The notes under the pieces: model-generated
Told to the model about the DNA's origin: nothing
The model's database searches: none
The model's input: only the letters and a program-made list of their open reading frames with translations
DNA from: a virus
DNA length: 64,000 nt
IMG/VR virus record: IMGVR_UViG_3300021963_000062
Coordinates: 33,016 to 97,015 of that record
Direction: 5' to 3' (one strand)
Translations under genes and position numbers: made by a program
Shown here: piece after piece, positions 1 to 64,000 of the stretch
How positions within the stretch are numbered: the stretch's first letter is position 1
How the letters are laid out: each line of letters starts with the position of its first letter

Positions 1-162
1 CCAACCTTCCTGCCGTCCTTTAAGATAAAAACGGGTGCCTGATATACATGAGTCTTCAGTGAGAGCCGAGACCAATCCATTTCCTTCTTTGTCATAACTA
101 TCCCAGAGAAATTTTCCTTGTTCAACACGGAACGCATCATCAATCCATTGAATTTCTTGCAT
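1..162 (-). CDS. hypothetical protein, 3' part cut by window edge
   Basis: Open frame of 54 codons from an ATG at 162 to the window start without a stop, so the C-terminus lies outside. It begins MQEIQWIDDAF and contains SCISGTRFYLKGR. It sits in line with the following minus-strand small genes. I do not recognise a family; the frame, position and acidic N-terminus look like a normal small phage gene. Confidence 0.6.
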   Translation of the reverse strand, partial: MQEIQWIDDAFRVEQGKFLWDSYDKEGNGLVSALTEDSCISGTRFYLKGRQEGW

Positions 163-172
163 TTATATCTTT

Positions 173-394
173 TTAAAGTTGACTCGGACATTTACTTACC
201 ACCATAGCAATGGCAGCAGCTTCAATAGCAGGAGAAGTGGAGATTACTCTCCTCACATTTGACCCGCCATATTTATCGTTAGCCTTACTATAGGCAACTA
301 GAACTGATCGCAGAGTGTCCATACCTTTATTACGATTCGCACAAAAGTCTACTGCGACAGTATTCAATAGTGTCAGTAAAGTTAGTTCAGCCAT
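173..394 (-). CDS. hypothetical protein (73 aa)
   Basis: Short gene with a hydrophobic first half and an Ala-rich C-terminal half. It overlaps the stop of the upstream gene at 387-557 by 8 bases, typical of the tight packing here. No known domain is seen and no function is proposed. Confidence 0.6.
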   Translation of the reverse strand: MAELTLLTLLNTVAVDFCANRNKGMDTLRSVLVAYSKANDKYGGSNVRRVISTSPAIEAAAIAMVVSKCPSQL

Positions 395-557
395 CCCCTT
401 TAATACTTAAGGTGTAATCTTTCTTTGTTAGTTTATGTTGTTTTACGAATCTGTCAACATGATCTTTACATTCAAACCAACAGATTCGTTTTTCTTTACC
501 CTCCTTCAGATCCACTCGGAAGATGAAGGTTTCATACGGAAATTTTTCGTCAGTCAT
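387..557 (-). CDS. small hypothetical protein (56 aa)
   Basis: ATG at 557, TGA at 387-389. The protein is basic and aromatic (starts MTDEKFPYETFIFRVDLK, includes RICWFEC). The start overlaps the stop of the upstream gene in a TAATG arrangement, which supports both start codons. Function unknown. Confidence 0.6.
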   Translation of the reverse strand: MTDEKFPYETFIFRVDLKEGKEKRICWFECKDHVDRFVKQHKLTKKDYTLSIKGDG

Positions 558-718
558 TAAGTGGGTTGTTCCTGCCTTTGAGTATAGACCACATCAAAGA
601 GTTCGTCAAGTATTTCGTTACACTCGTGATACTCTTTACCATCAAGCAAAGTCTTCTCGAATTGATAACGACGAACTGCAGTGAAGATTAGTTTATATTG
701 TTCGGGTGTAAAGTTCAT
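557..718 (-). CDS. small hypothetical protein (53 aa)
   Basis: ATG at 718 overlaps the TAA of the upstream gene, and its own TAA overlaps the ATG of the downstream gene, so it is part of a coupled chain. The sequence is charged and helical (MNFTPEQYKLIFTAVRRYQF at the N-terminus). No family recognised. Confidence 0.6.
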   Translation of the reverse strand: MNFTPEQYKLIFTAVRRYQFEKTLLDGKEYHECNEILDELFDVVYTQRQEQPT

Positions 719-1191
719 TATTCTCCAAGTGTGTGAATGACAGGTTTTTCGTGGGCAAGGATATGATAAAGGTCTGGGTTCTTTGCTGCTGATACAGGAA
801 CAAACTCCGTCTCAGGATTAAACTCTTCATCACGAATTGCCTGGTTAATGACAATGGAACCTTCCTCCCCAGAATAAGACCGATGGAAAGTCATTTTAGG
901 GATCACCAGAGCCCCAGAAGAACGATTGAGATGAACGATATGATACGGATAACGCCATTCTGGGTTTACCAGTTCAAATGTGCGAATACCAGACAGAACA
1001 CGATTATGATCTACCTGGTGATAATGAATATAAAATTGTTTAGCTCCTACAATATCATCAGGTGGTGAAATAGCAGCACCAGTATGAATTACAAGATCTT
1101 GTGCGTTTGAGTTTTCTACAGAGATGTCATAGAATACAACTGCATCTGTTTCCCTGAATACTCTATGTTTTTTAAAGTGAACTTCGCTCAT
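718..1191 (-). CDS. hypothetical protein (157 aa)
   Basis: Mainly beta-like sequence rich in aromatic residues and His (for example YIHYHQVDHNR and MTFHRSY). It could be a small beta-sandwich or cupin-like fold, but no diagnostic motif is complete. One-base overlap with both neighbours shows it is translated in the same operon. Function unknown. Confidence 0.65.
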   Translation of the reverse strand: MSEVHFKKHRVFRETDAVVFYDISVENSNAQDLVIHTGAAISPPDDIVGAKQFYIHYHQVDHNRVLSGIRTFELVNPEWRYPYHIVHLNRSSGALVIPKMTFHRSYSGEEGSIVINQAIRDEEFNPETEFVPVSAAKNPDLYHILAHEKPVIHTLGE

Positions 1192-1388
1192 CAGTCGTAG
1201 GTGTTTTGCTCCTGTTGCAATCTATCTATATAAAAATAAATGGTAGCATTTGAATACTGAAATTCTTCAAATCTATGAGGTTTTTTCTCCTTCATCTTGG
1301 TCAACATATTAATCCAGTCGTATCGTTTGTCAACGACCCAACCATAATGTTGTTCATCCTGAAAAAGATCATACTTAGTTTTCATCAC
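1191..1388 (-). CDS. hypothetical protein (65 aa)
   Basis: Small charged protein rich in Tyr, Trp, Lys and Gln (HYGWVVDKRYDWINML). It overlaps its neighbours by 1-4 bases. No domain recognised. Confidence 0.6.
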   Translation of the reverse strand: MMKTKYDLFQDEQHYGWVVDKRYDWINMLTKMKEKKPHRFEEFQYSNATIYFYIDRLQQEQNTYD

Positions 1389-1609
1389 TCAAACTCCCGA
1401 GTCCTGTTAATCCTTTGAACTGGAGGGGTATAAGGGGGAATAACCTCACAAGTCACACGAATATCAGAACCTTTGGTTGCTTCAGCCATCTCACGATAAC
1501 CAAGACCAACATAGATCTGTCCACCGACTACGGCAACTGCCATGGATCCCCAGAAATAATAATACCACTTAGTTTTTACTTGGTGGCGTAGAATCTTATT
1601 GACTTTCAT
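1385..1609 (-). CDS. small membrane protein (74 aa)
   Basis: A basic N-terminus (MKVNKILRHQVKTK) is followed by one membrane segment at about residues 15-35 (YYYFWGSMAVAVVGGQIYVG). This suggests a single-pass protein with a short tail. It is coupled to neighbours by 4-base overlaps. Function unknown. Confidence 0.6.
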   Translation of the reverse strand: MKVNKILRHQVKTKWYYYFWGSMAVAVVGGQIYVGLGYREMAEATKGSDIRVTCEVIPPYTPPVQRINRTREFE

Positions 1610-1749
1610 TTGAATACAGCGGTAACTCCGACTACTTTGGCATTAGGATTGCGGGCAAGGGCAACTTGTCTTGCTTCTTGATAGTCACGGGCTTGTACTT
1701 CTTCTTTGAAGACCTTACCTGCAACATAAAGGGTAACTTCACATTTCAT
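1606..1749 (-). CDS. small hypothetical protein (47 aa)
   Basis: ATG at 1749 overlaps the stop of the upstream gene; TGA at 1606-1608 overlaps the next start. The protein starts MKCEVTLYVAGKVFKEEV and has a central QEARQVALARNP helix, so a small beta-alpha-beta fold is plausible. Function unknown. Confidence 0.6.
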   Translation of the reverse strand: MKCEVTLYVAGKVFKEEVQARDYQEARQVALARNPNAKVVGVTAVFK

Positions 1750-1928
1750 TTTAAATAATGTTCTTTATCAGTATCAAATTCAATCCATTTAGCATCTTTC
1801 ATATTAAGGCACATTAGAATTGTCTCATGTTCCCGATGTTCTCGTGGTGTACCACGATACAGGTATCTCCTTTGATACGCACAACACCAGACATTATAAT
1901 AGATCTTAGCTTTTTCAGAAAGAGCCAT
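1746..1928 (-). CDS. hypothetical protein (60 aa)
   Basis: Short basic N-terminal half with CCAYQRRYLYRGTPREHREH and an acidic C-terminal half. Overlaps both neighbours. No family recognised. Confidence 0.55.
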   Translation of the reverse strand: MALSEKAKIYYNVWCCAYQRRYLYRGTPREHREHETILMCLNMKDAKWIEFDTDKEHYLK

Positions 1929-2172
1929 TTCCTAGTCGTTCAAAACAAACACTGTTAAACTTACCCTCTACACCGCGAAGAATAAGTTTGGTGTGGGAAG
2001 ACTTTATAATTATTTGTTGAACAAAGTAAACTCCACCAGGAACTAACAGATGTTCTGGATCTGTATTATTTCCCCAAGCAACTTGTTCTTTAGAACACCC
2101 AACAAATTTTACAAAGTCTCCCTCTTTGATTTCACCATAAGAGAATTTTGGAATCTTAAGATCTTTCTTCAC
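1915..2172 (-). CDS. hypothetical protein (85 aa)
   Basis: Beta-rich small protein with EGDFVKFVGCS near the N-terminus and VPGGVYFVQQIIIKSSHT in the middle, which resembles a small SH3-like or KOW-like barrel. That comparison is by eye only. It sits in the same overlapping gene chain. Confidence 0.6.
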   Translation of the reverse strand: MKKDLKIPKFSYGEIKEGDFVKFVGCSKEQVAWGNNTDPEHLLVPGGVYFVQQIIIKSSHTKLILRGVEGKFNSVCFERLGNGSF

Positions 2173-2450
2173 TTCTTTTCCTCTTTTGGTTGCACTTTCT
2201 GTTTGGTAGGATCTGCATAAGGGACTCGTCCCTCTTTCTCGTACATCAGTATATCATACTTAAACTTGCACTCATGGGGTTTCTGATTGCAAAGAATCAG
2301 TGTGTCATTGATTGCACGATGAGATCCAACGGCAGAACCAAGTGAACTTCCTAAGAGCAATGTAAGTCCAAACATCCCAATGTTTTTAAGATTTAAAGAA
2401 CGTTCAACCATAATGAATTTCAGAAGTCTTTTTATTCTAATGTATTTCAT
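2169..2450 (-). CDS. small membrane protein
   Basis: A hydrophobic segment (NIGMFGLTLLLGSSLGSAVG) follows a basic stretch, then comes a soluble tail with two Cys and a Lys-rich end. The start is uncertain: ATG codons at 2450 and 2411 are both possible, and a TTG lies at 2462. The 2411 start would remove most overlap with the upstream gene. Function unknown. Confidence 0.5.
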   Translation of the reverse strand: MKYIRIKRLLKFIMVERSLNLKNIGMFGLTLLLGSSLGSAVGSHRAINDTLILCNQKPHECKFKYDILMYEKEGRVPYADPTKQKVQPKEEKK

Positions 2451-3609
2451 CTGGCCAGTCAACCCTGCCAGTATAATCTCTAAAAATCCATTTACCCAAT
2501 GAATTCGTTGAAACTATTAAATCAGCAGAAATAACTTTTTTCCTCTTATAAACTGTGAAAAGAGAACTCCAATTAGAAATTGATTTAACTACCGTTTTTG
2601 AATAACAACCCGCCATCAGATCAAATACATTTTCAAAGATTTTTATAGTTCGAAGTAAGTATTTTATTTTAAATTTTTCTTTTGGTATTTTATTTTGATG
2701 TAAAGTTATAAACTTCTTAAGATAATAAGACTTATCAATTATATTATTTGGATATCTATCATAATAATATGAATAATACTTTTTAGGAATGTCAGAACTA
2801 ATATAGATTTTTTGATTAGGATTTTCTGAAAGAATAAAATTATCAATCAAATTAAAATAATCAGAGTCTGGTATAATTTTATACCTATTAACCCAATCAA
2901 AATCATTATTAATATTTTCTGATTCAAAAAATATTTTTTGTCTGTTTTTATCTTTTTTTAATAACATATCATAATACTTATATTTTCCAGAATTTCTATA
3001 TTCTTTTCCCAATCTATTTTTATGAAAATTTTCCCAATAAGAATCTATTGTTTCCTTTGGTAAAATTTTTTCTATTTCATTCAAAAATTTTTCAGTGGGA
3101 TATGTACCCAGCCCTCTGCGTAAATGTATGCAACAAACATCGGAAAACTCATTTTCCATAAAATTAATAGCTGTTGTCAACTTTAATTTTATTTTAGATA
3201 CACAATTGTGCAGTATTTCTTTATATGTTATATTTTTATAATCAAAAAAATGATATAAGTGATCAAAACAAGAGATAGAAAAGTCAAGATAATAATAAGT
3301 ATTTTCAGAACTATTTTTATAATCAAATTGTTCTGTTAAAAGAATGTCTCTAAATTTTTCACACGTTATTGGAATTAGTTGATTATTAGATGATTTTAAA
3401 ACCGAAACATCTTGAGCTGTAGTATTTGGCAAATTAATTAATAATAGTTCAGGCCAATAGTTATCTTCCACAATTATTTCAACATCTTTAATAATTGTAG
3501 AAAAATAATATGCTAGACTCCAAATAGCAATTCTATCTCCAAATCCACTGTCATGTTCAAATAAGTTATTACCCGCCCATGGTTCAAAACATATTAGTTT
3601 TATGGACAT
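2437..3609 (-). CDS. fucosyltransferase-like protein (390 aa)
   Basis: The centre carries HLRRG (about residue 158), the motif that binds GDP-sugar in fucosyltransferases of the GT11/GT23/O-fucosyltransferase superfamily. Further shared elements are FGDRIAIW near residue 25, YWPELL near 52 and QKIYISSD before a YPNNIID stretch. The same order of motifs occurs in the gene at 5216-6328, so the two are paralogues. The gene is more AT-rich than its neighbours, which suggests late acquisition. It abuts the amidinotransferase gene by one base. Donor and acceptor are unknown; family assignment is by motif only. Confidence 0.6.
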   Translation of the reverse strand: MSIKLICFEPWAGNNLFEHDSGFGDRIAIWSLAYYFSTIIKDVEIIVEDNYWPELLLINLPNTTAQDVSVLKSSNNQLIPITCEKFRDILLTEQFDYKNSSENTYYYLDFSISCFDHLYHFFDYKNITYKEILHNCVSKIKLKLTTAINFMENEFSDVCCIHLRRGLGTYPTEKFLNEIEKILPKETIDSYWENFHKNRLGKEYRNSGKYKYYDMLLKKDKNRQKIFFESENINNDFDWVNRYKIIPDSDYFNLIDNFILSENPNQKIYISSDIPKKYYSYYYDRYPNNIIDKSYYLKKFITLHQNKIPKEKFKIKYLLRTIKIFENVFDLMAGCYSKTVVKSISNWSSLFTVYKRKKVISADLIVSTNSLGKWIFRDYTGRVDWPDEIH

Positions 3610-4574
3610 TAGTGTTCTCTTTCAAGATCTAAAGTTACGCAATGAAAAAATCCGGCTAGGGTTCTACCATGTCTCCAAGGGAGCATTGCAGATTCAATAC
3701 CGTATTTTTCCAGTTCTTTTCTAGTTTCATGTTGGTGTTCTTCCAAAACTACTAGATTGGGATTAATACTAATAAGATTCAAATTCCCCCAAGGAGAAGC
3801 GTTATTATAACTGGCATAGTATCCAGTATCATAAGGTTCTGGAGCAAAAATAACATCCCAACTTCTAAAAGGTTCCGGGAGATCATCTTTAGATTTAACT
3901 CTAGATGGATTAACCATCACTAAACCTTCCCTCAAAAATGCAACTGTACTATCGATGTGAACATAACTGTATACACCTTGGAGTAAATGTACTCTAACTT
4001 CAGATCCTACAAGTTCTTGAAGTAACTCTGCACCTTTTATGTTACCAGTATTTGAAACAAGATAGAGGAGATCATTATTAGCTCTAATGATATTGGCAGC
4101 ATCAAAAGCAGGAGAAGATTCAGTTAAAGAAAGAATGTCTTTATTTCCAATACAATCTTCAGTGTACAATTCATCTTCACAAGAACAAGGAATGTGAATT
4201 AAATTGTCAAAATGGTGTGCAAAAGACTTCCAATTATTTTTTCTAGATCGTAAAGGCATTGGAGTTGCAATAGACAAATCTCCATGAGTAAAAATACAAT
4301 CTCTGGGACAAAAATTATAATATTCTGTTTCTTCTCTATTGGGTCTGACTACTTCTATTTGTTGACTTTTTAAAAATTCAACAAAAGTTTCCAAGTCTTC
4401 ATTAGCTTCTTCAATTACTTGTTGTGGATATTCGCCAATAACTACATCAATTACATCTTGTTTATCGGCATAATTAACAAATCTTAGAGACCTATCCATT
4501 TCAGGAACTCTAGCGTAATCTGCAACTCCTACGAGTACTTTTTTTAGAGGATCCCACTCATTTCTACTAGTCAT
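3609..4574 (-). CDS. amidinotransferase-family protein (AGAT-like)
   Basis: This 321-residue protein matches glycine or inosamine amidinotransferases, which move an amidino group from arginine to an amine via a cysteine thioester. The catalytic set is visible: Asp158 in FDAAN, His206 in VHIDS and Cys312 in GFFHCVTLD. The spacing (48 and 106) is close to that of vertebrate AGAT (49 and 104). CPRDC at about residues 89-93 is also typical. It sits between two fucosyltransferase-like genes, so a sugar or amino-sugar substrate is a reasonable guess. A hydrolase of the same fold cannot be excluded. Confidence 0.8.
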   Translation of the reverse strand: MTSRNEWDPLKKVLVGVADYARVPEMDRSLRFVNYADKQDVIDVVIGEYPQQVIEEANEDLETFVEFLKSQQIEVVRPNREETEYYNFCPRDCIFTHGDLSIATPMPLRSRKNNWKSFAHHFDNLIHIPCSCEDELYTEDCIGNKDILSLTESSPAFDAANIIRANNDLLYLVSNTGNIKGAELLQELVGSEVRVHLLQGVYSYVHIDSTVAFLREGLVMVNPSRVKSKDDLPEPFRSWDVIFAPEPYDTGYYASYNNASPWGNLNLISINPNLVVLEEHQHETRKELEKYGIESAMLPWRHGRTLAGFFHCVTLDLEREH

Positions 4575-4806
4575 TATTTTTAATAAATTCTTTTTCTAAT
4601 TCTTTTGCAAGTTTCATCGCTCTTCTCCACATTAAATATTTTACTATGGGATTACGAGGATTATTTAATAACCACCATTTGGTTTTCCCATACTCAAATT
4701 TCAAAAGTTTAGTAATAAAATAAAATGATCTTGCAACACTATCATCAGTTATGATAAAGTATGCAGCTATTACAAAGAGAAAAAACCAAATAGAATAATA
4801 TTCCAT
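4567..4806 (-). CDS. small membrane protein (79 aa)
   Basis: One hydrophobic segment at the N-terminus (IWFFLFVIAAYFIITDD) followed by a basic, helical tail. The stop overlaps the start of the amidinotransferase gene by 8 bases. Function unknown. Confidence 0.6.
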   Translation of the reverse strand: MEYYSIWFFLFVIAAYFIITDDSVARSFYFITKLLKFEYGKTKWWLLNNPRNPIVKYLMWRRAMKLAKELEKEFIKNND

Positions 4807-4807
4807 A

Positions 4808-5005
4808 TTAATGCCAACGAAGAGACTTTAAGTATTCCAATACGGTATCTCTCACATCCATGAGCTCATGATAACACTTTTGATTATGGGCACATTGTCT
4901 AAGTTCATGATCTGGTTTATATACACTTTCCACAAATAAATCTAATCCTCTATTCCACTTATCCTTTTTGGATTCTCCATCATGTGTGCAGTAAGGTTGT
5001 GACAT
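4808..5005 (-). CDS. hypothetical protein (65 aa)
   Basis: Small protein with several Cys and His (YCTHDGES, LRQCAHNQKCYHEL), possibly metal-binding or helical-hairpin. Start ATG at 5005 overlaps the TAA of the upstream gene (TAATG). Confidence 0.6.
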   Translation of the reverse strand: MSQPYCTHDGESKKDKWNRGLDLFVESVYKPDHELRQCAHNQKCYHELMDVRDTVLEYLKSLRWH

Positions 5006-5175
5006 TAAACTTGCTCCAAATCTTCTATGGATGATACTGGTACTTCGTGTTCTGCAATTCGGTAATAATGTTCACCTTCTCGTATACCAAGATACTCGAT
5101 ATCATCACAATTATATTCTCTTAACCACGCTTGAAGACGCAAATGCATCAACTCCGAGGCGTTTGGGACATTCAT
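5005..5175 (-). CDS. small hypothetical protein (56 aa)
   Basis: ATG at 5175, TAA at 5005-5007. The protein is acidic in its second half (IREGEHYYRIAEHEVP). It is the first gene after the promoter at 5199-5226 and is coupled to the next gene. No family recognised. Confidence 0.55.
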   Translation of the reverse strand: MNVPNASELMHLRLQAWLREYNCDDIEYLGIREGEHYYRIAEHEVPVSSIEDLEQV

Positions 5176-5198
5176 AGATAATCACTAAACACTTAGTA

Positions 5199-5226
5199 AT
5201 TATAAGTTATTTAGCTTATTTGTCAA
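5199..5226 (-). promoter_or_regulatory. sigma70-like promoter with embedded late motif
   Basis: On the minus strand TTGACA (5221-5226) and TATAAT (5199-5204) are separated by 16 bases. A CTAAATA late-type box lies between them at 5208-5214. It should drive the genes from 5175 downward, perhaps in both early and late phases. Confidence 0.65.
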
Positions 5227-6328
5227 GTTTAAGTTCTGATAGATTTAATAAACCAAAATCTGATATATTTAATAAAGTATAGTTCAACAAGTCTGTGGAA
5301 GGAGAATGTCCCATTGATAATCGGTAATATTCAGAAAACAAAACCCAAAATGAATAACAATCATATATGATATCTTTTTCACAATTGCATAGAGAAAATA
5401 AATCCAAAAGGTAAGTAAGCATGTGCATATCAGATTTTGATAAATCGTTTCCAAAAAAAGAAAAAAATTCTGTAAGTAGATCATCTCTGTTTATAATTTT
5501 ATTTGGATATTTTTCTTTATAGTGTTGTACGTATTTTGTTTTTACATTACATGATAGATAAAATTTTTGTTCTGGATTTATTTCCAAAATTTTATCTATT
5601 TTTTGAAAATAAATTTCATCCGGTATAAATTTATTTTTCATCTGATTTTTTAAATACTGAGAAACATTTTTATACAGATCAACATTACCTTGCCAATAAT
5701 CTGAAATAAAATCTTGCCTGATATTTTCAGGGAGAGTGTTAATATCTTCCATTGTCATAGGTATATGAGTTCTTCTAATATAAAGACCCATATGCCCTTT
5801 AAGTTTGTTTCTTAGATAATTATTTGCTTCTTCTGAGGATAATTTTATTTTACTAATTTCTTTCAACAGTTTGAACTTCATTTTTATAAATTCATCAAAA
5901 GATATATCGTATTTTTCATATCTAGTTTGATGATATTTAACTTCAAACAACAATAAATCATTACATAAACTAGTGGAATATGAAAAAGATGAATGGTCAT
6001 TTAAATAGTCAAAATTTCTTTTAATAAAGAAGTCTAAAAAGTTTTTCTCAGTTAGAGGAAAAGAATTTGATAACTGTTCTTTTTTTATAGAATCAAATGA
6101 AATTTGATCTGGAAATTTTATAAATTTACTTTCCGGCCACTTTTCTTTCTCTAGGACAATGTTAAAATTGTTTTCGCTTACTATACTTAAAACAAGAGAG
6201 TACATCAAAAAATTTAACCTATGTCCTAATCCAACATCTACTTCTTTAGTTTGGTGATTAACAATGCAATGGTTAGCTCCAAAATGAGATTTAGGTAAAA
6301 TCCAATACAAAATTTTTTTATCTTGCAT
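5216..6328 (-). CDS. fucosyltransferase-like protein (370 aa), paralogue of 2437-3609
   Basis: Contains YIRRT at about residue 187 in the place of HLRRG, KWPESK near residue 63, EQKFYLSC and YPNKIIN toward the C-terminus, in the same order as the protein at 2437-3609. I infer the same GDP-sugar transferase fold. The RRG glycine is changed to Thr here, so activity may differ. Strongly AT-rich compared with flanking genes. Function otherwise unknown. Confidence 0.55.
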   Translation of the reverse strand: MQDKKILYWILPKSHFGANHCIVNHQTKEVDVGLGHRLNFLMYSLVLSIVSENNFNIVLEKEKWPESKFIKFPDQISFDSIKKEQLSNSFPLTEKNFLDFFIKRNFDYLNDHSSFSYSTSLCNDLLLFEVKYHQTRYEKYDISFDEFIKMKFKLLKEISKIKLSSEEANNYLRNKLKGHMGLYIRRTHIPMTMEDINTLPENIRQDFISDYWQGNVDLYKNVSQYLKNQMKNKFIPDEIYFQKIDKILEINPEQKFYLSCNVKTKYVQHYKEKYPNKIINRDDLLTEFFSFFGNDLSKSDMHMLTYLLDLFSLCNCEKDIIYDCYSFWVLFSEYYRLSMGHSPSTDLLNYTLLNISDFGLLNLSELKLDK

Positions 6329-6338
6329 ATAATTTGAA

Positions 6339-6665
6339 CTAATCTCTTTTAATTGGTATAAATTCCACTTGAGTTTTCCATTTAAATCCAGGAGTTTCCC
6401 AAGTTTGGTTGTTATTATAGATTCTATTATTGTTTACCAGTTCTTCCTCAGTAATATCAGAGTCATCGGAAGGAACATAATCCGCAAAAGTACTTCCGGA
6501 ATAAAGTTCTTCAAGCCTCAACTTACTTGGGTAATGTTTTAGAAGAGCTCTTGCAGATAACCTGACTTTTTCAGGTACATCTACAATTTTTTTGGAGTCC
6601 ATTAAGTCAATAAGAAACTCTCTAGTAGCGAGAAGAGAGTTGTGTTCTTGTTGTGGTAAAGTCAT
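6339..6665 (-). CDS. BPSL0761-like small protein (108 aa)
   Basis: The N-terminal half has TREFLIDLMD followed by ARALLKHYPS, which is the pattern of the BPSL0761 family of uncharacterised bacterial and phage proteins. The C-terminal half is acidic and then aromatic. The assignment is from memory of the motif; the biochemical role of the family is unknown. Confidence 0.55.
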   Translation of the reverse strand: MTLPQQEHNSLLATREFLIDLMDSKKIVDVPEKVRLSARALLKHYPSKLRLEELYSGSTFADYVPSDDSDITEEELVNNNRIYNNNQTWETPGFKWKTQVEFIPIKRD

Positions 6666-6668
6666 AAC

Positions 6669-6827
6669 TCATCTGGCATACTGCTCAATAATAAATAATA
6701 CCTCATTTAAGTACTTGTGGGCAAGTTCTTTCTCTTTTTTGTATGGAGTTGGTTCTTGATCTATTCTATTCTTTAGATTGAGAACTCTCACTCTCATTTC
6801 ATCTCTGGTGATCTGATTCCGTGGCAT
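6669..6827 (-). CDS. small hypothetical protein (52 aa)
   Basis: Helical, charged protein starting MPRNQITRDEMRVRVLNLK. I chose the ATG at 6827; a TTG at 6872 in the same frame would add 15 residues. No strong ribosome binding site separates the two choices. Function unknown. Confidence 0.5.
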   Translation of the reverse strand: MPRNQITRDEMRVRVLNLKNRIDQEPTPYKKEKELAHKYLNEVLFIIEQYAR

Positions 6828-6908
6828 CGTCAAAAAATCCGCGCCTTCTATATAGGCGACCCTGGCAGTCAAAAATTTTACCGGAAATTTTTCCCCCGAA
6901 AAATGAAA

Positions 6909-7115
6909 TCAGTCCTCAGTTTCAGTTTTCTGGTGTTTCTTTTTACATGCACCACGAGCCCATGCACGAGCAAGGCTATTAACGTGTGAACATGGTTTCT
7001 GTTTCTCCCCGCAGTAAGGACATGAGGCGTCTGGGGGATCCGCAATGTATCCTTCAGGCGTGTACATCCTTATTTTCTTTTGATTCTGTGATTGTTTTCT
7101 TTTACGATGATTCAT
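6909..7115 (-). CDS. small zinc-finger-like protein (68 aa)
   Basis: Very basic N-terminus (MNHRKRKQSQNQKKIR), then CPYCGEKQKPCSH, which could bind zinc with the later Cys and His residues (GACKKKH). Perhaps nucleic acid binding. Four-base overlap with the next upstream gene. Confidence 0.55.
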   Translation of the reverse strand: MNHRKRKQSQNQKKIRMYTPEGYIADPPDASCPYCGEKQKPCSHVNSLARAWARGACKKKHQKTETED

Positions 7116-7429
7116 GACAGATTAAGAGGTTCCAGTTCACTCTCAGGTAATTTAAGTTGACCCTCTTTCAGTTGTTTTGGTTCTTCAACTTTCCAAGATC
7201 CACCAACACCACCATCCATATTCACGACAATCTCATTGGTGGGAAGTGCCTTAGGCATCTCAACATCAATCACTTGACCCATCAGATGATTGGTGTTCTT
7301 GATATAAGTCCTGTTAGGATGCATTTGAGCCAGATTATGGGCGTCCAATTCATTACCGCAGTCAGCAATTTTCTTCCCAGTCCTCTGGTCAATCACTGAC
7401 CAATACTCTTCGGGCAAATATTTATTCAT
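7112..7429 (-). CDS. hypothetical protein (105 aa)
   Basis: N-terminal half reads YWSVIDQRTGKKIADCGNE, a small beta domain; the C-terminal half is Lys/Glu/Leu-rich. It lies between small genes and has no diagnostic motif. Confidence 0.6.
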   Translation of the reverse strand: MNKYLPEEYWSVIDQRTGKKIADCGNELDAHNLAQMHPNRTYIKNTNHLMGQVIDVEMPKALPTNEIVVNMDGGVGGSWKVEEPKQLKEGQLKLPESELEPLNLS

Positions 7430-7431
7430 AG

Positions 7432-7638
7432 TTAAAATCCCTTTGATTTTGTTTTGGGTTTCTTTTTATCAAGAACTTCAAACAGATCTAGTTGACCAGT
7501 GGATGACCATTGGAACCAATAAACCTGGGCATCCTCCCAGTTATCAAACTCCATCGTCTTTCCGTTCTTAAAGAATAATTTATAGTCATGTCTATTATAA
7601 GGTAAATCAGAAGTTTGTGCAAAAGTTTTAATTGTCAT
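7432..7638 (-). CDS. hypothetical protein (68 aa)
   Basis: Contains YKLFFKNGKTMEFDNWEDAQ, a compact beta-hairpin followed by helix, and a basic C-terminus. Its start overlaps the stop of the LOG-family gene (ATGA). Function unknown. Confidence 0.6.
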   Translation of the reverse strand: MTIKTFAQTSDLPYNRHDYKLFFKNGKTMEFDNWEDAQVYWFQWSSTGQLDLFEVLDKKKPKTKSKGF

Positions 7639-8183
7639 AATAAAAGTCCTTTCAAAAGATGAGTAGCCTCAGAGAACCTATCAACATAATGAACTAAGTC
7701 CATATCTTCACTACTAATGAATCCATTATCAAGCATTTCTTCCTCAATCCAATGTTTGAGTGTTCTCCACATTCTACCAACACAGATAATTGGTTTCTTA
7801 TCCATGTGACTGACTTGAACTAACTGATAGATCAATGCCATTTCTAGGAGAGTTCCTACACCACCAGGAGTAACGATAAACGCATCGCACTCTGCGAATG
7901 TCTTAAGTCTGGAGTAGAAAGTCTGGTGTTTTTCATACTCCTGAACATACTTATTAACTCCTTCCTCAAAGGGAAGATAGATTGCTTCTGCAATAGAACA
8001 GAGGTGATCTCCACCGCATCCTTCTATTGCACCCTTATTGGCGGCTTCCATAGTTCCAGGGCCGCCTCCAGTTACTACTGTCCAACCTTGTGCAGAGATA
8101 TTTCTTCCGAGTTTTTCTACTGCCTTATAGAGATCGGATTCCGGATTCGTTCTTGCAGAACCAAAGATTGCTACTTTTTTCAT
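7635..8183 (-). CDS. LOG-family protein (TIGR00730-type Rossmann fold)
   Basis: 182 residues with the two hallmarks of the LOG/lysine-decarboxylase-like family: GGGPGTMEAA at about 39-48 and PGGVGTLLE at about 106-114. Members cleave the N-glycosidic bond of cytokinin-type nucleoside monophosphates or other nucleotides. In a phage it may process nucleotides or nucleotide signals; this is inference. It overlaps the Mom-like gene by 4 bases, so it belongs to the same operon. Confidence 0.85.
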   Translation of the reverse strand: MKKVAIFGSARTNPESDLYKAVEKLGRNISAQGWTVVTGGGPGTMEAANKGAIEGCGGDHLCSIAEAIYLPFEEGVNKYVQEYEKHQTFYSRLKTFAECDAFIVTPGGVGTLLEMALIYQLVQVSHMDKKPIICVGRMWRTLKHWIEEEMLDNGFISSEDMDLVHYVDRFSEATHLLKGLLL

Positions 8184-8833
8184 TTAAGTTTATAGACGTA
8201 AATGTGTTTACCAGGGGTTTCAATGTACTTTGCATCACCACTTTCCAAAGCATCTTTAACTCTTTGTGCGAAAGGCTTGAGATTTTTATTCCCATACCTA
8301 TCTATATGATAAGTTCGGATACATTTATCGTGATATATCTTACCATCATAATCAATAACACGACCCTTGGCAGTCATGCCACAATGTTCAAAGTTGGATG
8401 CCTTATAGATTGTACCCTGATGATTATGAAACGTGTCTGCGTAGGATACAACAACCTTATATGATGTGTTCTTCTTCAACCACCTCAGAGTTTTTCCAAT
8501 AAAATAACTCTCAGTATTTCTAGGAGTATTATCAATACAACAAAGACGACGTAGTTCTACAACTTGATCCTCAGAATCTGCATACTTTTTCCAAGTATTA
8601 GCCATTCCTAAAGGGCCATAGATCATAGCACCAATAAGATTTTCATTATAAAATAAACCAAAAACATTAGAGATTCTAAGACCATTAACATTAGAAGAAT
8701 AATGCCAAGTTTCAACAAAGTCTCTAACGTATTGAATGGTAGTAGGTTTGACTACAAAATCCTTTACGTTTACATCCCTGCAGTCAAGTTCTTCAAACAG
8801 TAGGGATGATAAAGGATTCATAGTGTTCATCAA
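8180..8833 (-). CDS. Mom-like DNA modification protein (GNAT fold)
   Basis: 217 residues resembling phage Mu Mom, which converts adenine in DNA to N6-carbamoylmethyladenine and protects phage DNA from restriction. Visible features are HYSSN near residue 45, FGLFYNENLIGAMIYG, VELRRLCCIDNTPRN and the late VVSYADTFHNHQGTIYKASNF block. These fit the Mom/GNAT arrangement. The first ATG gives a 41-base overlap with the upstream nuclease-like gene; an in-frame ATG at 8821 would shorten it. Mom is known to need acetyl-CoA-type cofactor and Fe; neither can be tested here. Confidence 0.75.
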   Translation of the reverse strand: MMNTMNPLSSLLFEELDCRDVNVKDFVVKPTTIQYVRDFVETWHYSSNVNGLRISNVFGLFYNENLIGAMIYGPLGMANTWKKYADSEDQVVELRRLCCIDNTPRNTESYFIGKTLRWLKKNTSYKVVVSYADTFHNHQGTIYKASNFEHCGMTAKGRVIDYDGKIYHDKCIRTYHIDRYGNKNLKPFAQRVKDALESGDAKYIETPGKHIYVYKLK

Positions 8834-9335
8834 ATTTTTTCTTTAGTTCGTCCCTAATGATAATTTTAACATCATTTACATGAGAAAGAAAGTCTTCCCA
8901 TTTATTCTCAACACCAAGATATTTAAAAATAGCTATTCCATGAAGGTGACGAATACCATCCTTCATGTAATCATTCTTTTTTCGATCTTCCCAATATGCA
9001 TAAATAGGAATCTTATTCTTTTCTGCGGCAGACTCCTTCAATTTAACATTGTTAGCCTTTTTAGAAGAAGAATTATCAGTCGCAGGATTCTTTTTTTGTT
9101 CAACAACGATACTAGAGTTCTCCCAATCAGTCTTACATCCAACTCCAAGATGTTTTGCTTCGGGGTCTGGATCCCACTCAGGAATTACTTCTTCAATATA
9201 ATCTCCAATTAATTGGGCAATACGACTGCCAAGAAACACACCACGATTTTCGGAAAGATCCAGTAGAAAATCATAATCAAACTGAGACACATCATAATTT
9301 TGGAGACGAGTCTTCAGGTTGTCAAGAGCAGACAT
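8793..9335 (-). CDS. putative PD-(D/E)XK restriction-type endonuclease
   Basis: 180 residues with no full family match by eye, but a catalytic core like that of type II restriction enzymes: Asp in KTDWEN, then VVEQKK about ten residues later (D...ExK), followed by NPATDNSSSKK. It is followed immediately by the Mom-like gene, giving a cleavage and protection pair. It could degrade host or rival phage DNA or be a degenerate homing-type nuclease. Assignment rests on the motif and the neighbour, so confidence is moderate. Confidence 0.5.
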   Translation of the reverse strand: MSALDNLKTRLQNYDVSQFDYDFLLDLSENRGVFLGSRIAQLIGDYIEEVIPEWDPDPEAKHLGVGCKTDWENSSIVVEQKKNPATDNSSSKKANNVKLKESAAEKNKIPIYAYWEDRKKNDYMKDGIRHLHGIAIFKYLGVENKWEDFLSHVNDVKIIIRDELKKKFDEHYESFIIPTV

Positions 9336-9337
9336 AA

Positions 9338-9369
9338 TAAAAAAAGGAGATCTCTTTAAGAGGTCTCCT
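9338..9369 (-). terminator. intrinsic terminator
   Basis: On the minus strand GGAGACCTCTT and AAGAGATCTCC form an 11-base stem with one G-T pair, followed by seven T. It lies just before the nuclease gene and overlaps the promoter region at 9371-9399, so upstream transcripts stop where a new one begins. Confidence 0.65.
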
Positions 9370-9493
9370 TATTATAGTGCGATAGTTCATCCTTGTCAAG
9401 GATTTTTTTTCGTTTTTTTGGTGGTCTATAAAGATTTGGCCAGGTATCTCTGATAATTTCCGCCAGTTTGTATGGTGTATCAGAACTAATCAC
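9356..9493 (-). CDS. possible small protein (45 aa, GTG start)
   Basis: GTG at 9493 lies directly next to the TAA of the upstream small gene. The product starts VISSDTPYKLAEIIRDTWPN and ends in a Lys/Arg-rich stretch. The frame runs through the promoter at 9371-9399 and into the terminator hairpin, which makes it less certain. Confidence 0.35.
   Translation of the reverse strand: MISSDTPYKLAEIIRDTWPNLYRPPKKRKKILDKDELSHYNKETS
9371..9399 (-). promoter_or_regulatory. perfect consensus sigma70-type promoter
   Basis: TTGACA (9394-9399) and TATAAT (9371-9376) with a 17-base spacer on the minus strand. It should drive the nuclease, Mom-like, LOG-family and following small genes early in infection using the host polymerase. 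Confidence 0.8.
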
Positions 9494-9631
9494 TTATCCG
9501 TAATACTTTGATAGTTTTGGGCAAAGATAAGGTCTTTTGCAAACTTCCCTGAATGGAAGAGTATCTAATACTTCCAATTCTTCATTTGAAAGTTCTCCCC
9601 AACGGAGATGTGCAAGGATATATTTAAACAT
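9494..9631 (-). CDS. small hypothetical protein (45 aa)
   Basis: ATG at 9631 overlaps the end of the thioredoxin gene. The product starts MFKYILAHLRWGELSNEELE and ends KLSKYYG. A helical protein; function unknown. Confidence 0.5.
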   Translation of the reverse strand: MFKYILAHLRWGELSNEELEVLDTLPFREVCKRPYLCPKLSKYYG

Positions 9632-9896
9632 ATTTTTCTAGCAGTTTTACAATGTTTTGGGTAATGGGTACTCCACCTTCATACTCTTCCAGTTTTTCTC
9701 CGTTTTCGTCAACCGCAATCAACACAGGAGTTGCAGTGACTTTATATTTTCTAGCAAGTTCTAGATTTTCTTGGCCGCATCCCTCATCAAGTAGAACTTC
9801 TTGGATTTGATCCGTTCTTGAATCATTCATGGCTTTAAAATATTTTTTAACCAGAATACAAGGCCCACAATCCGTCTTTGAAAAGATATACAACAT
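9624..9896 (-). CDS. thioredoxin-like protein (90 aa)
   Basis: Short thioredoxin fold with the redox motif CGPC at residues 10-13 and the cis-proline loop ATP at about 55-57. In T4-like phages such proteins reduce the class I ribonucleotide reductase, which this phage also encodes at 61.3-64 kb. The length is that of glutaredoxin-sized phage thioredoxins. A promoter (TTGACA-17-TAAAAT) lies upstream. Confidence 0.85.
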   Translation of the reverse strand: MLYIFSKTDCGPCILVKKYFKAMNDSRTDQIQEVLLDEGCGQENLELARKYKVTATPVLIAVDENGEKLEEYEGGVPITQNIVKLLEKYV

Positions 9897-9920
9897 AAAA
9901 AAAAAAATTTTTTCTTTAAT

Positions 9921-9949
9921 ATTTTACTAAAGTTTTCTTTTTTTGTCAA
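9921..9949 (-). promoter_or_regulatory. sigma70-like promoter
   Basis: TTGACA (9944-9949), 17-base spacer, TAAAAT (9921-9926) on the minus strand, about 25 bases before the thioredoxin start. Confidence 0.6.
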
Positions 9950-9968
9950 TTTATAATAATAAATTTAA

Positions 9969-10274
9969 TTATCTTTTAAAAGAGATAAAATATAAAATTC
10001 CAGAATGATATTCTTTTACTCCATAAAAATATCTACATAATGGAAATCGTTGTGATTTACAAATATTTTTCCAAACTCTGTTTTTATATTTTTCATTATA
10101 TTCATAATGATATTTAATTTCTGACTCATGCCATCCTGAATCTTTCATTAATTTTTTAGTAGAAATAATTTCAAAAGCTTCTTCATCAGAAGATGCTATT
10201 AAATTTAGAACCCCATCATATTCAGGAAACCAATAATCAATTATATACAGAAACTTTATCATAATTCTTTCCAC
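9969..10274 (-). CDS. hypothetical protein (101 aa)
   Basis: Tyr- and Lys-rich protein with FLYIIDYWFPEYDGVLNLIA at the N-terminus, followed by EAFEIISTKKLMK. An in-frame ATG five codons in (10262) is also possible. AT-rich, like the oxygenase gene it overlaps. Function unknown. Confidence 0.55.
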   Translation of the reverse strand: MERIMIKFLYIIDYWFPEYDGVLNLIASSDEEAFEIISTKKLMKDSGWHESEIKYHYEYNEKYKNRVWKNICKSQRFPLCRYFYGVKEYHSGILYFISFKR

Positions 10275-10942
10275 AAAGATGGATGTGTTTTTGTTTCATT
10301 TAATCCCGTTAGAGTTACTATTATATCTCCAGAAATAGCAATTCTATGGCCCGCTCTCCTTGTATAACTTCTAACAGCATGATTCAACTTTGATGGAAAT
10401 ATAATTATCTTACCTTCTTTTGGATCAATAATGTGATATCTCCTATTATACTTATTCCATTCTGTTACAATATTATTAACGGTAGATATTTCTAATAGTC
10501 CATCAAGATCATTTTGATTTGCAAAACAATTTTCAAAATAAAGTTTATCCGAAGTTTCATCTGCACTAACATAGTATATGAAGGAAAGATCAGAACCAGG
10601 ATGCCAATGAGATCCCAAGGCAGATATCATATCATATCTGTTTTCATTTATATCCACTTGTTCTTCCGGTTCATCAAATTTACGAATTATCCAAGATCTG
10701 AATACATGATATGATAACTTAGTATAATCGATTCCCAAGGAACAAATATATTGATTAAGATTATCTTTTAATGAAGAAAAAAATGTTTTAAATCTAGGAT
10801 TATTATGTAATAACATAAAGTTTCCATACATTTCATGTTCATAATTATCTAAAGCATCTACACATTCCCCTTTAAACTTTTCATGACAACTTACATCGCC
10901 AATGTATAAACATAATGGAAATAAATCAACTATTTCATACAT
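10259..10942 (-). CDS. 2OG-Fe(II) oxygenase
   Basis: 227 residues of the putative 2-oxoglutarate/Fe(II) oxygenase type often found in cyanophages. The proximal iron region is HWHPGSD (about residues 113-119) followed by LSFIYYVS, and the distal side is GKIIIFPSKLNHAV with RIAISGDI after it. Such enzymes hydroxylate proteins, sugars or small molecules; the substrate is unknown. A late-type box lies 29 bases upstream. Confidence 0.75.
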   Translation of the reverse strand: MYEIVDLFPLCLYIGDVSCHEKFKGECVDALDNYEHEMYGNFMLLHNNPRFKTFFSSLKDNLNQYICSLGIDYTKLSYHVFRSWIIRKFDEPEEQVDINENRYDMISALGSHWHPGSDLSFIYYVSADETSDKLYFENCFANQNDLDGLLEISTVNNIVTEWNKYNRRYHIIDPKEGKIIIFPSKLNHAVRSYTRRAGHRIAISGDIIVTLTGLNETKTHPSLWKEL

Positions 10943-10970
10943 ATTACTCTACCAATTATGAATAAAAAAT

Positions 10971-10977
10971 TATTTAT
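10971..10977 (-). promoter_or_regulatory. late-type promoter box ATAAATA
   Basis: ATAAATA on the minus strand, 29 bases before the start at 10942, the usual position for a T4-like late promoter. Confidence 0.45.
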
Positions 10978-10982
10978 TGATC

Positions 10983-11008
10983 ACAAAAAAGACCCTTTCG
11001 GGTCTTGT
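10983..11008 (-). terminator. intrinsic terminator after psbD
   Basis: Stem AAGACCC / GGGTCTT with a GAAA loop followed by a T run on the minus strand, just after the psbD stop. Confidence 0.8.
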
Positions 11009-11013
11009 GAAAA

Positions 11014-12075
11014 TCAAAGTGCATTACCCCTTGGAAGTACTTCCTCTGGGAACACGAAGTTCTCATGAGGTTGGTCTACTGGTGCCATCCAAGCACGTAA
11101 ACCTTCGTTGAGCAAGATGTTCTTAGTATAGAAAGTCTCAAACTCCGGGTCTTCGGCCGCACGGATTTCTTGTGAAACGAAATCATATGCACGAAGATTA
11201 AGAGCGAGTCCAATGATACCAATAGAACTAGTCCAAAGACCCATAACGGGAACAAAAAGCATGAAAAAGTGAAGCCAACGCTTATTACTAAAAGCGATTC
11301 CAAAAATCTGAGACCAGAATCTGTTAGCCGTGACCATTGAGTAGGTCTCTTCTTCTTGGGTAGGTTCAAATGCCTTGAAGGTATTTGACTGATCACTGTC
11401 TTCATAAAGTGTATTCTCAACTGTTGCACCATGAATAGCACAGAGCAGTGCTCCTCCTAGTATACCAGCAACTCCCATCATATGGAAGGGGTTGAGTGTC
11501 CAGTTATGGAAACCTTGTAGGAATAGGAGGAACCTAAAAATCGCAGCAACACCAAACGACGGCGCAAAGAACCAAGATGATTGTCCGAGTGGATACATGA
11601 GAAACACACTGACAAAAACAGCAATAGGCCCAGAAAACGCGATAGCATTGTACGGTCTAATTCCTACTAAGCGAGCAATTTCAAACTGACGCAACATAAA
11701 ACCTATAAGACTGAAGGCTCCGTGGAGCGCCACAAAAGTCCAGAGTCCCCCAAGTTGGAACCAGCGGACGATATCTCCCTGAGCCTCAGGGCCCCAGAGA
11801 AGAAGAAGAGAATGACCCATAGAATCTGCTGGAGTACTAACTGCCGCAGTAAGAAAGTTTGCGCCCTCAAGATAACTGGATGCAAGGCCATGAGTGTACC
11901 AACTCGTAACGAAAGTTGTCCCAGTAAGCCAACCACCAAGAGCAAGATAAGCTGTGGGAAAAAGAAGTAATCCAGACCAACCAACAAAAACGAAACGATC
12001 TCTCTTAAGCCAGTCGTCAAGGACATCAAACCACCCCCTTTGTTGAATAGGTTGTTTTAGTGCAGATGAAACCAT
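11014..12075 (-). CDS. psbD: photosystem II D2 protein
   Basis: 353 residues, essentially the full length of cyanobacterial D2, with the five membrane helices and the C-terminal [16 protein letters not shown] end. D2 pairs with D1 in the photosystem II reaction centre of the thylakoid membrane. Phage copies keep photosystem II supplied while host synthesis stops. A strong AAGGAG site lies before the ATG at 12075. It follows psbA, separated by 90 bases that hold a hairpin. Confidence 0.98.
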
Positions 12076-12109
12076 TTATATCTCCTTTAAAAAACTTAAC
12101 ATTTTGGAT

Positions 12110-12134
12110 AAAAAGAAAGGGGATCTAAGTCCCC
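12110..12134 (-). terminator. intrinsic terminator or attenuator between psbA and psbD
   Basis: Minus strand GGGGA, six-base loop, TCCCC, then TTTCTTTTT. The stem is short, so it may reduce rather than stop read-through from psbA into psbD. Confidence 0.6.
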
Positions 12135-12165
12135 AATCTTCCTTAGTATTCAGTTTTTAGATATA

Positions 12166-13245
12166 TCAACCGATTGCAGGTGCGGTGAGTGCAACAGGAG
12201 TTGACTCAGCAGCAGCGAGGTCAAGAGGGAAGTTGTGAGCATTGCGCTCGTGCATTACCTCCATGCCCAGACCAGCACGGTTCAGAACATCAGCCCAAGT
12301 GTTAATAACTTTACCCTGACTATCAACGATAGACTGGTTAAAATTGAAACCGTTGAGATTGAAAGCCATCGTGGAAACACCAAGAGCGGTGAACCAGATA
12401 CCAACTACAGGCCATGCAGCAAGGAAGAAGTGCAGTGAACGAGAGTTGTTGAACGATGCGTATTGGAAGATGAGACGACCGAAGTAACCGTGAGCGGCTA
12501 CAATGTTGTAGGTCTCTTCTTCTTGTCCGAACTTGTAACCGTAGTTTTGGGACTCGTTTTCTGTTGTCTCACGAACGAGACTAGAGGTGACGAGAGATCC
12601 ATGCATAGCAGAGAAAAGAGAACCACCGAAGACCCCAGCAACTCCCAACATGTGGAAAGGATGCATGAGAATGTTGTGTTCCGCCTGGAAAACAAGCATG
12701 TAGTTGAAAGTTCCCGAAATCCCCAGAGGCATTGCGTCAGAGAAGGATCCTTGACCGAAGGGATAGACCAGAAAAACTGCGCTAGCAGCAGCAACGGGTG
12801 CGCTGTAGGCAACACAAATCCAAGGACGCATACCAAGTCGGTAAGAAAGTTCCCATTCACGGCCCATATAAGCATAGATACCAATTAGGAAGTGGAAGAC
12901 AACAAGTTGGAAAGGCCCACCGTTGTAGAGCCACTCATCTAGGGAAGCAGCTTCCCAGATGGGATAAAAGTGCAGTCCAATCGCGTTGGACGAAGGAATC
13001 ACAGCACCAGAGATGATGTTGTTTCCGTACATGAGTGAACCAGCAACGGGTTCACGGATACCATCAATGTCCACAGGGGGAGCACCGATGAATGCGATGA
13101 TGAAACAAGTCGTAGCAGCAAGCAGGCAAGGAATCATCAGGACTCCAAACCAACCAACATAAAGACGATTGTCGGTGGAAGTAACCCAGTTGCAGAACTG
13201 TTCCCAAGTATTTGATTTTTGTTGACGTGAAATTGTAGCAGTCAT
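12166..13245 (-). CDS. psbA: photosystem II D1 protein
   Basis: 359 residues, full length D1, with conserved helices and the processed C-terminal extension after NFPLDLAA. D1 is the fast-turnover reaction centre subunit that carries part of the Mn cluster and QB site. Phage psbA replaces damaged host D1 during infection. It has its own promoter and a structured leader of about 170 bases. Confidence 0.99.
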
Positions 13246-13414
13246 TTGTTTAAAAGGATAGTAAGACCATCAGGGAAATGGTGGAGATACTATGCTCCCC
13301 GCACCCTTAGCGGGGATATGAGAGACGGATTGGTAACCCTGCCTAGTCTCGGTCAAGCGGCAGGGAATACAATGTTACAGAAGATGAAAATCTCTTAACA
13401 TTTGTTTACCTATT
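13246..13414 (-). promoter_or_regulatory. structured 5' leader of psbA
   Basis: About 170 bases without a gene between the promoter and psbA. It contains a CCCCGC / GCGGGG hairpin near 13295-13315, an ACCAT / ATGGT hairpin nearer the gene, and another possible pairing around CCCTGCC / GGCAGGG (13337-13368). It may set mRNA stability or respond to conditions; nothing proves this. Confidence 0.45.
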
Positions 13415-13444
13415 TATCATACCATGCGGTAAACCGACTGTCAA
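13415..13444 (-). promoter_or_regulatory. sigma70-like promoter of psbA
   Basis: TTGACA (about 13439-13444) and TATGAT (13415-13420) with a 17-18-base spacer on the minus strand, overlapping the very end of gmd only slightly upstream. Confidence 0.7.
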
Positions 13445-13447
13445 GCC

Positions 13448-14422
13448 CTATTCGAGGATGTCAAACCAATGGTCAATCATCTCATCAATCATTGATTCAA
13501 AAGTATATTTTGGTTTCCATCCCAAAATATTTCTTACTTCCGATGAATCTCCTCGAAGATAATTAACTTCTTCTTTTCTTAAATATTTTTCATTTTGGAT
13601 AATGTGATCTTTATAGTTTAACCCAAGAGAATTAAAAGTATATTCACATAAATCCCTAACACTTCTTGTTTGTCCTGTAGATACAACCCAATCTCTGGGC
13701 TCAGGATAATTCAAAATAAGGTGCATTGCTCTTACATAATCATAAGAATGGCCCCAATCCCTATATGAATCCAAATTACCCAATTCCAATTTATCTCTTA
13801 TGCCTAATTTAATTTCTACAGCACCTTTTACAACTTTATTAGTTACAAAGTTTGTTCCTCTTCTTGGTGATTCGTGGTTAAATAAAATTCCATTACAAGC
13901 ATGAAGTTTATATCCTTCACGATAATGTCTAGTTAAATTAAACCCCATTACTTTTGAACATCCATAGGGGCTTACAGGTCTCATAGGAGTTTCAAGTCGT
14001 TGAAAGTTATCATTATCAATACTGTTTCCAAACATTTCAGAGGAACTTGCTTGATAAAACTTTGCATGTGGAACTTTTGTTCTTAAAGCCTCAAGTACAT
14101 TAAGAACTCCTAAAGAATTTGTTTTAATTGTAAATGAAGGTACATCAAAACTAACTCTTACATGACTCATTGCAGCAAGATTATAAACTTCATCTGGTTG
14201 AACCTCTTCAATTATTCTATACAAAGAGTGTTCATCTAATAAGTCTCCATAATGTCCATTAATATGATTGTCAAAAATATGATCAATTCTTTCTGTCTGA
14301 TTTTCAGCAACAGACAATCTACGAACTATTCCATGAACTTCATAACCAAGTTCGATTAAATGTTCGGATAGATAACTTCCATCTTGACCAGTAATGCCAG
14401 TAATTAAAGCAACTTTACTCAT
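13448..14422 (-). CDS. gmd: GDP-mannose 4,6-dehydratase
   Basis: 324 residues of the extended SDR family. NADP-binding motif TGITGQDGSYL at 8-18, catalytic SSSEMFG at about 126-132 and YGCSK at 153-157. It converts GDP-mannose to GDP-4-keto-6-deoxymannose, the precursor of GDP-fucose, GDP-colitose and related sugars. In this island the matching next step is the ColD-like enzyme at 19659-20828; no GDP-fucose synthase was seen. Four-base overlap with the WbuC-like gene. Confidence 0.93.
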   Translation of the reverse strand: MSKVALITGITGQDGSYLSEHLIELGYEVHGIVRRLSVAENQTERIDHIFDNHINGHYGDLLDEHSLYRIIEEVQPDEVYNLAAMSHVRVSFDVPSFTIKTNSLGVLNVLEALRTKVPHAKFYQASSSEMFGNSIDNDNFQRLETPMRPVSPYGCSKVMGFNLTRHYREGYKLHACNGILFNHESPRRGTNFVTNKVVKGAVEIKLGIRDKLELGNLDSYRDWGHSYDYVRAMHLILNYPEPRDWVVSTGQTRSVRDLCEYTFNSLGLNYKDHIIQNEKYLRKEEVNYLRGDSSEVRNILGWKPKYTFESMIDEMIDHWFDILE

Positions 14423-14856
14423 AAAAATACTTTATCATTTTCAATTCCAGTGTATGGGCCAGTTTTATATTCATAAACAATAGTATCATCCTCAAGAATT
14501 TTATATGTATGACCACCCTCAAATGTCATGGAACAATCACCAGAATTTATTACTTCTTCTGTTAAGAGTTTGCCGTCAATATCATACAAATAAACTCTTA
14601 CAGACCCTTTAATAATAACCCAAGATTCCTGTGCGATTATTTTTTCAGTAGGAGAATCTTTCCAAATATGTTGATGTGGTTTAAAAGTCTTATCTTTTTC
14701 CAATCTAAGAGTAGCCAACTGAAGAAATTGATTCTCTGGAGCAACGTTTGTTCTTTCTACTATGTCGGATACTCTATTAATAATATGAAGTAGTTTCTCT
14801 GGATGTTTTTTAGAATAGATACGTTTCATGCAGAAAAAATAATCACTAATATACAT
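14419..14856 (-). CDS. WbuC-like cupin
   Basis: 145 residues with a cupin core: FKPHQH near residue 67, ESWVIIKGSVRVYLYD, then GHTYKILEDDTIVYEYKTG. This fits WbuC-type proteins found in O-antigen clusters, whose exact role is unknown. An ATG at 14829 would remove nine residues and is equally possible. Divergent from the radical SAM genes. Confidence 0.7.
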   Translation of the reverse strand: MYISDYFFCMKRIYSKKHPEKLLHIINRVSDIVERTNVAPENQFLQLATLRLEKDKTFKPHQHIWKDSPTEKIIAQESWVIIKGSVRVYLYDIDGKLLTEEVINSGDCSMTFEGGHTYKILEDDTIVYEYKTGPYTGIENDKVFL

Positions 14857-14878
14857 AGTATATCTATCTTACTATAAA

Positions 14879-15718
14879 ATGTCAACCAATCTAATGGATG
14901 TAAAATTAGATATACACATAACACATAATTGCAATTTGACCTGCGAAAGTTGTTCCGATTTCACAAACGTTGGTTTAAATTGGATGATAACTAAAGATGA
15001 ATTTGCATCTTGGATAAAAAACTGGAACAAAAGAATTAGTCCAGATCAACTTGAAATATTAGGTGGAGAACCAACATTACATAAGGATCTAGAAGAATTA
15101 CTGTACATATCAAGAGAATTATGGGGTTCTGAACAAAAAATAACTTTATACACTAATGGTTTTTTCGTACACCTTCATCCAAATTTAGGAAAAGTGTTGA
15201 GAGAAACTAATATAAATCTTGAAGTTTCAATACACAGTATAGAAAAACATTATTTAAAAAAAATAAAAGATAATATTTTATTACTGAAGAAATGGAAATC
15301 TGAAGGTACTGATATTTTTTTCCTTGATTGTTTTAGTGATTGGAGAAAAATATATAAAGGTCATGGTATTTCAATATTGCCTTACGAGGATAATGATCCC
15401 GAGTCCAGTTGGAAAAATTGTTTTACATCTCCATGGAAATGTTTTCAATTATATGAAGGAAATCTTTGGAAATGTCCACCAATAACATATTTAAAAGAAC
15501 TGAATAAAAAACATGAAATTTCTAAAAAATGGGATCCATATTTAAAATATGAACCCCTAAAAGCCGATTGTTCTGATGAAGAATTAATGAAATTTTGGAA
15601 TAGTGAATGTATAGATATATGTGCTATGTGCCCTGCTAAGAAAATCAACATAGAAGTAAGAAGAGATCCTCTAATGAGTGTTTCGGAATTAGAAAAGTAT
15701 TACCAACAAAACACTTAA
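14879..15718 (+). CDS. radical SAM protein A
   Basis: 279 residues. The 4Fe-4S/SAM motif CNLTCESC lies at about 18-25, followed by the GGEPTLHKDL block. The C-terminal third is Cys-rich (SPWKCFQLYEGNLWKCPP and then ECIDICAMCPAKK), resembling the auxiliary cluster domain of SPASM/twitch enzymes. It is one of only a few plus-strand genes here and is followed by a close paralogue. Likely modifies a peptide or sugar nucleotide; substrate unknown. Confidence 0.85.
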   Translation: MSTNLMDVKLDIHITHNCNLTCESCSDFTNVGLNWMITKDEFASWIKNWNKRISPDQLEILGGEPTLHKDLEELLYISRELWGSEQKITLYTNGFFVHLHPNLGKVLRETNINLEVSIHSIEKHYLKKIKDNILLLKKWKSEGTDIFFLDCFSDWRKIYKGHGISILPYEDNDPESSWKNCFTSPWKCFQLYEGNLWKCPPITYLKELNKKHEISKKWDPYLKYEPLKADCSDEELMKFWNSECIDICAMCPAKKINIEVRRDPLMSVSELEKYYQQNT

Positions 15719-15750
15719 TCGAATATATACTATATCTAAATGAATATAAA

Positions 15751-16665
15751 ATGACTACGAATAAAGATTTAGGCCCCAAAACAACTACTCAAGATCCATG
15801 GATAATTGCTATTCATATAACTCATAATTGCAATTTAACTTGTGATAGTTGTTCAGACATGACTAATATTGGTCTGAACTGGATGATAACTAAAGATGAA
15901 TTTGTATCTTGGATAAAAAATTGGAATGAAAGAATCAAACCAGATCAATTCCATATATTAGGTGGAGAACCAACATTACATAAGGATCTAGAAGAATTCT
16001 TATACCTGGCTCGAGAACTATGGGGCCCAGACCAAGAGATCAGATTGATGAGTAATGGATTTTTTGTAGATCGTCATAAAAATTTAGGAAAAGTTCTTAA
16101 GGAAACTAATACATCAATCGATATTGGCCTCCATAGTAAAGAAAAAGATTACTTAGGTAAACTAAAAGATAATATTATATTGATGAAGAAGTGGAGAAAA
16201 GATGAAGGAACAACAGTAAACTTCATGGACTTCACTGAAGAAGGTTCAGGTTGGAATCCAAGTGGTAGAACTTGGAGAAGAATATACAAAGGTTATGGTG
16301 CATCAATGTTACCTTATGAAGACAATGATCCAGAATCTAGTTGGGAAAATTGTTGGATGGATGGTGCAAGATGTTTCCAATTATATCAAGGAAACCTCTG
16401 GAAGTGTCCACCAATAACATACTTATCAGAGGCAAAGAAAAAATATGGTGATCTACTATCGGAAAAGTGGGATCCATATCTTGCATACGAACCTTTAAAG
16501 CCAGAGTGTTCTGACGAAGAGTTAATGCAATTCTGGAAGAGTGAGTGCCTAAGTATATGTTCCATGTGTCCCGCTAAGCCACATTACATAGATAATCTAA
16601 AAAATCCTCTTATGAGTGTCTCGCAGTCCGAAAAATACTATCAGTCTACAGAACCAGTAACTTGA
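15751..16665 (+). CDS. radical SAM protein B, paralogue of A
   Basis: 304 residues, with CNLTCDSC, GGEPTLHKDL and the same C-terminal Cys pattern as protein A (ARCFQLYQGNLWKCPP, ECLSICSMCPAKP). A 39-base stretch at about 15060-15098 and 15960-15998 is identical between the two genes, so the duplication is recent or kept alike. Protein B has an extra N-terminal stretch and an insert near residue 165. Its 3' end overlaps the convergent oxygenase by 25 bases. Confidence 0.85.
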   Translation: MTTNKDLGPKTTTQDPWIIAIHITHNCNLTCDSCSDMTNIGLNWMITKDEFVSWIKNWNERIKPDQFHILGGEPTLHKDLEEFLYLARELWGPDQEIRLMSNGFFVDRHKNLGKVLKETNTSIDIGLHSKEKDYLGKLKDNIILMKKWRKDEGTTVNFMDFTEEGSGWNPSGRTWRRIYKGYGASMLPYEDNDPESSWENCWMDGARCFQLYQGNLWKCPPITYLSEAKKKYGDLLSEKWDPYLAYEPLKPECSDEELMQFWKSECLSICSMCPAKPHYIDNLKNPLMSVSQSEKYYQSTEPVT

Positions 16666-17147
16666 ATTGCATATCTATCTCTCATACTAAAATTGTAAAA
16701 TGCATGTGGTTGGAATCCTCTCCAACCAAAACAATCTCCAGACTTCCATTTACCGAAACAATCATCTTCAATTTGAATAATTTGTCCAGGAAAACTATCT
16801 TCTAACATCAAAATATATCTAACTATCTTTTCGATTTTAACGTCATATATTTTTGTGTAAGTGGAAAGTGGATCAGTATGTACTGGCAAATATTTTCCTG
16901 GTTTAAATAAATTTACAGCTACAGCAACATTGTTCAGAAAATGAAACTTTGGTTTCACATAATCATGTAAAAAAGTTGGCATAGAACTTGGTTCTTGACA
17001 GTTATATAAAGTCATGTGGTTTTTGTCATGTCCACAACTTATATACTTGTCCACAAGATCATAATCTTTATGGGTTGTGAGAAAATAATCCAAATGATAA
17101 AATTCGGTTACATCCCATTTTGGTTCTATTCTATATCTTAGTGACAT
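16641..17147 (-). CDS. 2OG-Fe(II) oxygenase, Asp/Asn-hydroxylase-like
   Basis: 168 residues. Iron-binding HTD in YLPVHTDPL (about residue 93), distal His in FQPHAFYN followed by RYAIQVTGS with the 2OG-binding Arg. This matches the aspartyl/asparaginyl beta-hydroxylase-like branch. It shares one base with the next gene, so it is translated with the sugar-island genes. Substrate unknown. Confidence 0.75.
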   Translation of the reverse strand: MSLRYRIEPKWDVTEFYHLDYFLTTHKDYDLVDKYISCGHDKNHMTLYNCQEPSSMPTFLHDYVKPKFHFLNNVAVAVNLFKPGKYLPVHTDPLSTYTKIYDVKIEKIVRYILMLEDSFPGQIIQIEDDCFGKWKSGDCFGWRGFQPHAFYNFSMRDRYAIQVTGSVD

Positions 17148-18241
17148 TATGCTGGGGAAAATTCTAAGTACTTTTGAATTAACTCAAGATCATTTTTATT
17201 CCTCAAAACAAGGTACTCATTGGCAAAGTGTAGTTCTACTCCACATTCTAGAGCTAAATTGAGAATAGTATTTCTCCACTTTTTTTTATCTGGAAGAGAG
17301 AATATACTTAACATAACAATTCCATCTGGTTTTCCCTTAATATAACTTTGAAGATTTGGACACCAATCTAGATACTCATTTTCAAATTGAGAGTCTGAGT
17401 AATTAATTTTGTTTTTTTCACAGTAGTCATCAATAACATTTCTTTGCATAGGCAAAGGAATGTTTTTTGAATATTTACTACTCCAAGAATCGTATGTAAT
17501 AAAATGTCTTCCCGTATTGTCTTCAGAAACATCGGAAAGATAATCTCCAGGAAATCTCAACCAAGCTCCAGGAAGTCTCCTAAGATACGATTCCCCCTCA
17601 ATTAAAATTCTCATATCCATACTTACTCTAGTAATATCGGTATTATTATTCACATTTCCATGCATATGTTCTTGAAAAAACAAATGACATTGGCCATAAT
17701 CAAGAGTAACTGGAAAAGAATGTTTGAGACATTCTTCTTCAAATTTTTCTAGAGACCATCTATTGTTTATACACTGTTTGGTAATTTTCCTAGAAATTTT
17801 TAAGGGAAGTATTTGCATACTATTACTTTCATAACATTTAGTAAAAGGCATCCAAACTGTTCTTAAACCTTTTCCATTTCCAACCCAAATACCCTGGTGA
17901 AAAGCAACTCTACGTGATTTTTTTGATTGATTAGGTTCTACAATTCTTAAAGTTGGATATCGTTGAATTAAATATTTTTTATTATCAATTCTCGATGGAA
18001 TATACTCTTTCATAAATTCATCTACCATTATCATAAATTCTTTTCTAAGTGATGCTTTATGAAAATGTTTTCTAATTAATGGAAGTTCTTCTGAACTAAC
18101 TTGGAGATGAAGTTTTTCTAATTCTGTTACTTCTGGTTTTATTTCTTGAATTACGGAAATAGCCCATTCTCTAAATTTAAATTTAGTACTATCATAATTT
18201 AGAGTTTTATTATCCCATTCCAATTGCGTTTTTGTTATCAT
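17147..18241 (-). CDS. sporadic carbohydrate cluster 2OG oxygenase fused to a TIGR04323-like domain
   Basis: 364 residues in two parts. Residues 1-250 resemble phytanoyl-dioxygenase-like enzymes of sporadic carbohydrate clusters: RYPTLRIVEP, VAFHQGIWVGNGKG, then QEHMHGNVNNNT. Residues 250-364 (VIDDYCEKN, GIVMLSIFSLP, GVELHFANEYL) resemble the separate TIGR04323 protein that usually sits next to such an oxygenase. A fusion of the two is my reading. It fits the neighbouring carbamoyltransferase and sugar dehydratase. Confidence 0.65.
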   Translation of the reverse strand: MITKTQLEWDNKTLNYDSTKFKFREWAISVIQEIKPEVTELEKLHLQVSSEELPLIRKHFHKASLRKEFMIMVDEFMKEYIPSRIDNKKYLIQRYPTLRIVEPNQSKKSRRVAFHQGIWVGNGKGLRTVWMPFTKCYESNSMQILPLKISRKITKQCINNRWSLEKFEEECLKHSFPVTLDYGQCHLFFQEHMHGNVNNNTDITRVSMDMRILIEGESYLRRLPGAWLRFPGDYLSDVSEDNTGRHFITYDSWSSKYSKNIPLPMQRNVIDDYCEKNKINYSDSQFENEYLDWCPNLQSYIKGKPDGIVMLSIFSLPDKKKWRNTILNLALECGVELHFANEYLVLRNKNDLELIQKYLEFSPA

Positions 18242-18243
18242 AT

Positions 18244-19662
18244 TTAATTAAAAATTTTTACGTTATAAGTCTTTTCCCATTCTATCATATTACTATGATC
18301 GTTGACAATAGGATATCCTTTAATGTTCAAACTAGTATTTAAAAGGATTGGACAACCGGTTTTATTTTTCCATTGAAATAAAAGATCATAAAACTTTGGG
18401 TTGTCCTTCTTACTTAAAACCTGAACTCTACTAGTACAATCAACATGTTGTATAGAAGTCAACTCTTTTGATTTACATCTTACAGCAAACTGCATATACT
18501 TATTACCACCTTCAAAATATTCCTTGGCATATTCTTCCAAAACAACTGGTGCAAATGGTCTGAACTTTTGTCTTTTTTTTATCTCATTGACTTTATCTTT
18601 TATAAAAGGATCTCTAGGATCTGCAATTAAACTTCTATTACCTAAAGCTCTAGGGCCAAATTCCGATTTGCCCCTTGCAATACCACAAACTTTTTTATCT
18701 AAAAGATAATCAACAATTTCTTCATTTGTAGAGTTATATCCCATATCATATCCAAGATATGGTCCTTTCCAATCAATGTGTTTTTTCTTATGTGCAAGAA
18801 CCGATCCAATAGAAGAACCACTATCTCCAGGAGAAGGCATAATCCATATATTATCATAATAATTGTATGCAATTGGATTTGCAGAACAATTCAATGCACA
18901 TCCGCCCATCACTACAAGATTATCAGACTTAACCAAAGATTTAGATTTCTCTAATACATTTTTGAATAAAATTTCATAAACTGATTGTGTTCCTGCAGCA
19001 ATATCAAAATAATCCTCTTCCGTTTTAAGATCCGATCTCCAATTTAAACAACCTTTATGAAGATTATTTTTAAACCTAAGATCTTCCCCAATAAAATCAT
19101 CAAAAATATCACAAGTCAATCTACTAGGATCTCCATAAGCAGACATACCCATCAGAATATATTCTTCTTCGTTTGGTTTCAGTCCGCACCTTTGTGTCAT
19201 TGCAGAGTACCAAAGTCCGATACTATGTGGATAATTACGTTGAAATTTTAGTTTTAACTTGTTTCCCTGAGCTTCCCAGATTGTGAGTGTTTGAAATTCA
19301 CCTATAGCGTCAATAACCACCACGCAACATTCATCAAACTCGCTGGTGAAATAACCAGCACAAGCATGAGTATAGTGATGATCATAATACTTGATTGGAA
19401 CATCAACATACTTTTTGACGTTCTGGATCCAACCCTGGCCCGCAAGAAGTTGTCTAAGTGTTTTCTTATATGGGTTCTCATACCAACATACTAGCTCTGG
19501 TTTCCCAAACTTTAGTGCATAGTTGATTATGCCATCATTCAACTGAGAATCATTTTTGACGCCACTAAATCTCTCACTTTCACTTGCAAAAACAAGAGTG
19601 TCCTTAACAAAAACCGAAAGTGCAGCATTGTGACTTTCCGATGATATTCCCCAGGTTATCAT
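18244..19662 (-). CDS. carbamoyltransferase (NodU/TobZ family)
   Basis: 472 residues. N-terminal Kae1-like part with GISSESHNAA and the metal-binding DHHYTHACAGYF block (about residues 95-106); C-terminal part with SEFGPRALGNRS and LLNTSLN. The family transfers carbamoyl from carbamoyl phosphate, via carbamoyl-AMP, to a sugar hydroxyl. Here a deoxysugar made by the adjacent enzymes is a reasonable acceptor. Four-base overlap with the ColD-like gene. Confidence 0.9.
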   Translation of the reverse strand: MITWGISSESHNAALSVFVKDTLVFASESERFSGVKNDSQLNDGIINYALKFGKPELVCWYENPYKKTLRQLLAGQGWIQNVKKYVDVPIKYYDHHYTHACAGYFTSEFDECCVVVIDAIGEFQTLTIWEAQGNKLKLKFQRNYPHSIGLWYSAMTQRCGLKPNEEEYILMGMSAYGDPSRLTCDIFDDFIGEDLRFKNNLHKGCLNWRSDLKTEEDYFDIAAGTQSVYEILFKNVLEKSKSLVKSDNLVVMGGCALNCSANPIAYNYYDNIWIMPSPGDSGSSIGSVLAHKKKHIDWKGPYLGYDMGYNSTNEEIVDYLLDKKVCGIARGKSEFGPRALGNRSLIADPRDPFIKDKVNEIKKRQKFRPFAPVVLEEYAKEYFEGGNKYMQFAVRCKSKELTSIQHVDCTSRVQVLSKKDNPKFYDLLFQWKNKTGCPILLNTSLNIKGYPIVNDHSNMIEWEKTYNVKIFN

Positions 19663-20828
19663 AAGTCACCAATAATATCTTCCAAGACTTTGAATCTTTT
19701 ATTTCCTACTAGATGACTATTTCCAATATAAAGTCCATATTCATGAATAATATCTACATTAAATGGTGCATCACCAACGATAGAATAGTTTTTTAAGAAT
19801 GGTTGTTTAAGTAGATTGCCTGCGACAATAGGTCGATATTCAATTCCATATTCTTCAAATTTTGAGATGAGATTTAAATACGTTTCTTTCTTTTTGCAAA
19901 TAAACGGAAGACAAAGGTTACTGCTAGTATTATCTTCCTTAGGAATATAGAATTTATCTGGATATTTTTTAAGTAAAGATAACAGTCTTTGATAGTTATT
20001 TTTTCTAGATTCGATAATAAAATCTATACGTCTGAGTTGGGAACTACCAAGAACTGCACAGATTTCATGATTTCTGAAGTTAAACCCGTCAGTTGGAAAA
20101 AGAAAACTTGGAGAAATGTTGGGATATTCTTCTTGATATTTTTTAAAGTTTTCTGGAGAAGCTTCTCTGGCAATACCATGACTACGTTTCATACGCATCA
20201 ATTCATATAGTTCCTTATCACAAGTAGAAATCATACCACCTTCAATACTAGTCATATGATGACTGAAATAAAAACTGAATGTGGCTCCCAGAGAATTCGC
20301 ACCATGTTTCACACCTTGAGAATTAGATACCCCCTGAGCTTCACAGATATCCTCAAGAATTAGAGCGTCTGGAAAAATTTCCTGATATTTATCCAATTCT
20401 GCTTCCAATCCAAGAAGGTGAGTAACAAAAATTATTTTGATGTCTGGATGAAGCTCTTTTACTTGTTTTAGTTTTTCGACATCAAAACTAAGAGAATTTA
20501 AATTGATATCTGCAAATACGGGTTCAAATCCAGTTTGCAACACTGGAGAAATATTAGTAGACCAAGTACATGCAGGCACTAATACTTTATCTCCGTTTTT
20601 CAATCCATACTTTTCTTTCACTGCAGATAAAAGTAGGATGTTTGCGGAACTACCAGAATTTACATAAAGGGAATATTTGGATCCCAACCATTGATTCCAT
20701 TCGGATTCAAACTTTCTCACTTTTTCTCCATTAGTAAATCTTTTGGTAGTGAGAATAAATTTAATCATTCTTAGTTTATCGCCCCAAGTTATGATATCAT
20801 CCATCAAGGGCCAAATATTTTTAGTCAT
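19659..20828 (-). CDS. DegT/DnrJ-fold PLP enzyme with His in place of Lys (ColD-like 3-dehydratase)
   Basis: 389 residues of the sugar aminotransferase fold (VNSGSSANILLL, VPACTWSTNISP, LEDICEAQG). The usual PLP-binding lysine is replaced: the site reads SFYFSHHMTSIEGG at about 185-198. Histidine here defines the 3-dehydratases ColD (GDP-4-keto-6-deoxymannose 3-dehydratase) and RfbH/E1. With Gmd encoded in the same island, the ColD reaction giving a GDP-3,6-dideoxy-4-ketosugar is the best prediction. Terminator follows upstream of it in the peroxiredoxin gap. Confidence 0.8.
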   Translation of the reverse strand: MTKNIWPLMDDIITWGDKLRMIKFILTTKRFTNGEKVRKFESEWNQWLGSKYSLYVNSGSSANILLLSAVKEKYGLKNGDKVLVPACTWSTNISPVLQTGFEPVFADINLNSLSFDVEKLKQVKELHPDIKIIFVTHLLGLEAELDKYQEIFPDALILEDICEAQGVSNSQGVKHGANSLGATFSFYFSHHMTSIEGGMISTCDKELYELMRMKRSHGIAREASPENFKKYQEEYPNISPSFLFPTDGFNFRNHEICAVLGSSQLRRIDFIIESRKNNYQRLLSLLKKYPDKFYIPKEDNTSSNLCLPFICKKKETYLNLISKFEEYGIEYRPIVAGNLLKQPFLKNYSIVGDAPFNVDIIHEYGLYIGNSHLVGNKRFKVLEDIIGDL

Positions 20829-20842
20829 ATCAATTCAATAAA

Positions 20843-20868
20843 GAAAAAAAGAGGAGGTTTCCCTCCTC
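20843..20868 (-). terminator. intrinsic terminator after the peroxiredoxin gene
   Basis: Minus strand GAGGAGG-GAAA-CCTCCTC followed by seven T, between the peroxiredoxin stop and the ColD-like gene. Confidence 0.85.
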
Positions 20869-20878
20869 AAAATATTTA

Positions 20879-21415
20879 TTAGACTGCCAGAGATGGAATA
20901 TTTTGTTTTACGTATTCAAGAACCTTTTCAGGAGAAGACCATTCATAAGGATCGGACTCTGCGTTATCTGTAATACCATCTTCCATAAAGATCTGTTCGA
21001 TCACACCGTCATTGATTACTGCAGCATAACGCCAAGAGCGAGCCGCGAAACCAAGGTTACGTTTCTGAACAAGCATACCCATGGCAGTAGTGAACTCACC
21101 GTTACCATCAGGAATCAGTTTGACTTTCTCAATATTCTGATCTTTAGCCCATGCGTTCATCACAAAGGCATCGTTGACAGACAGACAATAGATTTCATCA
21201 ATACCCTGTTCTGCAAACATATCATAGAATGCTTCGTAACCAGGAAGTTGATAAGCACTACAAGTAGGGGTAAATGCACCAGGAAGGGCAAACAGAACTA
21301 CTTTCTTTCCGTTGAAGAGTTCCTCAGTAGAACGAGTCACAAACTCTCCGTCTTCACGGAACATAAAGTCCACTGAAGGGACTACAGATTTTTCTTCAGG
21401 AGCTAGTTGAGGCAT
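20879..21415 (-). CDS. peroxiredoxin (Prx5-like)
   Basis: 178 residues with the peroxidatic site PGAFTPTCS (Cys52). Typical of the Prx5/AhpE-like group that reduces H2O2 and organic peroxides using thiols. It is part of the redox and photosynthesis block and overlaps the next gene by 20 bases. May limit oxidative damage from continued photosynthesis. Confidence 0.9.
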   Translation of the reverse strand: MPQLAPEEKSVVPSVDFMFREDGEFVTRSTEELFNGKKVVLFALPGAFTPTCSAYQLPGYEAFYDMFAEQGIDEIYCLSVNDAFVMNAWAKDQNIEKVKLIPDGNGEFTTAMGMLVQKRNLGFAARSWRYAAVINDGVIEQIFMEDGITDNAESDPYEWSSPEKVLEYVKQNIPSLAV

Positions 21416-21668
21416 GTTTTTGTTTTAATTCAGGATTAGGTTGAGAAGGAACAACAGGGTTCCTAGATTTATTTTTAATAACGATGAATGCATCGTTTTG
21501 ATATGTAACTGTACCAAAAGGTTTAGACCACTTTGGATTACTGTTTGGGTTGGTGGCAGTACCAGTTACACATACTCCACCGATTTCTACAGCGATTTCA
21601 TCGCCATATTCCCATCCGAGATTTTGAAGGGCAATAGCAAGTTGTCCTAACCATGCACCTTCACTCAT
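21396..21668 (-). CDS. hypothetical protein next to ferredoxin (90 aa)
   Basis: Start ATG at 21668 chosen because it overlaps the petF stop. Contains a beta-rich core (EYGDEIAVEIGGVCVTGTAT) and a basic tail. Possibly a small barrel. Function unknown. Confidence 0.6.
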   Translation of the reverse strand: MSEGAWLGQLAIALQNLGWEYGDEIAVEIGGVCVTGTATNPNSNPKWSKPFGTVTYQNDAFIVIKNKSRNPVVPSQPNPELKQKHASTSS

Positions 21669-21961
21669 CACAGATTTTCCTCTTGCTCGGTAAGAATGAC
21701 ACAATCACTAGTGGGGTATGCCACACAGGTGAGGACGAACCCATTAGAGATTTGATCGTCATCCAGAAATGTTTGATCTTCATTGTCTACTGTCCCACTG
21801 ATAAGTTTTCCAGCGCAAGCAGAACAAGCACCAGCACGGCAACTGGAAGGTAGATCAACGCCAGCTTCTTCAGCAGCGTCCAAAATATACTGGTCTTTAG
21901 GGCATTGGATAGTCGTTTCGGATCCATCGGGGGAACGAAGAGTTACATTAAAAGAGGTCAT
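21668..21961 (-). CDS. petF: plant-type 2Fe-2S ferredoxin
   Basis: 97 residues with the cluster ligands Cys41, Cys46, Cys49 and Cys79 (CRAGACSAC ... LTC). It carries electrons from photosystem I to ferredoxin-dependent enzymes. Cyanophage petF is known to feed bilin reductases or other enzymes; no such gene is in this window. Confidence 0.95.
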
Positions 21962-22017
21962 TGTGATTTAATAACAACAATAAGAGTTTATCAAGAAAGT
22001 CTTAAGAAGTCAATAGA

Positions 22018-22143
22018 CTAGATGGGGTTGTATGCGGGAATCATCATACCCCCACCTTGATCATCGTCATCGTCTGCATCGTTACTACCAATGGCACTTA
22101 TGAAAAACCAAGTCCCTATTAGTATTACTGCAAACAATAACAT
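22018..22143 (-). CDS. micro-membrane protein (41 aa)
   Basis: ATG at 22143 overlaps the hli stop (TGATG). One membrane segment (MLLFAVILIGTWFFIS), then a run of Asp (DADDDDD) and a Gly/Met tail. Translationally coupled to hli, which supports it as a real gene. Function unknown. Confidence 0.6.
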   Translation of the reverse strand: MLLFAVILIGTWFFISAIGSNDADDDDDQGGGMMIPAYNPI

Positions 22144-22262
22144 CAGAGTACACCAGGAATGATTTGTCCGGTGATCAGATAAGAACCAACTCCAGCAACG
22201 AAACCGAGCATTGCAAGACGAGCGTTGAGGATCTCAGCCTCAGGGGTGAAACCGAATTTCAT
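22143..22262 (-). CDS. hli: high-light inducible protein (39 aa)
   Basis: Starts MKFGFTPEAEILNARLAMLG with the Hli core ExxNxRxAMxGF and a single transmembrane helix. A perfect AAGGAG site precedes the ATG. Hli proteins bind chlorophyll and carotenoid and protect photosystem II. Confidence 0.9.
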   Translation of the reverse strand: MKFGFTPEAEILNARLAMLGFVAGVGSYLITGQIIPGVL

Positions 22263-22273
22263 AATTGTTCTCC

Positions 22274-22360
22274 TTAGTAAGTTTCAGAAAGTTTTTCTAC
22301 GGAAATTGCCAACAAAACAAAGAAGGCAATACTAGTAATTGTAAACAGTACTTCAGTCAT
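22274..22360 (-). CDS. 28-residue micro-membrane protein
   Basis: ATG at 22360, TAA at 22274. The product is one hydrophobic helix (TITSIAFFVLLAISVEK) flanked by polar ends. It lies between two hli genes and is the size of small photosystem subunits, but I cannot match it to a named one. Confidence 0.45.
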   Translation of the reverse strand: MTEVLFTITSIAFFVLLAISVEKLSETY

Positions 22361-22368
22361 CGTCTGTC

Positions 22369-22572
22369 TCAGAAGATACCGAAGAAAAGTTTACCAGTGA
22401 ATGCATAGGAAATCGCACCAGCGATGATGCCCATCATGGCCCAACGACCATTGTACATTTCAGTGGTCTGCATAGGAGTCAAGAGACCTTTGCGGTTATA
22501 CTCTTGGTAAACCATTTGGGGTTCTTTGGCCCACATGTTTTGTTGACCACGATCATTCGTTGTTACAGTCAT
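22369..22572 (-). CDS. hli: high-light inducible protein (67 aa)
   Basis: Start at 22572 chosen because the promoter at 22600-22628 leaves a 20-base leader. The Hli motif reads EMYNGRWAMMGIIAG, followed by a membrane helix. The longer frame upstream runs through the promoter and is not used. Role in photoprotection as for the other hli. Confidence 0.92.
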   Translation of the reverse strand: MTVTTNDRGQQNMWAKEPQMVYQEYNRKGLLTPMQTTEMYNGRWAMMGIIAGAISYAFTGKLFFGIF

Positions 22573-22599
22573 TTTCGTTTTATTACGAATTGTTACACA

Positions 22600-22628
22600 A
22601 TTATATAGGAAATCTAAAGAGTCGTCAA
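22600..22628 (-). promoter_or_regulatory. sigma70-like promoter of the hli operon
   Basis: TTGACG (22623-22628), 17-base spacer, TATAAT (22600-22605) on the minus strand. Confidence 0.75.
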
Positions 22629-22650
22629 GCCCCTTATGTTTGCGATTCAT

Positions 22651-22678
22651 AAAAAAACCACCCCAGAAAGGGGTGGTT
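22651..22678 (-). terminator. intrinsic terminator
   Basis: Minus strand AACCACCCC / GGGGTGGTT stem followed by seven T, after the secreted small protein gene. Confidence 0.85.
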
Positions 22679-22701
22679 CCACTCAACTTATGAGTATCTT
22701 A

Positions 22702-23079
22702 TCAGAAAGAGTAACGAACTTTCAGTTCACCACCGAGGGCAAACACTTCGCTATCAAAACCATACTCACCAGCAACTTTAGCCTTACCAGTCAGACTTCC
22801 GGCGATAGGGAAGTTAACACCAACTTCACCAACAGCAACACCCTCATTGGTGCCACCATTGTTCCACTCATAACCAGGGCCGATTTCACCGAACACGGTC
22901 ACACCATTGGAAGCCTTTTGTTCATAACCAACGCGAAGTTCGGTTTGAGCACCAGTGAAATCACCACCATCGGTGATAGTACCAGCAGCAGTGGTCTTAG
23001 ACTCAACATAAGGGCCAGCGAAAGCAGCAGTGGCAAGGAAAGGGGCAACAGCAGCAGTTGCGATAACAGATTTAATCAT
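22702..23079 (-). CDS. secreted small outer-membrane barrel-like protein (125 aa)
   Basis: Signal peptide of about 21 residues ending ATAAFA before GPYVE. The rest is made of alternating beta strands (TELRVGYEQK, VTVFGEIGPGYEW, ELKVRYSF) and ends in Phe, as outer-membrane barrels do. It has its own promoter and terminator, so it is expressed as a single gene. Possibly inserted in the host outer membrane; function unknown. Confidence 0.7.
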   Translation of the reverse strand: MIKSVIATAAVAPFLATAAFAGPYVESKTTAAGTITDGGDFTGAQTELRVGYEQKASNGVTVFGEIGPGYEWNNGGTNEGVAVGEVGVNFPIAGSLTGKAKVAGEYGFDSEVFALGGELKVRYSF

Positions 23080-23157
23080 TTAATTAATACCTCGTAAATT
23101 TACTTGCGGAATGGTTACCCGCAGATGAAAGAAGACTTGACTTGTCTTCGTTCCCTA

Positions 23158-23187
23158 ATTTTAACATTCTCTTTGGGATCATGTCAA
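23158..23187 (-). promoter_or_regulatory. sigma70-like promoter
   Basis: TTGACA (23182-23187), 18-base spacer, TAAAAT (23158-23163) on the minus strand, before the secreted barrel-like gene. Confidence 0.65.
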
Positions 23188-23193
23188 GGTAGT

Positions 23194-23215
23194 AAAAACC
23201 CACCTTTCGGTGGGT
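23194..23215 (-). terminator. intrinsic terminator of sugar island 2
   Basis: Minus strand ACCCACC-GAAA-GGTGGGT followed by five T, just after the GT25 gene. Confidence 0.8.
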
Positions 23216-23223
23216 GGTTTGAA

Positions 23224-24030
23224 CTATGAAGTTTGTTGTTGAGCTTCTGATGTCCTTCCAAGATATGGATCATAATCCATAAGTTTTTCAATTTCTAGAT
23301 CAGAACCACGAGTCTCCCAGAGATTTCTCAATCCATCATGAGATCCTCTGTGGAAAATCTCAATGTGTTCTGGATGAATGGAAGAACCCAATTCAATCTT
23401 ATACAAGAAAAGAGGAATTGCAAAAGTATTTCCAGAATTATAAATCAAATCATCTGCAACTGCACGAGGTTTAATTTGATAATCAAGTTTATACTTATCT
23501 CCACGACAATGGAATCTTACAATCTTTTCTGCATGGTGACGAGTAATTACATAACAAGCAGTAGAAAAATCATTGACAAATCTACGATGTAAGTTTACAT
23601 GAAGAGTTCCTGGACAAATAATAGCAAGTTGAACTACATCATAATCATATGGAAGTCTTGCAACAAATTGGCTCCAAGTAAAATTCCAATACTTTGCAAT
23701 ACTAATATCTACATCGTCTTCCATGACAACACAATACGGTGCATCAGAAGTTTCCAAGAAATGTTTGAGTAGTTTAAGGTGAGAAGTAACACAACCAATC
23801 TCACCAGAACTCATTCCTTGTGGATATCTGCCATGGATAATATCACTCAGATCATCATCTCTACCATCATACGCAGAGATTCTTTCATAATTTTCAATCT
23901 CCCAGTGTGCAAACATGTCTTCCATATACTGTTTGCGTTCTGGTTGATCATCTAAGTTGATATAGTAGATAGGACCAATACCTTTTAGTTTGTATGCGGA
24001 CTTATTTTTATCCATTACAGCAACTTCCAT
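23224..24030 (-). CDS. glycosyltransferase family 25
   Basis: About 268 residues. Hallmarks are YYINLDDQPERK near residue 21, SSGEIGCVTSHL near 75 and the metal-binding VVMEDDVD near 100. GT25 enzymes transfer galactose or glucose in LPS synthesis. The ATG at 24030 overlaps the stop of the upstream GT11 gene (TGATGG); a start 15 bases upstream is possible. Last gene of the island before the terminator. Confidence 0.9.
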   Translation of the reverse strand: MEVAVMDKNKSAYKLKGIGPIYYINLDDQPERKQYMEDMFAHWEIENYERISAYDGRDDDLSDIIHGRYPQGMSSGEIGCVTSHLKLLKHFLETSDAPYCVVMEDDVDISIAKYWNFTWSQFVARLPYDYDVVQLAIICPGTLHVNLHRRFVNDFSTACYVITRHHAEKIVRFHCRGDKYKLDYQIKPRAVADDLIYNSGNTFAIPLFLYKIELGSSIHPEHIEIFHRGSHDGLRNLWETRGSDLEIEKLMDYDPYLGRTSEAQQQTS

Positions 24031-24884
24031 CAGAGAACTTCCCAACCCTCACAATAAAGGTCACTAGTATCTTTATCTGCATAAGAAGGACCAAACCACA
24101 TTTTAGGTGCTACAATTTTACCAGCACCATTCTGCAACCAGGCACCCCACCAAGATAGTGAAGAGTTTGCGATAATACCACCTTTACAATTAGCCATGAT
24201 GCAGAGATCGACATAAGGAGTATAGGATCCATCGGGGTACTTTTCTTCTGGAGTAGAAACGTAGAAACGATCTGGTTTGAAAAGTTCTTGTTCCAGAACC
24301 CACTCGGGAGAATCTGAGACAACTACTACTTCTTGATCTTCGGGGAAAAGTGCAAGGGCTTTCTCATAATACTCTAGTGGTTGAGGAGGATGTTGATCAG
24401 AGCATTTGGTATAAGACCACTCAAATCCACGAGCATCCACAAGGTTAGGATCTCCACGACGAACATGGAGAAAGATAGGATCCTTAAGTTCACTAAGAAA
24501 TCCTTTTACTGGAACACTTAAATCATCATGAAATGTAAAATCTTTACGAATCTCATCTTTAATATGTGCAAAATATTTTTCCGTCTGGAAGAATCCATGA
24601 ATGGAAACATCATTTGGACAAAGATCTAGAAGTTCTTTATCAAAGTGATATTGTTTTTCAGCAACAATAGGAGCGAAACCACGATCAAGCAAATACAAAT
24701 TTGTTGATTTTACAGACTCAAGAGTAAAACAATTTGCTAGACTATAATTATCAATTCGTCTTTCACCAAAAGGTGGGATGCACCAATCATAACCTTTAGC
24801 GGCTGCAATACCTCTAAGAGCCGCATACTGAAACATTTGGTTGCCTAAGCGACCATTATTTCCAAGTTCGTTAAACGCTAACAT
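24030..24884 (-). CDS. GT11-like fucosyltransferase 1
   Basis: 284 residues with NGRLGNQMFQYAALRG at the N-terminus, HVRRGD at about 140 and NSSLSWWGAWL at about 238, the three blocks of alpha-1,2-fucosyltransferases. They transfer a GDP-linked L-fucose-type sugar to a galactose hydroxyl. One of three related copies in the window. The GDP donor may be colitose-like given the ColD-like enzyme; that is inference. Confidence 0.92.
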   Translation of the reverse strand: MLAFNELGNNGRLGNQMFQYAALRGIAAAKGYDWCIPPFGERRIDNYSLANCFTLESVKSTNLYLLDRGFAPIVAEKQYHFDKELLDLCPNDVSIHGFFQTEKYFAHIKDEIRKDFTFHDDLSVPVKGFLSELKDPIFLHVRRGDPNLVDARGFEWSYTKCSDQHPPQPLEYYEKALALFPEDQEVVVVSDSPEWVLEQELFKPDRFYVSTPEEKYPDGSYTPYVDLCIMANCKGGIIANSSLSWWGAWLQNGAGKIVAPKMWFGPSYADKDTSDLYCEGWEVL

Positions 24885-25692
24885 AAAGTTCTTTTCCTCT
24901 TTTTTTAATGTATTCTTGTTGACTATAATAAGATTTCAATTTACTTGGATCCCAAGTTCTAATATTTTGCCATAAATTATGATTATCCATAAATTTAGGA
25001 TTGTGGTAATGAGAATTGAAAGTTCTACCATGTTCAAAATGATATACATCATTATTAACTCTACCAACTTTGCATCCAAATGAATTTAGTCTGTAGTAAA
25101 ATTCACAGTCTTCTGCACCCCAAGAAATAAAATTTTCATTCCAAAGACCGACTTGGATTTCAACTTCTCTTTTTATCATTTGACCCCAACCAATAGAAGA
25201 GGCAACTCTAAATTTTGAATCAGTTAAAATACCAAAATCAAAATTAGAATCAAGAAATTGATTAAAAGTTGACTCAGAATAATTTACAGCCCATTGATAG
25301 ACTCCACACCCAAAAGGATACACTGCATCTGCGTTTCCAGATAATATTGCATCATAGGCAATATTATAACTTTTTTTGGGTAAAACTATATCTACATCAT
25401 GATTATAAACTATTTTTGTTTCTGAAGCAACCAACAAATCATTTAATATACGAGTTTTATGAAAAAACTTGTCATCGTTTTGTTCAAAAATATGAGTTAA
25501 TTGATCAGTGTCAACATATTTTTTAATTACTGGAAGAGCCCTAAACCTAAAGTGAGAATGGGTATCAACCTCCTTTAATATTACTTTCGATTCTGGGAAA
25601 TTTTTGAGGAGATATGTAACTGAAGTAATTACATTTTTAAGTCTATCTTCAGACTCAATACGACAAGGCAATAAGAATGTTAAATCTTTCAT
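24871..25692 (-). CDS. glycosyltransferase, GT2/GT7-like
   Basis: About 273 residues from the ATG at 25692, which overlaps the stop of the next gene (ATGA). LTFLLPCRIES near the start, HDVDIV as the DxD metal site and ISWGAEDCEFYYRL as the acceptor-side block are the pattern of GT-A fold enzymes such as GT2 and GT7. AT-rich relative to the GT11 genes on each side. Sugar unknown. Confidence 0.8.
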   Translation of the reverse strand: MKDLTFLLPCRIESEDRLKNVITSVTYLLKNFPESKVILKEVDTHSHFRFRALPVIKKYVDTDQLTHIFEQNDDKFFHKTRILNDLLVASETKIVYNHDVDIVLPKKSYNIAYDAILSGNADAVYPFGCGVYQWAVNYSESTFNQFLDSNFDFGILTDSKFRVASSIGWGQMIKREVEIQVGLWNENFISWGAEDCEFYYRLNSFGCKVGRVNNDVYHFEHGRTFNSHYHNPKFMDNHNLWQNIRTWDPSKLKSYYSQQEYIKKRGKELYVSV

Positions 25693-26585
25693 GATTCTAC
25701 TGGAATTGGAGATGGATCGTTGTGAATTTTGATCCACCTTTCAGGGATCATATCTTTCATATTGTAATGAGCATAAGCAGGCCCGAACCAGGGATCAGGA
25801 ACAACAACTTTACCAGCATCACCCTGCAACCAGGCGCCCCACCAACTCAGAGAGGAGTTAGCAATAATCGCACCACCACACAGACTCATGAGACAAAGGT
25901 CAATGTAGGGGACGGCAGCACCATCTCCGAAGGTCTCATAAGATGAGTCCGAGAAGTGGAACCTATCACCTTGTAGCCATTCTTGGCGTTTGCACCAATC
26001 AATAAGATCAGAAACAACAATCACATTCTTATCTTCTGGGAACTGTTTCAGAGCTTCAAGATAATAATCAACTTTACATAGTGGGTGGTATTCTTGCACC
26101 ATCTGATAAGCCCACTTTTCGCCTCTCCGACCAGTAAGATTTGGAGAGCCGCGACGAACATGCAGGAAGATGCAATTATCCCTTCCGCCAAGAGAATCAA
26201 CAAACTCTTGACACGGTTCCGAATACGACTTCTTAAAACGGAAATCCTCACGGATAGAGGAGGCAATGGCCTCAAAGTACCTTTCCGTTTGAAAGTTACC
26301 CGAAAAATTCGTATTGTCCTCGCAATTGTTGAAGATATCTTCATTGAAATGCATATCCCTATATTCTACAGTTTTGTAGAAGGGTTCTCCAGTGTTCTTA
26401 TTTAGATCACAGTTTGTAAGTTCAAATGCATCAAACAAACCATAATTATCTAAACGATCTGCGTCTGGGCCTGGAATAACCCAGTCAAACCCACGATTCG
26501 CAGCAAGACCACGAATAAATGCGTATTGAAACATTTGGTTTCCAAGGCGCCCCTCATTACCAAGTCCTTTAAATGATACAGCCAT
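25689..26585 (-). CDS. GT11-like fucosyltransferase 2
   Basis: 298 residues with EGRLGNQMFQYAFIRG, HVRRGSPNL and NSSLSWWGAWL. The Asp of HVRRGD is Ser here. Otherwise the same architecture as the other two copies. Shares one base with the following gene. Confidence 0.9.
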   Translation of the reverse strand: MAVSFKGLGNEGRLGNQMFQYAFIRGLAANRGFDWVIPGPDADRLDNYGLFDAFELTNCDLNKNTGEPFYKTVEYRDMHFNEDIFNNCEDNTNFSGNFQTERYFEAIASSIREDFRFKKSYSEPCQEFVDSLGGRDNCIFLHVRRGSPNLTGRRGEKWAYQMVQEYHPLCKVDYYLEALKQFPEDKNVIVVSDLIDWCKRQEWLQGDRFHFSDSSYETFGDGAAVPYIDLCLMSLCGGAIIANSSLSWWGAWLQGDAGKVVVPDPWFGPAYAHYNMKDMIPERWIKIHNDPSPIPVES

Positions 26586-27445
26586 TACTTACTCCACTCT
26601 TGAATAGTCCAACGATCAGGCACAATGTCTGAGGTATCTAGGTGAGTCATTGCAGTACCAAACCACTTCTTAGGATCTGGTGCAACTACCTTACCACGAT
26701 CATTTTGCAACCATGCTCCCCACCAAGAGAAAGATGAGTTTGCAATGATAGCACCAGAACAAAGACTCATTAGGCACAGATCAACCTGTGGCAAAAGAGT
26801 GTTCTGCATTTGTCCAGTACCATCAATAGTACGATATGTATATCTACCATTACTTTCATTAAACAGGAAGCGATCCTGTTTGAAGAATTCTTGAGACTTA
26901 CACCAATCAATATCATCAGTGAAGACAAAACAAGGAGTGTCTTCTGGAAATTCCTTTAACGCATCTTCAAAATACGATATCGGGAGGATGGGATGGTATT
27001 CTTCTCTACCAATGTTGTCAGACTGACGAATGTGGAGAAAAATAGGACTCCGATCCAGGCTGTCAACATACTCAGAACAAGGTAATAGGTAATCTTTTTT
27101 AAACTTGAAGTCCTCACGGATCTCCTGTGCAATGTGACTGAAGTACTTTTCCGTCTGATAATAACCATCTAAGCTCACATTGTCTGGACATTCTTCAAAG
27201 AACTCCGGAATAAAGCAATGGTCATTCTCTTGTATATATTGACCATTGACAAATCCAATGTTAGACTCCTTAACATTTGTCATCTCAAATGTTTCAAAGA
27301 GGCCATAATTGTCTTTATGATCATATGTATCTGGAGGAATAACCCAGTCATATCCTCGTTTTGCAGAAATACCTCTCAATGAGGCATACTGAAACATCTG
27401 GTTACCCAAACGTCCATTACTTCCTAGCCTATTATAACCAATCAT
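26585..27445 (-). CDS. GT11-like fucosyltransferase 3
   Basis: 286 residues with NGRLGNQMFQYASLRG, HIRQSD in the place of HVRRGD, and NSSFSWWGAWL. The second Arg of the donor motif is Gln, so specificity may differ. First gene after the promoter at 27470-27497. Confidence 0.88.
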   Translation of the reverse strand: MIGYNRLGSNGRLGNQMFQYASLRGISAKRGYDWVIPPDTYDHKDNYGLFETFEMTNVKESNIGFVNGQYIQENDHCFIPEFFEECPDNVSLDGYYQTEKYFSHIAQEIREDFKFKKDYLLPCSEYVDSLDRSPIFLHIRQSDNIGREEYHPILPISYFEDALKEFPEDTPCFVFTDDIDWCKSQEFFKQDRFLFNESNGRYTYRTIDGTGQMQNTLLPQVDLCLMSLCSGAIIANSSFSWWGAWLQNDRGKVVAPDPKKWFGTAMTHLDTSDIVPDRWTIQEWSK

Positions 27446-27469
27446 AAGTTACTTTTTAATCATTTTTTT

Positions 27470-27497
27470 ATTTTAACAGACAAAATTTAATTGTCAA
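27470..27497 (-). promoter_or_regulatory. sigma70-like promoter of the GT11 genes
   Basis: TTGACA (27492-27497), 16-base spacer, TAAAAT (27470-27475) on the minus strand, at the end of the oxygenase gene. Confidence 0.55.
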
Positions 27498-28119
27498 CTT
27501 CATAACAAAAAACAGATAATCCTATTTTATGTTTATGAGTATTACTAGATGAATGAAGTTGTCTTCTATTCCAAACTATACAATCTCCTGGATTCCATTC
27601 AACAATATTGTTAACAGTTAATCCATGCATATTTTCATATGGTAGATGTGAAAGATATTTTTCATATATTACCTTATCAAAAGGTTGATCATTATAATTC
27701 TTTATTTTAGAATAATCGGCAACTCTATCATCTCTTTTGTATGTGGATCCCCCACCATCATATATGTTTTTGCCTTTTACAAATTTAGAAGCGTTACCTT
27801 CCCAATAATTATCAAAAAATACTGTACTGCCACCATCAGAAACCAAAGGAAATAAGTATTGTATACTTGGTTTTAATTTACCATATCCACTATCAACATG
27901 TACCTGAAAAATTCCTCTCCAAGTTTCTAAATAAAAAACTTCTTCTACTAAAGAATCAACTGTTTTTTCAATTATATATTGAGGCCAATCAGTAACATTC
28001 CAAATCGGATGTTTACTTGAAACGTTTTCGTTAGTTTCTTTTAGATTATCATCAGAATGATAAAAATCTAAAAGTTTTTTAATGTCTTCAGAAGATAATA
28101 CATTTTTTAAGATATTCAT
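27487..28119 (-). CDS. 2OG-Fe(II) oxygenase
   Basis: 210 residues. Iron site FQVHVDSG (HxD, about residue 73) and distal LHSSSNTHKHKIGLSVF. Resembles prolyl-hydroxylase-like enzymes seen in cyanophages. AT-rich insert between GT11 and sugar dehydrogenase genes. Substrate unknown. Confidence 0.75.
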   Translation of the reverse strand: MNILKNVLSSEDIKKLLDFYHSDDNLKETNENVSSKHPIWNVTDWPQYIIEKTVDSLVEEVFYLETWRGIFQVHVDSGYGKLKPSIQYLFPLVSDGGSTVFFDNYWEGNASKFVKGKNIYDGGGSTYKRDDRVADYSKIKNYNDQPFDKVIYEKYLSHLPYENMHGLTVNNIVEWNPGDCIVWNRRQLHSSSNTHKHKIGLSVFCYEVDN

Positions 28120-28120
28120 C

Positions 28121-29263
28121 TTAAATATTAATTGACATTATACTAATATCTTTAGGTGGTTTACCAAATCTAACTTTGTCGCCATACTTCTCAGATAGAT
28201 GGTCCAATTGTTTGATGATAGATTCAACGTCATCAATGTAAACGGTATAACCTTCATTCAGAAGATCTACACAAAGACGGTATTGTTGACTCTCGGTTAG
28301 AATATCAGTTCCTTTTTTATAGGAAACATATTCAAAATAAAATGGGCGACTATCCGTATTTTTCTTTAAGAAATACTTTTTGAGGAACTTTGCATGTTCA
28401 TCATTAAAGTTATCAGTAGTCTCACCCAAATTATAATTCAAACCTTGTTTCTTTGCAAATGCAGCAAAGGATCGGTTATCTCTTGGAAGACATGGGCCAC
28501 CAAACCCATATCCATAGTTCAAATATTTATTACCAACTCTAGAGTCGTTGCCGATGGCATTAAGAACGGTCTCAATCTCATTTTCCAAACCAGCCATGAT
28601 CATTACTTCACCAACCATGTTTGCATAACTGATCTTAGTAGTCAGATAACAATTCACTGCGAGTTTAACAAGTTCTGCAGCAGTTGTTGACATGCAACTA
28701 ATCTTTGGTTTGGTAACTTGAATCTTCTTATACATCTCAGATAGAGAATGCATAACTTCTTCATTATCACCACCGATCAGAACCATATCTGCATGAGTAA
28801 GATCTTTAATGATGGATCCCTGTGCGATAAATTCTGGATTGTAAATAACACTTACACCATAAGACTTAAGTTGTTCTTGGAACCTTGCACAATCTCCTGG
28901 ATTTGTAGTACATCCAACAACAAATGTCTTACCAGAAACATCACCAGCAGTTTGAATATCGCGGATGACATCATAGACTGCGTTTACATTATAAGAACCA
29001 TCATCTAAAGATGGAGTTGCAACAAGAGTAAAGATAATATTACACTCTCTGATAACTCTTTTATTATCAGTTGTCGCTTCAATGTTGCGAGCTTCTTTCA
29101 AGTGTTCTGCAACATGAGGTTCCGCAGTTTCTATGATTTTTTTATTGAGGTTTTCTACATAATCCTCACGAATGTCTGAGACCAGGACATCATATCCTGC
29201 ATTCTCCATAAGGAGTGCAAGACAGATTCCCAGTCTCCCTGCGCCGATTAATCCTATTTTCAT
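28121..29263 (-). CDS. UDP-glucose/UDP-ManNAc 6-dehydrogenase family
   Basis: 380 residues. NAD motif GLIGAGRLG at 4-12, the TPSLDDGS loop, and the catalytic Cys258 in GFGGPCLPRDN. The family oxidises a UDP-hexose twice to the uronic acid. The best guess is UDP-glucuronate-type product. Its stop is two bases from the next gene, and it overlaps nadE by four bases. Confidence 0.9.
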   Translation of the reverse strand: MKIGLIGAGRLGICLALLMENAGYDVLVSDIREDYVENLNKKIIETAEPHVAEHLKEARNIEATTDNKRVIRECNIIFTLVATPSLDDGSYNVNAVYDVIRDIQTAGDVSGKTFVVGCTTNPGDCARFQEQLKSYGVSVIYNPEFIAQGSIIKDLTHADMVLIGGDNEEVMHSLSEMYKKIQVTKPKISCMSTTAAELVKLAVNCYLTTKISYANMVGEVMIMAGLENEIETVLNAIGNDSRVGNKYLNYGYGFGGPCLPRDNRSFAAFAKKQGLNYNLGETTDNFNDEHAKFLKKYFLKKNTDSRPFYFEYVSYKKGTDILTESQQYRLCVDLLNEGYTVYIDDVESIIKQLDHLSEKYGDKVRFGKPPKDISIMSINI

Positions 29264-30051
29264 AGCTTGAATGTGGGAATTTCTACCATCTTATGTTTGT
29301 TTTGCATGTGAAACTTCTGATACACATTGATTGCATTAGTTTGTTCTTCATTGAATGTTAGTGGATCTTCTAAGAGACCCCTTTCCATAACCCACTCAAG
29401 AAGTGCATAAGAAGTTCCGATCTGATCTTCATCAGTTCTACCATCATCCCAAAGACCATCGGTGGGTGGTGCAGAAACAATTCTCTCATCTACACCTAGA
29501 TGTTCACCAAGCATCCATACTTCAGTCTTGTAGAGATCTGCAATAGGAGCAATATCAATACCACCATCACCGTACTTAGTATAGAAACCTACACCATAAT
29601 CTTCAACTTTATTACCAGTTCCTACGACAATACCATTAACTGTTGTGGCAACTTGGTACAAAGTTACCATACGAAGTCTTGAACGAGTATTGGCTTGTGC
29701 AAGTTTATTAGTTGCAAAATTTTCACCAATATCATTAGATATTGTTTGAAGGAAAGAATCATAGACCGAACTCATATCAGTCTTGATAAACTTTACATTA
29801 CTAAATTTTGACTCCAACCACTTACCATGAGCATCAGAAAGAGACTCCTGATTTTCAAGTTGATTAATAGGCATCCCAACAACGTAAGTTGGCATACCAG
29901 TCAAAGCACAAAGAGTAGAAACCACAGAGGAGTCAATTCCTCCAGAGATTCCTACTACAAGACTCTTAAGTTTAGGATGGGTGATGCAATAATCGGAAAT
30001 CCATTTTACAATCCGATCTTCCAACTCATCATAGTCTTTGATACGATTCAT
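29260..30051 (-). CDS. nadE: NAD synthetase (NadE-like)
   Basis: 263 residues. ATP-pyrophosphatase loop ISGGIDSS at about 35-42, then NTRSRLRMVTLY, VVGTGNKVEDYGVGF and KYGDGGIDIAPIADL, as in ammonia-dependent NAD synthetases. It forms NAD from deamido-NAD. It sits next to an NAD-dependent sugar dehydrogenase inside a glycan island, an unusual place; a related amidating role on a sugar nucleotide is a possible alternative. Confidence 0.88.
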   Translation of the reverse strand: MNRIKDYDELEDRIVKWISDYCITHPKLKSLVVGISGGIDSSVVSTLCALTGMPTYVVGMPINQLENQESLSDAHGKWLESKFSNVKFIKTDMSSVYDSFLQTISNDIGENFATNKLAQANTRSRLRMVTLYQVATTVNGIVVGTGNKVEDYGVGFYTKYGDGGIDIAPIADLYKTEVWMLGEHLGVDERIVSAPPTDGLWDDGRTDEDQIGTSYALLEWVMERGLLEDPLTFNEEQTNAINVYQKFHMQNKHKMVEIPTFKL

Positions 30052-30827
30052 CAGCTCTTTTCCTTTGCGAGAATTACAGTGTTTTCGTAATCTTTATGAG
30101 TAGTGAATTCAAAACGTTCACTCATTCTTTCAGTAAACTTATTATAGTAGAAATCATTAAAGTTGACAAGGTTGTAAATGATGTAAGCAAATTTAGAATC
30201 AGATACTAAATTGTCGTAATATTTTACTTGAGTATCATAGTCACACTCAGAGAGAGCGTAATTACTAATAAACAAATCAACATCTTTGATTTGTTCTACA
30301 TCATCACAACTAACAAACTTACACTTTGAATAAAGTTCTGGGAAGTTTTTGAGATACTTTTCTTGAACTGCAACAGCTTCTGGAAGATCAACCAAAATAT
30401 ATTCATCAAAATCGCAGACCACACTCAAGGTCTTGCAAAGTCCACCGTACCCGCCACCAACTTCTACTACACGACTAATGGGAGACTCCCCTAAGAGAGT
30501 TGCCATCTCAAATACATTCTTGATGTATCTGATTGTAGTGGGAGAGATTTTACCCGTTTCTGGATAAGAGAATTTATCAGGAGTTCCTATAGTATCATTC
30601 TCTTTAAATCCTTCTAGATTTTCTAGAAGTGCATCTCCAGCCATTTCCATAGCAATTTGAAGATACTCTGCACCCTGACGGGGGGTAACATGTTCTAGAA
30701 TATTCTTGTACCCTTGCAGAGATTTAAACTTTGCAAAGATCTCATTATCTGCAACTGCACTACGACAAGTCTCCAGATAATCAACTGCGATTTGTTCTTC
30801 GGCTTCCCAGCCCTTGTAAGTACTCAT
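30051..30827 (-). CDS. putative sugar O-methyltransferase
   Basis: 258 residues. A long N-terminal helical part, then the SAM motif VVEVGGGYGGLCKTL at about 116-130 and DEYILVDLPEAV after it. Resembles the putative sugar O-methyltransferases of LPS and capsule clusters. One-base overlap with nadE. Confidence 0.75.
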   Translation of the reverse strand: MSTYKGWEAEEQIAVDYLETCRSAVADNEIFAKFKSLQGYKNILEHVTPRQGAEYLQIAMEMAGDALLENLEGFKENDTIGTPDKFSYPETGKISPTTIRYIKNVFEMATLLGESPISRVVEVGGGYGGLCKTLSVVCDFDEYILVDLPEAVAVQEKYLKNFPELYSKCKFVSCDDVEQIKDVDLFISNYALSECDYDTQVKYYDNLVSDSKFAYIIYNLVNFNDFYYNKFTERMSERFEFTTHKDYENTVILAKEKS

Positions 30828-31624
30828 TTCCAGTAAGTCTCGTATAGGTAATCTTCTGCAACTTGCAGATTGTTTGCACGTTCAAAGTTATCCTTGATCG
30901 CATCCATTTTAGAATAATAAAGTTCTTCTGTCAAAGTAGAAACATCAAAGTCATCATCCAAGAATATAATACCATCCTCGTTGAAATACTCTGTGACTCC
31001 TTTGCATCCGTAAAAGATGGGAATCGTTCCTGTGGCGAAACAGTCTGTAAGTTTCTCCGTAAAGTATGTATCATAGACGGCATTCTCTACGGCCACAGAA
31101 AACATATAATCTTTTATGCCCTCTTCTTTACGGGGAAGATCACGGAATCCGCGACCATAAAGATCAACTTGGTCTTTAAACTTATTCACAAACTCAAGTC
31201 TCTTACGATGACCAGGAACCATAGACTTGTTTGAAGAGATCATGGAGACTAGTTTAGTCTTCTCATAGATCTGGCGTTCTTCAATCCAAGGAGCTGCATT
31301 ACTTAGTGCATACTGAAACTTAGGATATTTTTCACAAAGTTCTTTATCACAACTTAGAATACCATCCACTCTGGAAGCAACAAAGTCGTAGTTTGCAAGA
31401 ATCCAATCATAAACATTTTGAATAATTTGTTTTGATTCTAAAAGCCAGATGTACTTGGGTGTTGAAGAAACATCCTGAAGTATATCTAGTGATCTTTGAT
31501 TTACATAAAGACTTACTGCACCAGAACCATCATAGACCCACTCAGTAAACTTAGAAGTATTTTTATCTGAGGTTGATGGTTTAAGTGAATCGTTGCAGTA
31601 CAGATTAATTTTGAACTTCGTCAT
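30824..31624 (-). CDS. GT10-like glycosyltransferase (alpha-1,3-fucosyltransferase type)
   Basis: About 266 residues with the GT10 C-terminal signature YFTEKLTDCFATGTIPIFYG. These enzymes also use a GDP-fucose-type donor. Start placed at 31624 (MTKFKINLY); an in-frame ATG at 31645 is possible. It overlaps the small gene 31605-31817 by 20 bases. Confidence 0.85.
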   Translation of the reverse strand: MTKFKINLYCNDSLKPSTSDKNTSKFTEWVYDGSGAVSLYVNQRSLDILQDVSSTPKYIWLLESKQIIQNVYDWILANYDFVASRVDGILSCDKELCEKYPKFQYALSNAAPWIEERQIYEKTKLVSMISSNKSMVPGHRKRLEFVNKFKDQVDLYGRGFRDLPRKEEGIKDYMFSVAVENAVYDTYFTEKLTDCFATGTIPIFYGCKGVTEYFNEDGIIFLDDDFDVSTLTEELYYSKMDAIKDNFERANNLQVAEDYLYETYWK

Positions 31625-31817
31625 CTTTCTTTTTATTAAATCCAAATGGAAGAGTCTCTTCCAGTTTAAGTTTCAGTGCAAGTCCACCGACTGCTTCCAT
31701 AACTTTTAGAACATCTTCTGGTTTTGCACCTTCACCAAGTTCTTTGGCAATATACCAATACTTAGGCCAGAATTCTTCACCTGCCTTTTGATAATCTTCA
31801 AGAGTCAATAGTTTCAT
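31605..31817 (-). CDS. small hypothetical protein (70 aa)
   Basis: Start at 31817 is supported by a GGAGG site four bases upstream. Helical sequence with MKLLTLEDYQKAGEEFWPK and GFNKKKDDEVQN. Found between a GT10 and a methyltransferase gene; function unknown. Confidence 0.6.
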   Translation of the reverse strand: MKLLTLEDYQKAGEEFWPKYWYIAKELGEGAKPEDVLKVMEAVGGLALKLKLEETLPFGFNKKKDDEVQN

Positions 31818-31818
31818 T

Positions 31819-32463
31819 TTACCTCCAAACAATCATTCCACCAACATGCCCATTCTCTGGAATATCAAATTTATATCCAGTTCTATCAAGCCATTCTTTA
31901 GCAGCGAGTCTTTCATGATGATCAAACTGAGGATCATGACCATGCCAATCGTCAAAACGAATGTATAGTTTATCCCACTCACATTTATCCAACCAATTTA
32001 AACAAGAAACAGTTGGTTCATAGATATCAACATCCACATTTACGGCCACTATTTTGCCAATACCATATTCAGATGGATCTTTAAGTTCATGAACATCTTC
32101 AACGAAAAGATTTACATTGGGATATGGTTCAAGTTTTTTATATACCCCAGCAATACTTGTTGGGATATGTGGGTAATCTGGGTCACCAACACGAAAAGCT
32201 CCCTCATGCCAGCCAGCATGACTTGGAAGTGGTTTTGCCGACTCTTCCAAACCTAAGAAATGATCAAAGGCAAATAGTTTACGAGTTGGATTGAATTTAG
32301 CCATTTCTATTGTGGTTTGTGCGGATGCAACTCCAAACTCAATCATATCACCATCTTCCAAATCAATGATTTGTTGAGAAAAATAAGTGATATCGCAACT
32401 TCTATTGTTTTTAAATTCTGGAAAAATATTGTCAATTTCTATAAATTGATCACCCATAACCAT
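31819..32463 (-). CDS. TylF-like SAM methyltransferase
   Basis: 214 residues. MIEFGVASAQTTIEMA (SAM site), then LFAFDHFLGLEES and VNVDVDIYEPT with a DD later (IRFDDWHGHD), which are the features of macrocin-type (TylF) O-methyltransferases. Target probably a sugar in this island. The start overlaps the end of the epimerase gene. Confidence 0.8.
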   Translation of the reverse strand: MVMGDQFIEIDNIFPEFKNNRSCDITYFSQQIIDLEDGDMIEFGVASAQTTIEMAKFNPTRKLFAFDHFLGLEESAKPLPSHAGWHEGAFRVGDPDYPHIPTSIAGVYKKLEPYPNVNLFVEDVHELKDPSEYGIGKIVAVNVDVDIYEPTVSCLNWLDKCEWDKLYIRFDDWHGHDPQFDHHERLAAKEWLDRTGYKFDIPENGHVGGMIVWR

Positions 32464-33307
32464 ACTCCTTTTTCATTTCATTAAAGACTTTTGCAATTCC
32501 ATCCTGAAGGTTGGTCTTTGGCATCCACCAACCAGTAATGTAATTATTGGCTTGATTTCTCTTGTCTAATTGAACACTATCTTTTGCAAGACCGGGTTTA
32601 ATTTTAACCTCATACTTACCAATAAGATTGAACTGACCTTGAATAATTTCTGCAACTTCTTTGATAGTGCTTCCACTGAAAGAAGTGATATGAAGAGGAT
32701 CCTCTGGTTTGAAATCAGTATACGATTCCATAACAGTCTCAAGAGCTTCGCAACAATCTTCCGCATACAAGAACTGACGTTCTTCTGTACCGTCAGTCAT
32801 CATCTCAAATTGACCTTCTTCAAATCCCTTACGAATAAAATCTGTGATTACGTGAGACTTTTCAACATCATGTTCAATGCCATAAACATTCCAGAAGTGA
32901 ACTGTAAGACCCTTGAGTGTTTGGGTATAAATTTCACCAACTCTCTTCATCACGCCATAAGGAGAGTAACTCATGTTACTCATCTGGGATGATGCAAATA
33001 CAAATCTCTTGTTGTACTTTGCAATCAGATCGAATGCATTGACCATCAATCTAGCATTATTATTGATGAAGTCAAAGGTATGTTGATACTTTTTGAGGTA
33101 TCGTGATCCACCAACATCAAATGCAAGGAAGAATACGAAATCACAATCCATAATTACACGATGGAGTTCTGGATTGGGAATTGTTGTCATGTCTTGGTGT
33201 TCACCATTCACAACATCAAACTCATGAACTTCATGACCCTTACCACGAAGATATTCTGTTAGGTAGGCACCGATCTGCCCACTGGAACCTAGTACTGTAA
33301 TTTTCAT
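32450..33307 (-). CDS. NAD-dependent sugar epimerase/dehydratase (SDR)
   Basis: 285 residues, extended SDR. VLGSSGQIGAYL at 5-16 and catalytic YGVMK at about 117-121. The sequence is not close to GDP-fucose synthase by eye. Works on a nucleotide sugar; substrate unknown. Confidence 0.8.
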   Translation of the reverse strand: MKITVLGSSGQIGAYLTEYLRGKGHEVHEFDVVNGEHQDMTTIPNPELHRVIMDCDFVFFLAFDVGGSRYLKKYQHTFDFINNNARLMVNAFDLIAKYNKRFVFASSQMSNMSYSPYGVMKRVGEIYTQTLKGLTVHFWNVYGIEHDVEKSHVITDFIRKGFEEGQFEMMTDGTEERQFLYAEDCCEALETVMESYTDFKPEDPLHITSFSGSTIKEVAEIIQGQFNLIGKYEVKIKPGLAKDSVQLDKRNQANNYITGWWMPKTNLQDGIAKVFNEMKKEYGYG

Positions 33308-33876
33308 CAGACAATAGTAATTTCGTGTGCGTTTCCAAAATTGACGATGCCAGTACCACTCATATGAGCAATCTCAGTAACATCAAACTTCTCTTCAGGA
33401 ATCTCATCCCACATCAACTGAATATCGGGCCAACCAGGGCCAATGTCATCGTGAATCAAAATACCTTTCCAACCTTTATCACGCAACCAATCCATCATAA
33501 CTCGTTCTTGAGCTCCATCATGAGGATCTACATCAATCATGACGATGGGAATGTTATCCCAATCAAGAGTTTCATCTTCCATGAAGTCCTGAATTTTCCA
33601 GGTGATATTATCCTTCTTAATGGAACTTGCACCCTGTTCTACAAGATCATAACTAATTACTTGATTAGTTGGATTATAAGAAAGAGCAAGAGCGGATCCA
33701 CCAGTACGAGTACCAACATCCAGAATTGTTTTTTTATTAAAAAACGTAGAGAGATAGGCATAAAGTCTATACTCACTTTGACCAGCAGGAAGCCAATCAT
33801 TTTGATTAAGGGACATATCTCTCAGATGTCCAATATCCAACTCTTTAACGTGATCTTTTACAATTTCAATTTTCAT
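33307..33876 (-). CDS. class I SAM methyltransferase
   Basis: About 189 residues from the ATG at 33876. TILDVGTRTGGSALAL is the SAM-binding motif; VMIDVDPHDGAQERVM and ILIHDDIGPGW follow. Small O-methyltransferase fold. A longer frame upstream overlaps GME and is not needed. Confidence 0.75.
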   Translation of the reverse strand: MKIEIVKDHVKELDIGHLRDMSLNQNDWLPAGQSEYRLYAYLSTFFNKKTILDVGTRTGGSALALSYNPTNQVISYDLVEQGASSIKKDNITWKIQDFMEDETLDWDNIPIVMIDVDPHDGAQERVMMDWLRDKGWKGILIHDDIGPGWPDIQLMWDEIPEEKFDVTEIAHMSGTGIVNFGNAHEITIV

Positions 33877-34927
33877 TGTTCTTTTTAGCAATTTGTTCAG
33901 AAATCCATGCGTATGTCTTACGAATACCTTCCTCAAGAGTCTGTTGATAATCCCAACCGAGTTCTCTACGAATTACATCGTTGTTGGAATTACGTCCACG
34001 AACACCAAGAGGAGCATCTAGTTTATGATTCTTCTCTACGTTCTTACCAGCAACCTTTGCAGCAGTCTCTACCAATTGGTTGATAGTGACCATTTCTTCG
34101 GAACCAATATTAACTGGGCCAATGAAATCCGAATCCATCAATCTTCTAGATGCTTCAATGCATTCGTCAATGTACAGGAAGGAACGAGTTTGTAGGCCGT
34201 CTCCCCACACCTCAATGGTTCCACCTTCCTCTGGGAGGAGAGCGACTTTACGGCAGATTGCAGCTGGTGCTTTCTCTCTTCCACCGTCCCAGGTTCCTTC
34301 TGGTCCAAAGATATTATGATACCTAGTAACCCGAACAGGCATCCCGTAATTACGATGATAAGCGAAAAAGAGTCGCTCTGAGAACAACTTCTCCCAACCA
34401 TATTCAGAATCTGGGTTAGCAGGGTAGGCTGATTCTTCACGGCAGTCAGGGTTATCTGGATCTAGTTGATTATGTTCTGGATACATACATGCCGATCCAG
34501 AATAGAAGATTTTAGTTCGAATTGTACCGACTCTTTCATTCATCTGACGTTGCATTTCAAGAACATTCAGATTAATTTGAACTGAGTTGTGCATAATGTC
34601 TGCATCATTTTCTCCAGTAAAGACAAAACCTGCACCACCCATATCAGCAGCGAACTGATAGATTTCATCAAAAGGTTGGATATAACGATAAGGAACATGG
34701 TTATAAAAATTACCACGGTCTCCCTTATATTCCAGAACACGACGAACAAAATCTACATCACGAAGATCTCCGCGAATAAACTCATTAGCTGCAGAGTCAG
34801 AATACTCCGGATATTTAAGGTCTACACCACGAACCCAATATCCTTCGGATCGCAGTCTCTTAACCATATGACTTCCAATAAAGCCACCGGCACCGAGTAC
34901 AAGTGCCTTCTTAATATATTGACTCAT
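33866..34927 (-). CDS. GDP-mannose 3,5-epimerase
   Basis: 353 residues from the ATG at 34927. VLGAGGFIGSHM, ADMGGAGFVF, catalytic Cys147 in SGSACMYPEH, and EYGWEK (Tyr176, Lys180) match plant-type GDP-mannose 3,5-epimerase, which makes GDP-L-galactose. This gives a second GDP-hexose route in the phage. Confidence 0.88.
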   Translation of the reverse strand: MSQYIKKALVLGAGGFIGSHMVKRLRSEGYWVRGVDLKYPEYSDSAANEFIRGDLRDVDFVRRVLEYKGDRGNFYNHVPYRYIQPFDEIYQFAADMGGAGFVFTGENDADIMHNSVQINLNVLEMQRQMNERVGTIRTKIFYSGSACMYPEHNQLDPDNPDCREESAYPANPDSEYGWEKLFSERLFFAYHRNYGMPVRVTRYHNIFGPEGTWDGGREKAPAAICRKVALLPEEGGTIEVWGDGLQTRSFLYIDECIEASRRLMDSDFIGPVNIGSEEMVTINQLVETAAKVAGKNVEKNHKLDAPLGVRGRNSNNDVIRRELGWDYQQTLEEGIRKTYAWISEQIAKKNNEN

Positions 34928-34968
34928 TTTTTGATCAAAAATAATAATCTCAATAGTATATATTATAC

Positions 34969-34996
34969 TAAAAAAGGTGGGTTTATGCAACCCACC
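34969..34996 (-). terminator. intrinsic terminator
   Basis: Minus strand GGTGGGTT / AACCCACC hairpin followed by six T, separating the DUF2061-like genes from the GME gene. A TATAAT box sits right after it at 34962-34967, so a promoter for GME may overlap. Confidence 0.7.
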
Positions 34997-35073
34997 TCTA
35001 AAACTCAGGCTCGCCACTTGTTTTGAGTACGAGAAAACAAGAAACTCGGCGGGGTTAACCCCATCCGCACCAC

Positions 35074-35247
35074 TTATTTTTTATCGGAAAAATAAGAAAC
35101 CGAATATTTGTCCCATAAAATATCATAATAATAATAAAGAAGAAACAATCCTATATGAATTGTTAATGACATAGAAAATCCAGTAAACATTGAAGTAAAC
35201 AAGATTGCTAATATTCTATATCCTAAAGACTTCCAGAGTAATTTCAT
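35074..35247 (-). CDS. DUF2061-like small membrane protein (57 aa)
   Basis: ATG at 35247, TAA at 35074. KSLGYRILAILFTSMFTG and a later LYYYYDILWDK fit the DUF2061 pattern of two membrane helices. Role of the family is unknown. Confidence 0.6.
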   Translation of the reverse strand: MKLLWKSLGYRILAILFTSMFTGFSMSLTIHIGLFLLYYYYDILWDKYSVSYFSDKK

Positions 35248-35249
35248 AG

Positions 35250-35284
35250 TACAAAAAAATAAAGGAGGGTCATATTGACTCCAC
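35250..35284 (-). terminator. possible intrinsic terminator
   Basis: Minus strand GGAGTCA / TGACCCTCC hairpin followed by TTTATTTTTTT. The T-rich end overlaps the leader of the DUF2061-like gene. Confidence 0.5.
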
Positions 35285-35287
35285 CAC

Positions 35288-35521
35288 CTAGTTTGACTTA
35301 ACTAGGAAAAGTTGGATTAGTTTTGGTATCTCAATAGCAGCATAGAAACCACATAAGAAAAGAATGTCCCAAAACTTATATTTGATAGCAAAAGGAACGA
35401 CAAAGACATTCCCGATGCATTTAACAAATAATCCGATTTTCATATCTCCCCATAGTAGGAAAAAATATCCTGATAAAAGAAGGAGATTACCAATGTATCG
35501 GAATACATTAGATTTCGTCAT
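35288..35521 (-). CDS. small membrane protein (77 aa)
   Basis: Three hydrophobic segments (YIGNLLLLSGYFFLLW, KCIGNVFVVPFAI, ILFLCGFYAAIEI). A polytopic small membrane protein of unknown role. Confidence 0.6.
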   Translation of the reverse strand: MTKSNVFRYIGNLLLLSGYFFLLWGDMKIGLFVKCIGNVFVVPFAIKYKFWDILFLCGFYAAIEIPKLIQLFLVKSN

Positions 35522-35564
35522 AAGGGGTTTGCTCCCGACCAGTGCTGTTTAAGTCCATCCGTGA

Positions 35565-36092
35565 CTATAAAAATGAACACCATCCAGTTACCACATATTT
35601 TGTTTCTGTTTTAGATACAATTCCATAGTGACTATGTGTCCAACCAGCAGGCCAAATACACAAATCTCCAGTTCTTGCAGATTTCTTAAAATCTTGTTGA
35701 GGCCAATAGGTTTCCCCACCATCCTTAACATCATTTAAGTAAATCATCCAAGCAAGAATTCTTTTACAATCATAATCATCCTTACCATGTTCCATGTGTT
35801 CTGGGTAATATGCTTGACCAGGTAAATACTTTTGCAAATTATAATTTTTAGAAATTCCCCAAGGTGCATATAATGTCTTAAGAAATTTATGTTTTTCCAT
35901 ATACTCATTTACATTTTTTTGAACAATATCGGTCAAAAATTTGTGAGGTGTAGTAGTTACAGAAGAACTGACCAAAAAATAAAAATTATTAAAAGATTTA
36001 CGAGAACTATCAATATATTCAATTACTGAATTACATTGATTTAAAGTTAATGATTTTTCTTTTACATAAATGTAATTTTTAGTCTCGGACAT
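35565..36092 (-). CDS. 2OG-Fe(II) oxygenase, prolyl-hydroxylase-like
   Basis: 175 residues. YYPEHMEHGKDD (iron region, HxE instead of HxD), then WMIYLNDVKDGGETYWP and the distal GWTHSHYGIVSKTETKYVV. The fold matches P4H-type oxygenases. The first acidic ligand is Glu by my reading, or Asp further on. AT-rich. Substrate unknown. Confidence 0.72.
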   Translation of the reverse strand: MSETKNYIYVKEKSLTLNQCNSVIEYIDSSRKSFNNFYFLVSSSVTTTPHKFLTDIVQKNVNEYMEKHKFLKTLYAPWGISKNYNLQKYLPGQAYYPEHMEHGKDDYDCKRILAWMIYLNDVKDGGETYWPQQDFKKSARTGDLCIWPAGWTHSHYGIVSKTETKYVVTGWCSFL

Positions 36093-36318
36093 AACATGGA
36101 ACTCTATCTGGATCTAGCCATTTCGCATATTCAATGTCTTCCATTGCAGTAGTGCATTGTAGACCATTATCAAAAAGATAAATGTCATTCCAACGTTTGG
36201 TGTAGTGATCTTTCTTTTGCATTCTATAATCAGGCATACCATTTAATTCAATGATACCCTTTTGAACAAACCTATACCCTTCTCGTTCAAGAAGAACTTT
36301 AGGAAGTGTTTCAATCAC
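36079..36318 (-). CDS. hypothetical protein (79 aa)
   Basis: Compact protein with LEREGYRFVQKGIIELNGMP and RWNDIYLFDNGLQC, likely beta-rich. Overlaps both neighbours by 4-14 bases. Function unknown. Confidence 0.6.
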   Translation of the reverse strand: MIETLPKVLLEREGYRFVQKGIIELNGMPDYRMQKKDHYTKRWNDIYLFDNGLQCTTAMEDIEYAKWLDPDRVPCYVRD

Positions 36319-36536
36319 GATGCGATGGCTCCTTCAGCTTCAAGATCTGCATAGATATAATCAATCAACATCTCGTAGTCATCCAGAGGATCTCCAGAAA
36401 AAATTACACCATTAGATTCATAGAACTTGCGAACTTTCTTGAAGAGTTTTGGATTTTTTACATCCAGATAAGATTCTCCATTCGCAGCAGACTTCAGAGT
36501 TTGAATATCTTTCTTGAATTTTGCGGTCAGTGACAT
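36315..36536 (-). CDS. hypothetical protein (73 aa)
   Basis: Start at 36536, fitting the perfect promoter at 36561-36589. Helical and charged (MSLTAKFKKDIQTLKSAANG), acidic end. Function unknown. Confidence 0.6.
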   Translation of the reverse strand: MSLTAKFKKDIQTLKSAANGESYLDVKNPKLFKKVRKFYESNGVIFSGDPLDDYEMLIDYIYADLEAEGAIAS

Positions 36537-36560
36537 TTGTTTGAATTTGTTTACCTTGTT

Positions 36561-36589
36561 ATTATAGGGTGTTGACTTGAAGAAGTCAA
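36561..36589 (-). promoter_or_regulatory. sigma70-like promoter
   Basis: TTGACT (36584-36589), 17-base spacer, TATAAT (36561-36566) on the minus strand. Confidence 0.75.
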
Positions 36590-36614
36590 GGAGGACAGTT
36601 CGGTTTCTGTCCAA

Positions 36615-36687
36615 TGCTGGTTGAGGGGATCGAACCCACCTATATCCGATTATGAGTCGGGTGCTTTCACCAGATAGCTAAACCAGC
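36615..36687 (-). tRNA. tRNA with anticodon CAT (Met or Ile2)
   Basis: Cloverleaf on the minus strand: acceptor GCTGGTT / AACCAGC, D stem GCT / AGC, anticodon loop CTCATAA giving CAT, T loop TTCGATC. The T stem has one mismatch. CCA is not encoded. Elongator Met or Ile with lysidine cannot be told apart here. Confidence 0.85.
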
Positions 36688-36698
36688 AATAAAAATTA

Positions 36699-36872
36699 TT
36701 AGGGAGCTTCGTTATTCATGTCGGTATGAATTCTTACGAACTCATCATCTGCAGGAACCATTACTGCAGTATGGCCATTCTCGTTTATTATACCTATTCT
36801 TTCTCCATTTTCAACTCTTTCAATCATTTCTTCCCAGCGTTCCTGAAACTCTTGCACTGTGTAGATTTCCAT
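36699..36872 (-). CDS. Phd/YefM-like small protein (57 aa)
   Basis: MEIYTVQEFQERWEEMIERV, ENGERIGIINENG and HTAVMVPADD match the N-terminal domain of Phd-type antitoxins (dimer and DNA-binding part). No toxin gene is adjacent. It lies between two tRNA genes. Could be an antitoxin mimic or a small repressor. Confidence 0.6.
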   Translation of the reverse strand: MEIYTVQEFQERWEEMIERVENGERIGIINENGHTAVMVPADDEFVRIHTDMNNEAP

Positions 36873-36890
36873 AGTTTTTGTATTTATAAG

Positions 36891-36964
36891 TCGGGATGAT
36901 AGGATTTGAACCTACGGCCCCTCGCTCCCAAAGCGAGTGCTCTACCAAACTGAGCTACATCCCG
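36891..36964 (-). tRNA. tRNA-Pro (TGG)
   Basis: Acceptor CGGGATG / CATCCCG, anticodon loop TTTGGGA giving TGG, stem CTCGC / GCGAG, T loop TTCAAAT. Reads CCA. Confidence 0.93.
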
Positions 36965-36985
36965 ATTTACTAGTATATAGTAACA

Positions 36986-37147
36986 TTAATGATCCTTCTT
37001 GGCAAATGGCTCCCAGTGTTGCCAGTTGTATTTGTGAACGGCCCACATCCCTAAAATAGGAACAAAGACTAAAGAAAATCCTATCACTCCAAGAATAATG
37101 GGATTACTTAAAGCCAAGTAAGCAATATGTCCTAGTTTATGCATCAT
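36986..37147 (-). CDS. small membrane protein (53 aa)
   Basis: ATG at 37147 overlaps the TGA of the upstream small gene. One membrane helix (PIILGVIGFSLVFVPILGMW) and a basic, aromatic tail. Function unknown. Confidence 0.55.
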   Translation of the reverse strand: MMHKLGHIAYLALSNPIILGVIGFSLVFVPILGMWAVHKYNWQHWEPFAKKDH

Positions 37148-37284
37148 TTCAATACGTTATGTGCAGTTCCATCACCATCATATTGGTCTGTGTCATAGTA
37201 TCCTCCGTTCCTTTTCATTCCGAAATAAATCGTAGATAAAACGAAAGGGATTGCGGCGAACATTAGTAGTTTTCCGAGTAACAT
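37144..37284 (-). CDS. small membrane protein (46 aa)
   Basis: MLLGKLLMFAAIPFVLSTIY is a hydrophobic N-terminus, followed by GGYYDTDQYDGDGTAH. ATGA coupling with the next gene supports it. It overlaps the frame at 37193-37351 in a different register. Confidence 0.55.
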   Translation of the reverse strand: MLLGKLLMFAAIPFVLSTIYFGMKRNGGYYDTDQYDGDGTAHNVLK

Positions 37285-37351
37285 AATAGTCTTCCTCAAA
37301 TGTTTTTTCTGCAAGTGCAATCAAAGCAATTGCCTGTTCTTTACCAGTCAT
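37193..37351 (-). CDS. small hypothetical protein (52 aa), overlaps next gene out of frame
   Basis: MTGKEQAIALIALAEKTFEE is helical, and the C-terminal half is Arg-rich. The start overlaps the stop of 37341-37505. It shares 92 bases with 37144-37284 in another frame; one of the two may be spurious, but both have coupling and reasonable composition. Confidence 0.45.
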   Translation of the reverse strand: MTGKEQAIALIALAEKTFEEDYYVTRKTTNVRRNPFRFIYDLFRNEKERRIL

Positions 37352-37505
37352 CATTTTCCTCATGATCCCCAGAGAGTTCTCTAAGATAATCAGTCCACCA
37401 TTGCGGATCTTTAATATATTTCCAGTTAGGAACATCCTTTCCCCGTTCAAAGTAATACTCAAATAGAGCTTGATCTATCTTTTGAGAGATTTCAATAATC
37501 TTCAT
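37341..37505 (-). CDS. small hypothetical protein (54 aa)
   Basis: Start at 37505 (MKIIEISQKIDQALFEYYFE) chosen because it overlaps the upstream gene by only 14 bases and has an AAGAGG site; a longer version from 37577 would overlap by 86 bases. Acidic tail. Function unknown. Confidence 0.5.
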   Translation of the reverse strand: MKIIEISQKIDQALFEYYFERGKDVPNWKYIKDPQWWTDYLRELSGDHEENDDW

Positions 37506-37683
37506 CCTCTTGGTCAAGGTCTCCATATGCATTCTCCACGTAGGGTCCGTGTGGTCGTTTGGCGTCTTCTCGGACATAATTGACTTCAGATACGCTTGTT
37601 GATAACCATAGTGATACTTTCATTACTATGTAGATAATTGCAAGAGGGAGAAAACACAAAGAAAGGATTAGTGCATGTTTCAT
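37492..37683 (-). CDS. small membrane protein (63 aa)
   Basis: N-terminal membrane helix (MKHALILSLCFLPLAIIYIV) and an acidic tail (DLDQEDEDY). Four-base overlap with gnd. Function unknown. Confidence 0.6.
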   Translation of the reverse strand: MKHALILSLCFLPLAIIYIVMKVSLWLSTSVSEVNYVREDAKRPHGPYVENAYGDLDQEDEDY

Positions 37684-38717
37684 CTTACATGATGTCCTCC
37701 AAACATAAACCTCATACCATTCAGAACTTTGGACGCGAAAGCACCCAAACCGCGAGAATTAAATCTTTCATAAAGCGCAGTGGTGATGACAGGAGCGGGA
37801 ACCCCCAGATCCACAGCGGCAGTAACCGTCCAGCGACCCTCACCGCTGTCGGATACACCTCCAGAGAACTGTTTAAGCTGAGGATCGCGGCGTAACACAT
37901 CAGCAGTAAGATCCAGTAACCAAGAACCAACAACGCTACCACGACGCCATAACTCAGCCACCTCAACAACATCAATGTCATAACAGTAACTTTCTGGATC
38001 TGCCATTGGGGCGACCTCTGCATCTCCTTCTCTGACATACTTGGCACCTGCATTGGCGTTCTTAATGATGTTAAATCCTTCTGCATACGCCTGCATTATA
38101 CCATACTCTATGCCGTTGTGAACCATCTTTACAAAATGTCCTGCACCAGGGCCTCCACAATGTAACCAACCAAACTCAGCAGAGGTCAACTCCGAGTTAA
38201 ATTGAGTCCTGGGGGCAGCGTCAATTCCTGGTGAGAGGGCATCAAAAATGCGCGAACAAGTGGCGACCGCAGTATTTCCGCCACCAACCATAAGACAGTA
38301 TCCACGATCCATACCATAAACGCCACCGCTAGTACCGCAATCAATATATTGGATACCAAGTTTTGCCAACCGCTCTGCTCTTTTCCGACTGTCTTTAAAA
38401 TTGCTATTGCCATGATCAATAATAATATCTCCTTCACCACAATATCGTAGTAACTCATTGATCGTCTCCTCTACGGTTTCAGCAGGCACTACCATCTGGA
38501 AAATACCAGGTCGTACTCCACCAGTTTTTGTTTGTTTAACTACTTTAACAAGGCCTTCAATAGTAGTTGTAATGCCATCCACATACCCACTTTCGTATGC
38601 TTCGTTTGCTTTTGCATAATTTCTCCGATAACCCCAGACTTCAATTCCTCCTCTTTTCCTCATGCGACGGGCCATTCCTTCGCCCATTCTTCCGAGTCCG
38701 ATTAGCCCTACTTTCAT
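37680..38717 (-). CDS. gnd: 6-phosphogluconate dehydrogenase (decarboxylating)
   Basis: 345 residues from the ATG at 38717. NAD(P) motif GLIGLGRMGEGMARRM at 4-19, CGTSGGVYG, and GPGAGHFVKMVHNGIEYG (catalytic Lys and His). The short length fits the GntZ/YqeC-type enzymes. It oxidises 6-phosphogluconate to ribulose 5-phosphate with CO2 release, making NAD(P)H and pentose for nucleotides. Works with talC. Confidence 0.95.
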   Translation of the reverse strand: MKVGLIGLGRMGEGMARRMRKRGGIEVWGYRRNYAKANEAYESGYVDGITTTIEGLVKVVKQTKTGGVRPGIFQMVVPAETVEETINELLRYCGEGDIIIDHGNSNFKDSRKRAERLAKLGIQYIDCGTSGGVYGMDRGYCLMVGGGNTAVATCSRIFDALSPGIDAAPRTQFNSELTSAEFGWLHCGGPGAGHFVKMVHNGIEYGIMQAYAEGFNIIKNANAGAKYVREGDAEVAPMADPESYCYDIDVVEVAELWRRGSVVGSWLLDLTADVLRRDPQLKQFSGGVSDSGEGRWTVTAAVDLGVPAPVITTALYERFNSRGLGAFASKVLNGMRFMFGGHHVR

Positions 38718-38718
38718 A

Positions 38719-38940
38719 TTAGTATCCCCTCCAGGTTTTAAACTCATAATAAAAGTATTGATCCATAATACGATTATCTAGTGGAGCATTTTCAGTCCTA
38801 TATGCCCACTCAACACAGAAGTCTATGATGCGATGATCATTTAGAGATTTATGGCCCCACATTCTTACAAACGCGGATGCTGCGAAATGAAACCTCTGTT
38901 TAGTTTGGGGTTCCATTCCGCGTGTGACCTTTGGAGTCAT
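38719..38940 (-). CDS. hypothetical protein (73 aa)
   Basis: Aromatic-rich small protein (QRFHFAASAFVRMWGHKSL, YFYYEFKTWRGY). It lies just upstream of gnd, within a chain of overlaps. Function unknown. Confidence 0.6.
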   Translation of the reverse strand: MTPKVTRGMEPQTKQRFHFAASAFVRMWGHKSLNDHRIIDFCVEWAYRTENAPLDNRIMDQYFYYEFKTWRGY

Positions 38941-39107
38941 CCCACAACCCCATTACAATGAGGACAAATCCAACCCTCATCACCGAAAAGTAGACTTGAA
39001 TGGAATGCACCAGACTCACAAAATTGTTTGATTGGTTCACTGATTTCAGCGTCAACCAAACTCTTATGACAATGCGGACATTCTCTGAGTGTTAGTGGGT
39101 AAATCAT
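38937..39107 (-). CDS. small zinc-ribbon-like protein (56 aa)
   Basis: ATG at 39107, TGA at 38937. Two CPHC motifs (ECPHCHKSL and ICPHCNG) with about 35 residues between them suggest one zinc site. It overlaps the ends of PTOX and the 38719 gene. Function unknown. Confidence 0.6.
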   Translation of the reverse strand: MIYPLTLRECPHCHKSLVDAEISEPIKQFCESGAFHSSLLFGDEGWICPHCNGVVG

Positions 39108-39604
39108 TTGATCATCTCCATTGCTTTATGGAGCTCCTGTGCGTGTTGAATCTCATCATTCATTATATCAACTATTTTCTGATCATCATGTATTGTTAGG
39201 TATTTCGCATAAGTCATCATAGCGTGCCACTCTACTTCCTCATTTAAATGATAAGCAGAAACAGGATCAAGAAAATAATAAACCACCATAATCCAATAAT
39301 AGACGAGAACCAAATGATAAGCGAAAAAGCGATCAATCCAGCGATCTGCTCCACCACGCGACTCCATTTCTCTGAGGTGTTCGGTTTCATTGACGGTCTG
39401 TGCGAAGTGTTCTTTCATTAGGTAGTAGTGTTCTTCTGTTCGGAGACCTAGTGATTCTCTGAGATGAAGAACACTGAGAAACGCGAAGTAAGGTGCTCTA
39501 GCGATTGTTTCTAGAACCCAGAATCTTTGTATGTCTTGACCTCTATAAAGAAAGTCAAGTATAGCTACCGTGATATTTAAAACAGCGGTGTTGAATGTTT
39601 TCAT
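39104..39604 (-). CDS. ptoX: plastoquinol terminal oxidase (alternative oxidase family)
   Basis: 166 residues. The diiron ligands are all visible: Glu32 in LETIARAPYFAF, Glu73 and His76 in NETEH, Glu122 or 123 in NEEVEWHA, Glu151 and His154 in DEIQH. It oxidises plastoquinol and reduces oxygen to water, relieving over-reduction of the photosynthetic chain. Known in marine cyanophages. Confidence 0.95.
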   Translation of the reverse strand: MKTFNTAVLNITVAILDFLYRGQDIQRFWVLETIARAPYFAFLSVLHLRESLGLRTEEHYYLMKEHFAQTVNETEHLREMESRGGADRWIDRFFAYHLVLVYYWIMVVYYFLDPVSAYHLNEEVEWHAMMTYAKYLTIHDDQKIVDIMNDEIQHAQELHKAMEMIK

Positions 39605-39762
39605 GCTCGTGTAGGAACATACTCCATGTCTTTCAGGAATTCATCTAGAATCGCACCATACTCCTTAAATCTACGATCTCCGGCTATGAAGCGTCTTTGT
39701 CTCATCCAAACTGCATCAGCCAAAAGTTTGACTTGTTCTTCGGTAAATGTGAATTCCTTCAT
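39601..39762 (-). CDS. small hypothetical protein (53 aa)
   Basis: ATG at 39762, stop overlapping the PTOX start. MKEFTFTEEQVKLLADAVWM and a basic middle. Lies between talC and PTOX. Function unknown. Confidence 0.6.
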   Translation of the reverse strand: MKEFTFTEEQVKLLADAVWMRQRRFIAGDRRFKEYGAILDEFLKDMEYVPTRA

Positions 39763-39774
39763 TTTTTACTCCGA

Positions 39775-40434
39775 TTAGTTTTGTTTTTGAACTGAATCCC
39801 AGTCTTTCTGGAATTGTTCTAGACCTTTTTCTGTCATAATATTTTTGTACATGCCCCAAAAGACTACTGGTGGAATAGTTACCACATCAGCACCAAACAG
39901 GGCACACTTCTCAACTTGTCTTACATCACGAACGGATGCACCAAGAATCTGAGTAGTAGTGAACCTACCGTGTCCAGTATATACTTCACGAATGTTCTTA
40001 ATGAGTTCAAGACCATCTACGGAATTATCTTCCCACCTACCAATAAATGGAGAGATATATGCGGCACCAGCCTTCTCTGCGAGAATGGCTTGTGCGACTG
40101 AGAACACCAAAGTCACATTAACCTTATAACCAGCAATGGTAAGTGCAAGGCAGGCCTTAAGACCTTCTACAGTACAGGGAACTTTGATAGTAACGTTCCA
40201 AAGTCCTTCAAATGCTTTTGCTTGATCAATCATTTCCTCTGCAGTATCAGCAACAACCTCTGCCGAGATTGATTCTAATTGTGGAAATGAAGATTGAATT
40301 TCTTTAATAACTTCAATTGGATCACGACCACTCTTTTTAATTAGAGTTGGATTTGTTGTGACTCCATTCAAAAGTCCAGTTTCATAAACTGAACGGATCA
40401 TGTCAACATCTGCGGTGTCTAAAAATATCTTCAT
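39775..40434 (-). CDS. talC: transaldolase (TalC type)
   Basis: 219 residues from the ATG at 40434. MKIFLDTADVDMIRSV, TTNPTLI and the Schiff-base Lys84 in NVTIKVPCT fit the short TalC/FSA family. It exchanges a three-carbon unit in the pentose phosphate pathway. Standard cyanophage metabolic gene; works with gnd. Confidence 0.95.
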   Translation of the reverse strand: MKIFLDTADVDMIRSVYETGLLNGVTTNPTLIKKSGRDPIEVIKEIQSSFPQLESISAEVVADTAEEMIDQAKAFEGLWNVTIKVPCTVEGLKACLALTIAGYKVNVTLVFSVAQAILAEKAGAAYISPFIGRWEDNSVDGLELIKNIREVYTGHGRFTTTQILGASVRDVRQVEKCALFGADVVTIPPVVFWGMYKNIMTEKGLEQFQKDWDSVQKQN

Positions 40435-40442
40435 GTTTTTTC

Positions 40443-40532
40443 TTAAAAAGGATACGCATGGGTCAAGCCCCAAAAAACAAATAGTCCTATGGTTCCAAAT
40501 ATGACCAAGGTATATAGAGTCAGACTATTCAT
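40443..40532 (-). CDS. 29-residue micro-membrane protein
   Basis: MNSLTLYTLVIFGTIGLFVF then WGLTHAYPF. A strong AGGAGA site precedes the ATG, and the start overlaps the stop of the upstream gene. The size and the polar aromatic end look like small photosynthetic-complex subunits, but I cannot name it. Confidence 0.5.
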   Translation of the reverse strand: MNSLTLYTLVIFGTIGLFVFWGLTHAYPF

Positions 40533-40657
40533 TACATATCTCCTCCGTTACGAAATCCTACTATGTAACCAATGATAAGACCACACATAAACGCAACAAA
40601 CATGTATAGAATGTGTGATACAAACTCAATAAACTCTAGCCATTCCGTATTCGTCAT
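40532..40657 (-). CDS. small membrane protein (41 aa)
   Basis: Helical membrane segment (ILYMFVAFMCGLIIGYIVGF) after an acidic N-terminus. Starts at 40657 or at further ATGs just upstream. Stop overlaps the next start (TAATG). Confidence 0.5.
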   Translation of the reverse strand: MTNTEWLEFIEFVSHILYMFVAFMCGLIIGYIVGFRNGGDM

Positions 40658-40760
40658 CATCATCCTCATAGGTAGATGGTTCTTCAAAGAGTTCATCCAT
40701 TTTTTGTTGAAGGACTCTTTCTTGCAATTCTTTTAAATCTTCTTCTGTTAAGATGATCAT
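40626..40760 (-). CDS. small acidic protein (44 aa)
   Basis: MIILTEEDLKELQERVLQQK coiled-coil-like helix, then EEPSTYEDDDDEYG. Overlaps the next gene by 32 bases and the previous one by 4. Function unknown. Confidence 0.5.
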   Translation of the reverse strand: MIILTEEDLKELQERVLQQKMDELFEEPSTYEDDDDEYGMARVY

Positions 40761-40936
40761 TTGTCTTTGAGTAGTTCCTCTATTCGTTTACGCATGTTCT
40801 CACTATCTTGTTTAAGATAATCTCTAAGAGAATAACCACGTTGACCTCTTATGATACATGTTCCTTGATAGAACATGGTGGCAGCAAAGACTAATAATAA
40901 TACAATACCAATTATTTCAGGGTAATGTTTAGCCAT
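40757..40936 (-). CDS. small membrane protein (59 aa)
   Basis: N-terminal helix (IIGIVLLLVFAATMFYQG) and a charged, helical tail ending EELLKDK. ATGA coupling with the next gene. Function unknown. Confidence 0.55.
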   Translation of the reverse strand: MAKHYPEIIGIVLLLVFAATMFYQGTCIIRGQRGYSLRDYLKQDSENMRKRIEELLKDK

Positions 40937-41115
40937 GGCAGTACGGGAGGAATTACACCAATAAGTCTCAACAATCCTTCAGCAAATAAAGCAAGGACAA
41001 CCCAACCAACGCACATAGAAATAATGGAAGCATTCCGATTGTGCCTTCGTATAGCATCATCTATCATCTCCTGGACTTCAGAACGACTGACCAACTCATC
41101 ATGTTCTCTATCCAT
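40912..41115 (-). CDS. small membrane protein (67 aa)
   Basis: Polar N-terminal helix (SEVQEMIDDAIRRHNRNAS) followed by a membrane helix (CVGWVVLALFAEGLLRLIG). Overlaps the gene at 40757-40936 by 25 bases. Function unknown. Confidence 0.55.
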   Translation of the reverse strand: MDREHDELVSRSEVQEMIDDAIRRHNRNASIISMCVGWVVLALFAEGLLRLIGVIPPVLPWLNITLK

Positions 41116-41332
41116 TTTTTACCTCTCTTAAGTAACGGCGATACATTTCTAAAGTTTGATTGTCACATTCACGTTCATCTGATGGAGGATTCCATCCTTG
41201 ACTAAGGGTAAAATCACAAAATTCATATACTTCTTGAGTAACAACCATTCCGACTCTGACCAGAGAACTCAATAAATGGGCTCTTTTTTGAAAGCATTCG
41301 TCTTTGAATCTCCAATCATGAGTACTTGTCAT
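41108..41332 (-). CDS. hypothetical protein (74 aa)
   Basis: Start at 41332 supported by GGAGGAAATC before the ATG. MTSTHDWRFKDECFQKRAHL, then VTQEVYEFCDFTLSQGW. Function unknown. Confidence 0.55.
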   Translation of the reverse strand: MTSTHDWRFKDECFQKRAHLLSSLVRVGMVVTQEVYEFCDFTLSQGWNPPSDERECDNQTLEMYRRYLREVKNG

Positions 41333-41477
41333 GATTTCCTCCAAGAAATTTTTCTAGTGGATCCTTTTCACCTCTAACAATTGCACATGCTCTTTTGTAG
41401 AACATATTATCAGTGTTACCAGAATCCTCGAAAGTCTTCTTGATCTTCACCCAATTATTATAGGTGTGTTCGTCCAT
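41316..41477 (-). CDS. small hypothetical protein (53 aa)
   Basis: ATG at 41477, TGA at 41316-41318. MDEHTYNNWVKIKKTFED and FYKRACAIVRGEKDP. Overlaps the next gene by 17 bases. Function unknown. Confidence 0.5.
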   Translation of the reverse strand: MDEHTYNNWVKIKKTFEDSGNTDNMFYKRACAIVRGEKDPLEKFLGGNHDKYS

Positions 41478-41590
41478 GAGGTTATTGAGTTGTACATAAG
41501 TATATACTAATCACGAAAGCCCCAATGGCAACAAGTGTGTTCGTATCGTAACACTCATTAAGTAATAATTAAATTTGTAACAATTCTAAA
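41478..41590. other. gap without a gene
   Basis: I see no convincing gene, promoter or RNA here; an AT-rich stretch leads into the tRNA-Ser gene. Confidence 0.5.
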
Positions 41591-41675
41591 CGGAAAGGGT
41601 GGGATTTGAACCCACGGAGGCTTTCACCTCGCTTGTTTTCAAGACAAGTACCTTAAACCACTCGGTCACCTTTCC
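41591..41675 (-). tRNA. tRNA-Ser (TGA)
   Basis: Long-variable-arm tRNA: acceptor GGAAAGG / CCTTTCC, anticodon loop CTTGAAA giving TGA, T loop TTCAAAT. Reads UCA. Confidence 0.93.
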
Positions 41676-41678
41676 AAA

Positions 41679-41770
41679 CGGAGGATGTTGGATTTGAACC
41701 AACGGATGCACTTAAAGTACATCGGGGGATTAGCAATCCCCTGCATTAAACCTAACTCTGCCAATCCTCC
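41679..41770 (-). tRNA. tRNA-Ser (GCT)
   Basis: Long variable arm; acceptor GGAGGAT / ATCCTCC, anticodon loop TTGCTAA in a GGGGA / TCCCC stem giving GCT. Reads AGC and AGU. Confidence 0.92.
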
Positions 41771-42021
41771 TATCGGATTTCAAAATCCAGTTTACGAACC
41801 TTACGAGCCCTTCTGGATTCCTGATAAGCAAGATCTGATGCACTGAGTACACCAGAATTCTTATCTTCTTTGATAGAGTTTAACATAACAACTTGATTTA
41901 GGTCAACAGCAGTGATGGTGTCTCCCTTTACAAGAGTCATATTTTCACATCCACAACATACTGATTTTGTTGGATGCGACTCCAACTCGGTGTTACACAC
42001 CTTACATCTTACTCTTAACAT
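41770..42021 (-). CDS. small Cys-rich protein (83 aa)
   Basis: MLRVRCKVCNTELESHPTK and VCCGCENM form a zinc-ribbon-like N-terminus; the C-terminal half is helical and basic. Its stop touches the 3' side of tRNA-Ser(GCT). Function unknown. Confidence 0.65.
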   Translation of the reverse strand: MLRVRCKVCNTELESHPTKSVCCGCENMTLVKGDTITAVDLNQVVMLNSIKEDKNSGVLSASDLAYQESRRARKVRKLDFEIR

Positions 42022-42041
42022 TGTTCAATACCTTTAGTTAA

Positions 42042-42596
42042 TCAATCTTCAATAGTTTCTTCAACTTCTTCGGAACTCTCGCATACACATGGATCACAAG
42101 AACACTCTGGACATATCTCTTGTATTTCTTCTTCAACTTCCTCTTTAGTTAAACCTGGAGAGGTCTCCATGTATGAACGTAACATCCAAACGAATTTACC
42201 ATGTGATTCATTTAGATCGTCTGCAAGATTTGAAGTTCCTCTTGATTTCTGTGCGTCAGCTTCTTCAGCGACTTCAGTAAGAAGATCACATAAATCTTGA
42301 TTTGATTTCAACAGATCTTTGACCATTTTATGGCAATCTGTTGTACTTTGTCCAGTTTTGATTTTAGATACTTCTAATACTCTTTCTAGACTATTGAGTG
42401 GTTTTACATTTAGAAACCTCATGTGTTCAGAGATACGATCAATCTCTTCAAACATGGTTTCATACTGACCACCAAAAAGAGTATGAAGTTGTGGAAAATC
42501 TTCTCCAACTACATTCCAATGATAAGCCCAAGTCTTATGAAATAAGACGAAGAGGGACGCTTGTGCATCACTTAGTAGTTTAAAAAGTTTTTCCAT
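42042..42596 (-). CDS. Dps-like ferritin with Cys-rich tail
   Basis: 184 residues. Ferroxidase residues His26 (YHWNVVG), His38 (LHTLF), Asp53 and Glu57 (EEIDRISEH) follow the Dps pattern. Dps proteins store iron, remove peroxide and bind DNA. The C-terminus is unusual: an acidic linker, CPECSCDPCVC, then an acidic end. The tail could bind metal. A late-type box lies 22 bases upstream. Confidence 0.85.
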   Translation of the reverse strand: MEKLFKLLSDAQASLFVLFHKTWAYHWNVVGEDFPQLHTLFGGQYETMFEEIDRISEHMRFLNVKPLNSLERVLEVSKIKTGQSTTDCHKMVKDLLKSNQDLCDLLTEVAEEADAQKSRGTSNLADDLNESHGKFVWMLRSYMETSPGLTKEEVEEEIQEICPECSCDPCVCESSEEVEETIED

Positions 42597-42617
42597 TATA
42601 CCAAAATACTTTAGAAG

Positions 42618-42624
42618 TATTTAT
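42618..42624 (-). promoter_or_regulatory. late-type promoter box ATAAATA
   Basis: ATAAATA on the minus strand, 22 bases before the Dps-like start. Confidence 0.45.
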
Positions 42625-42627
42625 TAA

Positions 42628-42699
42628 TGGGAAATACTGGATTTGAACCAGTGACTTACTGCTTGTAAGGCAGCCACTCTACCGCTGAGTTAATCTCCC
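42628..42699 (-). tRNA. tRNA-Val (TAC)
   Basis: Acceptor GGGAGAT / ATTTCCC with one G-T pair, anticodon loop CTTACAA giving TAC, T loop TTCAAAT. Reads GUA. Confidence 0.88.
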
Positions 42700-42702
42700 G
42701 AG

Positions 42703-42773
42703 AGCGGGTAACCGGATTTGAACCGGTGAGAACAACTTGGAAGGATGTCATGTTACCGCTACATCATACCCGC
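42703..42773 (-). tRNA. tRNA-Gly (TCC)
   Basis: Acceptor GCGGGTA / TACCCGC, anticodon loop CTTCCAA giving TCC, one mismatch in the anticodon stem, T loop TTCAAAT. Reads GGA. Confidence 0.88.
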
Positions 42774-42783
42774 TTATGAGACA

Positions 42784-42812
42784 ATTATAGAGTATTTGAG
42801 TATAATTGTCAA
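42784..42812 (-). promoter_or_regulatory. consensus sigma70-type promoter with inverted repeat
   Basis: TTGACA (42807-42812), 17-base spacer, TATAAT (42784-42789) on the minus strand, just before tRNA-Gly. The sequence is a 10-base inverted repeat (GACAATTATA ... TATAATTGTC), so the other strand also carries GAGACA-17-TATAAT. Confidence 0.75.
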
Positions 42813-42813
42813 G

Positions 42814-42895
42814 TGTCGCTGAAGGGACTTGAACCCCCACGAATAAATTCACTGGAACCTAAACCCAGCGCGTCTACCAATTCCGCCACAGCGAC
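42814..42895 (-). tRNA. tRNA-Leu (TAG)
   Basis: Long variable arm; acceptor GTCGCTG / CAGCGAC, anticodon loop TTTAGGT giving TAG. Reads CUA. Confidence 0.92.
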
Positions 42896-42898
42896 GGA

Positions 42899-42970
42899 CT
42901 CCCCCGGCAAGGATCGAACTTGCGACCAATCGGTTAACAGCCGACCGCTCTACCGCTGAGCTACAGAGGA
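42899..42970 (-). tRNA. tRNA-Asn (GTT)
   Basis: Acceptor TCCTCTG / CGGGGGA with G-T pairs, anticodon loop CTGTTAA giving GTT, T loop TTCGATC. Reads AAC and AAU. Confidence 0.9.
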
Positions 42971-42994
42971 ATAATTTGGAGAATAAATCTCCAA

Positions 42995-43068
42995 CGACTC
43001 AGGAGGGACTTGAACCCCCGACCAACTGCTTAGAAGGCAGATGCTCTATCCAACTGAGCTACTGAGTC
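42995..43068 (-). tRNA. tRNA-Arg (TCT)
   Basis: Acceptor GACTCAG / CTGAGTC, anticodon loop CTTCTAA giving TCT, T loop TTCAAGT. Reads AGA. Confidence 0.92.
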
Positions 43069-43076
43069 ATGAGACA

Positions 43077-43105
43077 ATTATACCCGTTGAAGGTTGAATT
43101 GTCAA
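43077..43105 (-). promoter_or_regulatory. consensus sigma70-type promoter
   Basis: TTGACA (43100-43105), 17-base spacer, TATAAT (43077-43082), just before tRNA-Arg on the minus strand. Confidence 0.8.
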
Positions 43106-43192
43106 CGGAGAGAAAGGGATTTGAACCCTTGGTGAAGTTACCCCCACACAGACTTTCCAGGTCTGCACCTTAAGCCACTCGGTCATCTCTCC
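43106..43192 (-). tRNA. tRNA-Ser (GGA)
   Basis: Long variable arm; acceptor GGAGAGA / TCTCTCC, anticodon loop CTGGAAA giving GGA. Reads UCC and UCU. Confidence 0.92.
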
Positions 43193-43200
43193 ATATTTAA

Positions 43201-43229
43201 AGTATAGAGTGGGGAAGGAGTGTTGTCAA
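43201..43229 (-). promoter_or_regulatory. sigma70-type promoter
   Basis: TTGACA (43224-43229), 17-base spacer, TATACT (43201-43206), before tRNA-Ser(GGA) on the minus strand. Confidence 0.75.
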
Positions 43230-43252
43230 CCCCTTCCTCCTATTCTATTGTA

Positions 43253-43870
43253 TCAAACTTCTACCTTGATCAGACGAGATGCATAATCATGAGCATACGA
43301 AGTACGGGCTCCATGATGCCCCCATCCAATCCAACTATACGCATAGTTCATGTAGCGGTCAATTGATTTACCAGGAGTTTTCATCTTCTCCTCAATCCTT
43401 TGCCACTGAACTTCATTCGTCAGATAACGAAGTTGCGTTTGAAGTGATGATGGCGAACCACCATACTTCTTAGCAAAATCACCCAATCCATAATAACGGT
43501 TGGCAGATGTCCATTGAATCAGTCCGTAACCACGGCCGCAGCCGTTGTAACTGGTTCTGCTTCCACCTTCGCAAATATTAGGCACGAATGTAGATTCTTG
43601 TCTAATATTGCCCATGATGGTAGCAAGGGCGTTTCTGTCTTTAATTCCATGATCCTGAAGAAATGCCAAGGTGGCATTTTCATTCTCATTACACCCTTTA
43701 CAAATTAGCCTTAACTCTTTTGGCTTTTCGGGAGCAACCTCTTTGGTCGCTGTCTCTTCAACTACTGGGGGCGGAGGCCCATCCATTTTGTAGTTTACGA
43801 ATGGCAGTGTTGCCGCATTGGTTGTAACCGTTGCCATAAGGGGCAGGGCTACTGTAAAGATATTTTGCAT
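43253..43870 (-). CDS. phage tail lysozyme-domain protein
   Basis: 205 residues from the ATG at 43870. A hydrophobic N-terminus (IFTVALPLMATVTTNAA) looks like a signal peptide, then a Pro linker, then FLQDHGIKDRNALATIMGN with the likely catalytic Glu92 (RQEST) and GYGLIQWTSANRY. Matches the phage tail lysozyme domain. Cuts peptidoglycan during entry or exit. Confidence 0.8.
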   Translation of the reverse strand: MQNIFTVALPLMATVTTNAATLPFVNYKMDGPPPPVVEETATKEVAPEKPKELRLICKGCNENENATLAFLQDHGIKDRNALATIMGNIRQESTFVPNICEGGSRTSYNGCGRGYGLIQWTSANRYYGLGDFAKKYGGSPSSLQTQLRYLTNEVQWQRIEEKMKTPGKSIDRYMNYAYSWIGWGHHGARTSYAHDYASRLIKVEV

Positions 43871-44014
43871 TAAAATTAATTGAACTCTACATCCGAATAG
43901 AAAGGGGGTACACCACACCTCTCGGTGGGCACTTTCCTCGGCTCTAATGTCACTTCAAATTCTCATGACGAAGATCATTATAAGTGATTATTTAGTTTTG
44001 TTACTAAAAGTCAC
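43871..44014. other. gap before the tail lysozyme gene
   Basis: No gene seen. It holds CTAAATA (43989-43995) and TATAAT on the minus strand, but their distance to the lysozyme start (about 120 bases) is long, so their use is uncertain. Confidence 0.35.
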
Positions 44015-44158
44015 CTACGGTTGTTCCGTAATCGTTTCTCGGAATTCTTCATAAAATGCACAAGCATTTAGGTAATCCCCAACCTCGGCAAGATAATGAA
44101 GCCGGTCAATAATACTATCTTTTAGATTTTCAACGTTGTCAATCAGCTGATTTTCCAT
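44015..44158 (-). CDS. small hypothetical protein (47 aa)
   Basis: Start at 44158 (MENQLIDNVENLKDSIIDRL), overlapping the nuclease-like gene by 20 bases. Helical and acidic. Function unknown. Confidence 0.5.
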   Translation of the reverse strand: MENQLIDNVENLKDSIIDRLHYLAEVGDYLNACAFYEEFRETITEQP

Positions 44159-44576
44159 GAAAGTAGTCCTTCCTGTAGTAACGACCAAGAACATTGCTAT
44201 TGTAGTATCTTGGTTCCCCATTGTCAAGAGATTCGGTCAGGACATTGTTGAGAAACAACTGACGAGTCTCTTCGTAATTGGTTTTACCTACAGTATCATG
44301 TAAGGATATAATTGTTCTCTTAAACTTATCTTTTCCAAACTTCTTTACATCTTCTTTGAGTTCTGGACAAGATCCGTAATACTTTTTCCAATCAGACTCT
44401 GATTTACTTCTTCTACTAGCGCCCTTCTTCTTGCGGAAACTCCAGAAATATTTTCTACCAATATACGACCTACCAGTTGGAATGCAGTGAATATGATAAA
44501 CAAAACCAAAATGATCTTGAATATGATCAGACTCAAAAACTTCTCCATTGTAGAGCCAAGGGTTTTCATAACTCAT
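44139..44576 (-). CDS. GIY-YIG-like (SegE-type) endonuclease
   Basis: 145 residues. GFVYHIHCIPTGRSYIGRKY replaces the GIY..YIG pair, followed by a basic stretch (SFRKKKGASRRSKSESDWKK) and KEDVKKFGKDKFKRTII. This is the layout of Seg-like free-standing endonucleases of T4-type phages. May nick DNA in replication or homing. Activity not certain. Confidence 0.7.
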   Translation of the reverse strand: MSYENPWLYNGEVFESDHIQDHFGFVYHIHCIPTGRSYIGRKYFWSFRKKKGASRRSKSESDWKKYYGSCPELKEDVKKFGKDKFKRTIISLHDTVGKTNYEETRQLFLNNVLTESLDNGEPRYYNSNVLGRYYRKDYFHGKSAD

Positions 44577-44600
44577 AAAGCTCTTTAATTAATCAAGCTT

Positions 44601-44607
44601 TATTTAG
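44601..44607 (-). promoter_or_regulatory. late-type promoter box CTAAATA
   Basis: CTAAATA on the minus strand, 25 bases before 44576. Confidence 0.5.
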
Positions 44608-45371
44608 ATGTAACCTTCAAGTATTTTTTGTTCATCAATAAATTTAATTAATTTTGATGCCCAAAATTTATGAAATTCTTCTGGATAGTGTCCATGCCAT
44701 CTATCTTCATATCGTAAATGCTTCCAATCTGGATGATGTGTAGCAACACCCCAAAAAGAATAAATTTTATCCATTAAAGAAGAGTATTGGTAGTCAAATG
44801 TATTACTTTTATGATGGCCAAAATGATGTTTTTTATCTATCAACGACCAATCTCCATAATACCAATTAATACTATTATGAAATATAAAAGGAATATCGTA
44901 TTTCTGACATATAGTTTGGACAATAAACATCTGATTTATTGATTTTTTATCAAGAGTTTCATTAGTATTACTCATTATATAATGTCTATAAATTGGCAGA
45001 TGTAATTTTATATCTCTCTCATACTCATTATCTACTGTAAATTCATCAGTTAAATGAGATGGATAAAAATTTATATAATCATGACCTATAATAGATGATT
45101 TAACTCTAATAAAAGTTCTACTAGCTTCAGTAAAATTAAATAAAACAAAAACTTTTTCTTTCTTTGTTATTACTTTTTTAATTTCTTCATTAAATCTTTC
45201 AATTAACAAATCATTACTTCCACCGGGTTCAGAAAAATTTTTATATTTAAATCCATAATATTTTGCAATATAAGCAGGATATGCTTTTGAAAAACATTCA
45301 TAATTATATTGTTCTTCTATTTCAGCACCGGCTGTATGACTATCACCAAAGGCTATTAAAGTTCTCGTCAT
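44604..45371 (-). CDS. SGNH/GDSL-like hydrolase
   Basis: 255 residues. GDSH at 9-12 (nucleophile Ser), EPGGSND (block II Gly) and the C-terminal DRWHGHYPEEFHKFWA with the Asp and His. Acts as an esterase or deacetylase, for example on glycan acetyl groups. AT-rich compared with neighbours. Substrate unknown. Confidence 0.7.
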   Translation of the reverse strand: MTRTLIAFGDSHTAGAEIEEQYNYECFSKAYPAYIAKYYGFKYKNFSEPGGSNDLLIERFNEEIKKVITKKEKVFVLFNFTEASRTFIRVKSSIIGHDYINFYPSHLTDEFTVDNEYERDIKLHLPIYRHYIMSNTNETLDKKSINQMFIVQTICQKYDIPFIFHNSINWYYGDWSLIDKKHHFGHHKSNTFDYQYSSLMDKIYSFWGVATHHPDWKHLRYEDRWHGHYPEEFHKFWASKLIKFIDEQKILEGYI

Positions 45372-45375
45372 ATAA

Positions 45376-45480
45376 TCACTTGTATATAAATGGATCTCTC
45401 TTCTGAAGTTCTTTAAGTCTTTTCTTGAATTCCTTTTCTTTTTTCCAATTAAAAATAAAATTCCAAAGTTTTTTAATCAT
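45376..45480 (-). CDS. small basic protein (34 aa)
   Basis: ATG at 45480; MIKKLWNFIFNWKKEKEFKK then RDPFIYK. A late-type box sits 27 bases upstream, which supports the gene. Function unknown. Confidence 0.5.
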   Translation of the reverse strand: MIKKLWNFIFNWKKEKEFKKRLKELQKRDPFIYK

Positions 45481-45506
45481 GAGAGGCTCTTTAAATATCA
45501 GAGCCT

Positions 45507-45513
45507 TATTTAT
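45507..45513 (-). promoter_or_regulatory. late-type promoter box ATAAATA
   Basis: GATAAATA on the minus strand, 27 bases before 45480. Confidence 0.5.
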
Positions 45514-45545
45514 CTTTTGAACCCTAGCAGAGTTATTGTACCCAT

Positions 45546-45573
45546 AAAAAAAGAGTCCGTCAAGCGGACTCTT
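45546..45573 (-). terminator. intrinsic terminator
   Basis: Minus strand AAGAGTCCG / CGGACTCTT hairpin followed by T residues, after the Pro/Ala-rich protein gene. Confidence 0.85.
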
Positions 45574-45592
45574 GAAATTATTTCAGATCGTA

Positions 45593-46897
45593 TCAGCGAC
45601 CCATCTGTTTCGCGTACCACTTTTCAAACTCTTCTCTACGCTTGTCACCTCTAGGTGGCATAGGAGTTTTTTCACCACGGACTTTTCCGTACTTCTTTTC
45701 GTTTTCCTTCTCTTCATCTTCTTCATGCTTCTCTGGATTTTCACGAGCTGCTTGAGCTTCGTAAACTCTTTCCATTCTTCTACTAAGAGCAAGGATATCT
45801 TCTAGTTTAATACTCCCATTTTCATTTTCTTCTTTGCGAAGTTGTCCCGTTGCTGCATCCGTAGCTGCAGCTCTATTTCCTAACTGACCTGCAATTCCAG
45901 TATTCTTAGGTGCAGTATTTGTAGTTGTTTGCTTTTTTGCTAATGGATTCTTGATACCAAGTCTAGGGTGTCCAAGATATCCATCACCAGATTGACCACC
46001 AAGAACCTCTAGAATAGACTCTCTCCATTCTTCACTCATGTTTGCCATGATTACGAGTGCGTTCTCTTCAGTCTCTGCATATCCTTCATCTAGAAGGTGA
46101 CCTTTGACTAGATCAAAGATGTCAACACCTTGATTGAGCATTCTCTCTCTTGCACCACCCGCAGGGCCACCTGCTTTGAGTGCTTGTGCTCTTGCACTCA
46201 TTTGTGGTTTTGGTGCTTCAGGCTTTGGTGCTTCTGGTTTTTGTGATAAGGATGCAGCAGGTTTTGATGGGAGATTAAGAGCAGCTCTTACCTTTGGATC
46301 AGCAGCAGATCCTAGAGCGGTTGTAGATGATGGTAGAGCTGGTTTTCCTTCAGATGCCTTTTTAATTTGATCTGGAGCATTACCAGTTTGATAACCAAAA
46401 GTTTTCTGCATCAAAGGATTTGGAGTCTTTGGTTTAATTGACTCTGGGCCAGCAGCTTTAGTTCCTGGTGCGGGTTTTGCAGGTGCTGCAGGTGTTGATG
46501 GTTTTGCAGTTGCAGAAGGAGTTGGTTTTGCTGCAGGAGCTGGTGCAGGTTTAGCGGCCGCAGGAGCAGCAGGTTTTGCAGGTGCAGCAGGAGCAGCAGG
46601 TTTTGCAGGTGCAGCGGGTGGTTTAATTGTTCCACCACCTCTAACATTTCTATTTCTTGTTATTGGCGCCTCTGGTCTTTTTCCTGCTGCATTTCCATAA
46701 AGAAGAGTATTACCTAAAGCAGCTCTATTCTTTGCAACATTGGCATCATAAGCAGCTTTAGCTTTTGGGTCTGTAGGAGCACCACGCTCCATAAGTTGTT
46801 CTACATCTTCTTCTACAACTTCCTCTGAGAGAACCTCAGGAGTCTCGTAAACATGGGAATAGGCCTCCATGAGACCCTTGATTTCTTCTGCTCTCAT
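45593..46897 (-). CDS. Pro/Ala-rich virion-like protein (434 aa)
   Basis: Starts MRAEEIKGLMEAYSHVYE, a motif shared by many cyanophage virion proteins. The centre is a low-complexity PAAPAKPAAPA region (about residues 92-150) likely to be flexible. The C-terminal half is helical and charged (RMERVYEAQAARENPEKHEE). A late-type box lies upstream and a terminator downstream. Probably a structural protein; exact role unknown. Confidence 0.7.
   Translation of the reverse strand: MRAEEIKGLMEAYSHVYETPEVLSEEVVEEDVEQLMERGAPTDPKAKAAYDANVAKNRAALGNTLLYGNAAGKRPEAPITRNRNVRGGGTIKPPAAPAKPAAPAAPAKPAAPAAAKPAPAPAAKPTPSATAKPSTPAAPAKPAPGTKAAGPESIKPKTPNPLMQKTFGYQTGNAPDQIKKASEGKPALPSSTTALGSAADPKVRAALNLPSKPAASLSQKPEAPKPEAPKPQMSARAQALKAGGPAGGARERMLNQGVDIFDLVKGHLLDEGYAETEENALVIMANMSEEWRESILEVLGGQSGDGYLGHPRLGIKNPLAKKQTTTNTAPKNTGIAGQLGNRAAATDAATGQLRKEENENGSIKLEDILALSRRMERVYEAQAARENPEKHEEDEEKENEKKYGKVRGEKTPMPPRGDKRREEFEKWYAKQMGR
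46561..46614. repeat. exact 27-base tandem repeat (2 copies)
   Basis: Unit at 46561-46587 and 46588-46614, encoding Pro/Ala/Lys residues in frame. It shows the linker grows by copying. Confidence 0.85.
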
Positions 46898-46923
46898 CGT
46901 TACAAAAAGTACTTTTATAATGT

Positions 46924-46934
46924 TATTTATTTAT
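46924..46934 (-). promoter_or_regulatory. late-type promoter boxes ATAAATA
   Basis: Two overlapping ATAAATA boxes on the minus strand, 27-31 bases before 46897. Confidence 0.5.
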
Positions 46935-47364
46935 CCTCTGGCTTTACAGGACAGCCAATCCCTTCAAAAACTGGAGAACACATTCTCATCGGTGGTGCAA
47001 GTTTCTTACAATCCTCCGAGTAACACAAAGACTCATCGTTTTCTTCTTCTAAGTATTTTTGTTTATATTTTTGATCATAATCGGAAATAATCCGATCATA
47101 CTCCCGTGTTACATCACGAATCGCTTTATCAACATCTCTTTCAACTCTACGATTTACTTTGTTGGGATCTTGTAGTATAATCTCATTAAGAATACCTTGC
47201 GGTAGATACTTTCTTTGAAGTTCGTCTAATAAATCCCAAAGACCACTTTCAGATACTCCTGTACATTGTGAAAGGCCAGCTATAAGTGTAGATACAACAA
47301 CTCCTACAATAATTAATTGTTTTTTATCTGGTTTCTTTTTTCCAAATTGAAAGTTAAATTGCAT
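46927..47364 (-). CDS. membrane-anchored hypothetical protein (145 aa)
   Basis: Basic start, one membrane helix (LIIVGVVVSTLIAGLSQ) ending in Cys, then a long helical part and a Cys-rich end (CYSEDCKK, MCSPVFEGIGCPV). The Cys after the helix could make it lipoprotein-like, though the spacing is not a clear lipobox. Function unknown. Confidence 0.6.
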   Translation of the reverse strand: MQFNFQFGKKKPDKKQLIIVGVVVSTLIAGLSQCTGVSESGLWDLLDELQRKYLPQGILNEIILQDPNKVNRRVERDVDKAIRDVTREYDRIISDYDQKYKQKYLEEENDESLCYSEDCKKLAPPMRMCSPVFEGIGCPVKPEDK

Positions 47365-47399
47365 GATTTGAAATCATTCTATTACTAGTTATAAGCATC

Positions 47400-47407
47400 A
47401 ATAAATA
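47400..47407 (+). promoter_or_regulatory. late-type promoter box AATAAATA
   Basis: AATAAATA, 30 bases before the plus-strand fibre-like gene; a GAGGA site follows before the ATG. Confidence 0.55.
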
Positions 47408-47436
47408 TAAAAATAGGGAAAGACTGAGGAAAATTA

Positions 47437-50400
47437 ATGTCTAGACTCGGGATCAACACTGGTAGTAATCCTAATGATGGTCAGGGCGATCCATTGCGAA
47501 TTGCAATGGGTAAAATCAATAGTAACTTTCAAGAAGTATATAATACATTTGGGGATGGATTTACTCTCACAAGTTATGCAAGTACTGCAGGAATCTCTAC
47601 ACTTGCAAGAAACTTAACGGGATCTCCAAGAATTAATGTCAGTGGTATTTTAAATACTGGAATCACGACAACGGAACATTTAGAAGTTAGAAATATAACT
47701 TCCACAGGAATTATTACTGCTGTTCAATTTGTTGGAGATGGAAGTCAATTAGAAAATGTTGTTGCAACAAGTAGTGGTGTAGAAGTTTTAGATGATAACG
47801 TAAGAAAAGGAATCGCAAAAGAATTAAATTTTGGACAAGGTATATTTTGTAGTGGGCCAGATGGAGTTGGTAGAGTAACAATTGCTATTACAACTTCTAT
47901 TGTTTCTGGTGGTGGTACTGGGGGATCTCCGTTAGAAATTAGAAATCAAAATACAATTCTCGGCGAATATTCCAAATTAAATTTTGGATCAAATCTATTA
48001 GCTTATGTTAATCCCGTTAGTGGTGTAGTAACAGTAACAACCGCTTCTGGACTTAATGTATCTGGAGTTATAACGGCAACTTCATTCCGTGGTTCTGGTT
48101 CAAGTCTAACAGGAGTAATAACTTCCTTAACCGGATACGCAACTACTGCATATGTCAATTCAGTTGTTTCTGGACTATCAACCTTCTCTGGAAATTATAA
48201 TGATCTTACCAATAAACCCACAATTCCTTCTATAGTTGGTTTGGCTTCAGAAGGATATGTTGATGCTGCAATAAATGAAGTATCATCATTCTCTGGAGAT
48301 TATAATGATCTAACAAACAAACCCACAATTCCTTCTATAGTTGGTTTGGCTTCAGAAGGTTATGTAAATAATTCTATCGTAGGTTTTATTACATCTGGAT
48401 CATTAACTGGATATGCAACTCAAGGATATGTTAATTCTGTTGTTGCCGGAATCGCAACCTTCTCTGGGGATTATAATGATTTAACAAATAAACCGACCAT
48501 TCCATCTATAGTTGGATTGGCTTCTGAAGGTTATGTTGATGCAGCAGTCTCCGGAGTCTCTACATTCTCCGGTGATTACAATGATCTCACTAACAAACCA
48601 ACAATACCAGTAAGTCTTACAGATCTATCAGATGTAAATGCTGGAGCCCCTTCCACAGGGCAAGTTTTGAAGTGGACTGGATCTGAATGGCAACCAGCTC
48701 CAGATTTAACTGCATCGGGAGTTGGGATTGGACTATCAGACTTGTCGGTTAGTATATCGGCGCCAGGTATAAACTCATTAACGTATAATAATACAACTGG
48801 AATATTCCAATTTACTCCAACAGATTTATCTTCCTACGTTACCTCAAGTGGATCTGTCAGTTATGCTTCAAGTTCTGGAGTTTCTGAAGGTCTTATAGGA
48901 ACTCCAAATATTTCCGTTGGTGAAGTGGGAATTTCTTCTTATCTATCAGTTTCTGGAGTCAGTAGTTTCTATAATAATATTCACATAGAAAGTAATAGAG
49001 GTCTTTTTATCGGTGATAATGATGAGTTCCAATTTGCTCACATTGGCGCAGACAGTTACATAGAGAATACTAGTTCTGGTTACTTAGTCATTAGAGATGG
49101 CGGTGAAGGAATTCAACTCAGAAGATCTGGAGGCGGCCCAAATGCTGGACTTATGGCAGCATTTAATAATGATGCTGGAGTTCAACTATATTATGATAGC
49201 GTACTTAAATTCCAAACGTTCCAAGATGGAGTTGCAATAAACGACTCTATTGGAATTGGAACTACTGCAGGAAATCCTCCATATAGACTTACAGTAAGTG
49301 GTATTGGTGCAACTATCACCTCAGGTCTTGAGAATGCCATCGCAGATCTTACTTCAAGTGTTGATGGATATGGACAAGTCAATATCAGAAACTCTCGTTC
49401 TGCTCCTAGTGCTTCTGGTGACTTAGTTATTACTGCAGATACTGGAACAGATACTTCAAACTATATTGATCTTGGAATCAATAATACTGGATTTAGTACA
49501 TCCTCTTGGACAATCAATGGTGTTCTTGATGGATACTTATATACCTCTGATTCCAATCTATCCATTGGAGTTGCAGATACAGGCAAATACCTTTCTTTAT
49601 TCGCAGGTGGAACTCTTGCGGAGAATGAGAAAGTAAGAGTAACTGAAACTGGTGTTGGTATTGGTTCTACACAACCAACATCAATGCTTGCAGTTGGCGG
49701 AGATGTAAGAATTTCTGGAGTTGTTACTGCAACCGCGTTTTATGGCAGTGGTTCTAATTTGAGTGGCATTTTAACTTCTGGCGCTTTAAGTGGTTATGCG
49801 ACAACTGAACTTCTTGATAGTGTGGTATCAAGTATTCCCACATTTGACCAAGACCTAAGCACAACTAATGATGTAACCTTTAATAGAATTGGTATTACAA
49901 CTGGCGTAATAAATGTCGGATATGATAACAGTCTATTGATAAATGTGGAAGATGGCGAAAGTGGAGTATCCACTTATACCTTTGACACTGCTGGAAATTT
50001 AACTATTCCAGGAAATATTTACATAGATGGAAATAGTGGATATGTATTATTCAATAACGGTGGTTCAAAACTACAAGCAGAACCTACTAATGATTTTGAA
50101 ATTCATGTGGGTGGATTTAATAATAAAGTTACAGGATTTGGTACTGATGGAAGTTTAACAGTACCAGGAACCATAACATTAGCAAACGGATTAAAGCTTG
50201 CTGATTCTGGTTCTGGATTACCTGGAAACTTTGGATTTATTGGTGACGAAACTACAGATGTTCTATATCTGCAAGGTCAGAATGGTGTGGTATTGGCATT
50301 CCCTGACGGATTGGATGAGCCTGATTCATTTTTATTTGATGTATCTGGTATAACATTCCCAGATCTCACAGTTCAAACCACTGCTTTTACTGGTTATGCA

Positions 50401-50721
50401 AATACTGCGGGTATTGCAACTTATTCTTCATCATCGGGAATTGCTTCTGGACTAACTTCAACATCATCCGTTAATACCACAGGGATTATTACCGCATCCA
50501 GATTTGAAAGTACTTCTGCAGGAACTCCAACCATTGATTCTCCAAACAACTTAAATATTAATGCAGTAACAGTTGCAATCAGTACCGATCTAACAGTTGG
50601 TGGAGATGCTTATGTTGGAGTTGATACTTCAAGTGGATTAATTTTAACTTCACCAAATGGAACTCAATACAGATTAGTAGTAGACAACTCAGGAAACCTA
50701 AGTACAGTTCTAGTACCATAA
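47437..50721 (+). CDS. tail-fibre-like structural protein (1094 aa)
   Basis: N-terminal module (LGINTGSNPNDGQGD ... KINSNFQEVYNTFGDG) also present at the start of the protein at 60068-60712, so it likely attaches both to the same virion site. Next come at least three close copies of a 26-residue unit (YNDLTNKPTIPSIVGLA) around residues 249-392, then a long beta-rich region with TGVGIGST-type repeats. The only large plus-strand gene, placed at a strand switch. Probably a host-contact fibre. Confidence 0.85.
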   Translation: MSRLGINTGSNPNDGQGDPLRIAMGKINSNFQEVYNTFGDGFTLTSYASTAGISTLARNLTGSPRINVSGILNTGITTTEHLEVRNITSTGIITAVQFVGDGSQLENVVATSSGVEVLDDNVRKGIAKELNFGQGIFCSGPDGVGRVTIAITTSIVSGGGTGGSPLEIRNQNTILGEYSKLNFGSNLLAYVNPVSGVVTVTTASGLNVSGVITATSFRGSGSSLTGVITSLTGYATTAYVNSVVSGLSTFSGNYNDLTNKPTIPSIVGLASEGYVDAAINEVSSFSGDYNDLTNKPTIPSIVGLASEGYVNNSIVGFITSGSLTGYATQGYVNSVVAGIATFSGDYNDLTNKPTIPSIVGLASEGYVDAAVSGVSTFSGDYNDLTNKPTIPVSLTDLSDVNAGAPSTGQVLKWTGSEWQPAPDLTASGVGIGLSDLSVSISAPGINSLTYNNTTGIFQFTPTDLSSYVTSSGSVSYASSSGVSEGLIGTPNISVGEVGISSYLSVSGVSSFYNNIHIESNRGLFIGDNDEFQFAHIGADSYIENTSSGYLVIRDGGEGIQLRRSGGGPNAGLMAAFNNDAGVQLYYDSVLKFQTFQDGVAINDSIGIGTTAGNPPYRLTVSGIGATITSGLENAIADLTSSVDGYGQVNIRNSRSAPSASGDLVITADTGTDTSNYIDLGINNTGFSTSSWTINGVLDGYLYTSDSNLSIGVADTGKYLSLFAGGTLAENEKVRVTETGVGIGSTQPTSMLAVGGDVRISGVVTATAFYGSGSNLSGILTSGALSGYATTELLDSVVSSIPTFDQDLSTTNDVTFNRIGITTGVINVGYDNSLLINVEDGESGVSTYTFDTAGNLTIPGNIYIDGNSGYVLFNNGGSKLQAEPTNDFEIHVGGFNNKVTGFGTDGSLTVPGTITLANGLKLADSGSGLPGNFGFIGDETTDVLYLQGQNGVVLAFPDGLDEPDSFLFDVSGITFPDLTVQTTAFTGYANTAGIATYSSSSGIASGLTSTSSVNTTGIITASRFESTSAGTPTIDSPNNLNINAVTVAISTDLTVGGDAYVGVDTSSGLILTSPNGTQYRLVVDNSGNLSTVLVP
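48184..48612 (+). repeat. in-frame repeats within the fibre-like gene
   Basis: Four near-copies starting at about 48184, 48289, 48460 and 48565; the last is shorter. DNA identity is high, so fibre length could change by recombination. Confidence 0.8.
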
Positions 50722-50722
50722 G

Positions 50723-52405
50723 ATGACTTTAAAAAAATATACTATCAGTGTAACTGAACCTCAGTATTGGCAGGAGATTCATGATCTCCTGTGTACTACA
50801 ACCTCATGCGAACATATTCCAGATAGAGAGGTTTCATGTCATGATGAAAAGGAACATAGTCCTACAAGAGGAACTTTTATTCTTCATGGCAACGAAGCGG
50901 AATCTTTAAAAAACCATCCCCATATTAGTTGGGTGGAATTGGATCCATCTTCATATCCAGATGAATATCCAAAACCATCACATTATATTAAAAGATGGAA
51001 TAAAAATGTAAAGGTTTATAGAGATTTGGGATCTAGTGTTCCAGTTACATCTGGAATAGCCAGTGTAGGAGAACTGGATAGAACTGGTTGGCAAATTGTT
51101 AGAACCGGTATTGGAACTGCTGGAGACTTCTGGGGAACATCGACTGGGGAAACTATTGGCCCAGTATCTGGTGATGTCAGTTACAGTTTAACTGGAAAAA
51201 ATGTCGATGTAATTATTCATGATTCTGGAGTACTTCAATATCATCCAGAATTTTTAGATACAAATAGTCAATCAAGAGTTAGAGATGTAATCCTAGATGG
51301 GCCATATTATATTGATCCAGACTACTTTAATAATGTAATACCTGGTGTTAAGTATACAAAGCCAGACGGTAGAGTTGGAATCGCTACAACTGCTGCAGAA
51401 GAATGGTGGGAACAGTCTGCAAAAAGATCTGCAGGTTTTTCAACAATAGGTACTTTAAGTGTTCCTGTAGATTATACGGTACAAAATACCATAGGTTCTG
51501 GTGGAACTTCACATAATCTTGGTGGTGGTCATGGAACTTCCTGTGCTTCTTTAGTCGCAGGTAAAAATTTCGGATTGGCATTCGAAGCCAATATTTGGAA
51601 TATGTGTGGAATTGGAGATAATACTTCAATTAGTATTGAACAAAATTATGATTTCATGAAACTGTTTCACATGTACAAACCAGTTAACCCTGAAACAGGA
51701 AGAAAAAATCCAACAGTAGTTAATGGTAGTTGGGGATATCAGGCAGCTTTCAGTTCTGCAAATACTGTAACTTATAGGTTCAGAGGAACTACTGGAACCT
51801 TTCTGGGAAATGCGGCTGTTACAGACCAAGTAACTGCAATGAAAAGTGGATTGAATAATCAGGTTGGTGGTGCTCTTGAATCATGGTCTTCATCTTCTCG
51901 TTCAAATTCCACTGATCAAGCGGCTTTAGAAATGATGGATACTGGAGTAATTTATGTGTGTGCTGCAGGAAATAATAATCAAAGACTTGGAGTTGGATCT
52001 ACTGATCCAGATCTTTTAAATTATATGTCAGACAATTGGTTTGGGACAACAGATCCAAGATCACATTTTCCATCCAATTGTGTTCCATGCAATCATAGGA
52101 ACTGGATGAATCCTCAAGGCATTGGATTTAATTCCACAACAGATGCAGAGTTTCATCCCGTTATTTGTGTTGGGGCGATGGATGATTTTATTAGTGCAAC
52201 TACTTTGCCTAGAGGAGAAACCAAAGCTTCTTATTCAAATAATGGCCCAGGAATTGATGTGTGGGCTCCTGCGGATGAAACTCTTGCTGCAGGATTACCA
52301 AACAATGGCAGTGGATATAATGATTTTCGTAGATATGATAATTCTCTACACTTTGATAAAACTTTAATGGAACTAGTGCCGCATCTCCTGTGGCTTGTGG
52401 ATTAA
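50723..52405 (+). CDS. subtilisin-like (S8) protease, 5' part, frame broken before the catalytic Ser
   Basis: 560 residues. Catalytic Asp167 (VIIHDSGV) and His270 (GGGHGTSCA) are present, as is the oxyanion region (CAAGNNNQ). The catalytic Ser motif is missing from this frame: after 52358-52361 the frame enters LMELVPHLLWLVD and stops. The Ser motif is found at once in the -1 frame. Adjacent to the fibre gene (two bases apart). May process virion or host surface proteins if the frame is restored. Confidence 0.85.
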   Translation: MTLKKYTISVTEPQYWQEIHDLLCTTTSCEHIPDREVSCHDEKEHSPTRGTFILHGNEAESLKNHPHISWVELDPSSYPDEYPKPSHYIKRWNKNVKVYRDLGSSVPVTSGIASVGELDRTGWQIVRTGIGTAGDFWGTSTGETIGPVSGDVSYSLTGKNVDVIIHDSGVLQYHPEFLDTNSQSRVRDVILDGPYYIDPDYFNNVIPGVKYTKPDGRVGIATTAAEEWWEQSAKRSAGFSTIGTLSVPVDYTVQNTIGSGGTSHNLGGGHGTSCASLVAGKNFGLAFEANIWNMCGIGDNTSISIEQNYDFMKLFHMYKPVNPETGRKNPTVVNGSWGYQAAFSSANTVTYRFRGTTGTFLGNAAVTDQVTAMKSGLNNQVGGALESWSSSSRSNSTDQAALEMMDTGVIYVCAAGNNNQRLGVGSTDPDLLNYMSDNWFGTTDPRSHFPSNCVPCNHRNWMNPQGIGFNSTTDAEFHPVICVGAMDDFISATTLPRGETKASYSNNGPGIDVWAPADETLAAGLPNNGSGYNDFRRYDNSLHFDKTLMELVPHLLWLVD

Positions 52406-52659
52406 TCACTTTATATATGGAAACCAATCCTACAGCAAATTCAAGAAAGGTAAAGTCTTGGTTAAAAAAACATGGTTCCAGAAATATTGGGACTTCTTTA
52501 TACTTGGATCAATATACTGATGATACTACCACACTTTATTGGACTGGTTCTTCGAATATGAGAGGTGCAGAAACTAGAATTCTTTATAATCCTTTTGCAA
52601 ACGATACCAAACCCACTATGAGTGGTATTCAAATTTCTGGAATAAGTCTTTCTCTATAA
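52360..52659 (+). pseudogene. 3' part of the S8 protease in the -1 frame
   Basis: From AAC at 52360 the frame reads NFNGTSAASPVACGLITL, which is the catalytic Ser block of S8 proteases, and runs to a stop at 52657-52659. The join lies in an A4 run (52358-52361); one extra A would restore one enzyme of about 645 residues. No canonical slippery heptamer is present. Confidence 0.85.
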
Positions 52660-52689
52660 ATAAGCTGCAATTGTTATCATAACAAAACA

Positions 52690-53184
52690 ATGAAAAGACT
52701 TATCCTAGCCTTTTCGTTATTCTTTGCAACACCAGTCTTTGCAGGGGAAATCACCCATAAGATTGTTGACTCGGTACAACTGACTGTTGATGGTGCTGCA
52801 TCTGCTGCTACCAGAATCGGTTCTTCTTACGCTGTAAGTGGAAGTAACATCTCCGCCACGACCTTTGGTGGTCTGACTGCTCCTGCGAGTGCTACTGCTG
52901 CCGCGACTCAAATTCAGGGTTCATATAATGTAAACACCTCTGGTCAGGCATTCTCTTTTAGCGAATCCTTTACTGTCGGTGATGCTGTTCCATCTGGTAC
53001 TACAGTTACCTCAGGTGTTGTAGGTTCTCTTCCTTCATTCGGAAGTGTTACTACTTCTTCTGGTGGTGTTGCTGGTTCTCTTGCTGGTTCTCTTTCTGCT
53101 ACTGGTGTTCCTACCGTCACCGCTGGTGGTGCTGGAACTCAGGCAGTCGGTCAGAGAAGTGTCGAGTTAAGTGTATTCAAATGA
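52690..53184 (+). CDS. secreted protein (164 aa)
   Basis: Signal peptide MKRLILAFSLFFATPVFA before GEITHK. Then Ala/Ser/Thr/Gly-rich beta sequence with repeating GVAGSLAGSL. Likely exported or virion surface. Four-base overlap with the next gene. Function unknown. Confidence 0.7.
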   Translation: MKRLILAFSLFFATPVFAGEITHKIVDSVQLTVDGAASAATRIGSSYAVSGSNISATTFGGLTAPASATAAATQIQGSYNVNTSGQAFSFSESFTVGDAVPSGTTVTSGVVGSLPSFGSVTTSSGGVAGSLAGSLSATGVPTVTAGGAGTQAVGQRSVELSVFK

Positions 53185-53543
53185 GATCTATAACTCCCGT
53201 TCTGCTAGTTGCAGCGGGATTTATATCTCCCGCTATGGCAGTGCCAGTCGTACCTAACTTTACCTCTGGCACAATGACTTCACACACGGAGTCCACAACA
53301 ACTGTAAATGAAACTATTCGCCAAATTGATTATCAGACAGGATGGAGTTACACAGTCACGGGGACAAATATCAATATTCCCTCAACACCACAGGTAGGAA
53401 CACCCTATACCATTATGCAAAATGGTGCTCCATTCCAGTTCTCAGAAACCTATTCTGGCCCTGGAATGATCAAAGACACAACTGTGATCCGAAGCACAAC
53501 CATAATGTCAGTTACAGATACAACAAGTGTCTTCACACAATAG
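53181..53543 (+). CDS. secreted protein (120 aa)
   Basis: Signal peptide ending SPAMA, then Thr-rich beta sequence (TESTTTVNETIRQIDY, TIMQNGAPFQFSETYSGPG). Similar style to the previous gene. Function unknown. Confidence 0.65.
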   Translation: MRSITPVLLVAAGFISPAMAVPVVPNFTSGTMTSHTESTTTVNETIRQIDYQTGWSYTVTGTNINIPSTPQVGTPYTIMQNGAPFQFSETYSGPGMIKDTTVIRSTTIMSVTDTTSVFTQ

Positions 53544-54250
53544 CATCCGCCCTTGTTCTCACTGCCTCTGTGACCCCTGCATTTGCGGAAGGGGACGTTC
53601 CAGTAACAGCAGTTGCGAATCCTCAAGCAACTTCTACAGGAAGCGTAACAAACCAGGCAGTACAGGTATTGCAAGGGCCATACGTTACCAACTCATACGG
53701 TGGTGGCGTAAGTTGTCAAGGGCCAACCTTTAACTTAACTCCATTCTACACAACAACTCATAGTGGTCAGAGACCTTATGAGGATTATGCAAACCTTGAT
53801 AATGACCCTACAACCCCTCTGGAGAGGACTGGACAGAAGGATAACTTCTCTGGTAATTTTGGCATCTCTGGCACGATCTCAATACCCTTAGATGGTGGAT
53901 TACAATCTCGTTGTAAGGCAGCAGCAGAAGTCTGGACTAATCGCCAGAGGGCGGAGACCGATAAGGCTCGTCTTGATTTTGAACTCGTCCGCCTCTTGAA
54001 ATGCGGTGAAGCCATGAAGGCAGGAATCCATTTTCATCCTCAGTCTCCGTATGCAAAGATTTGTGCAGACGTTGTTGTTGTTCCCACTGGAGGTACTGTT
54101 CTTTCTTCTGCAACTTCAGTTCCTTCTGGAAAGCCTTTACAATCTTCTTCTTCAAATCCAACTGGGCAGCGAAATCAACCTGTAACTCGTAAGGCGTCAG
54201 GTCTCGGTGGAGCCGTTTCTTTGCCTGGACGTACATCTGTTGGACAATAG
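53342..54250 (+). CDS. secreted protein, start uncertain; overlaps an antisense gene
   Basis: The frame is open from an ATG at 53342, but the first 66 codons overlap the previous gene in another frame and look non-coding. The signal peptide (ASALVLTASVTPAFA) begins about 53540, where only an ATA is available as start. The rest is a beta domain and a C-terminal helical part (TDKARLDFELVRLLKCGEAM) with a Ser/Pro tail. The last 314 bases overlap the convergent gene 53937-54734. Confidence 0.6.
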   Translation: MELHSHGDKYQYSLNTTGRNTLYHYAKWCSIPVLRNLFWPWNDQRHNCDPKHNHNVSYRYNKCLHTIASALVLTASVTPAFAEGDVPVTAVANPQATSTGSVTNQAVQVLQGPYVTNSYGGGVSCQGPTFNLTPFYTTTHSGQRPYEDYANLDNDPTTPLERTGQKDNFSGNFGISGTISIPLDGGLQSRCKAAAEVWTNRQRAETDKARLDFELVRLLKCGEAMKAGIHFHPQSPYAKICADVVVVPTGGTVLSSATSVPSGKPLQSSSSNPTGQRNQPVTRKASGLGGAVSLPGRTSVGQ

Positions 54251-54734
54251 GTTTCATCTTACCTACCATCCATTCCACCAAAGATTTCCCAACAATAGCC
54301 GCAGCAACGGAAGCAGTAGCAGTAGTGCCAGCAAGTAAAACCTGTTCTTTAGGAGGAATTGGGACTTCTCCGATGAGGGGTACTTCAATGACTGGTACTC
54401 CTAAATTTGTTGTTGGTGGTGGAATTACCTGTTGTTGAACTGATTCTGGTGTCTGAACAGCAGGTATCTGTGGTGCTGCTGGTGGAGGAAGTTGTCTAGA
54501 CTTTTCCTCAATTTCATCTTTCTTCTCTTCGTTCTGTTTTTGCCCCTCAACCATCTGTTTCCATTGTTCCATTGTGGGAACATCAAGTTGTTCATAATAA
54601 GGTAAGTTTGCAGATGGTACTTCTACCACAGGTTTCTGCAGACTTCTTATTGATGGTGGTGTGAACACTGGTGGTTCCAGTTGACGAACAACAGGAACCT
54701 CAACCCTGGGTACATTTATTTCAGGAATTTCCAT
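53937..54734 (-). CDS. Pro-rich membrane-anchored virion-like protein (265 aa)
   Basis: N-terminal Pro/Val repeats (PEINVPRVEVPVVRQ), Gln-rich coiled-coil part, a hydrophobic helix (LLAGTTATASVAAAIVG) near residue 140, and a basic helical C-terminal half. The C-terminal third is antisense to the end of 53342-54250. Both reading frames look natural. Function unknown. Confidence 0.7.
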   Translation of the reverse strand: MEIPEINVPRVEVPVVRQLEPPVFTPPSIRSLQKPVVEVPSANLPYYEQLDVPTMEQWKQMVEGQKQNEEKKDEIEEKSRQLPPPAAPQIPAVQTPESVQQQVIPPPTTNLGVPVIEVPLIGEVPIPPKEQVLLAGTTATASVAAAIVGKSLVEWMVGKMKPIVQQMYVQAKKRLHRDLTPYELQVDFAAQLDLKKKIVKAFQKELKLQKKEQYLQWEQQQRLHKSLHTETEDENGFLPSWLHRISRGGRVQNQDEPYRSPPSGD

Positions 54735-54738
54735 TAGA

Positions 54739-55485
54739 TCAATATTTACCCTCTACACACATTTGTGCTTTCTTATTTGGATAATAAGGATACAAACCAT
54801 CTCTGGGTTTCATCCAGTTACATCCAATCAACCATTCTTTAGTCATGGGAGTTGGTTCTACTTGTTCCCATAATGGTTTTTCTGCAACCATCTCAAGATA
54901 TCTAGCAGTTTGATTGGATTGTTCCTCAGCCCAATTTGCATCCGCTTCCCAGGGAACAGCACGACTCTGACCTATTGATTCGTAAGTGAGTTTGGTTTGT
55001 TTCATAATCCAGGCAGGAATCTCAGAATCCTGATGAACCTGTGCCATAAACGAGGTATGCAAACCACCTCCCATAGCATCTTGAACTACATGCCAACCTT
55101 CGTGTCTCAAAGTTCCAAGAAACTCTCTTTCATCACTCAATAACTTTTCACTGATAAAAAAACGATTAAGATTGGGTTTATAGATACCAACAGTTCTTGG
55201 TGTAAAATATCTTTCTGGAGCAAGATAAACTCCAACTTCCAACTTATTCAGAGCAGCGATAATTCTCTTTATTTCTTCTCTGAATGGATCAAAACCTTCT
55301 TTATCAAATACTGAAGATTTTGGAGTAAGTTTTTCAACCCCTTCAGTGCATTCTAGAAGAATCATACAACCCATTGCGTCAAGACTATATGGTTTGACAG
55401 TTGGTTGAGTTGGTTCTAGTGAATTAGCAAATACTGGTGATGCTAAAGTAATTGTGAGGCCAAGTGTTGCGAGTAGTTTTTTCAT
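54739..55485 (-). CDS. secreted zincin-type metallopeptidase
   Basis: 248 residues. Signal peptide MKKLLATLGLTITLASPVFA, then HEGWH at 128-132 (HExxH zinc motif) and a later WEADAN which may supply the third ligand. Family not named. Probably acts outside the cytoplasm on virion, envelope or wall proteins. It could also be a structural relative without activity. Confidence 0.7.
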   Translation of the reverse strand: MKKLLATLGLTITLASPVFANSLEPTQPTVKPYSLDAMGCMILLECTEGVEKLTPKSSVFDKEGFDPFREEIKRIIAALNKLEVGVYLAPERYFTPRTVGIYKPNLNRFFISEKLLSDEREFLGTLRHEGWHVVQDAMGGGLHTSFMAQVHQDSEIPAWIMKQTKLTYESIGQSRAVPWEADANWAEEQSNQTARYLEMVAEKPLWEQVEPTPMTKEWLIGCNWMKPRDGLYPYYPNKKAQMCVEGKY

Positions 55486-55682
55486 TCATCCCACCATCCT
55501 TCTTCTTTATGTATCCATATTTTGAGATTTTTGACATACTCTCGTAATATTTGTGCTTGTTCCTCATGCCAAAAATCACCCGTCTCCATCCAGAGGCGGG
55601 TGTGGTTATCTATGGCTTTGAGTATTTGATGGATGGGAGCATTCCAACACTCCCTTTTGGGAGTGTTCCATTCTCGTGGCAC
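55482..55682 (-). CDS. hypothetical protein (66 aa, GTG start)
   Basis: Trp- and His-rich helical protein (HQILKAIDNHTRLWMETGDF, NLKIWIHKEEGWWDE). GTG start at 55682; overlaps the next gene by 73 bases and the zincin start by 4. Function unknown. Confidence 0.55.
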   Translation of the reverse strand: MPREWNTPKRECWNAPIHQILKAIDNHTRLWMETGDFWHEEQAQILREYVKNLKIWIHKEEGWWDE

Positions 55683-55789
55683 GGTATTACGAGCGAGTGT
55701 ATTTCATTATATCTAAAATATTCCAATTGGCATTGACCAGGAGATGTTTCCACATATCCAACAATCATGAATGCAATGAATTCAATCAT
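55610..55789 (-). CDS. small hypothetical protein (59 aa)
   Basis: ATG at 55789 forms an ATGA overlap with the next gene upstream. N-terminal hydrophobic stretch (MIEFIAFMIVGYVE). Overlaps the 55482-55682 gene in another frame. Function unknown. Confidence 0.5.
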   Translation of the reverse strand: MIEFIAFMIVGYVETSPGQCQLEYFRYNEIHSLVIPCHENGTLPKGSVGMLPSIKYSKP

Positions 55790-56154
55790 GTTCTTGGTTG
55801 TACGAATCCCTCTCCCTCTTCACCTTCTACCTTAGTCTCAAGAGCTTCAACTCTTTCTTCTAGAGAAACTTCTCTAACAGGAGCCGATTCTTCTACCACT
55901 GGTTCTGGTGTAGGTGTTTCAACTACATACTCAGTTCTTTGTTCTTCTTTTTTGTGATCGTCATCATCCTCGCCACCCTTCTTCATGGTATTAATTCCAA
56001 AGGTAGCTGCAGATGCAGTAAAGACGGTCGCAATAAAAGTTGGATCCATCTTAGATAGAGCACCAGCATAACTTGCGGTGAGAAGAGCAGCAGACCATCC
56101 GAGGATGGCAATACGAATTACTTGCCCCAAAGCATTCTCCTTTTTCTTATCCAT
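55786..56154 (-). CDS. small two-helix membrane protein (122 aa)
   Basis: Two hydrophobic segments (VIRIAILGWSAALLTASYAG and DPTFIATVFTASAATFG), then a long acidic Glu/Pro tail. Holin-like size and layout, but no proof. A CTAAATA box lies 31 bases upstream. Confidence 0.6.
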   Translation of the reverse strand: MDKKKENALGQVIRIAILGWSAALLTASYAGALSKMDPTFIATVFTASAATFGINTMKKGGEDDDDHKKEEQRTEYVVETPTPEPVVEESAPVREVSLEERVEALETKVEGEEGEGFVQPRT

Positions 56155-56184
56155 ATTGGGATTCCGTGTGATTGAAATCTAAGG

Positions 56185-56191
56185 TATTTAG
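56185..56191 (-). promoter_or_regulatory. late-type promoter box CTAAATA
   Basis: CTAAATACCT on the minus strand, 31 bases before 56154. Confidence 0.55.
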
Positions 56192-56195
56192 GATT

Positions 56196-58541
56196 TTAGA
56201 ACCTAAATTTAACATTTGCTGATACTGCGGTGTTGGAAACACCATCAGAAATCTGATGAATTCCCTGAATAAACACCATCTCCTTATAGTCAACGGTAGC
56301 AGAAACCTCAGCAGAGTTATCAGTCGCATAAGAACCTTCTACACTAACACCGAAGAGATCTTTTTTCTTACCACCAAAACGATGTGAAAGATTAAGACCA
56401 ACTTCACCAGTGTGTGAAGTCTCATCTACTGCTGCAACACTTCTTGCGGACTGAATAGAACCTGACTCAGTAAAGGCATCTCTACGAGTATTTCCAACAG
56501 TGTATCCAACAAAAGGTGTGATGTTCTTATGAGCGTGCCAGAAGAGTCTGTTAGTGACCCACCACTCTTGTCCAGTGGTAGAACTCTCATTATTAAATAC
56601 ACCTTGAACATTTCTGGAGACATTATACTTGTTTTGAGCAAGTCCAGCGTTCGTGAGAAGTGAAAGTGTATTTCCACGGAACATATTGAAGACACCAATG
56701 TGACTCTTATTCAATGAGGAAGTGCTATCAACACCATCAAGATCAATATTTACATTATTATACTGAGCCCCAATAGTCCAGGTTGGTTTAATATCAATTT
56801 CTAGTCCACCACCATAGATGAAGGACTTTGCGGAATATCCATTATCAGCAGAAGACCAAGCATAATAGTTCTTGCTGAACACTCTGACCTTATCGGTTGT
56901 TGGTTCGGTTGGTTCGTGGTTCAGAAGACCTTGCAATCCACTACCAAGACCACCAATACTTTCTAGAACTTCGTGTTGGTCTACACGACCAAAGAGAGAA
57001 TCATAAGTGTGCGAAATCGTAACATCATTCCAGAGTTCATAAGTATCAACAGGTGTTCCATTGGTTATGGTTTCATTTCCAGCAGCATCAGTTGTTGTAG
57101 TAACTGGTGTTGTGGTGATGGTTCTAACCATCGGAGTTGTGGTGGTCTTCGTATGATGTCTTGCGATTCTCTGAACACCACTATTTTCAGAAGCGTCGTG
57201 TTCAGTAAGTGTGATGTTTACAACTGGAAGGTTTGAAGACTGAACAGATGCCTGGGCAACTGATGGTCTTGTGATCGCAGTAGAATCAAGTGCAGTTGCG
57301 GTCACAGCAGAAGTTGGAGAACCATTTGCAGAAGAATAAGTTACAACTGGTGTTCCATTTGTTGTGGTTGAAGTTCCGTCAGAATAGGTGGTGGTTGTAA
57401 CTGGGGTTGTTGTGGTGGTTGTGGTATCAACTGGTGTTGTGGTGACTACGGTATCAGTATAAGTTCTAACTCTTGGGTTTCCATCAGCATCAGTATCTGT
57501 AACAGTTCTGGTTACATAAGTTGTCGCAGAAGTTGATGATGAAGAAACTGATGTTGTAACTGAATTTGTGGTTGTAGTTCCTGTGACTGTTGGTGTGGAA
57601 GGAGTTGTAGGAGCAGAAGCAGAACCTACATCAGTAACAGTAAAGGTTGATGGAGTTGCACCACCAGCACCACCAGCAACAGCACCAGAACCAGCAGCGA
57701 AAGCAGAAGGGCCAAAGATATAAGCATACTGAATATTAACAATATCACCAGCATTTAATCCAGTGAACATAAATCCAAGACCGATGGTGTAGTCACCATT
57801 TCCGTTATCTACACCATTGTAATAATTGATTGGATCAGTAGTCCAAGAGGCACTTACACCAGAGTTGACTCCACCAATTTGACCTGTGAATAACCCTAGA
57901 GCATACTTGGATGCGAGTGCCTCTGATAGAACTACATTGGTTGCTGGAATACCACCAGCATATCCTCTAACATTAAGAGTTGCGGAACTATCTCCTGCGG
58001 CAGCTCTTGCGTCTGGGTCAGTGAATCTACCGAAGTAAAGAGTTGGAACAGCGATCAAAAACTCTAAACGAGTATTGATATCGACAAAGTGTTGATTATC
58101 ATTGAATCTTACATCGTGTTCAATAGTAAAGTTTGATGTAGAACCAGACCATACTGCACGATTATCGTATGTGACTCCTCTATAGGATACTCCAGAGTAG
58201 TCTGCGTTGGTTCCTGTGATTGGGTTTGATTGACCAAAACCACCAGTATTATTGTTGGAGTGATTAAAGATGATTGCTCCAGTCGCATCTAATCCTTTAA
58301 TCGTCCATCCCTCAAAAGGAGTTCCAGGAGTTAGATAATCGTATGCAGGATTAAAAGTTGATGTGCAAGTGGAATCGTAGAGAATACCTGGTGCGGTGTT
58401 TCCTTGCGAACCAATAGTTCCTCTATCTGAGGTTCCAATTTTGACACAATTTCCTTGCAGGGTGACATTACCTGCAAATGCTGATGGTGCGCCAATCAAT
58501 AGCGCAGACGCTGCAGCAAGCGCCCTTTTAGCGTAAGACAT
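56196..58541 (-). CDS. exported adhesin-like protein with C-terminal barrel (781 aa)
   Basis: Signal peptide ending GAPSAFA (residue 23). An N-terminal beta domain, then a Thr/Ser-rich linker (SVSSSSTSATTYVTRTVT, TTTTTTPVTTTTYSDG) around residues 300-430, then a beta-barrel-like C-terminal domain (WTIGAQYNNVNIDLDGV) ending SANVKFRF. The layout is like autotransporters and outer-membrane adhesins. How a phage uses it (virion or host membrane) is unknown. Confidence 0.75.
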   Translation of the reverse strand: MSYAKRALAAASALLIGAPSAFAGNVTLQGNCVKIGTSDRGTIGSQGNTAPGILYDSTCTSTFNPAYDYLTPGTPFEGWTIKGLDATGAIIFNHSNNNTGGFGQSNPITGTNADYSGVSYRGVTYDNRAVWSGSTSNFTIEHDVRFNDNQHFVDINTRLEFLIAVPTLYFGRFTDPDARAAAGDSSATLNVRGYAGGIPATNVVLSEALASKYALGLFTGQIGGVNSGVSASWTTDPINYYNGVDNGNGDYTIGLGFMFTGLNAGDIVNIQYAYIFGPSAFAAGSGAVAGGAGGATPSTFTVTDVGSASAPTTPSTPTVTGTTTTNSVTTSVSSSSTSATTYVTRTVTDTDADGNPRVRTYTDTVVTTTPVDTTTTTTTPVTTTTYSDGTSTTTNGTPVVTYSSANGSPTSAVTATALDSTAITRPSVAQASVQSSNLPVVNITLTEHDASENSGVQRIARHHTKTTTTPMVRTITTTPVTTTTDAAGNETITNGTPVDTYELWNDVTISHTYDSLFGRVDQHEVLESIGGLGSGLQGLLNHEPTEPTTDKVRVFSKNYYAWSSADNGYSAKSFIYGGGLEIDIKPTWTIGAQYNNVNIDLDGVDSTSSLNKSHIGVFNMFRGNTLSLLTNAGLAQNKYNVSRNVQGVFNNESSTTGQEWWVTNRLFWHAHKNITPFVGYTVGNTRRDAFTESGSIQSARSVAAVDETSHTGEVGLNLSHRFGGKKKDLFGVSVEGSYATDNSAEVSATVDYKEMVFIQGIHQISDGVSNTAVSANVKFRF

Positions 58542-58681
58542 AAAAATCCCCTGAACTTAGTGTGTACTAAACGAAACAAACCGAAGTTTTGTTTAAAAGT
58601 AAAGTAATCACCAAGTCCAGAGGACTCGGACTATGTAGATTCAGATCAAAAGATCAAGAATCAGTAATAATTGTATCTTAT
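58542..58681. other. gap without a gene
   Basis: No gene seen. A weak hairpin (AGTCC / GGACT) lies near 58613-58632, upstream of the exported protein gene on the minus strand. Confidence 0.4.
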
Positions 58682-59350
58682 TTATCCTTTTTTCCAGGCT
58701 TCGCCTTCTGCCTTACGGCGGCGAGCAAGACCTGCTTCTACATTTGAACCAGGGTTACGATAGAGATAAAGAGCATCAGGAACCAAGTCCCACTCCTTAT
58801 TCTTCAGACGCTTTGTAATGGTATTGAAATTATCTCCACCATAGAAACCAGCACCTAGATTATAAGCAAATGAGAGGAGTGCTCCTCTTTTACCATCAGT
58901 CATCTCATTCCAATGAGGAATCTTGCGAAGTGCAGGTAAGAACTGACTCTTACACTGACTGATGAGTAGATCGTCTGCCTCCTGTTGAGTGATAGTATCA
59001 CCCAGTTTGAATGGCGATCCATCCTTCTTGCGAGTGGAACCCCAACCAATAGTAATTGGAAGTCCACCAGTCAAGGGATCAGGATATGCAGATAGATGAC
59101 ATCCTTCAAACTCTTTGATAAGTTTGAGACCCATCATAGGCATATCATCACCACTTGTTACAGGAGCTGCAGCAGCGGCTGAGGCTGGTGCAGCACTAGT
59201 CTTTTTTCCTCTATAAATCTCAGCCCAGTCAATGTTGTCCTCTAGAAACTTGACGGGGAGATTATCTTCTAACCATTGAACTGCCTTGACATGGTTAGGA
59301 TTTCTTTCGTCGTAAAACTTGAAAAAGTTGTGTAAATCTATTCTAGCCAT
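58682..59350 (-). CDS. GH24 lysozyme with virion-type N-terminal module
   Basis: 222 residues. The first 47 (IDLHNFFKFYDERNPNH, AVQWLEDNLP) are shared with the next gene upstream. After an Ala linker comes the lysozyme domain with KEFEG (catalytic Glu82), AYPD and TIGWGS. Cuts peptidoglycan. The shared module may tether it to the virion. Confidence 0.9.
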   Translation of the reverse strand: MARIDLHNFFKFYDERNPNHVKAVQWLEDNLPVKFLEDNIDWAEIYRGKKTSAAPASAAAAAPVTSGDDMPMMGLKLIKEFEGCHLSAYPDPLTGGLPITIGWGSTRKKDGSPFKLGDTITQQEADDLLISQCKSQFLPALRKIPHWNEMTDGKRGALLSFAYNLGAGFYGGDNFNTITKRLKNKEWDLVPDALYLYRNPGSNVEAGLARRRKAEGEAWKKG

Positions 59351-59361
59351 TGTTGTTCTCC

Positions 59362-60033
59362 TCAGTCAAAAATTCTACCCCAACCATCGTTGCCACCTGG
59401 GCACCAACGATGCTTAAGAACTGCTTTGGTGTAAATGGTTTTCTTACCATTTGTTACTGGACCGGTATAGTTATCGTTTAGAGAACCATATGGATCGTTG
59501 ATATAGTAACCCTTTCCATCTGGGGTCTTTCCTATAACAACACACATGTGCCCACCAGTAGGTGCAGAAAGAGAACCCCTATGGAGTATGCCAATAACAA
59601 CGGGCTTCCCAGCGTCCAGACTTTTATCAATATCAGCAAAAGATAGATTGTAACTAAAGTGTGACTTAACACCATAAGCTGCCAGAACTTTCGTCTGTAC
59701 GGCATGGTCAGTCGTATCACCAATCTCAAATACTTTCTTGACATACTCATCATCGCCCTTGATGCTGCCTGGCTTGAGGAAAGACAGACACATAGCACAC
59801 GATGAAGAGTTGCAAGTTCTATGTGCATCTCTATAGTTGTCTACTTGATTGTAGTAAGGGACTGCGAGAACTTCTGGAGTAGGGGGTTTTGTTCTAAAAA
59901 TTCCAATCCATTCGGATTCAGAATCATCCATGAATTGTGCAGGAAGGTTATCCTCTAACCATTGAACTGCAGCTACATGATTCGCGTTATTATCATCATA
60001 ATACTTGAAGAAGTTATGAAGATCTAAAGTCAT
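59362..60033 (-). CDS. C39-like cysteine peptidase with virion-type N-terminal module
   Basis: 223 residues from the ATG at 60033. The first 47 residues match the lysozyme N-terminus. The peptidase part has Cys79 (CNSSSCAM), His in GGHMCVVIG and Asp in NDPYG. C39-like peptidases cut peptides or peptidoglycan bridges. A late-type box lies 26 bases upstream. Confidence 0.82.
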   Translation of the reverse strand: MTLDLHNFFKYYDDNNANHVAAVQWLEDNLPAQFMDDSESEWIGIFRTKPPTPEVLAVPYYNQVDNYRDAHRTCNSSSCAMCLSFLKPGSIKGDDEYVKKVFEIGDTTDHAVQTKVLAAYGVKSHFSYNLSFADIDKSLDAGKPVVIGILHRGSLSAPTGGHMCVVIGKTPDGKGYYINDPYGSLNDNYTGPVTNGKKTIYTKAVLKHRWCPGGNDGWGRIFD

Positions 60034-60058
60034 AGATATTCTTTTTGCGACACTGAGG

Positions 60059-60065
60059 TATTTAG
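60059..60065 (-). promoter_or_regulatory. late-type promoter box CTAAATA
   Basis: CTAAATACCT on the minus strand, 26 bases before 60033. Confidence 0.55.
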
Positions 60066-60067
60066 TA

Positions 60068-60712
60068 TTATGCAAGTGTAATGTCTGCAGATCTCAACAC
60101 ACCATCAGTTCCGCGAACTTTAATTCTCAAATTTGTGTCTGATGTGAGTTCAAAACTCATTTGAGAATTATTTACTGGAGTAGAAGTATTTGCAAGTCCA
60201 ACTGTGGCAATTCCAGTTATTAATGTATCACCTTGGACATGAAATAAACATACTGGAGAATTTGTTCCTATGCCAACAGATCCAATACCAGTTACTATAA
60301 CGGGAGTAGCATCAGGATTTGTTTCATCTTCAACAACTAGGGCATTTCCGCCACCAGTTTGAGTAATTCTTAATGCATCAATAGAACTATTGACTGATAA
60401 TGTGGTAAGTCCAACAACTGTTAATCCTATAAGTGAACCAAATCCTCCACTTACTGTTGTCGAAACTCCAGATGATGATGAATAAGTTGCAACACCCGCT
60501 GTTGTTGCATATCCAGATATAGTTGCAACACCAGATGTGGTTGCATAAGTTGCTATACCAGCAGTATTAACATAACTCGTTAATGTATTTCCGTTTCCAA
60601 AAGTATTATAAATTTCCAGAAAATTTTGATTAATTTTTACAGCACCAGCTAACAGAGAGTCGCCTAAACCATCATTAGGCGATGTTCCTGTACTAATCCC
60701 CTGCCTTGCCAT
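60068..60712 (-). CDS. tail-fibre-like protein (214 aa)
   Basis: N-terminus GISTGTSPNDGLGDSL ... KINQNFLEIYNTFGNG is the same module as the 1094-residue protein. The rest is beta-rich with TSGVATISGYATTAGVATY repeats. Probably a short fibre or collar protein. Confidence 0.8.
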   Translation of the reverse strand: MARQGISTGTSPNDGLGDSLLAGAVKINQNFLEIYNTFGNGNTLTSYVNTAGIATYATTSGVATISGYATTAGVATYSSSSGVSTTVSGGFGSLIGLTVVGLTTLSVNSSIDALRITQTGGGNALVVEDETNPDATPVIVTGIGSVGIGTNSPVCLFHVQGDTLITGIATVGLANTSTPVNNSQMSFELTSDTNLRIKVRGTDGVLRSADITLA

Positions 60713-60740
60713 ATTCTTTAGATACTATATTTCTAATAGG

Positions 60741-60747
60741 TATTTAT
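60741..60747 (-). promoter_or_regulatory. late-type promoter box ATAAATA
   Basis: CATAAATACCT on the minus strand, 29 bases before 60712. Confidence 0.55.
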
Positions 60748-61310
60748 GATCTACCACCCCATTGGATATCAGGATAAGCATCAGATACATTTTGTTTAGT
60801 AATATTATACTTAGTTTGAAGTTTTTTATCTTTAACAAGAATAAGGATTTCCGCTTCGAGTGGGTGCAATCCTTCAAGAATATTAATAAACATCATCTCC
60901 CTCTTTCTGTTAGAAAGACGATCATTACCACCTTTTACAAAATTATAAAAATAAGTGTACTCTTGACGAATAGAAGTTCTACCTTGATCTTGAGATCCAA
61001 TAGAATTGGAATGCAATTCATCCATCATCTCTACAGCCCTATTAATATTGTCGCTGAGGTTACCAGAAGAAACATTTTGTTGAGAAACACTACCATATGG
61101 GACAAGACCCTCTGGTAATTCAGAAACAATAGTTTCATCAAAATTCCAAATAAGAATTGTAGTTAATGATGGATGGGCGTATTTTTTAAGAATCTCTGCC
61201 TTTTTTGCATTTGATTTTTGTTTTGCGACAAGTGCAAGAACTTCGAAAGCAAAAGGATTGGAGGGTAGATCTTCCGAAACTACCCTCGGAATTTTAGTTT
61301 GAGTAGCCAT
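60744..61310 (-). CDS. DUF6433-like conserved T4-type phage protein (188 aa)
   Basis: Contains FYNFVKGGNDRLSNRKREMM and ILEGLHPLEAEILILVKDK, a pattern I associate with the DUF6433 proteins of T4-like cyanophages. No biochemical role is known to me. A late-type box lies 30 bases upstream. Confidence 0.65.
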   Translation of the reverse strand: MATQTKIPRVVSEDLPSNPFAFEVLALVAKQKSNAKKAEILKKYAHPSLTTILIWNFDETIVSELPEGLVPYGSVSQQNVSSGNLSDNINRAVEMMDELHSNSIGSQDQGRTSIRQEYTYFYNFVKGGNDRLSNRKREMMFINILEGLHPLEAEILILVKDKKLQTKYNITKQNVSDAYPDIQWGGRS

Positions 61311-61339
61311 AAGACTTAGTTCAATTCAGTTGTTATTAA

Positions 61340-61346
61340 TATTTAG
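61340..61346 (-). promoter_or_regulatory. late-type promoter box CTAAATA
   Basis: CTAAATA on the minus strand, 30 bases before 61310. Confidence 0.5.
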
Positions 61347-61347
61347 A

Positions 61348-62493
61348 TCAGAGTTTGAATCCAGCAAACGTATCTTTCTTTACGTCCTGTTTGATACCAC
61401 CAACAACATAAGATTCTACTTCTGTTTCTTGTGGGGCTACCTGAAGACCCTTAGAAGAGATCCAGTGTTCAGTCCAAGGCAATGGATTGTTCTTTGCGGG
61501 AACATCATAAAGTGGTTTCAACCCAATCGCCTTCATACGACGATTTGCAATCCACTCAACATAGTTATTGAGAAGTTTGTCATTTAGTCCAATCATGGAT
61601 CCATCTCTGAACAGGTACTTAGCCCATTCTTTTTCCTCATTCACACAATTGCGGAAGCACTCCGTTACCCAAGATTCTTCTTCTTGAGCAATTTCTTGCA
61701 TCTCTGGATCATCTCCTTCGCGCCACTTATTGAGGATGTTTTGAGTAATGACAAGGTGCTGATTTTCGTCTCTTGCGATGAGAGAGATAATTTTAGCGGA
61801 TCCTTCCATAAGCTTGAGTTCACCAAACGCAAAGCTGCAAGCGAACGAGACATAGAACCTGATACCTTCAAGAATATTGACATTTGCAACAGCACGATAG
61901 AGTTTACGTTTGAGTTCCTTACGATTATCTTTGGAATATCCCGCACCTTCTTGTGCATGAATCCACTCATTAGAAGTCCCATATTGTTGTGCAGCATTAA
62001 TAAAGTCGTTGTATGCCTCAGTAACAGAGGTTGCACGACTCACAATCTTCTCATCATCTAGAATATGGTCAAAGACTTCTGCAGCATCAGGATAAACATT
62101 CTTAATAATGTATGTATAAGAACGACTATGAATCATCTCCATAAATCCCCAAACCTCCATGCACGCTTCCAGTTCAGGAAGAGAACAGTAAGGGATGAAT
62201 GCCATACCAGGGCCACGACCTTGAACGGAGTCAAGCATGATCTGATACTTCAAGTTGGAAGTAAAAATATGTTTTTGTTCTGGACGAAGTAGTTGATAAT
62301 CACTACGATCCTTCTGGAGGGATACCTCTTCAGGCCTCCAGAAGTATCCGAGTTGTTGTTGAGTCAGTTTATCAAATACTGGGTACTTGTAGTGATCATA
62401 ACGCTGCAAACCTAGTGGTTGACCAAAAAACATTGGTTGTTTGCGGGTATCAACATCTGTACTGGTGTTGAATACGGTCATTCCTTCTACCAT
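61348..62493 (-). CDS. nrdB: ribonucleotide reductase class Ia small subunit
   Basis: 381 residues from the ATG at 62493, which has an AAGGAG site. Diiron ligands appear in WGFMEMIHSRSYT and ISLIARDENQHL. It makes the tyrosyl radical used by NrdA to turn ribonucleotides into deoxynucleotides. Fits with the phage thioredoxin, gnd and talC. Confidence 0.95.
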   Translation of the reverse strand: MVEGMTVFNTSTDVDTRKQPMFFGQPLGLQRYDHYKYPVFDKLTQQQLGYFWRPEEVSLQKDRSDYQLLRPEQKHIFTSNLKYQIMLDSVQGRGPGMAFIPYCSLPELEACMEVWGFMEMIHSRSYTYIIKNVYPDAAEVFDHILDDEKIVSRATSVTEAYNDFINAAQQYGTSNEWIHAQEGAGYSKDNRKELKRKLYRAVANVNILEGIRFYVSFACSFAFGELKLMEGSAKIISLIARDENQHLVITQNILNKWREGDDPEMQEIAQEEESWVTECFRNCVNEEKEWAKYLFRDGSMIGLNDKLLNNYVEWIANRRMKAIGLKPLYDVPAKNNPLPWTEHWISSKGLQVAPQETEVESYVVGGIKQDVKKDTFAGFKL

Positions 62494-62512
62494 TTGAAAC
62501 TCCTTTTGTATA

Positions 62513-64000
62513 CTAGATTTTGCAGCTTTCACAATCTTCCTCACTGGACTCCATAATTTGTTCAAGTAATTTGTTTAGTTGATCCTTAGTAGTTTCCTCC
62601 TTAACTTCATCAGTCTTATGATCATATGTATTCTGATAATACGATGTCTTCCAACCATACTTATAAGTCCTTAGAAGGTCTTGTGCCATGACTGAAGTGG
62701 GAACCTCATTGTCTGGGTAGTTCTCTGGGTTATAAGACCAGTTGCCACTGATAGCCTGATCAAAGAACTTCTGCATTACAGAGACAATATTAATATAACC
62801 AGTGTTATCAGGCATATCCCACAAGAGAGTATAATTGTTCTTGAGGGAACCATATTGTGGAACAATCTGTTTAAGAGGCCCTTTCTTTGATTTCTTAATG
62901 GACAAGTATCCCCGAGGAGGCTCAATGCCATTGGTGGCATTTGACACAACGGAACTGCTCTCCGATGGCATTTGTGCTGACAGTGTTGAATGTCGTAATC
63001 CAAATGTTTGAATCTCGGTACGTAGAGTTTCCCAATCATAGTTGAGTGTATTAGGTACGATTTCGTCTACATCTTTCTTGTAAGTATCAATAGGGAGAAG
63101 TCCTTGATAATACTTTGTACGATTGAAATCTGTACATGCACCCTTCTCTTTTGCGATTTGATTTGAAGATTTCAATAGGTAATATTGGAATGCTTCAGTC
63201 AAATCATGAACCAAGTTCCAAGACTCCTGAGAGTCATACTTTACACCGTGTTTTGCAAGATAATGTGCAAGTCCGATGTAACCAATACCAAGAGAACGAC
63301 GAGATTTTGTTGCAAGTTCTGCAGCATTTACTGGGTAATCCTGGTAGTCAATCAGTTCTTCAAGAGAACGAACTGAAAGATCACAAAGTTCTTCCAAATC
63401 ATCTAACTCACGAATCTTACCCACATTAATTGCAGAAAGAATACAAAGTGCAATCTCGCCAGCAATATCATCAATGTGTTGAAGTGGTTCTGTAGGAAGA
63501 GTGATTTCCTGACAGAGATTACTCATCCACACTTTATCAATAAAAGAACTGTGAGAATTGCAATGATCGATATTCATAATGTAAATACGACCAGTTTCAG
63601 CTCGTTCTTTCAGAATATCTAGAATAAGTTCTTGAGCCCTGACAGTTTTTCTTGGAATAGACTGATCTCGTTCTGCAGCCACATAGAGATCATCAAACTC
63701 AGGAAGCCCAAAAGCATCAGATACCTCTTGAACATCATGAGGTGAGAAGAGGGACATCTCTTCGTCATTGATAAATCTTTCATAAAAAAGTTTTGAGAAT
63801 TGAATTGAATAATCTAATTTACGAACACGGTTATCTTCAGTTCCTTTATTGTTCTTCAGTACAATAATATCTTCTATTTCTTTGTGCCAAATGGGGAAGT
63901 GAACCGTAGCTGATCCACCTCTAATGCCATTTTGAGTACAGCATCGGACAGTCGCTTCAAACTTCTTGAGGAATGGAACAACACCTGTGTGTTGAACTTC
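62513..64000 (-). CDS. nrdA: ribonucleotide reductase class Ia large subunit, 3' part
   Basis: The frame runs from the window end (64000) without interruption to 62513. It includes CCTQNGIRGGSATVHFPIWH with a catalytic Cys near the window edge, HCNSHSSFI, and SAQMPSESSSV, and ends ESCKI with the shuttle Cys pair. The 5' part is outside the window. Confidence 0.95.
   Translation of the reverse strand, partial: EVQHTGVVPFLKKFEATVRCCTQNGIRGGSATVHFPIWHKEIEDIIVLKNNKGTEDNRVRKLDYSIQFSKLFYERFINDEEMSLFSPHDVQEVSDAFGLPEFDDLYVAAERDQSIPRKTVRAQELILDILKERAETGRIYIMNIDHCNSHSSFIDKVWMSNLCQEITLPTEPLQHIDDIAGEIALCILSAINVGKIRELDDLEELCDLSVRSLEELIDYQDYPVNAAELATKSRRSLGIGYIGLAHYLAKHGVKYDSQESWNLVHDLTEAFQYYLLKSSNQIAKEKGACTDFNRTKYYQGLLPIDTYKKDVDEIVPNTLNYDWETLRTEIQTFGLRHSTLSAQMPSESSSVVSNATNGIEPPRGYLSIKKSKKGPLKQIVPQYGSLKNNYTLLWDMPDNTGYINIVSVMQKFFDQAISGNWSYNPENYPDNEVPTSVMAQDLLRTYKYGWKTSYYQNTYDHKTDEVKEETTKDQLNKLLEQIMESSEEDCESCKI

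Follow-up and report, generated by a model that had tools for sequence, protein, structure and literature searches.

Why should a phage carry two similar radical SAM genes on the strand opposite to the sugar genes that surround them, and what might their products do? The window in which the pair is found, a stretch of 64,000 nucleotides from a 97,015-base virus record, belongs to a marine cyanophage, its photosystem II D1 and D2 genes matching those of hundreds of Synechococcus and Prochlorococcus phages. The two open reading frames, RSP1 (14879-15718, 279 amino acids) and RSP2 (15751-16665, 304 amino acids), are intact, lie on the plus strand exactly where an earlier note on this DNA had placed them, and are flanked on both sides by minus-strand genes of a sugar cassette (13448-14856 and 16641-20828), with gaps of 22 and 32 nt and an overlap at the other side, where the 3' ends of RSP2 and of a convergent oxygenase gene share 25 nt (16641-16665). 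The same arrangement is present in a separate assembly (L003), not necessarily from an independent sample, of which 10,450 nt are 100% identical to the window over 12735-23184. The two proteins share 66% identity across 280 columns (E 1e-140), with RSP2 possessing additional N-terminal residues and a derived loop of 10-11 residues (at about residues 163-173), immediately ahead of a conserved W-x3-Y segment.

As to the class of enzyme, both proteins belong to the radical SAM superfamily. Both score above the Pfam Radical_SAM cut-off (1.4e-10 for RSP1 and 2.8e-11 for RSP2), their models match radical SAM structures, and both carry the CxxxCxxC motif of the SAM-binding [4Fe-4S] cluster (codons 14930-14953, residues 18, 22 and 25 in RSP1; codons 15829-15852, residues 27, 31 and 34 in RSP2; plus strand). 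A census of cysteines in two family alignments (A3 with 32 rows and A4 with 20 rows, bacterial proteins included in the latter) recognizes the same invariant residues in each, the three of the radical SAM cluster and exactly four in the C-terminal part, so that the CxxxCxxC motif, whose loss in relatives the earlier note had set as grounds for doubt, is invariant in every row. The four C-terminal cysteines follow the pattern C-x17-C ... C-x2-C in RSP1 (15419-15631, plus strand; residues 181, 199, 248 and 251) and C201-x17-C219 ... C270-x2-C273 in RSP2 (16351-16569, plus strand), while outside the clusters H128, W175, Q210 and K218 (RSP2 numbering) are conserved. SPASM domains are defined by a seven-Cys motif, CX9-15GX4C-gap-CX2CX5CX3C-gap-C, with two auxiliary clusters (PMC6231123), whereas in Twitch domains, a shortened form of SPASM, the Cys ligands hold one auxiliary cluster (PMC9012708, PMC6231123). 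Four invariant cysteines rather than seven thus point to a single auxiliary cluster, of the Twitch and not the SPASM type, and Pfam SPASM finds no match in either protein; the Cys tails described earlier as SPASM-like are real, only their type needs to be corrected. With this pattern, and with a Twitch enzyme as the best fold match, RSP1 and RSP2 class as Twitch-domain proteins in which the cluster itself is predicted. PHROGs contain no full-length group for either protein, offering core matches only, and all of the NCBIfam matches are far under their cut-offs, that to N_Twi_rSAM (NF033640) included (21.0 and 23.7 bits versus a cut-off of 170). PADLOC pVip profiles match the N-terminal half of both proteins (43 and 39 bits), which would suit a viperin-like antiviral or nucleotide-modifying protein; however, this match stops where the shared radical SAM core stops, NCBIfam viperin scores (33.8 and 31.5 bits) fall far below the cut-off of 180, the genes are located in a phage sugar cassette, and we know of no viperin possessing a four-Cys auxiliary cluster, all of which makes such a role most improbable.

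Predicted structures narrow the class further. AF2 models are good for both proteins (pLDDT 92.3 for RSP1 and 88.6 for RSP2). By VIA-align, the RSP1 model matches SpeY best (Z 21.6, rmsd 2.9 over 247 residues), followed by BtrN (Z 13.5), and the RSP2 model also matches SpeY best (Z 21.2, rmsd 2.9 over 251 residues), again followed by BtrN (Z 12.8), placing SpeY about 8 Z units above every other structure in both cases. The match to SpeY is also returned by Foldseek (E 1.2e-10), and SpeY is the first PDB chain in two sequence profile searches (1.5e-12 and 1.7e-17). This protein is an enzyme of spectinomycin biosynthesis. Its PDB entries (7wzv, 7wzx, 7x0b) name it a Twitch radical SAM dehydrogenase. 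The overall fold predicted for RSP1 and RSP2 is that of SpeY and BtrN.

The surroundings of the pair are those of a glycan cassette, which spans 13448 to 20828 on the minus strand. Upstream of RSP1 it encodes a GDP-mannose 4,6-dehydratase-like protein (GMD; 13448-14422; PF16363, 2.5e-111) and, as the divergent neighbor of RSP1, a WbuC-like cupin (14419-14856; TIGR04366, 41.4 bits against a cut-off of 42). Convergent with RSP2 is a 2OG-Fe(II) oxygenase-like gene (16641-17147; PF05118, a weak match of 16.6 bits, below the cut-off of 22.6), and homologues of this oxygenase cluster adjoin the radical SAM gene in other phages. It is followed by a fusion of a sporadic-carbohydrate-cluster 2OG oxygenase (TIGR04324, 84.6 bits against 150) with a LIC12192 domain (TIGR04323, 50.2 bits against 55), both scores being below the curated cut-offs (17147-18241; no tblastn match in the cultured-phage collection), by a NodU/Nol-like O-carbamoyltransferase (18244-19662; PF02543 and PF16861; phrog_1601), and by a ColD/WbdK-like GDP-4-keto-6-deoxymannose 3-dehydratase (19659-20828; PDB 2gms, 7.3e-58). 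In the motif FSHHMTSIEGG of the last protein, a His occupies the position of the PLP Lys of DegT aminotransferases, a replacement that fits a 3-dehydratase rather than an aminotransferase. A plant-type 2Fe-2S ferredoxin gene (21668-21961) is found 5 kb from the pair, and it would be speculation to name its product as the reductant of RSP1 and RSP2. A second sugar cluster, at 23-35 kb, encodes a GT25, three GT11, one GT10 and one GT7-like enzyme, a UDP-glucose dehydrogenase-like protein and two epimerases; an NAD synthase-like gene (29260-30051; PF02540, 1.2e-47) adjoins the UDP-glucose dehydrogenase-like gene there. The phage record also holds a third radical SAM gene, outside the window (G000:C1:7259-8527; L105 7259-8527), of the N_Twi_rSAM type (NF033640, 339 bits) and positioned between baseplate-like and ssb-like genes.

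We propose, giving the proposal about an even chance, that RSP1 and RSP2 are paralogous Twitch radical SAM oxidoreductases of the SpeY/BtrN type, acting in a phage cassette for the synthesis or decoration of an unusual deoxy-sugar glycan, and that they are tandem duplicates of which RSP2 has diverged in its loop. In the putative reaction, the CxxxCxxC [4Fe-4S] cluster would cleave SAM reductively, the resulting 5'-deoxyadenosyl radical would abstract the carbinol hydrogen at a hydroxylated carbon of the putative substrate, a sugar, nucleotide sugar or cyclitol, and the auxiliary [4Fe-4S] cluster, fully ligated by Cys, would take up an electron, leaving a ketone that neighboring enzymes could process. 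Fold, cysteine pattern, duplication and glycan surroundings are computed results; the dehydrogenase reaction, a sugar as substrate and a division of labor between the copies are inferred. A somewhat unlikely variant keeps the family and the glycan cassette and assumes a different radical reaction, such as epimerization, deoxygenation or deamination of a sugar. Related radical SAM scaffolds also carry out epimerization, deamination, decarboxylation and peptide crosslinking, and the chemistry is not fixed by the fold alone; the fold lists include, at lower ranks, BlsE (Z 11) and DesII (Z 10), further radical SAM enzymes with sugar substrates, and the nearby ColD-like dehydratase and GMD would yield 4-keto-deoxysugars in need of more tailoring. 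However, the two top-ranking structures with a single auxiliary cluster are dehydrogenases, SpeY as well as BtrN, and SpeY leads everything else by 8 Z units.

The other function to be considered is that of a protein or peptide maturase, either RiPP-like or working alongside 2OG oxygenases and GT25 enzymes on a virion protein, which we find quite unlikely. SuiB and SkfB are present in the fold lists (Z about 12-13), the record of phage S-SCSM2R annotates its homologue as a 'maturase, SkfB/NifB/PqqE family', and 2OG oxygenases are common neighbors of the family. However, neither protein has an RRE or N-terminal peptide-binding domain, the chains starting just 17-26 residues before the first cluster Cys, and NCBIfam scores for RiPP maturases are all far under cut-off. 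Nor does the cassette offer space beside RSP1 and RSP2 for the small peptide substrate gene that the earlier note had suggested looking for, since the genes there adjoin each other directly or overlap. Small ORFs are conserved beside the uncultured relatives (c8, c12, c13, c23, c32 and others); as candidates for RiPP precursors they were rejected, as they lack core-peptide-like features and resemble ordinary small phage proteins.

As to the origin of the two copies of the proposed dehydrogenase, comparison of RSP1 with RSP2 gives dS 1.53, dN 0.22 and dN/dS 0.14, and a dS of about 1.5 with such a ratio indicates an old duplicate with purifying selection on both copies. All cluster cysteines are kept in both, in agreement with the earlier suggestion of duplication with retained function. 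The identical stretch that had been noted between the genes exists, and its longest run is 44 nt rather than 39, encoding ILGGEPTLHKDLEE at 15056-15099 in RSP1 and recurring at 15955-15998 in RSP2, both on the plus strand. A run of this length is in excess of what codon shuffling produces (p = 0.00045), suggesting a later, small conversion tract, and RSP1 equals RSP2 at three sites within it where the RSP2 copy of a related phage (L004) differs; the tract thus probably stems from gene conversion after the duplication.

Two syntenic phages inform on the order of events. L007 (about 82% nucleotide identity) has a single copy at the position of RSP1, likewise on the plus strand inside a minus-strand cluster, and lacks both RSP2 and the next 2OG gene. 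L004 possesses RSP2 (94%) and is devoid of RSP1; what remains of the latter, in the interval that separates the cupin gene from RSP2, is its first 8 nt, along with a stretch matching the RSP1 end plus the intergenic region, and from these remnants a deletion of RSP1 in the L004 lineage is the most likely event. RSP1, RSP2, L004 and L007 all have TATAAAATG at the start codons. A sigma70-like promoter candidate, TTGACA-N17-TATACT (14857-14885, minus strand, 11 of 12 positions matching), is placed so as to drive the cupin and GMD genes, its -35 element overlapping the RSP1 start codon, and its sequence is kept in L007 and, after the RSP1 deletion, in L004. As promoter-like sites are overall no commoner than in shuffled sequence, the case for this site is built on its near-perfect match, position and conservation; for a plus-strand promoter of RSP1, the same scan returns weak matches only. 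Upstream of RSP2, a decayed copy, TAGTCA-N17-TATAGT (15729-15757, minus strand, 9 of 12), would be a footprint of the duplicated unit, the upstream repeat there (D6) being 71% alike. The simplest account is that one gene together with its upstream region, including the divergent minus-strand cupin/GMD promoter, was duplicated in tandem, that RSP1 retained the ancestral position, and that the promoter role was lost in the copy at RSP2. RSP2 would then have diverged in the loop just ahead of the Twitch domain, probably toward a second position or substrate; this loop ahead of the W-x3-Y segment suggests a second specificity, making two related substrates, as proposed earlier, plausible.

The family extends well beyond this locus. 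A profile scan of viral contigs recognized 229 places encoding a relative; the 80 best of these were retained. Only two records of cultured or single-cell phages encode one, S-SCSM2R (38-43%) and marine virus AG-345-D19 (28%). In the nearer phages, the neighboring genes encode GT25, a short DegT, GMD, a carbamoyltransferase, the carbohydrate-cluster fusion, a StrB1-like relative of inosamine-phosphate amidinotransferase (1bwd, 1.2e-57) and N_Twi radical SAM proteins. In a large uncultured group (L016-L067), for which the search with RSP1 and RSP2 found no cultured relative, two copies, A and B, often occur 3-4 kb apart among 2OG oxygenases, copy B being usually followed by a carbamoyltransferase and then a GDSL/SGNH-like protein (SGNH by sequence inspection); the gene set of this group comprises two radical SAM genes, three or four 2OG oxygenases, a carbamoyltransferase, an SGNH-like protein and a transaldolase. 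The location of these many relatives amid 2OG oxygenase genes, with no recognized glycosyltransferases, counts against the glycan reading. A genome scan added 22 bacterial loci (one of them, L090, a phage-like contig), from Planctomycetota, Bradyrhizobium and other bacteria. Several adjoin glycosyltransferases or sugar enzymes (in Planctomycetes, Bradyrhizobium, Desulfovibrio, Methylovulum and a betaproteobacterium), with GT2, GT25/sulfotransferase, DegT and epimerase genes as neighbors, and in the planctomycete relatives (L097-L101) a GT25-sulfotransferase fusion and a GT2 gene adjoin the radical SAM gene within a conserved multi-gene cluster. The link to sugar genes claimed earlier is thus seen in the window, in other phages and in cells. 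The opposite prospect, of homologues that are always housekeeping enzymes of the host, does not agree with those found, which are not housekeeping genes. A host gene of that kind was also considered and rejected: none of the 22 bacterial loci is cyanobacterial, in a scan that begins from short patterns and in which a missing match is therefore not proof of absence.

Pairs of these enzymes recur. After dereplication, two family members are present in 12 of 18 long loci, and 12 radical SAM genes have been reported in the genome of one T4-like marine phage (PMC5332604); several are known from Campylobacter phages as well. The earlier view of radical SAM pairs as unusual in phage genomes thus does not hold, and with so many uncultured phages encoding enzyme pairs, we appear to deal with an under-described family rather than an oddity. 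In the tree, RSP1 and RSP2 are sisters (99/86), while in L008/L009 a member of the window clade is combined with one of the S-SCSM2R clade, in L010-L012 with one of the A clade, and in the uncultured group A is combined with B. These differing combinations indicate that pairing arose more than once. Whether the second copy of the proposed enzyme adds a function is a separate matter. It is possible, if doubtful, that it is redundant, serving gene dosage with no functional divergence, as either copy appears dispensable, L004 having only the RSP2-type copy plus the RSP1 scar and L007 only one copy. Against redundancy, and in favor of the putative division of labor, both copies have been kept long under constraint, the derived RSP2 loop is also found in L004, and other phages repeatedly combine copies of distinct clades.

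A broader version of the proposal, which we offer as speculative and on balance unlikely, is that of a phage-dominated family of SpeY-like Twitch dehydrogenases, repeatedly deployed as sets of two, which are tandem duplicates in this phage and pairs from distinct clades in others. Within a set, each enzyme would oxidize its own hydroxyl group on a shared surface sugar, for decoration by carbamoyl-, amino- or amidino-transferases, antibiotic-style aminocyclitol and sugar chemistry thus remodeling the glycan of the infected cell or of the particle. If the assignment is true, marine phages bear radical dehydrogenases that install keto groups in sugars, often as paired enzymes. Such chemistry is familiar mainly from antibiotic pathways, and its use by phages would matter for the question of how they change the surface of the cells they infect. 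The family itself, which is without a full-length PHROG and is found at 229 places in one scan of viral contigs, would thereby gain an assignment concrete enough to test.

As to known systems, the presence of radical SAM genes in glycan or LPS regions of marine phages is already reported, for the host recognition cluster of pelagimyophages, an LPS-rich region of T4-like marine phages (PMC7029224); in the part of that source used here, subfamily, mechanism and pairing are not given, and the likeness noted here is one of region. What appears to be new is the SpeY-type assignment, the recognition of a single-auxiliary-cluster family with recurrent pairing (in the literature searched, we found no prior description of either), and the reconstruction of the RSP1/RSP2 duplication. 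The NF033640 proteins often adjoin the family in other phages (L007-L012, L014, L048/L049) and, unlike RSP1 and RSP2, have the Twitch domain at the N-terminus. The radical SAM gene of Synechococcus phage S-SCSM2R (PQ898602.1) belongs to the same family and to a GT25/amidinotransferase cluster, but it is a single copy and shares its strand with its neighbors. BtrN, the 2-deoxy-scyllo-inosamine dehydrogenase (4m7t), oxidizes its substrate and has a single auxiliary cluster, fully ligated by four Cys (PMC9012708, PMC6231123), the number invariant in the family of RSP1 and RSP2; however, while it is the second-best structural match, its Z is just 12.8-13.5 and its sequence similarity is low (profile E 1.4e-5, core only). 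SpeY shares with RSP1 and RSP2 a fold over about 250 residues, comprising the radical SAM core and the C-terminal domain, with the first two auxiliary cysteines aligned, although identity is 16-17% and the SpeY CxxC ligands are not seen in the residue-level alignment. The setting differs as well: SpeY belongs to a Streptomyces antibiotic pathway, whereas the family of RSP1 and RSP2 is found in a phage glycan cassette, often as paralogous pairs.
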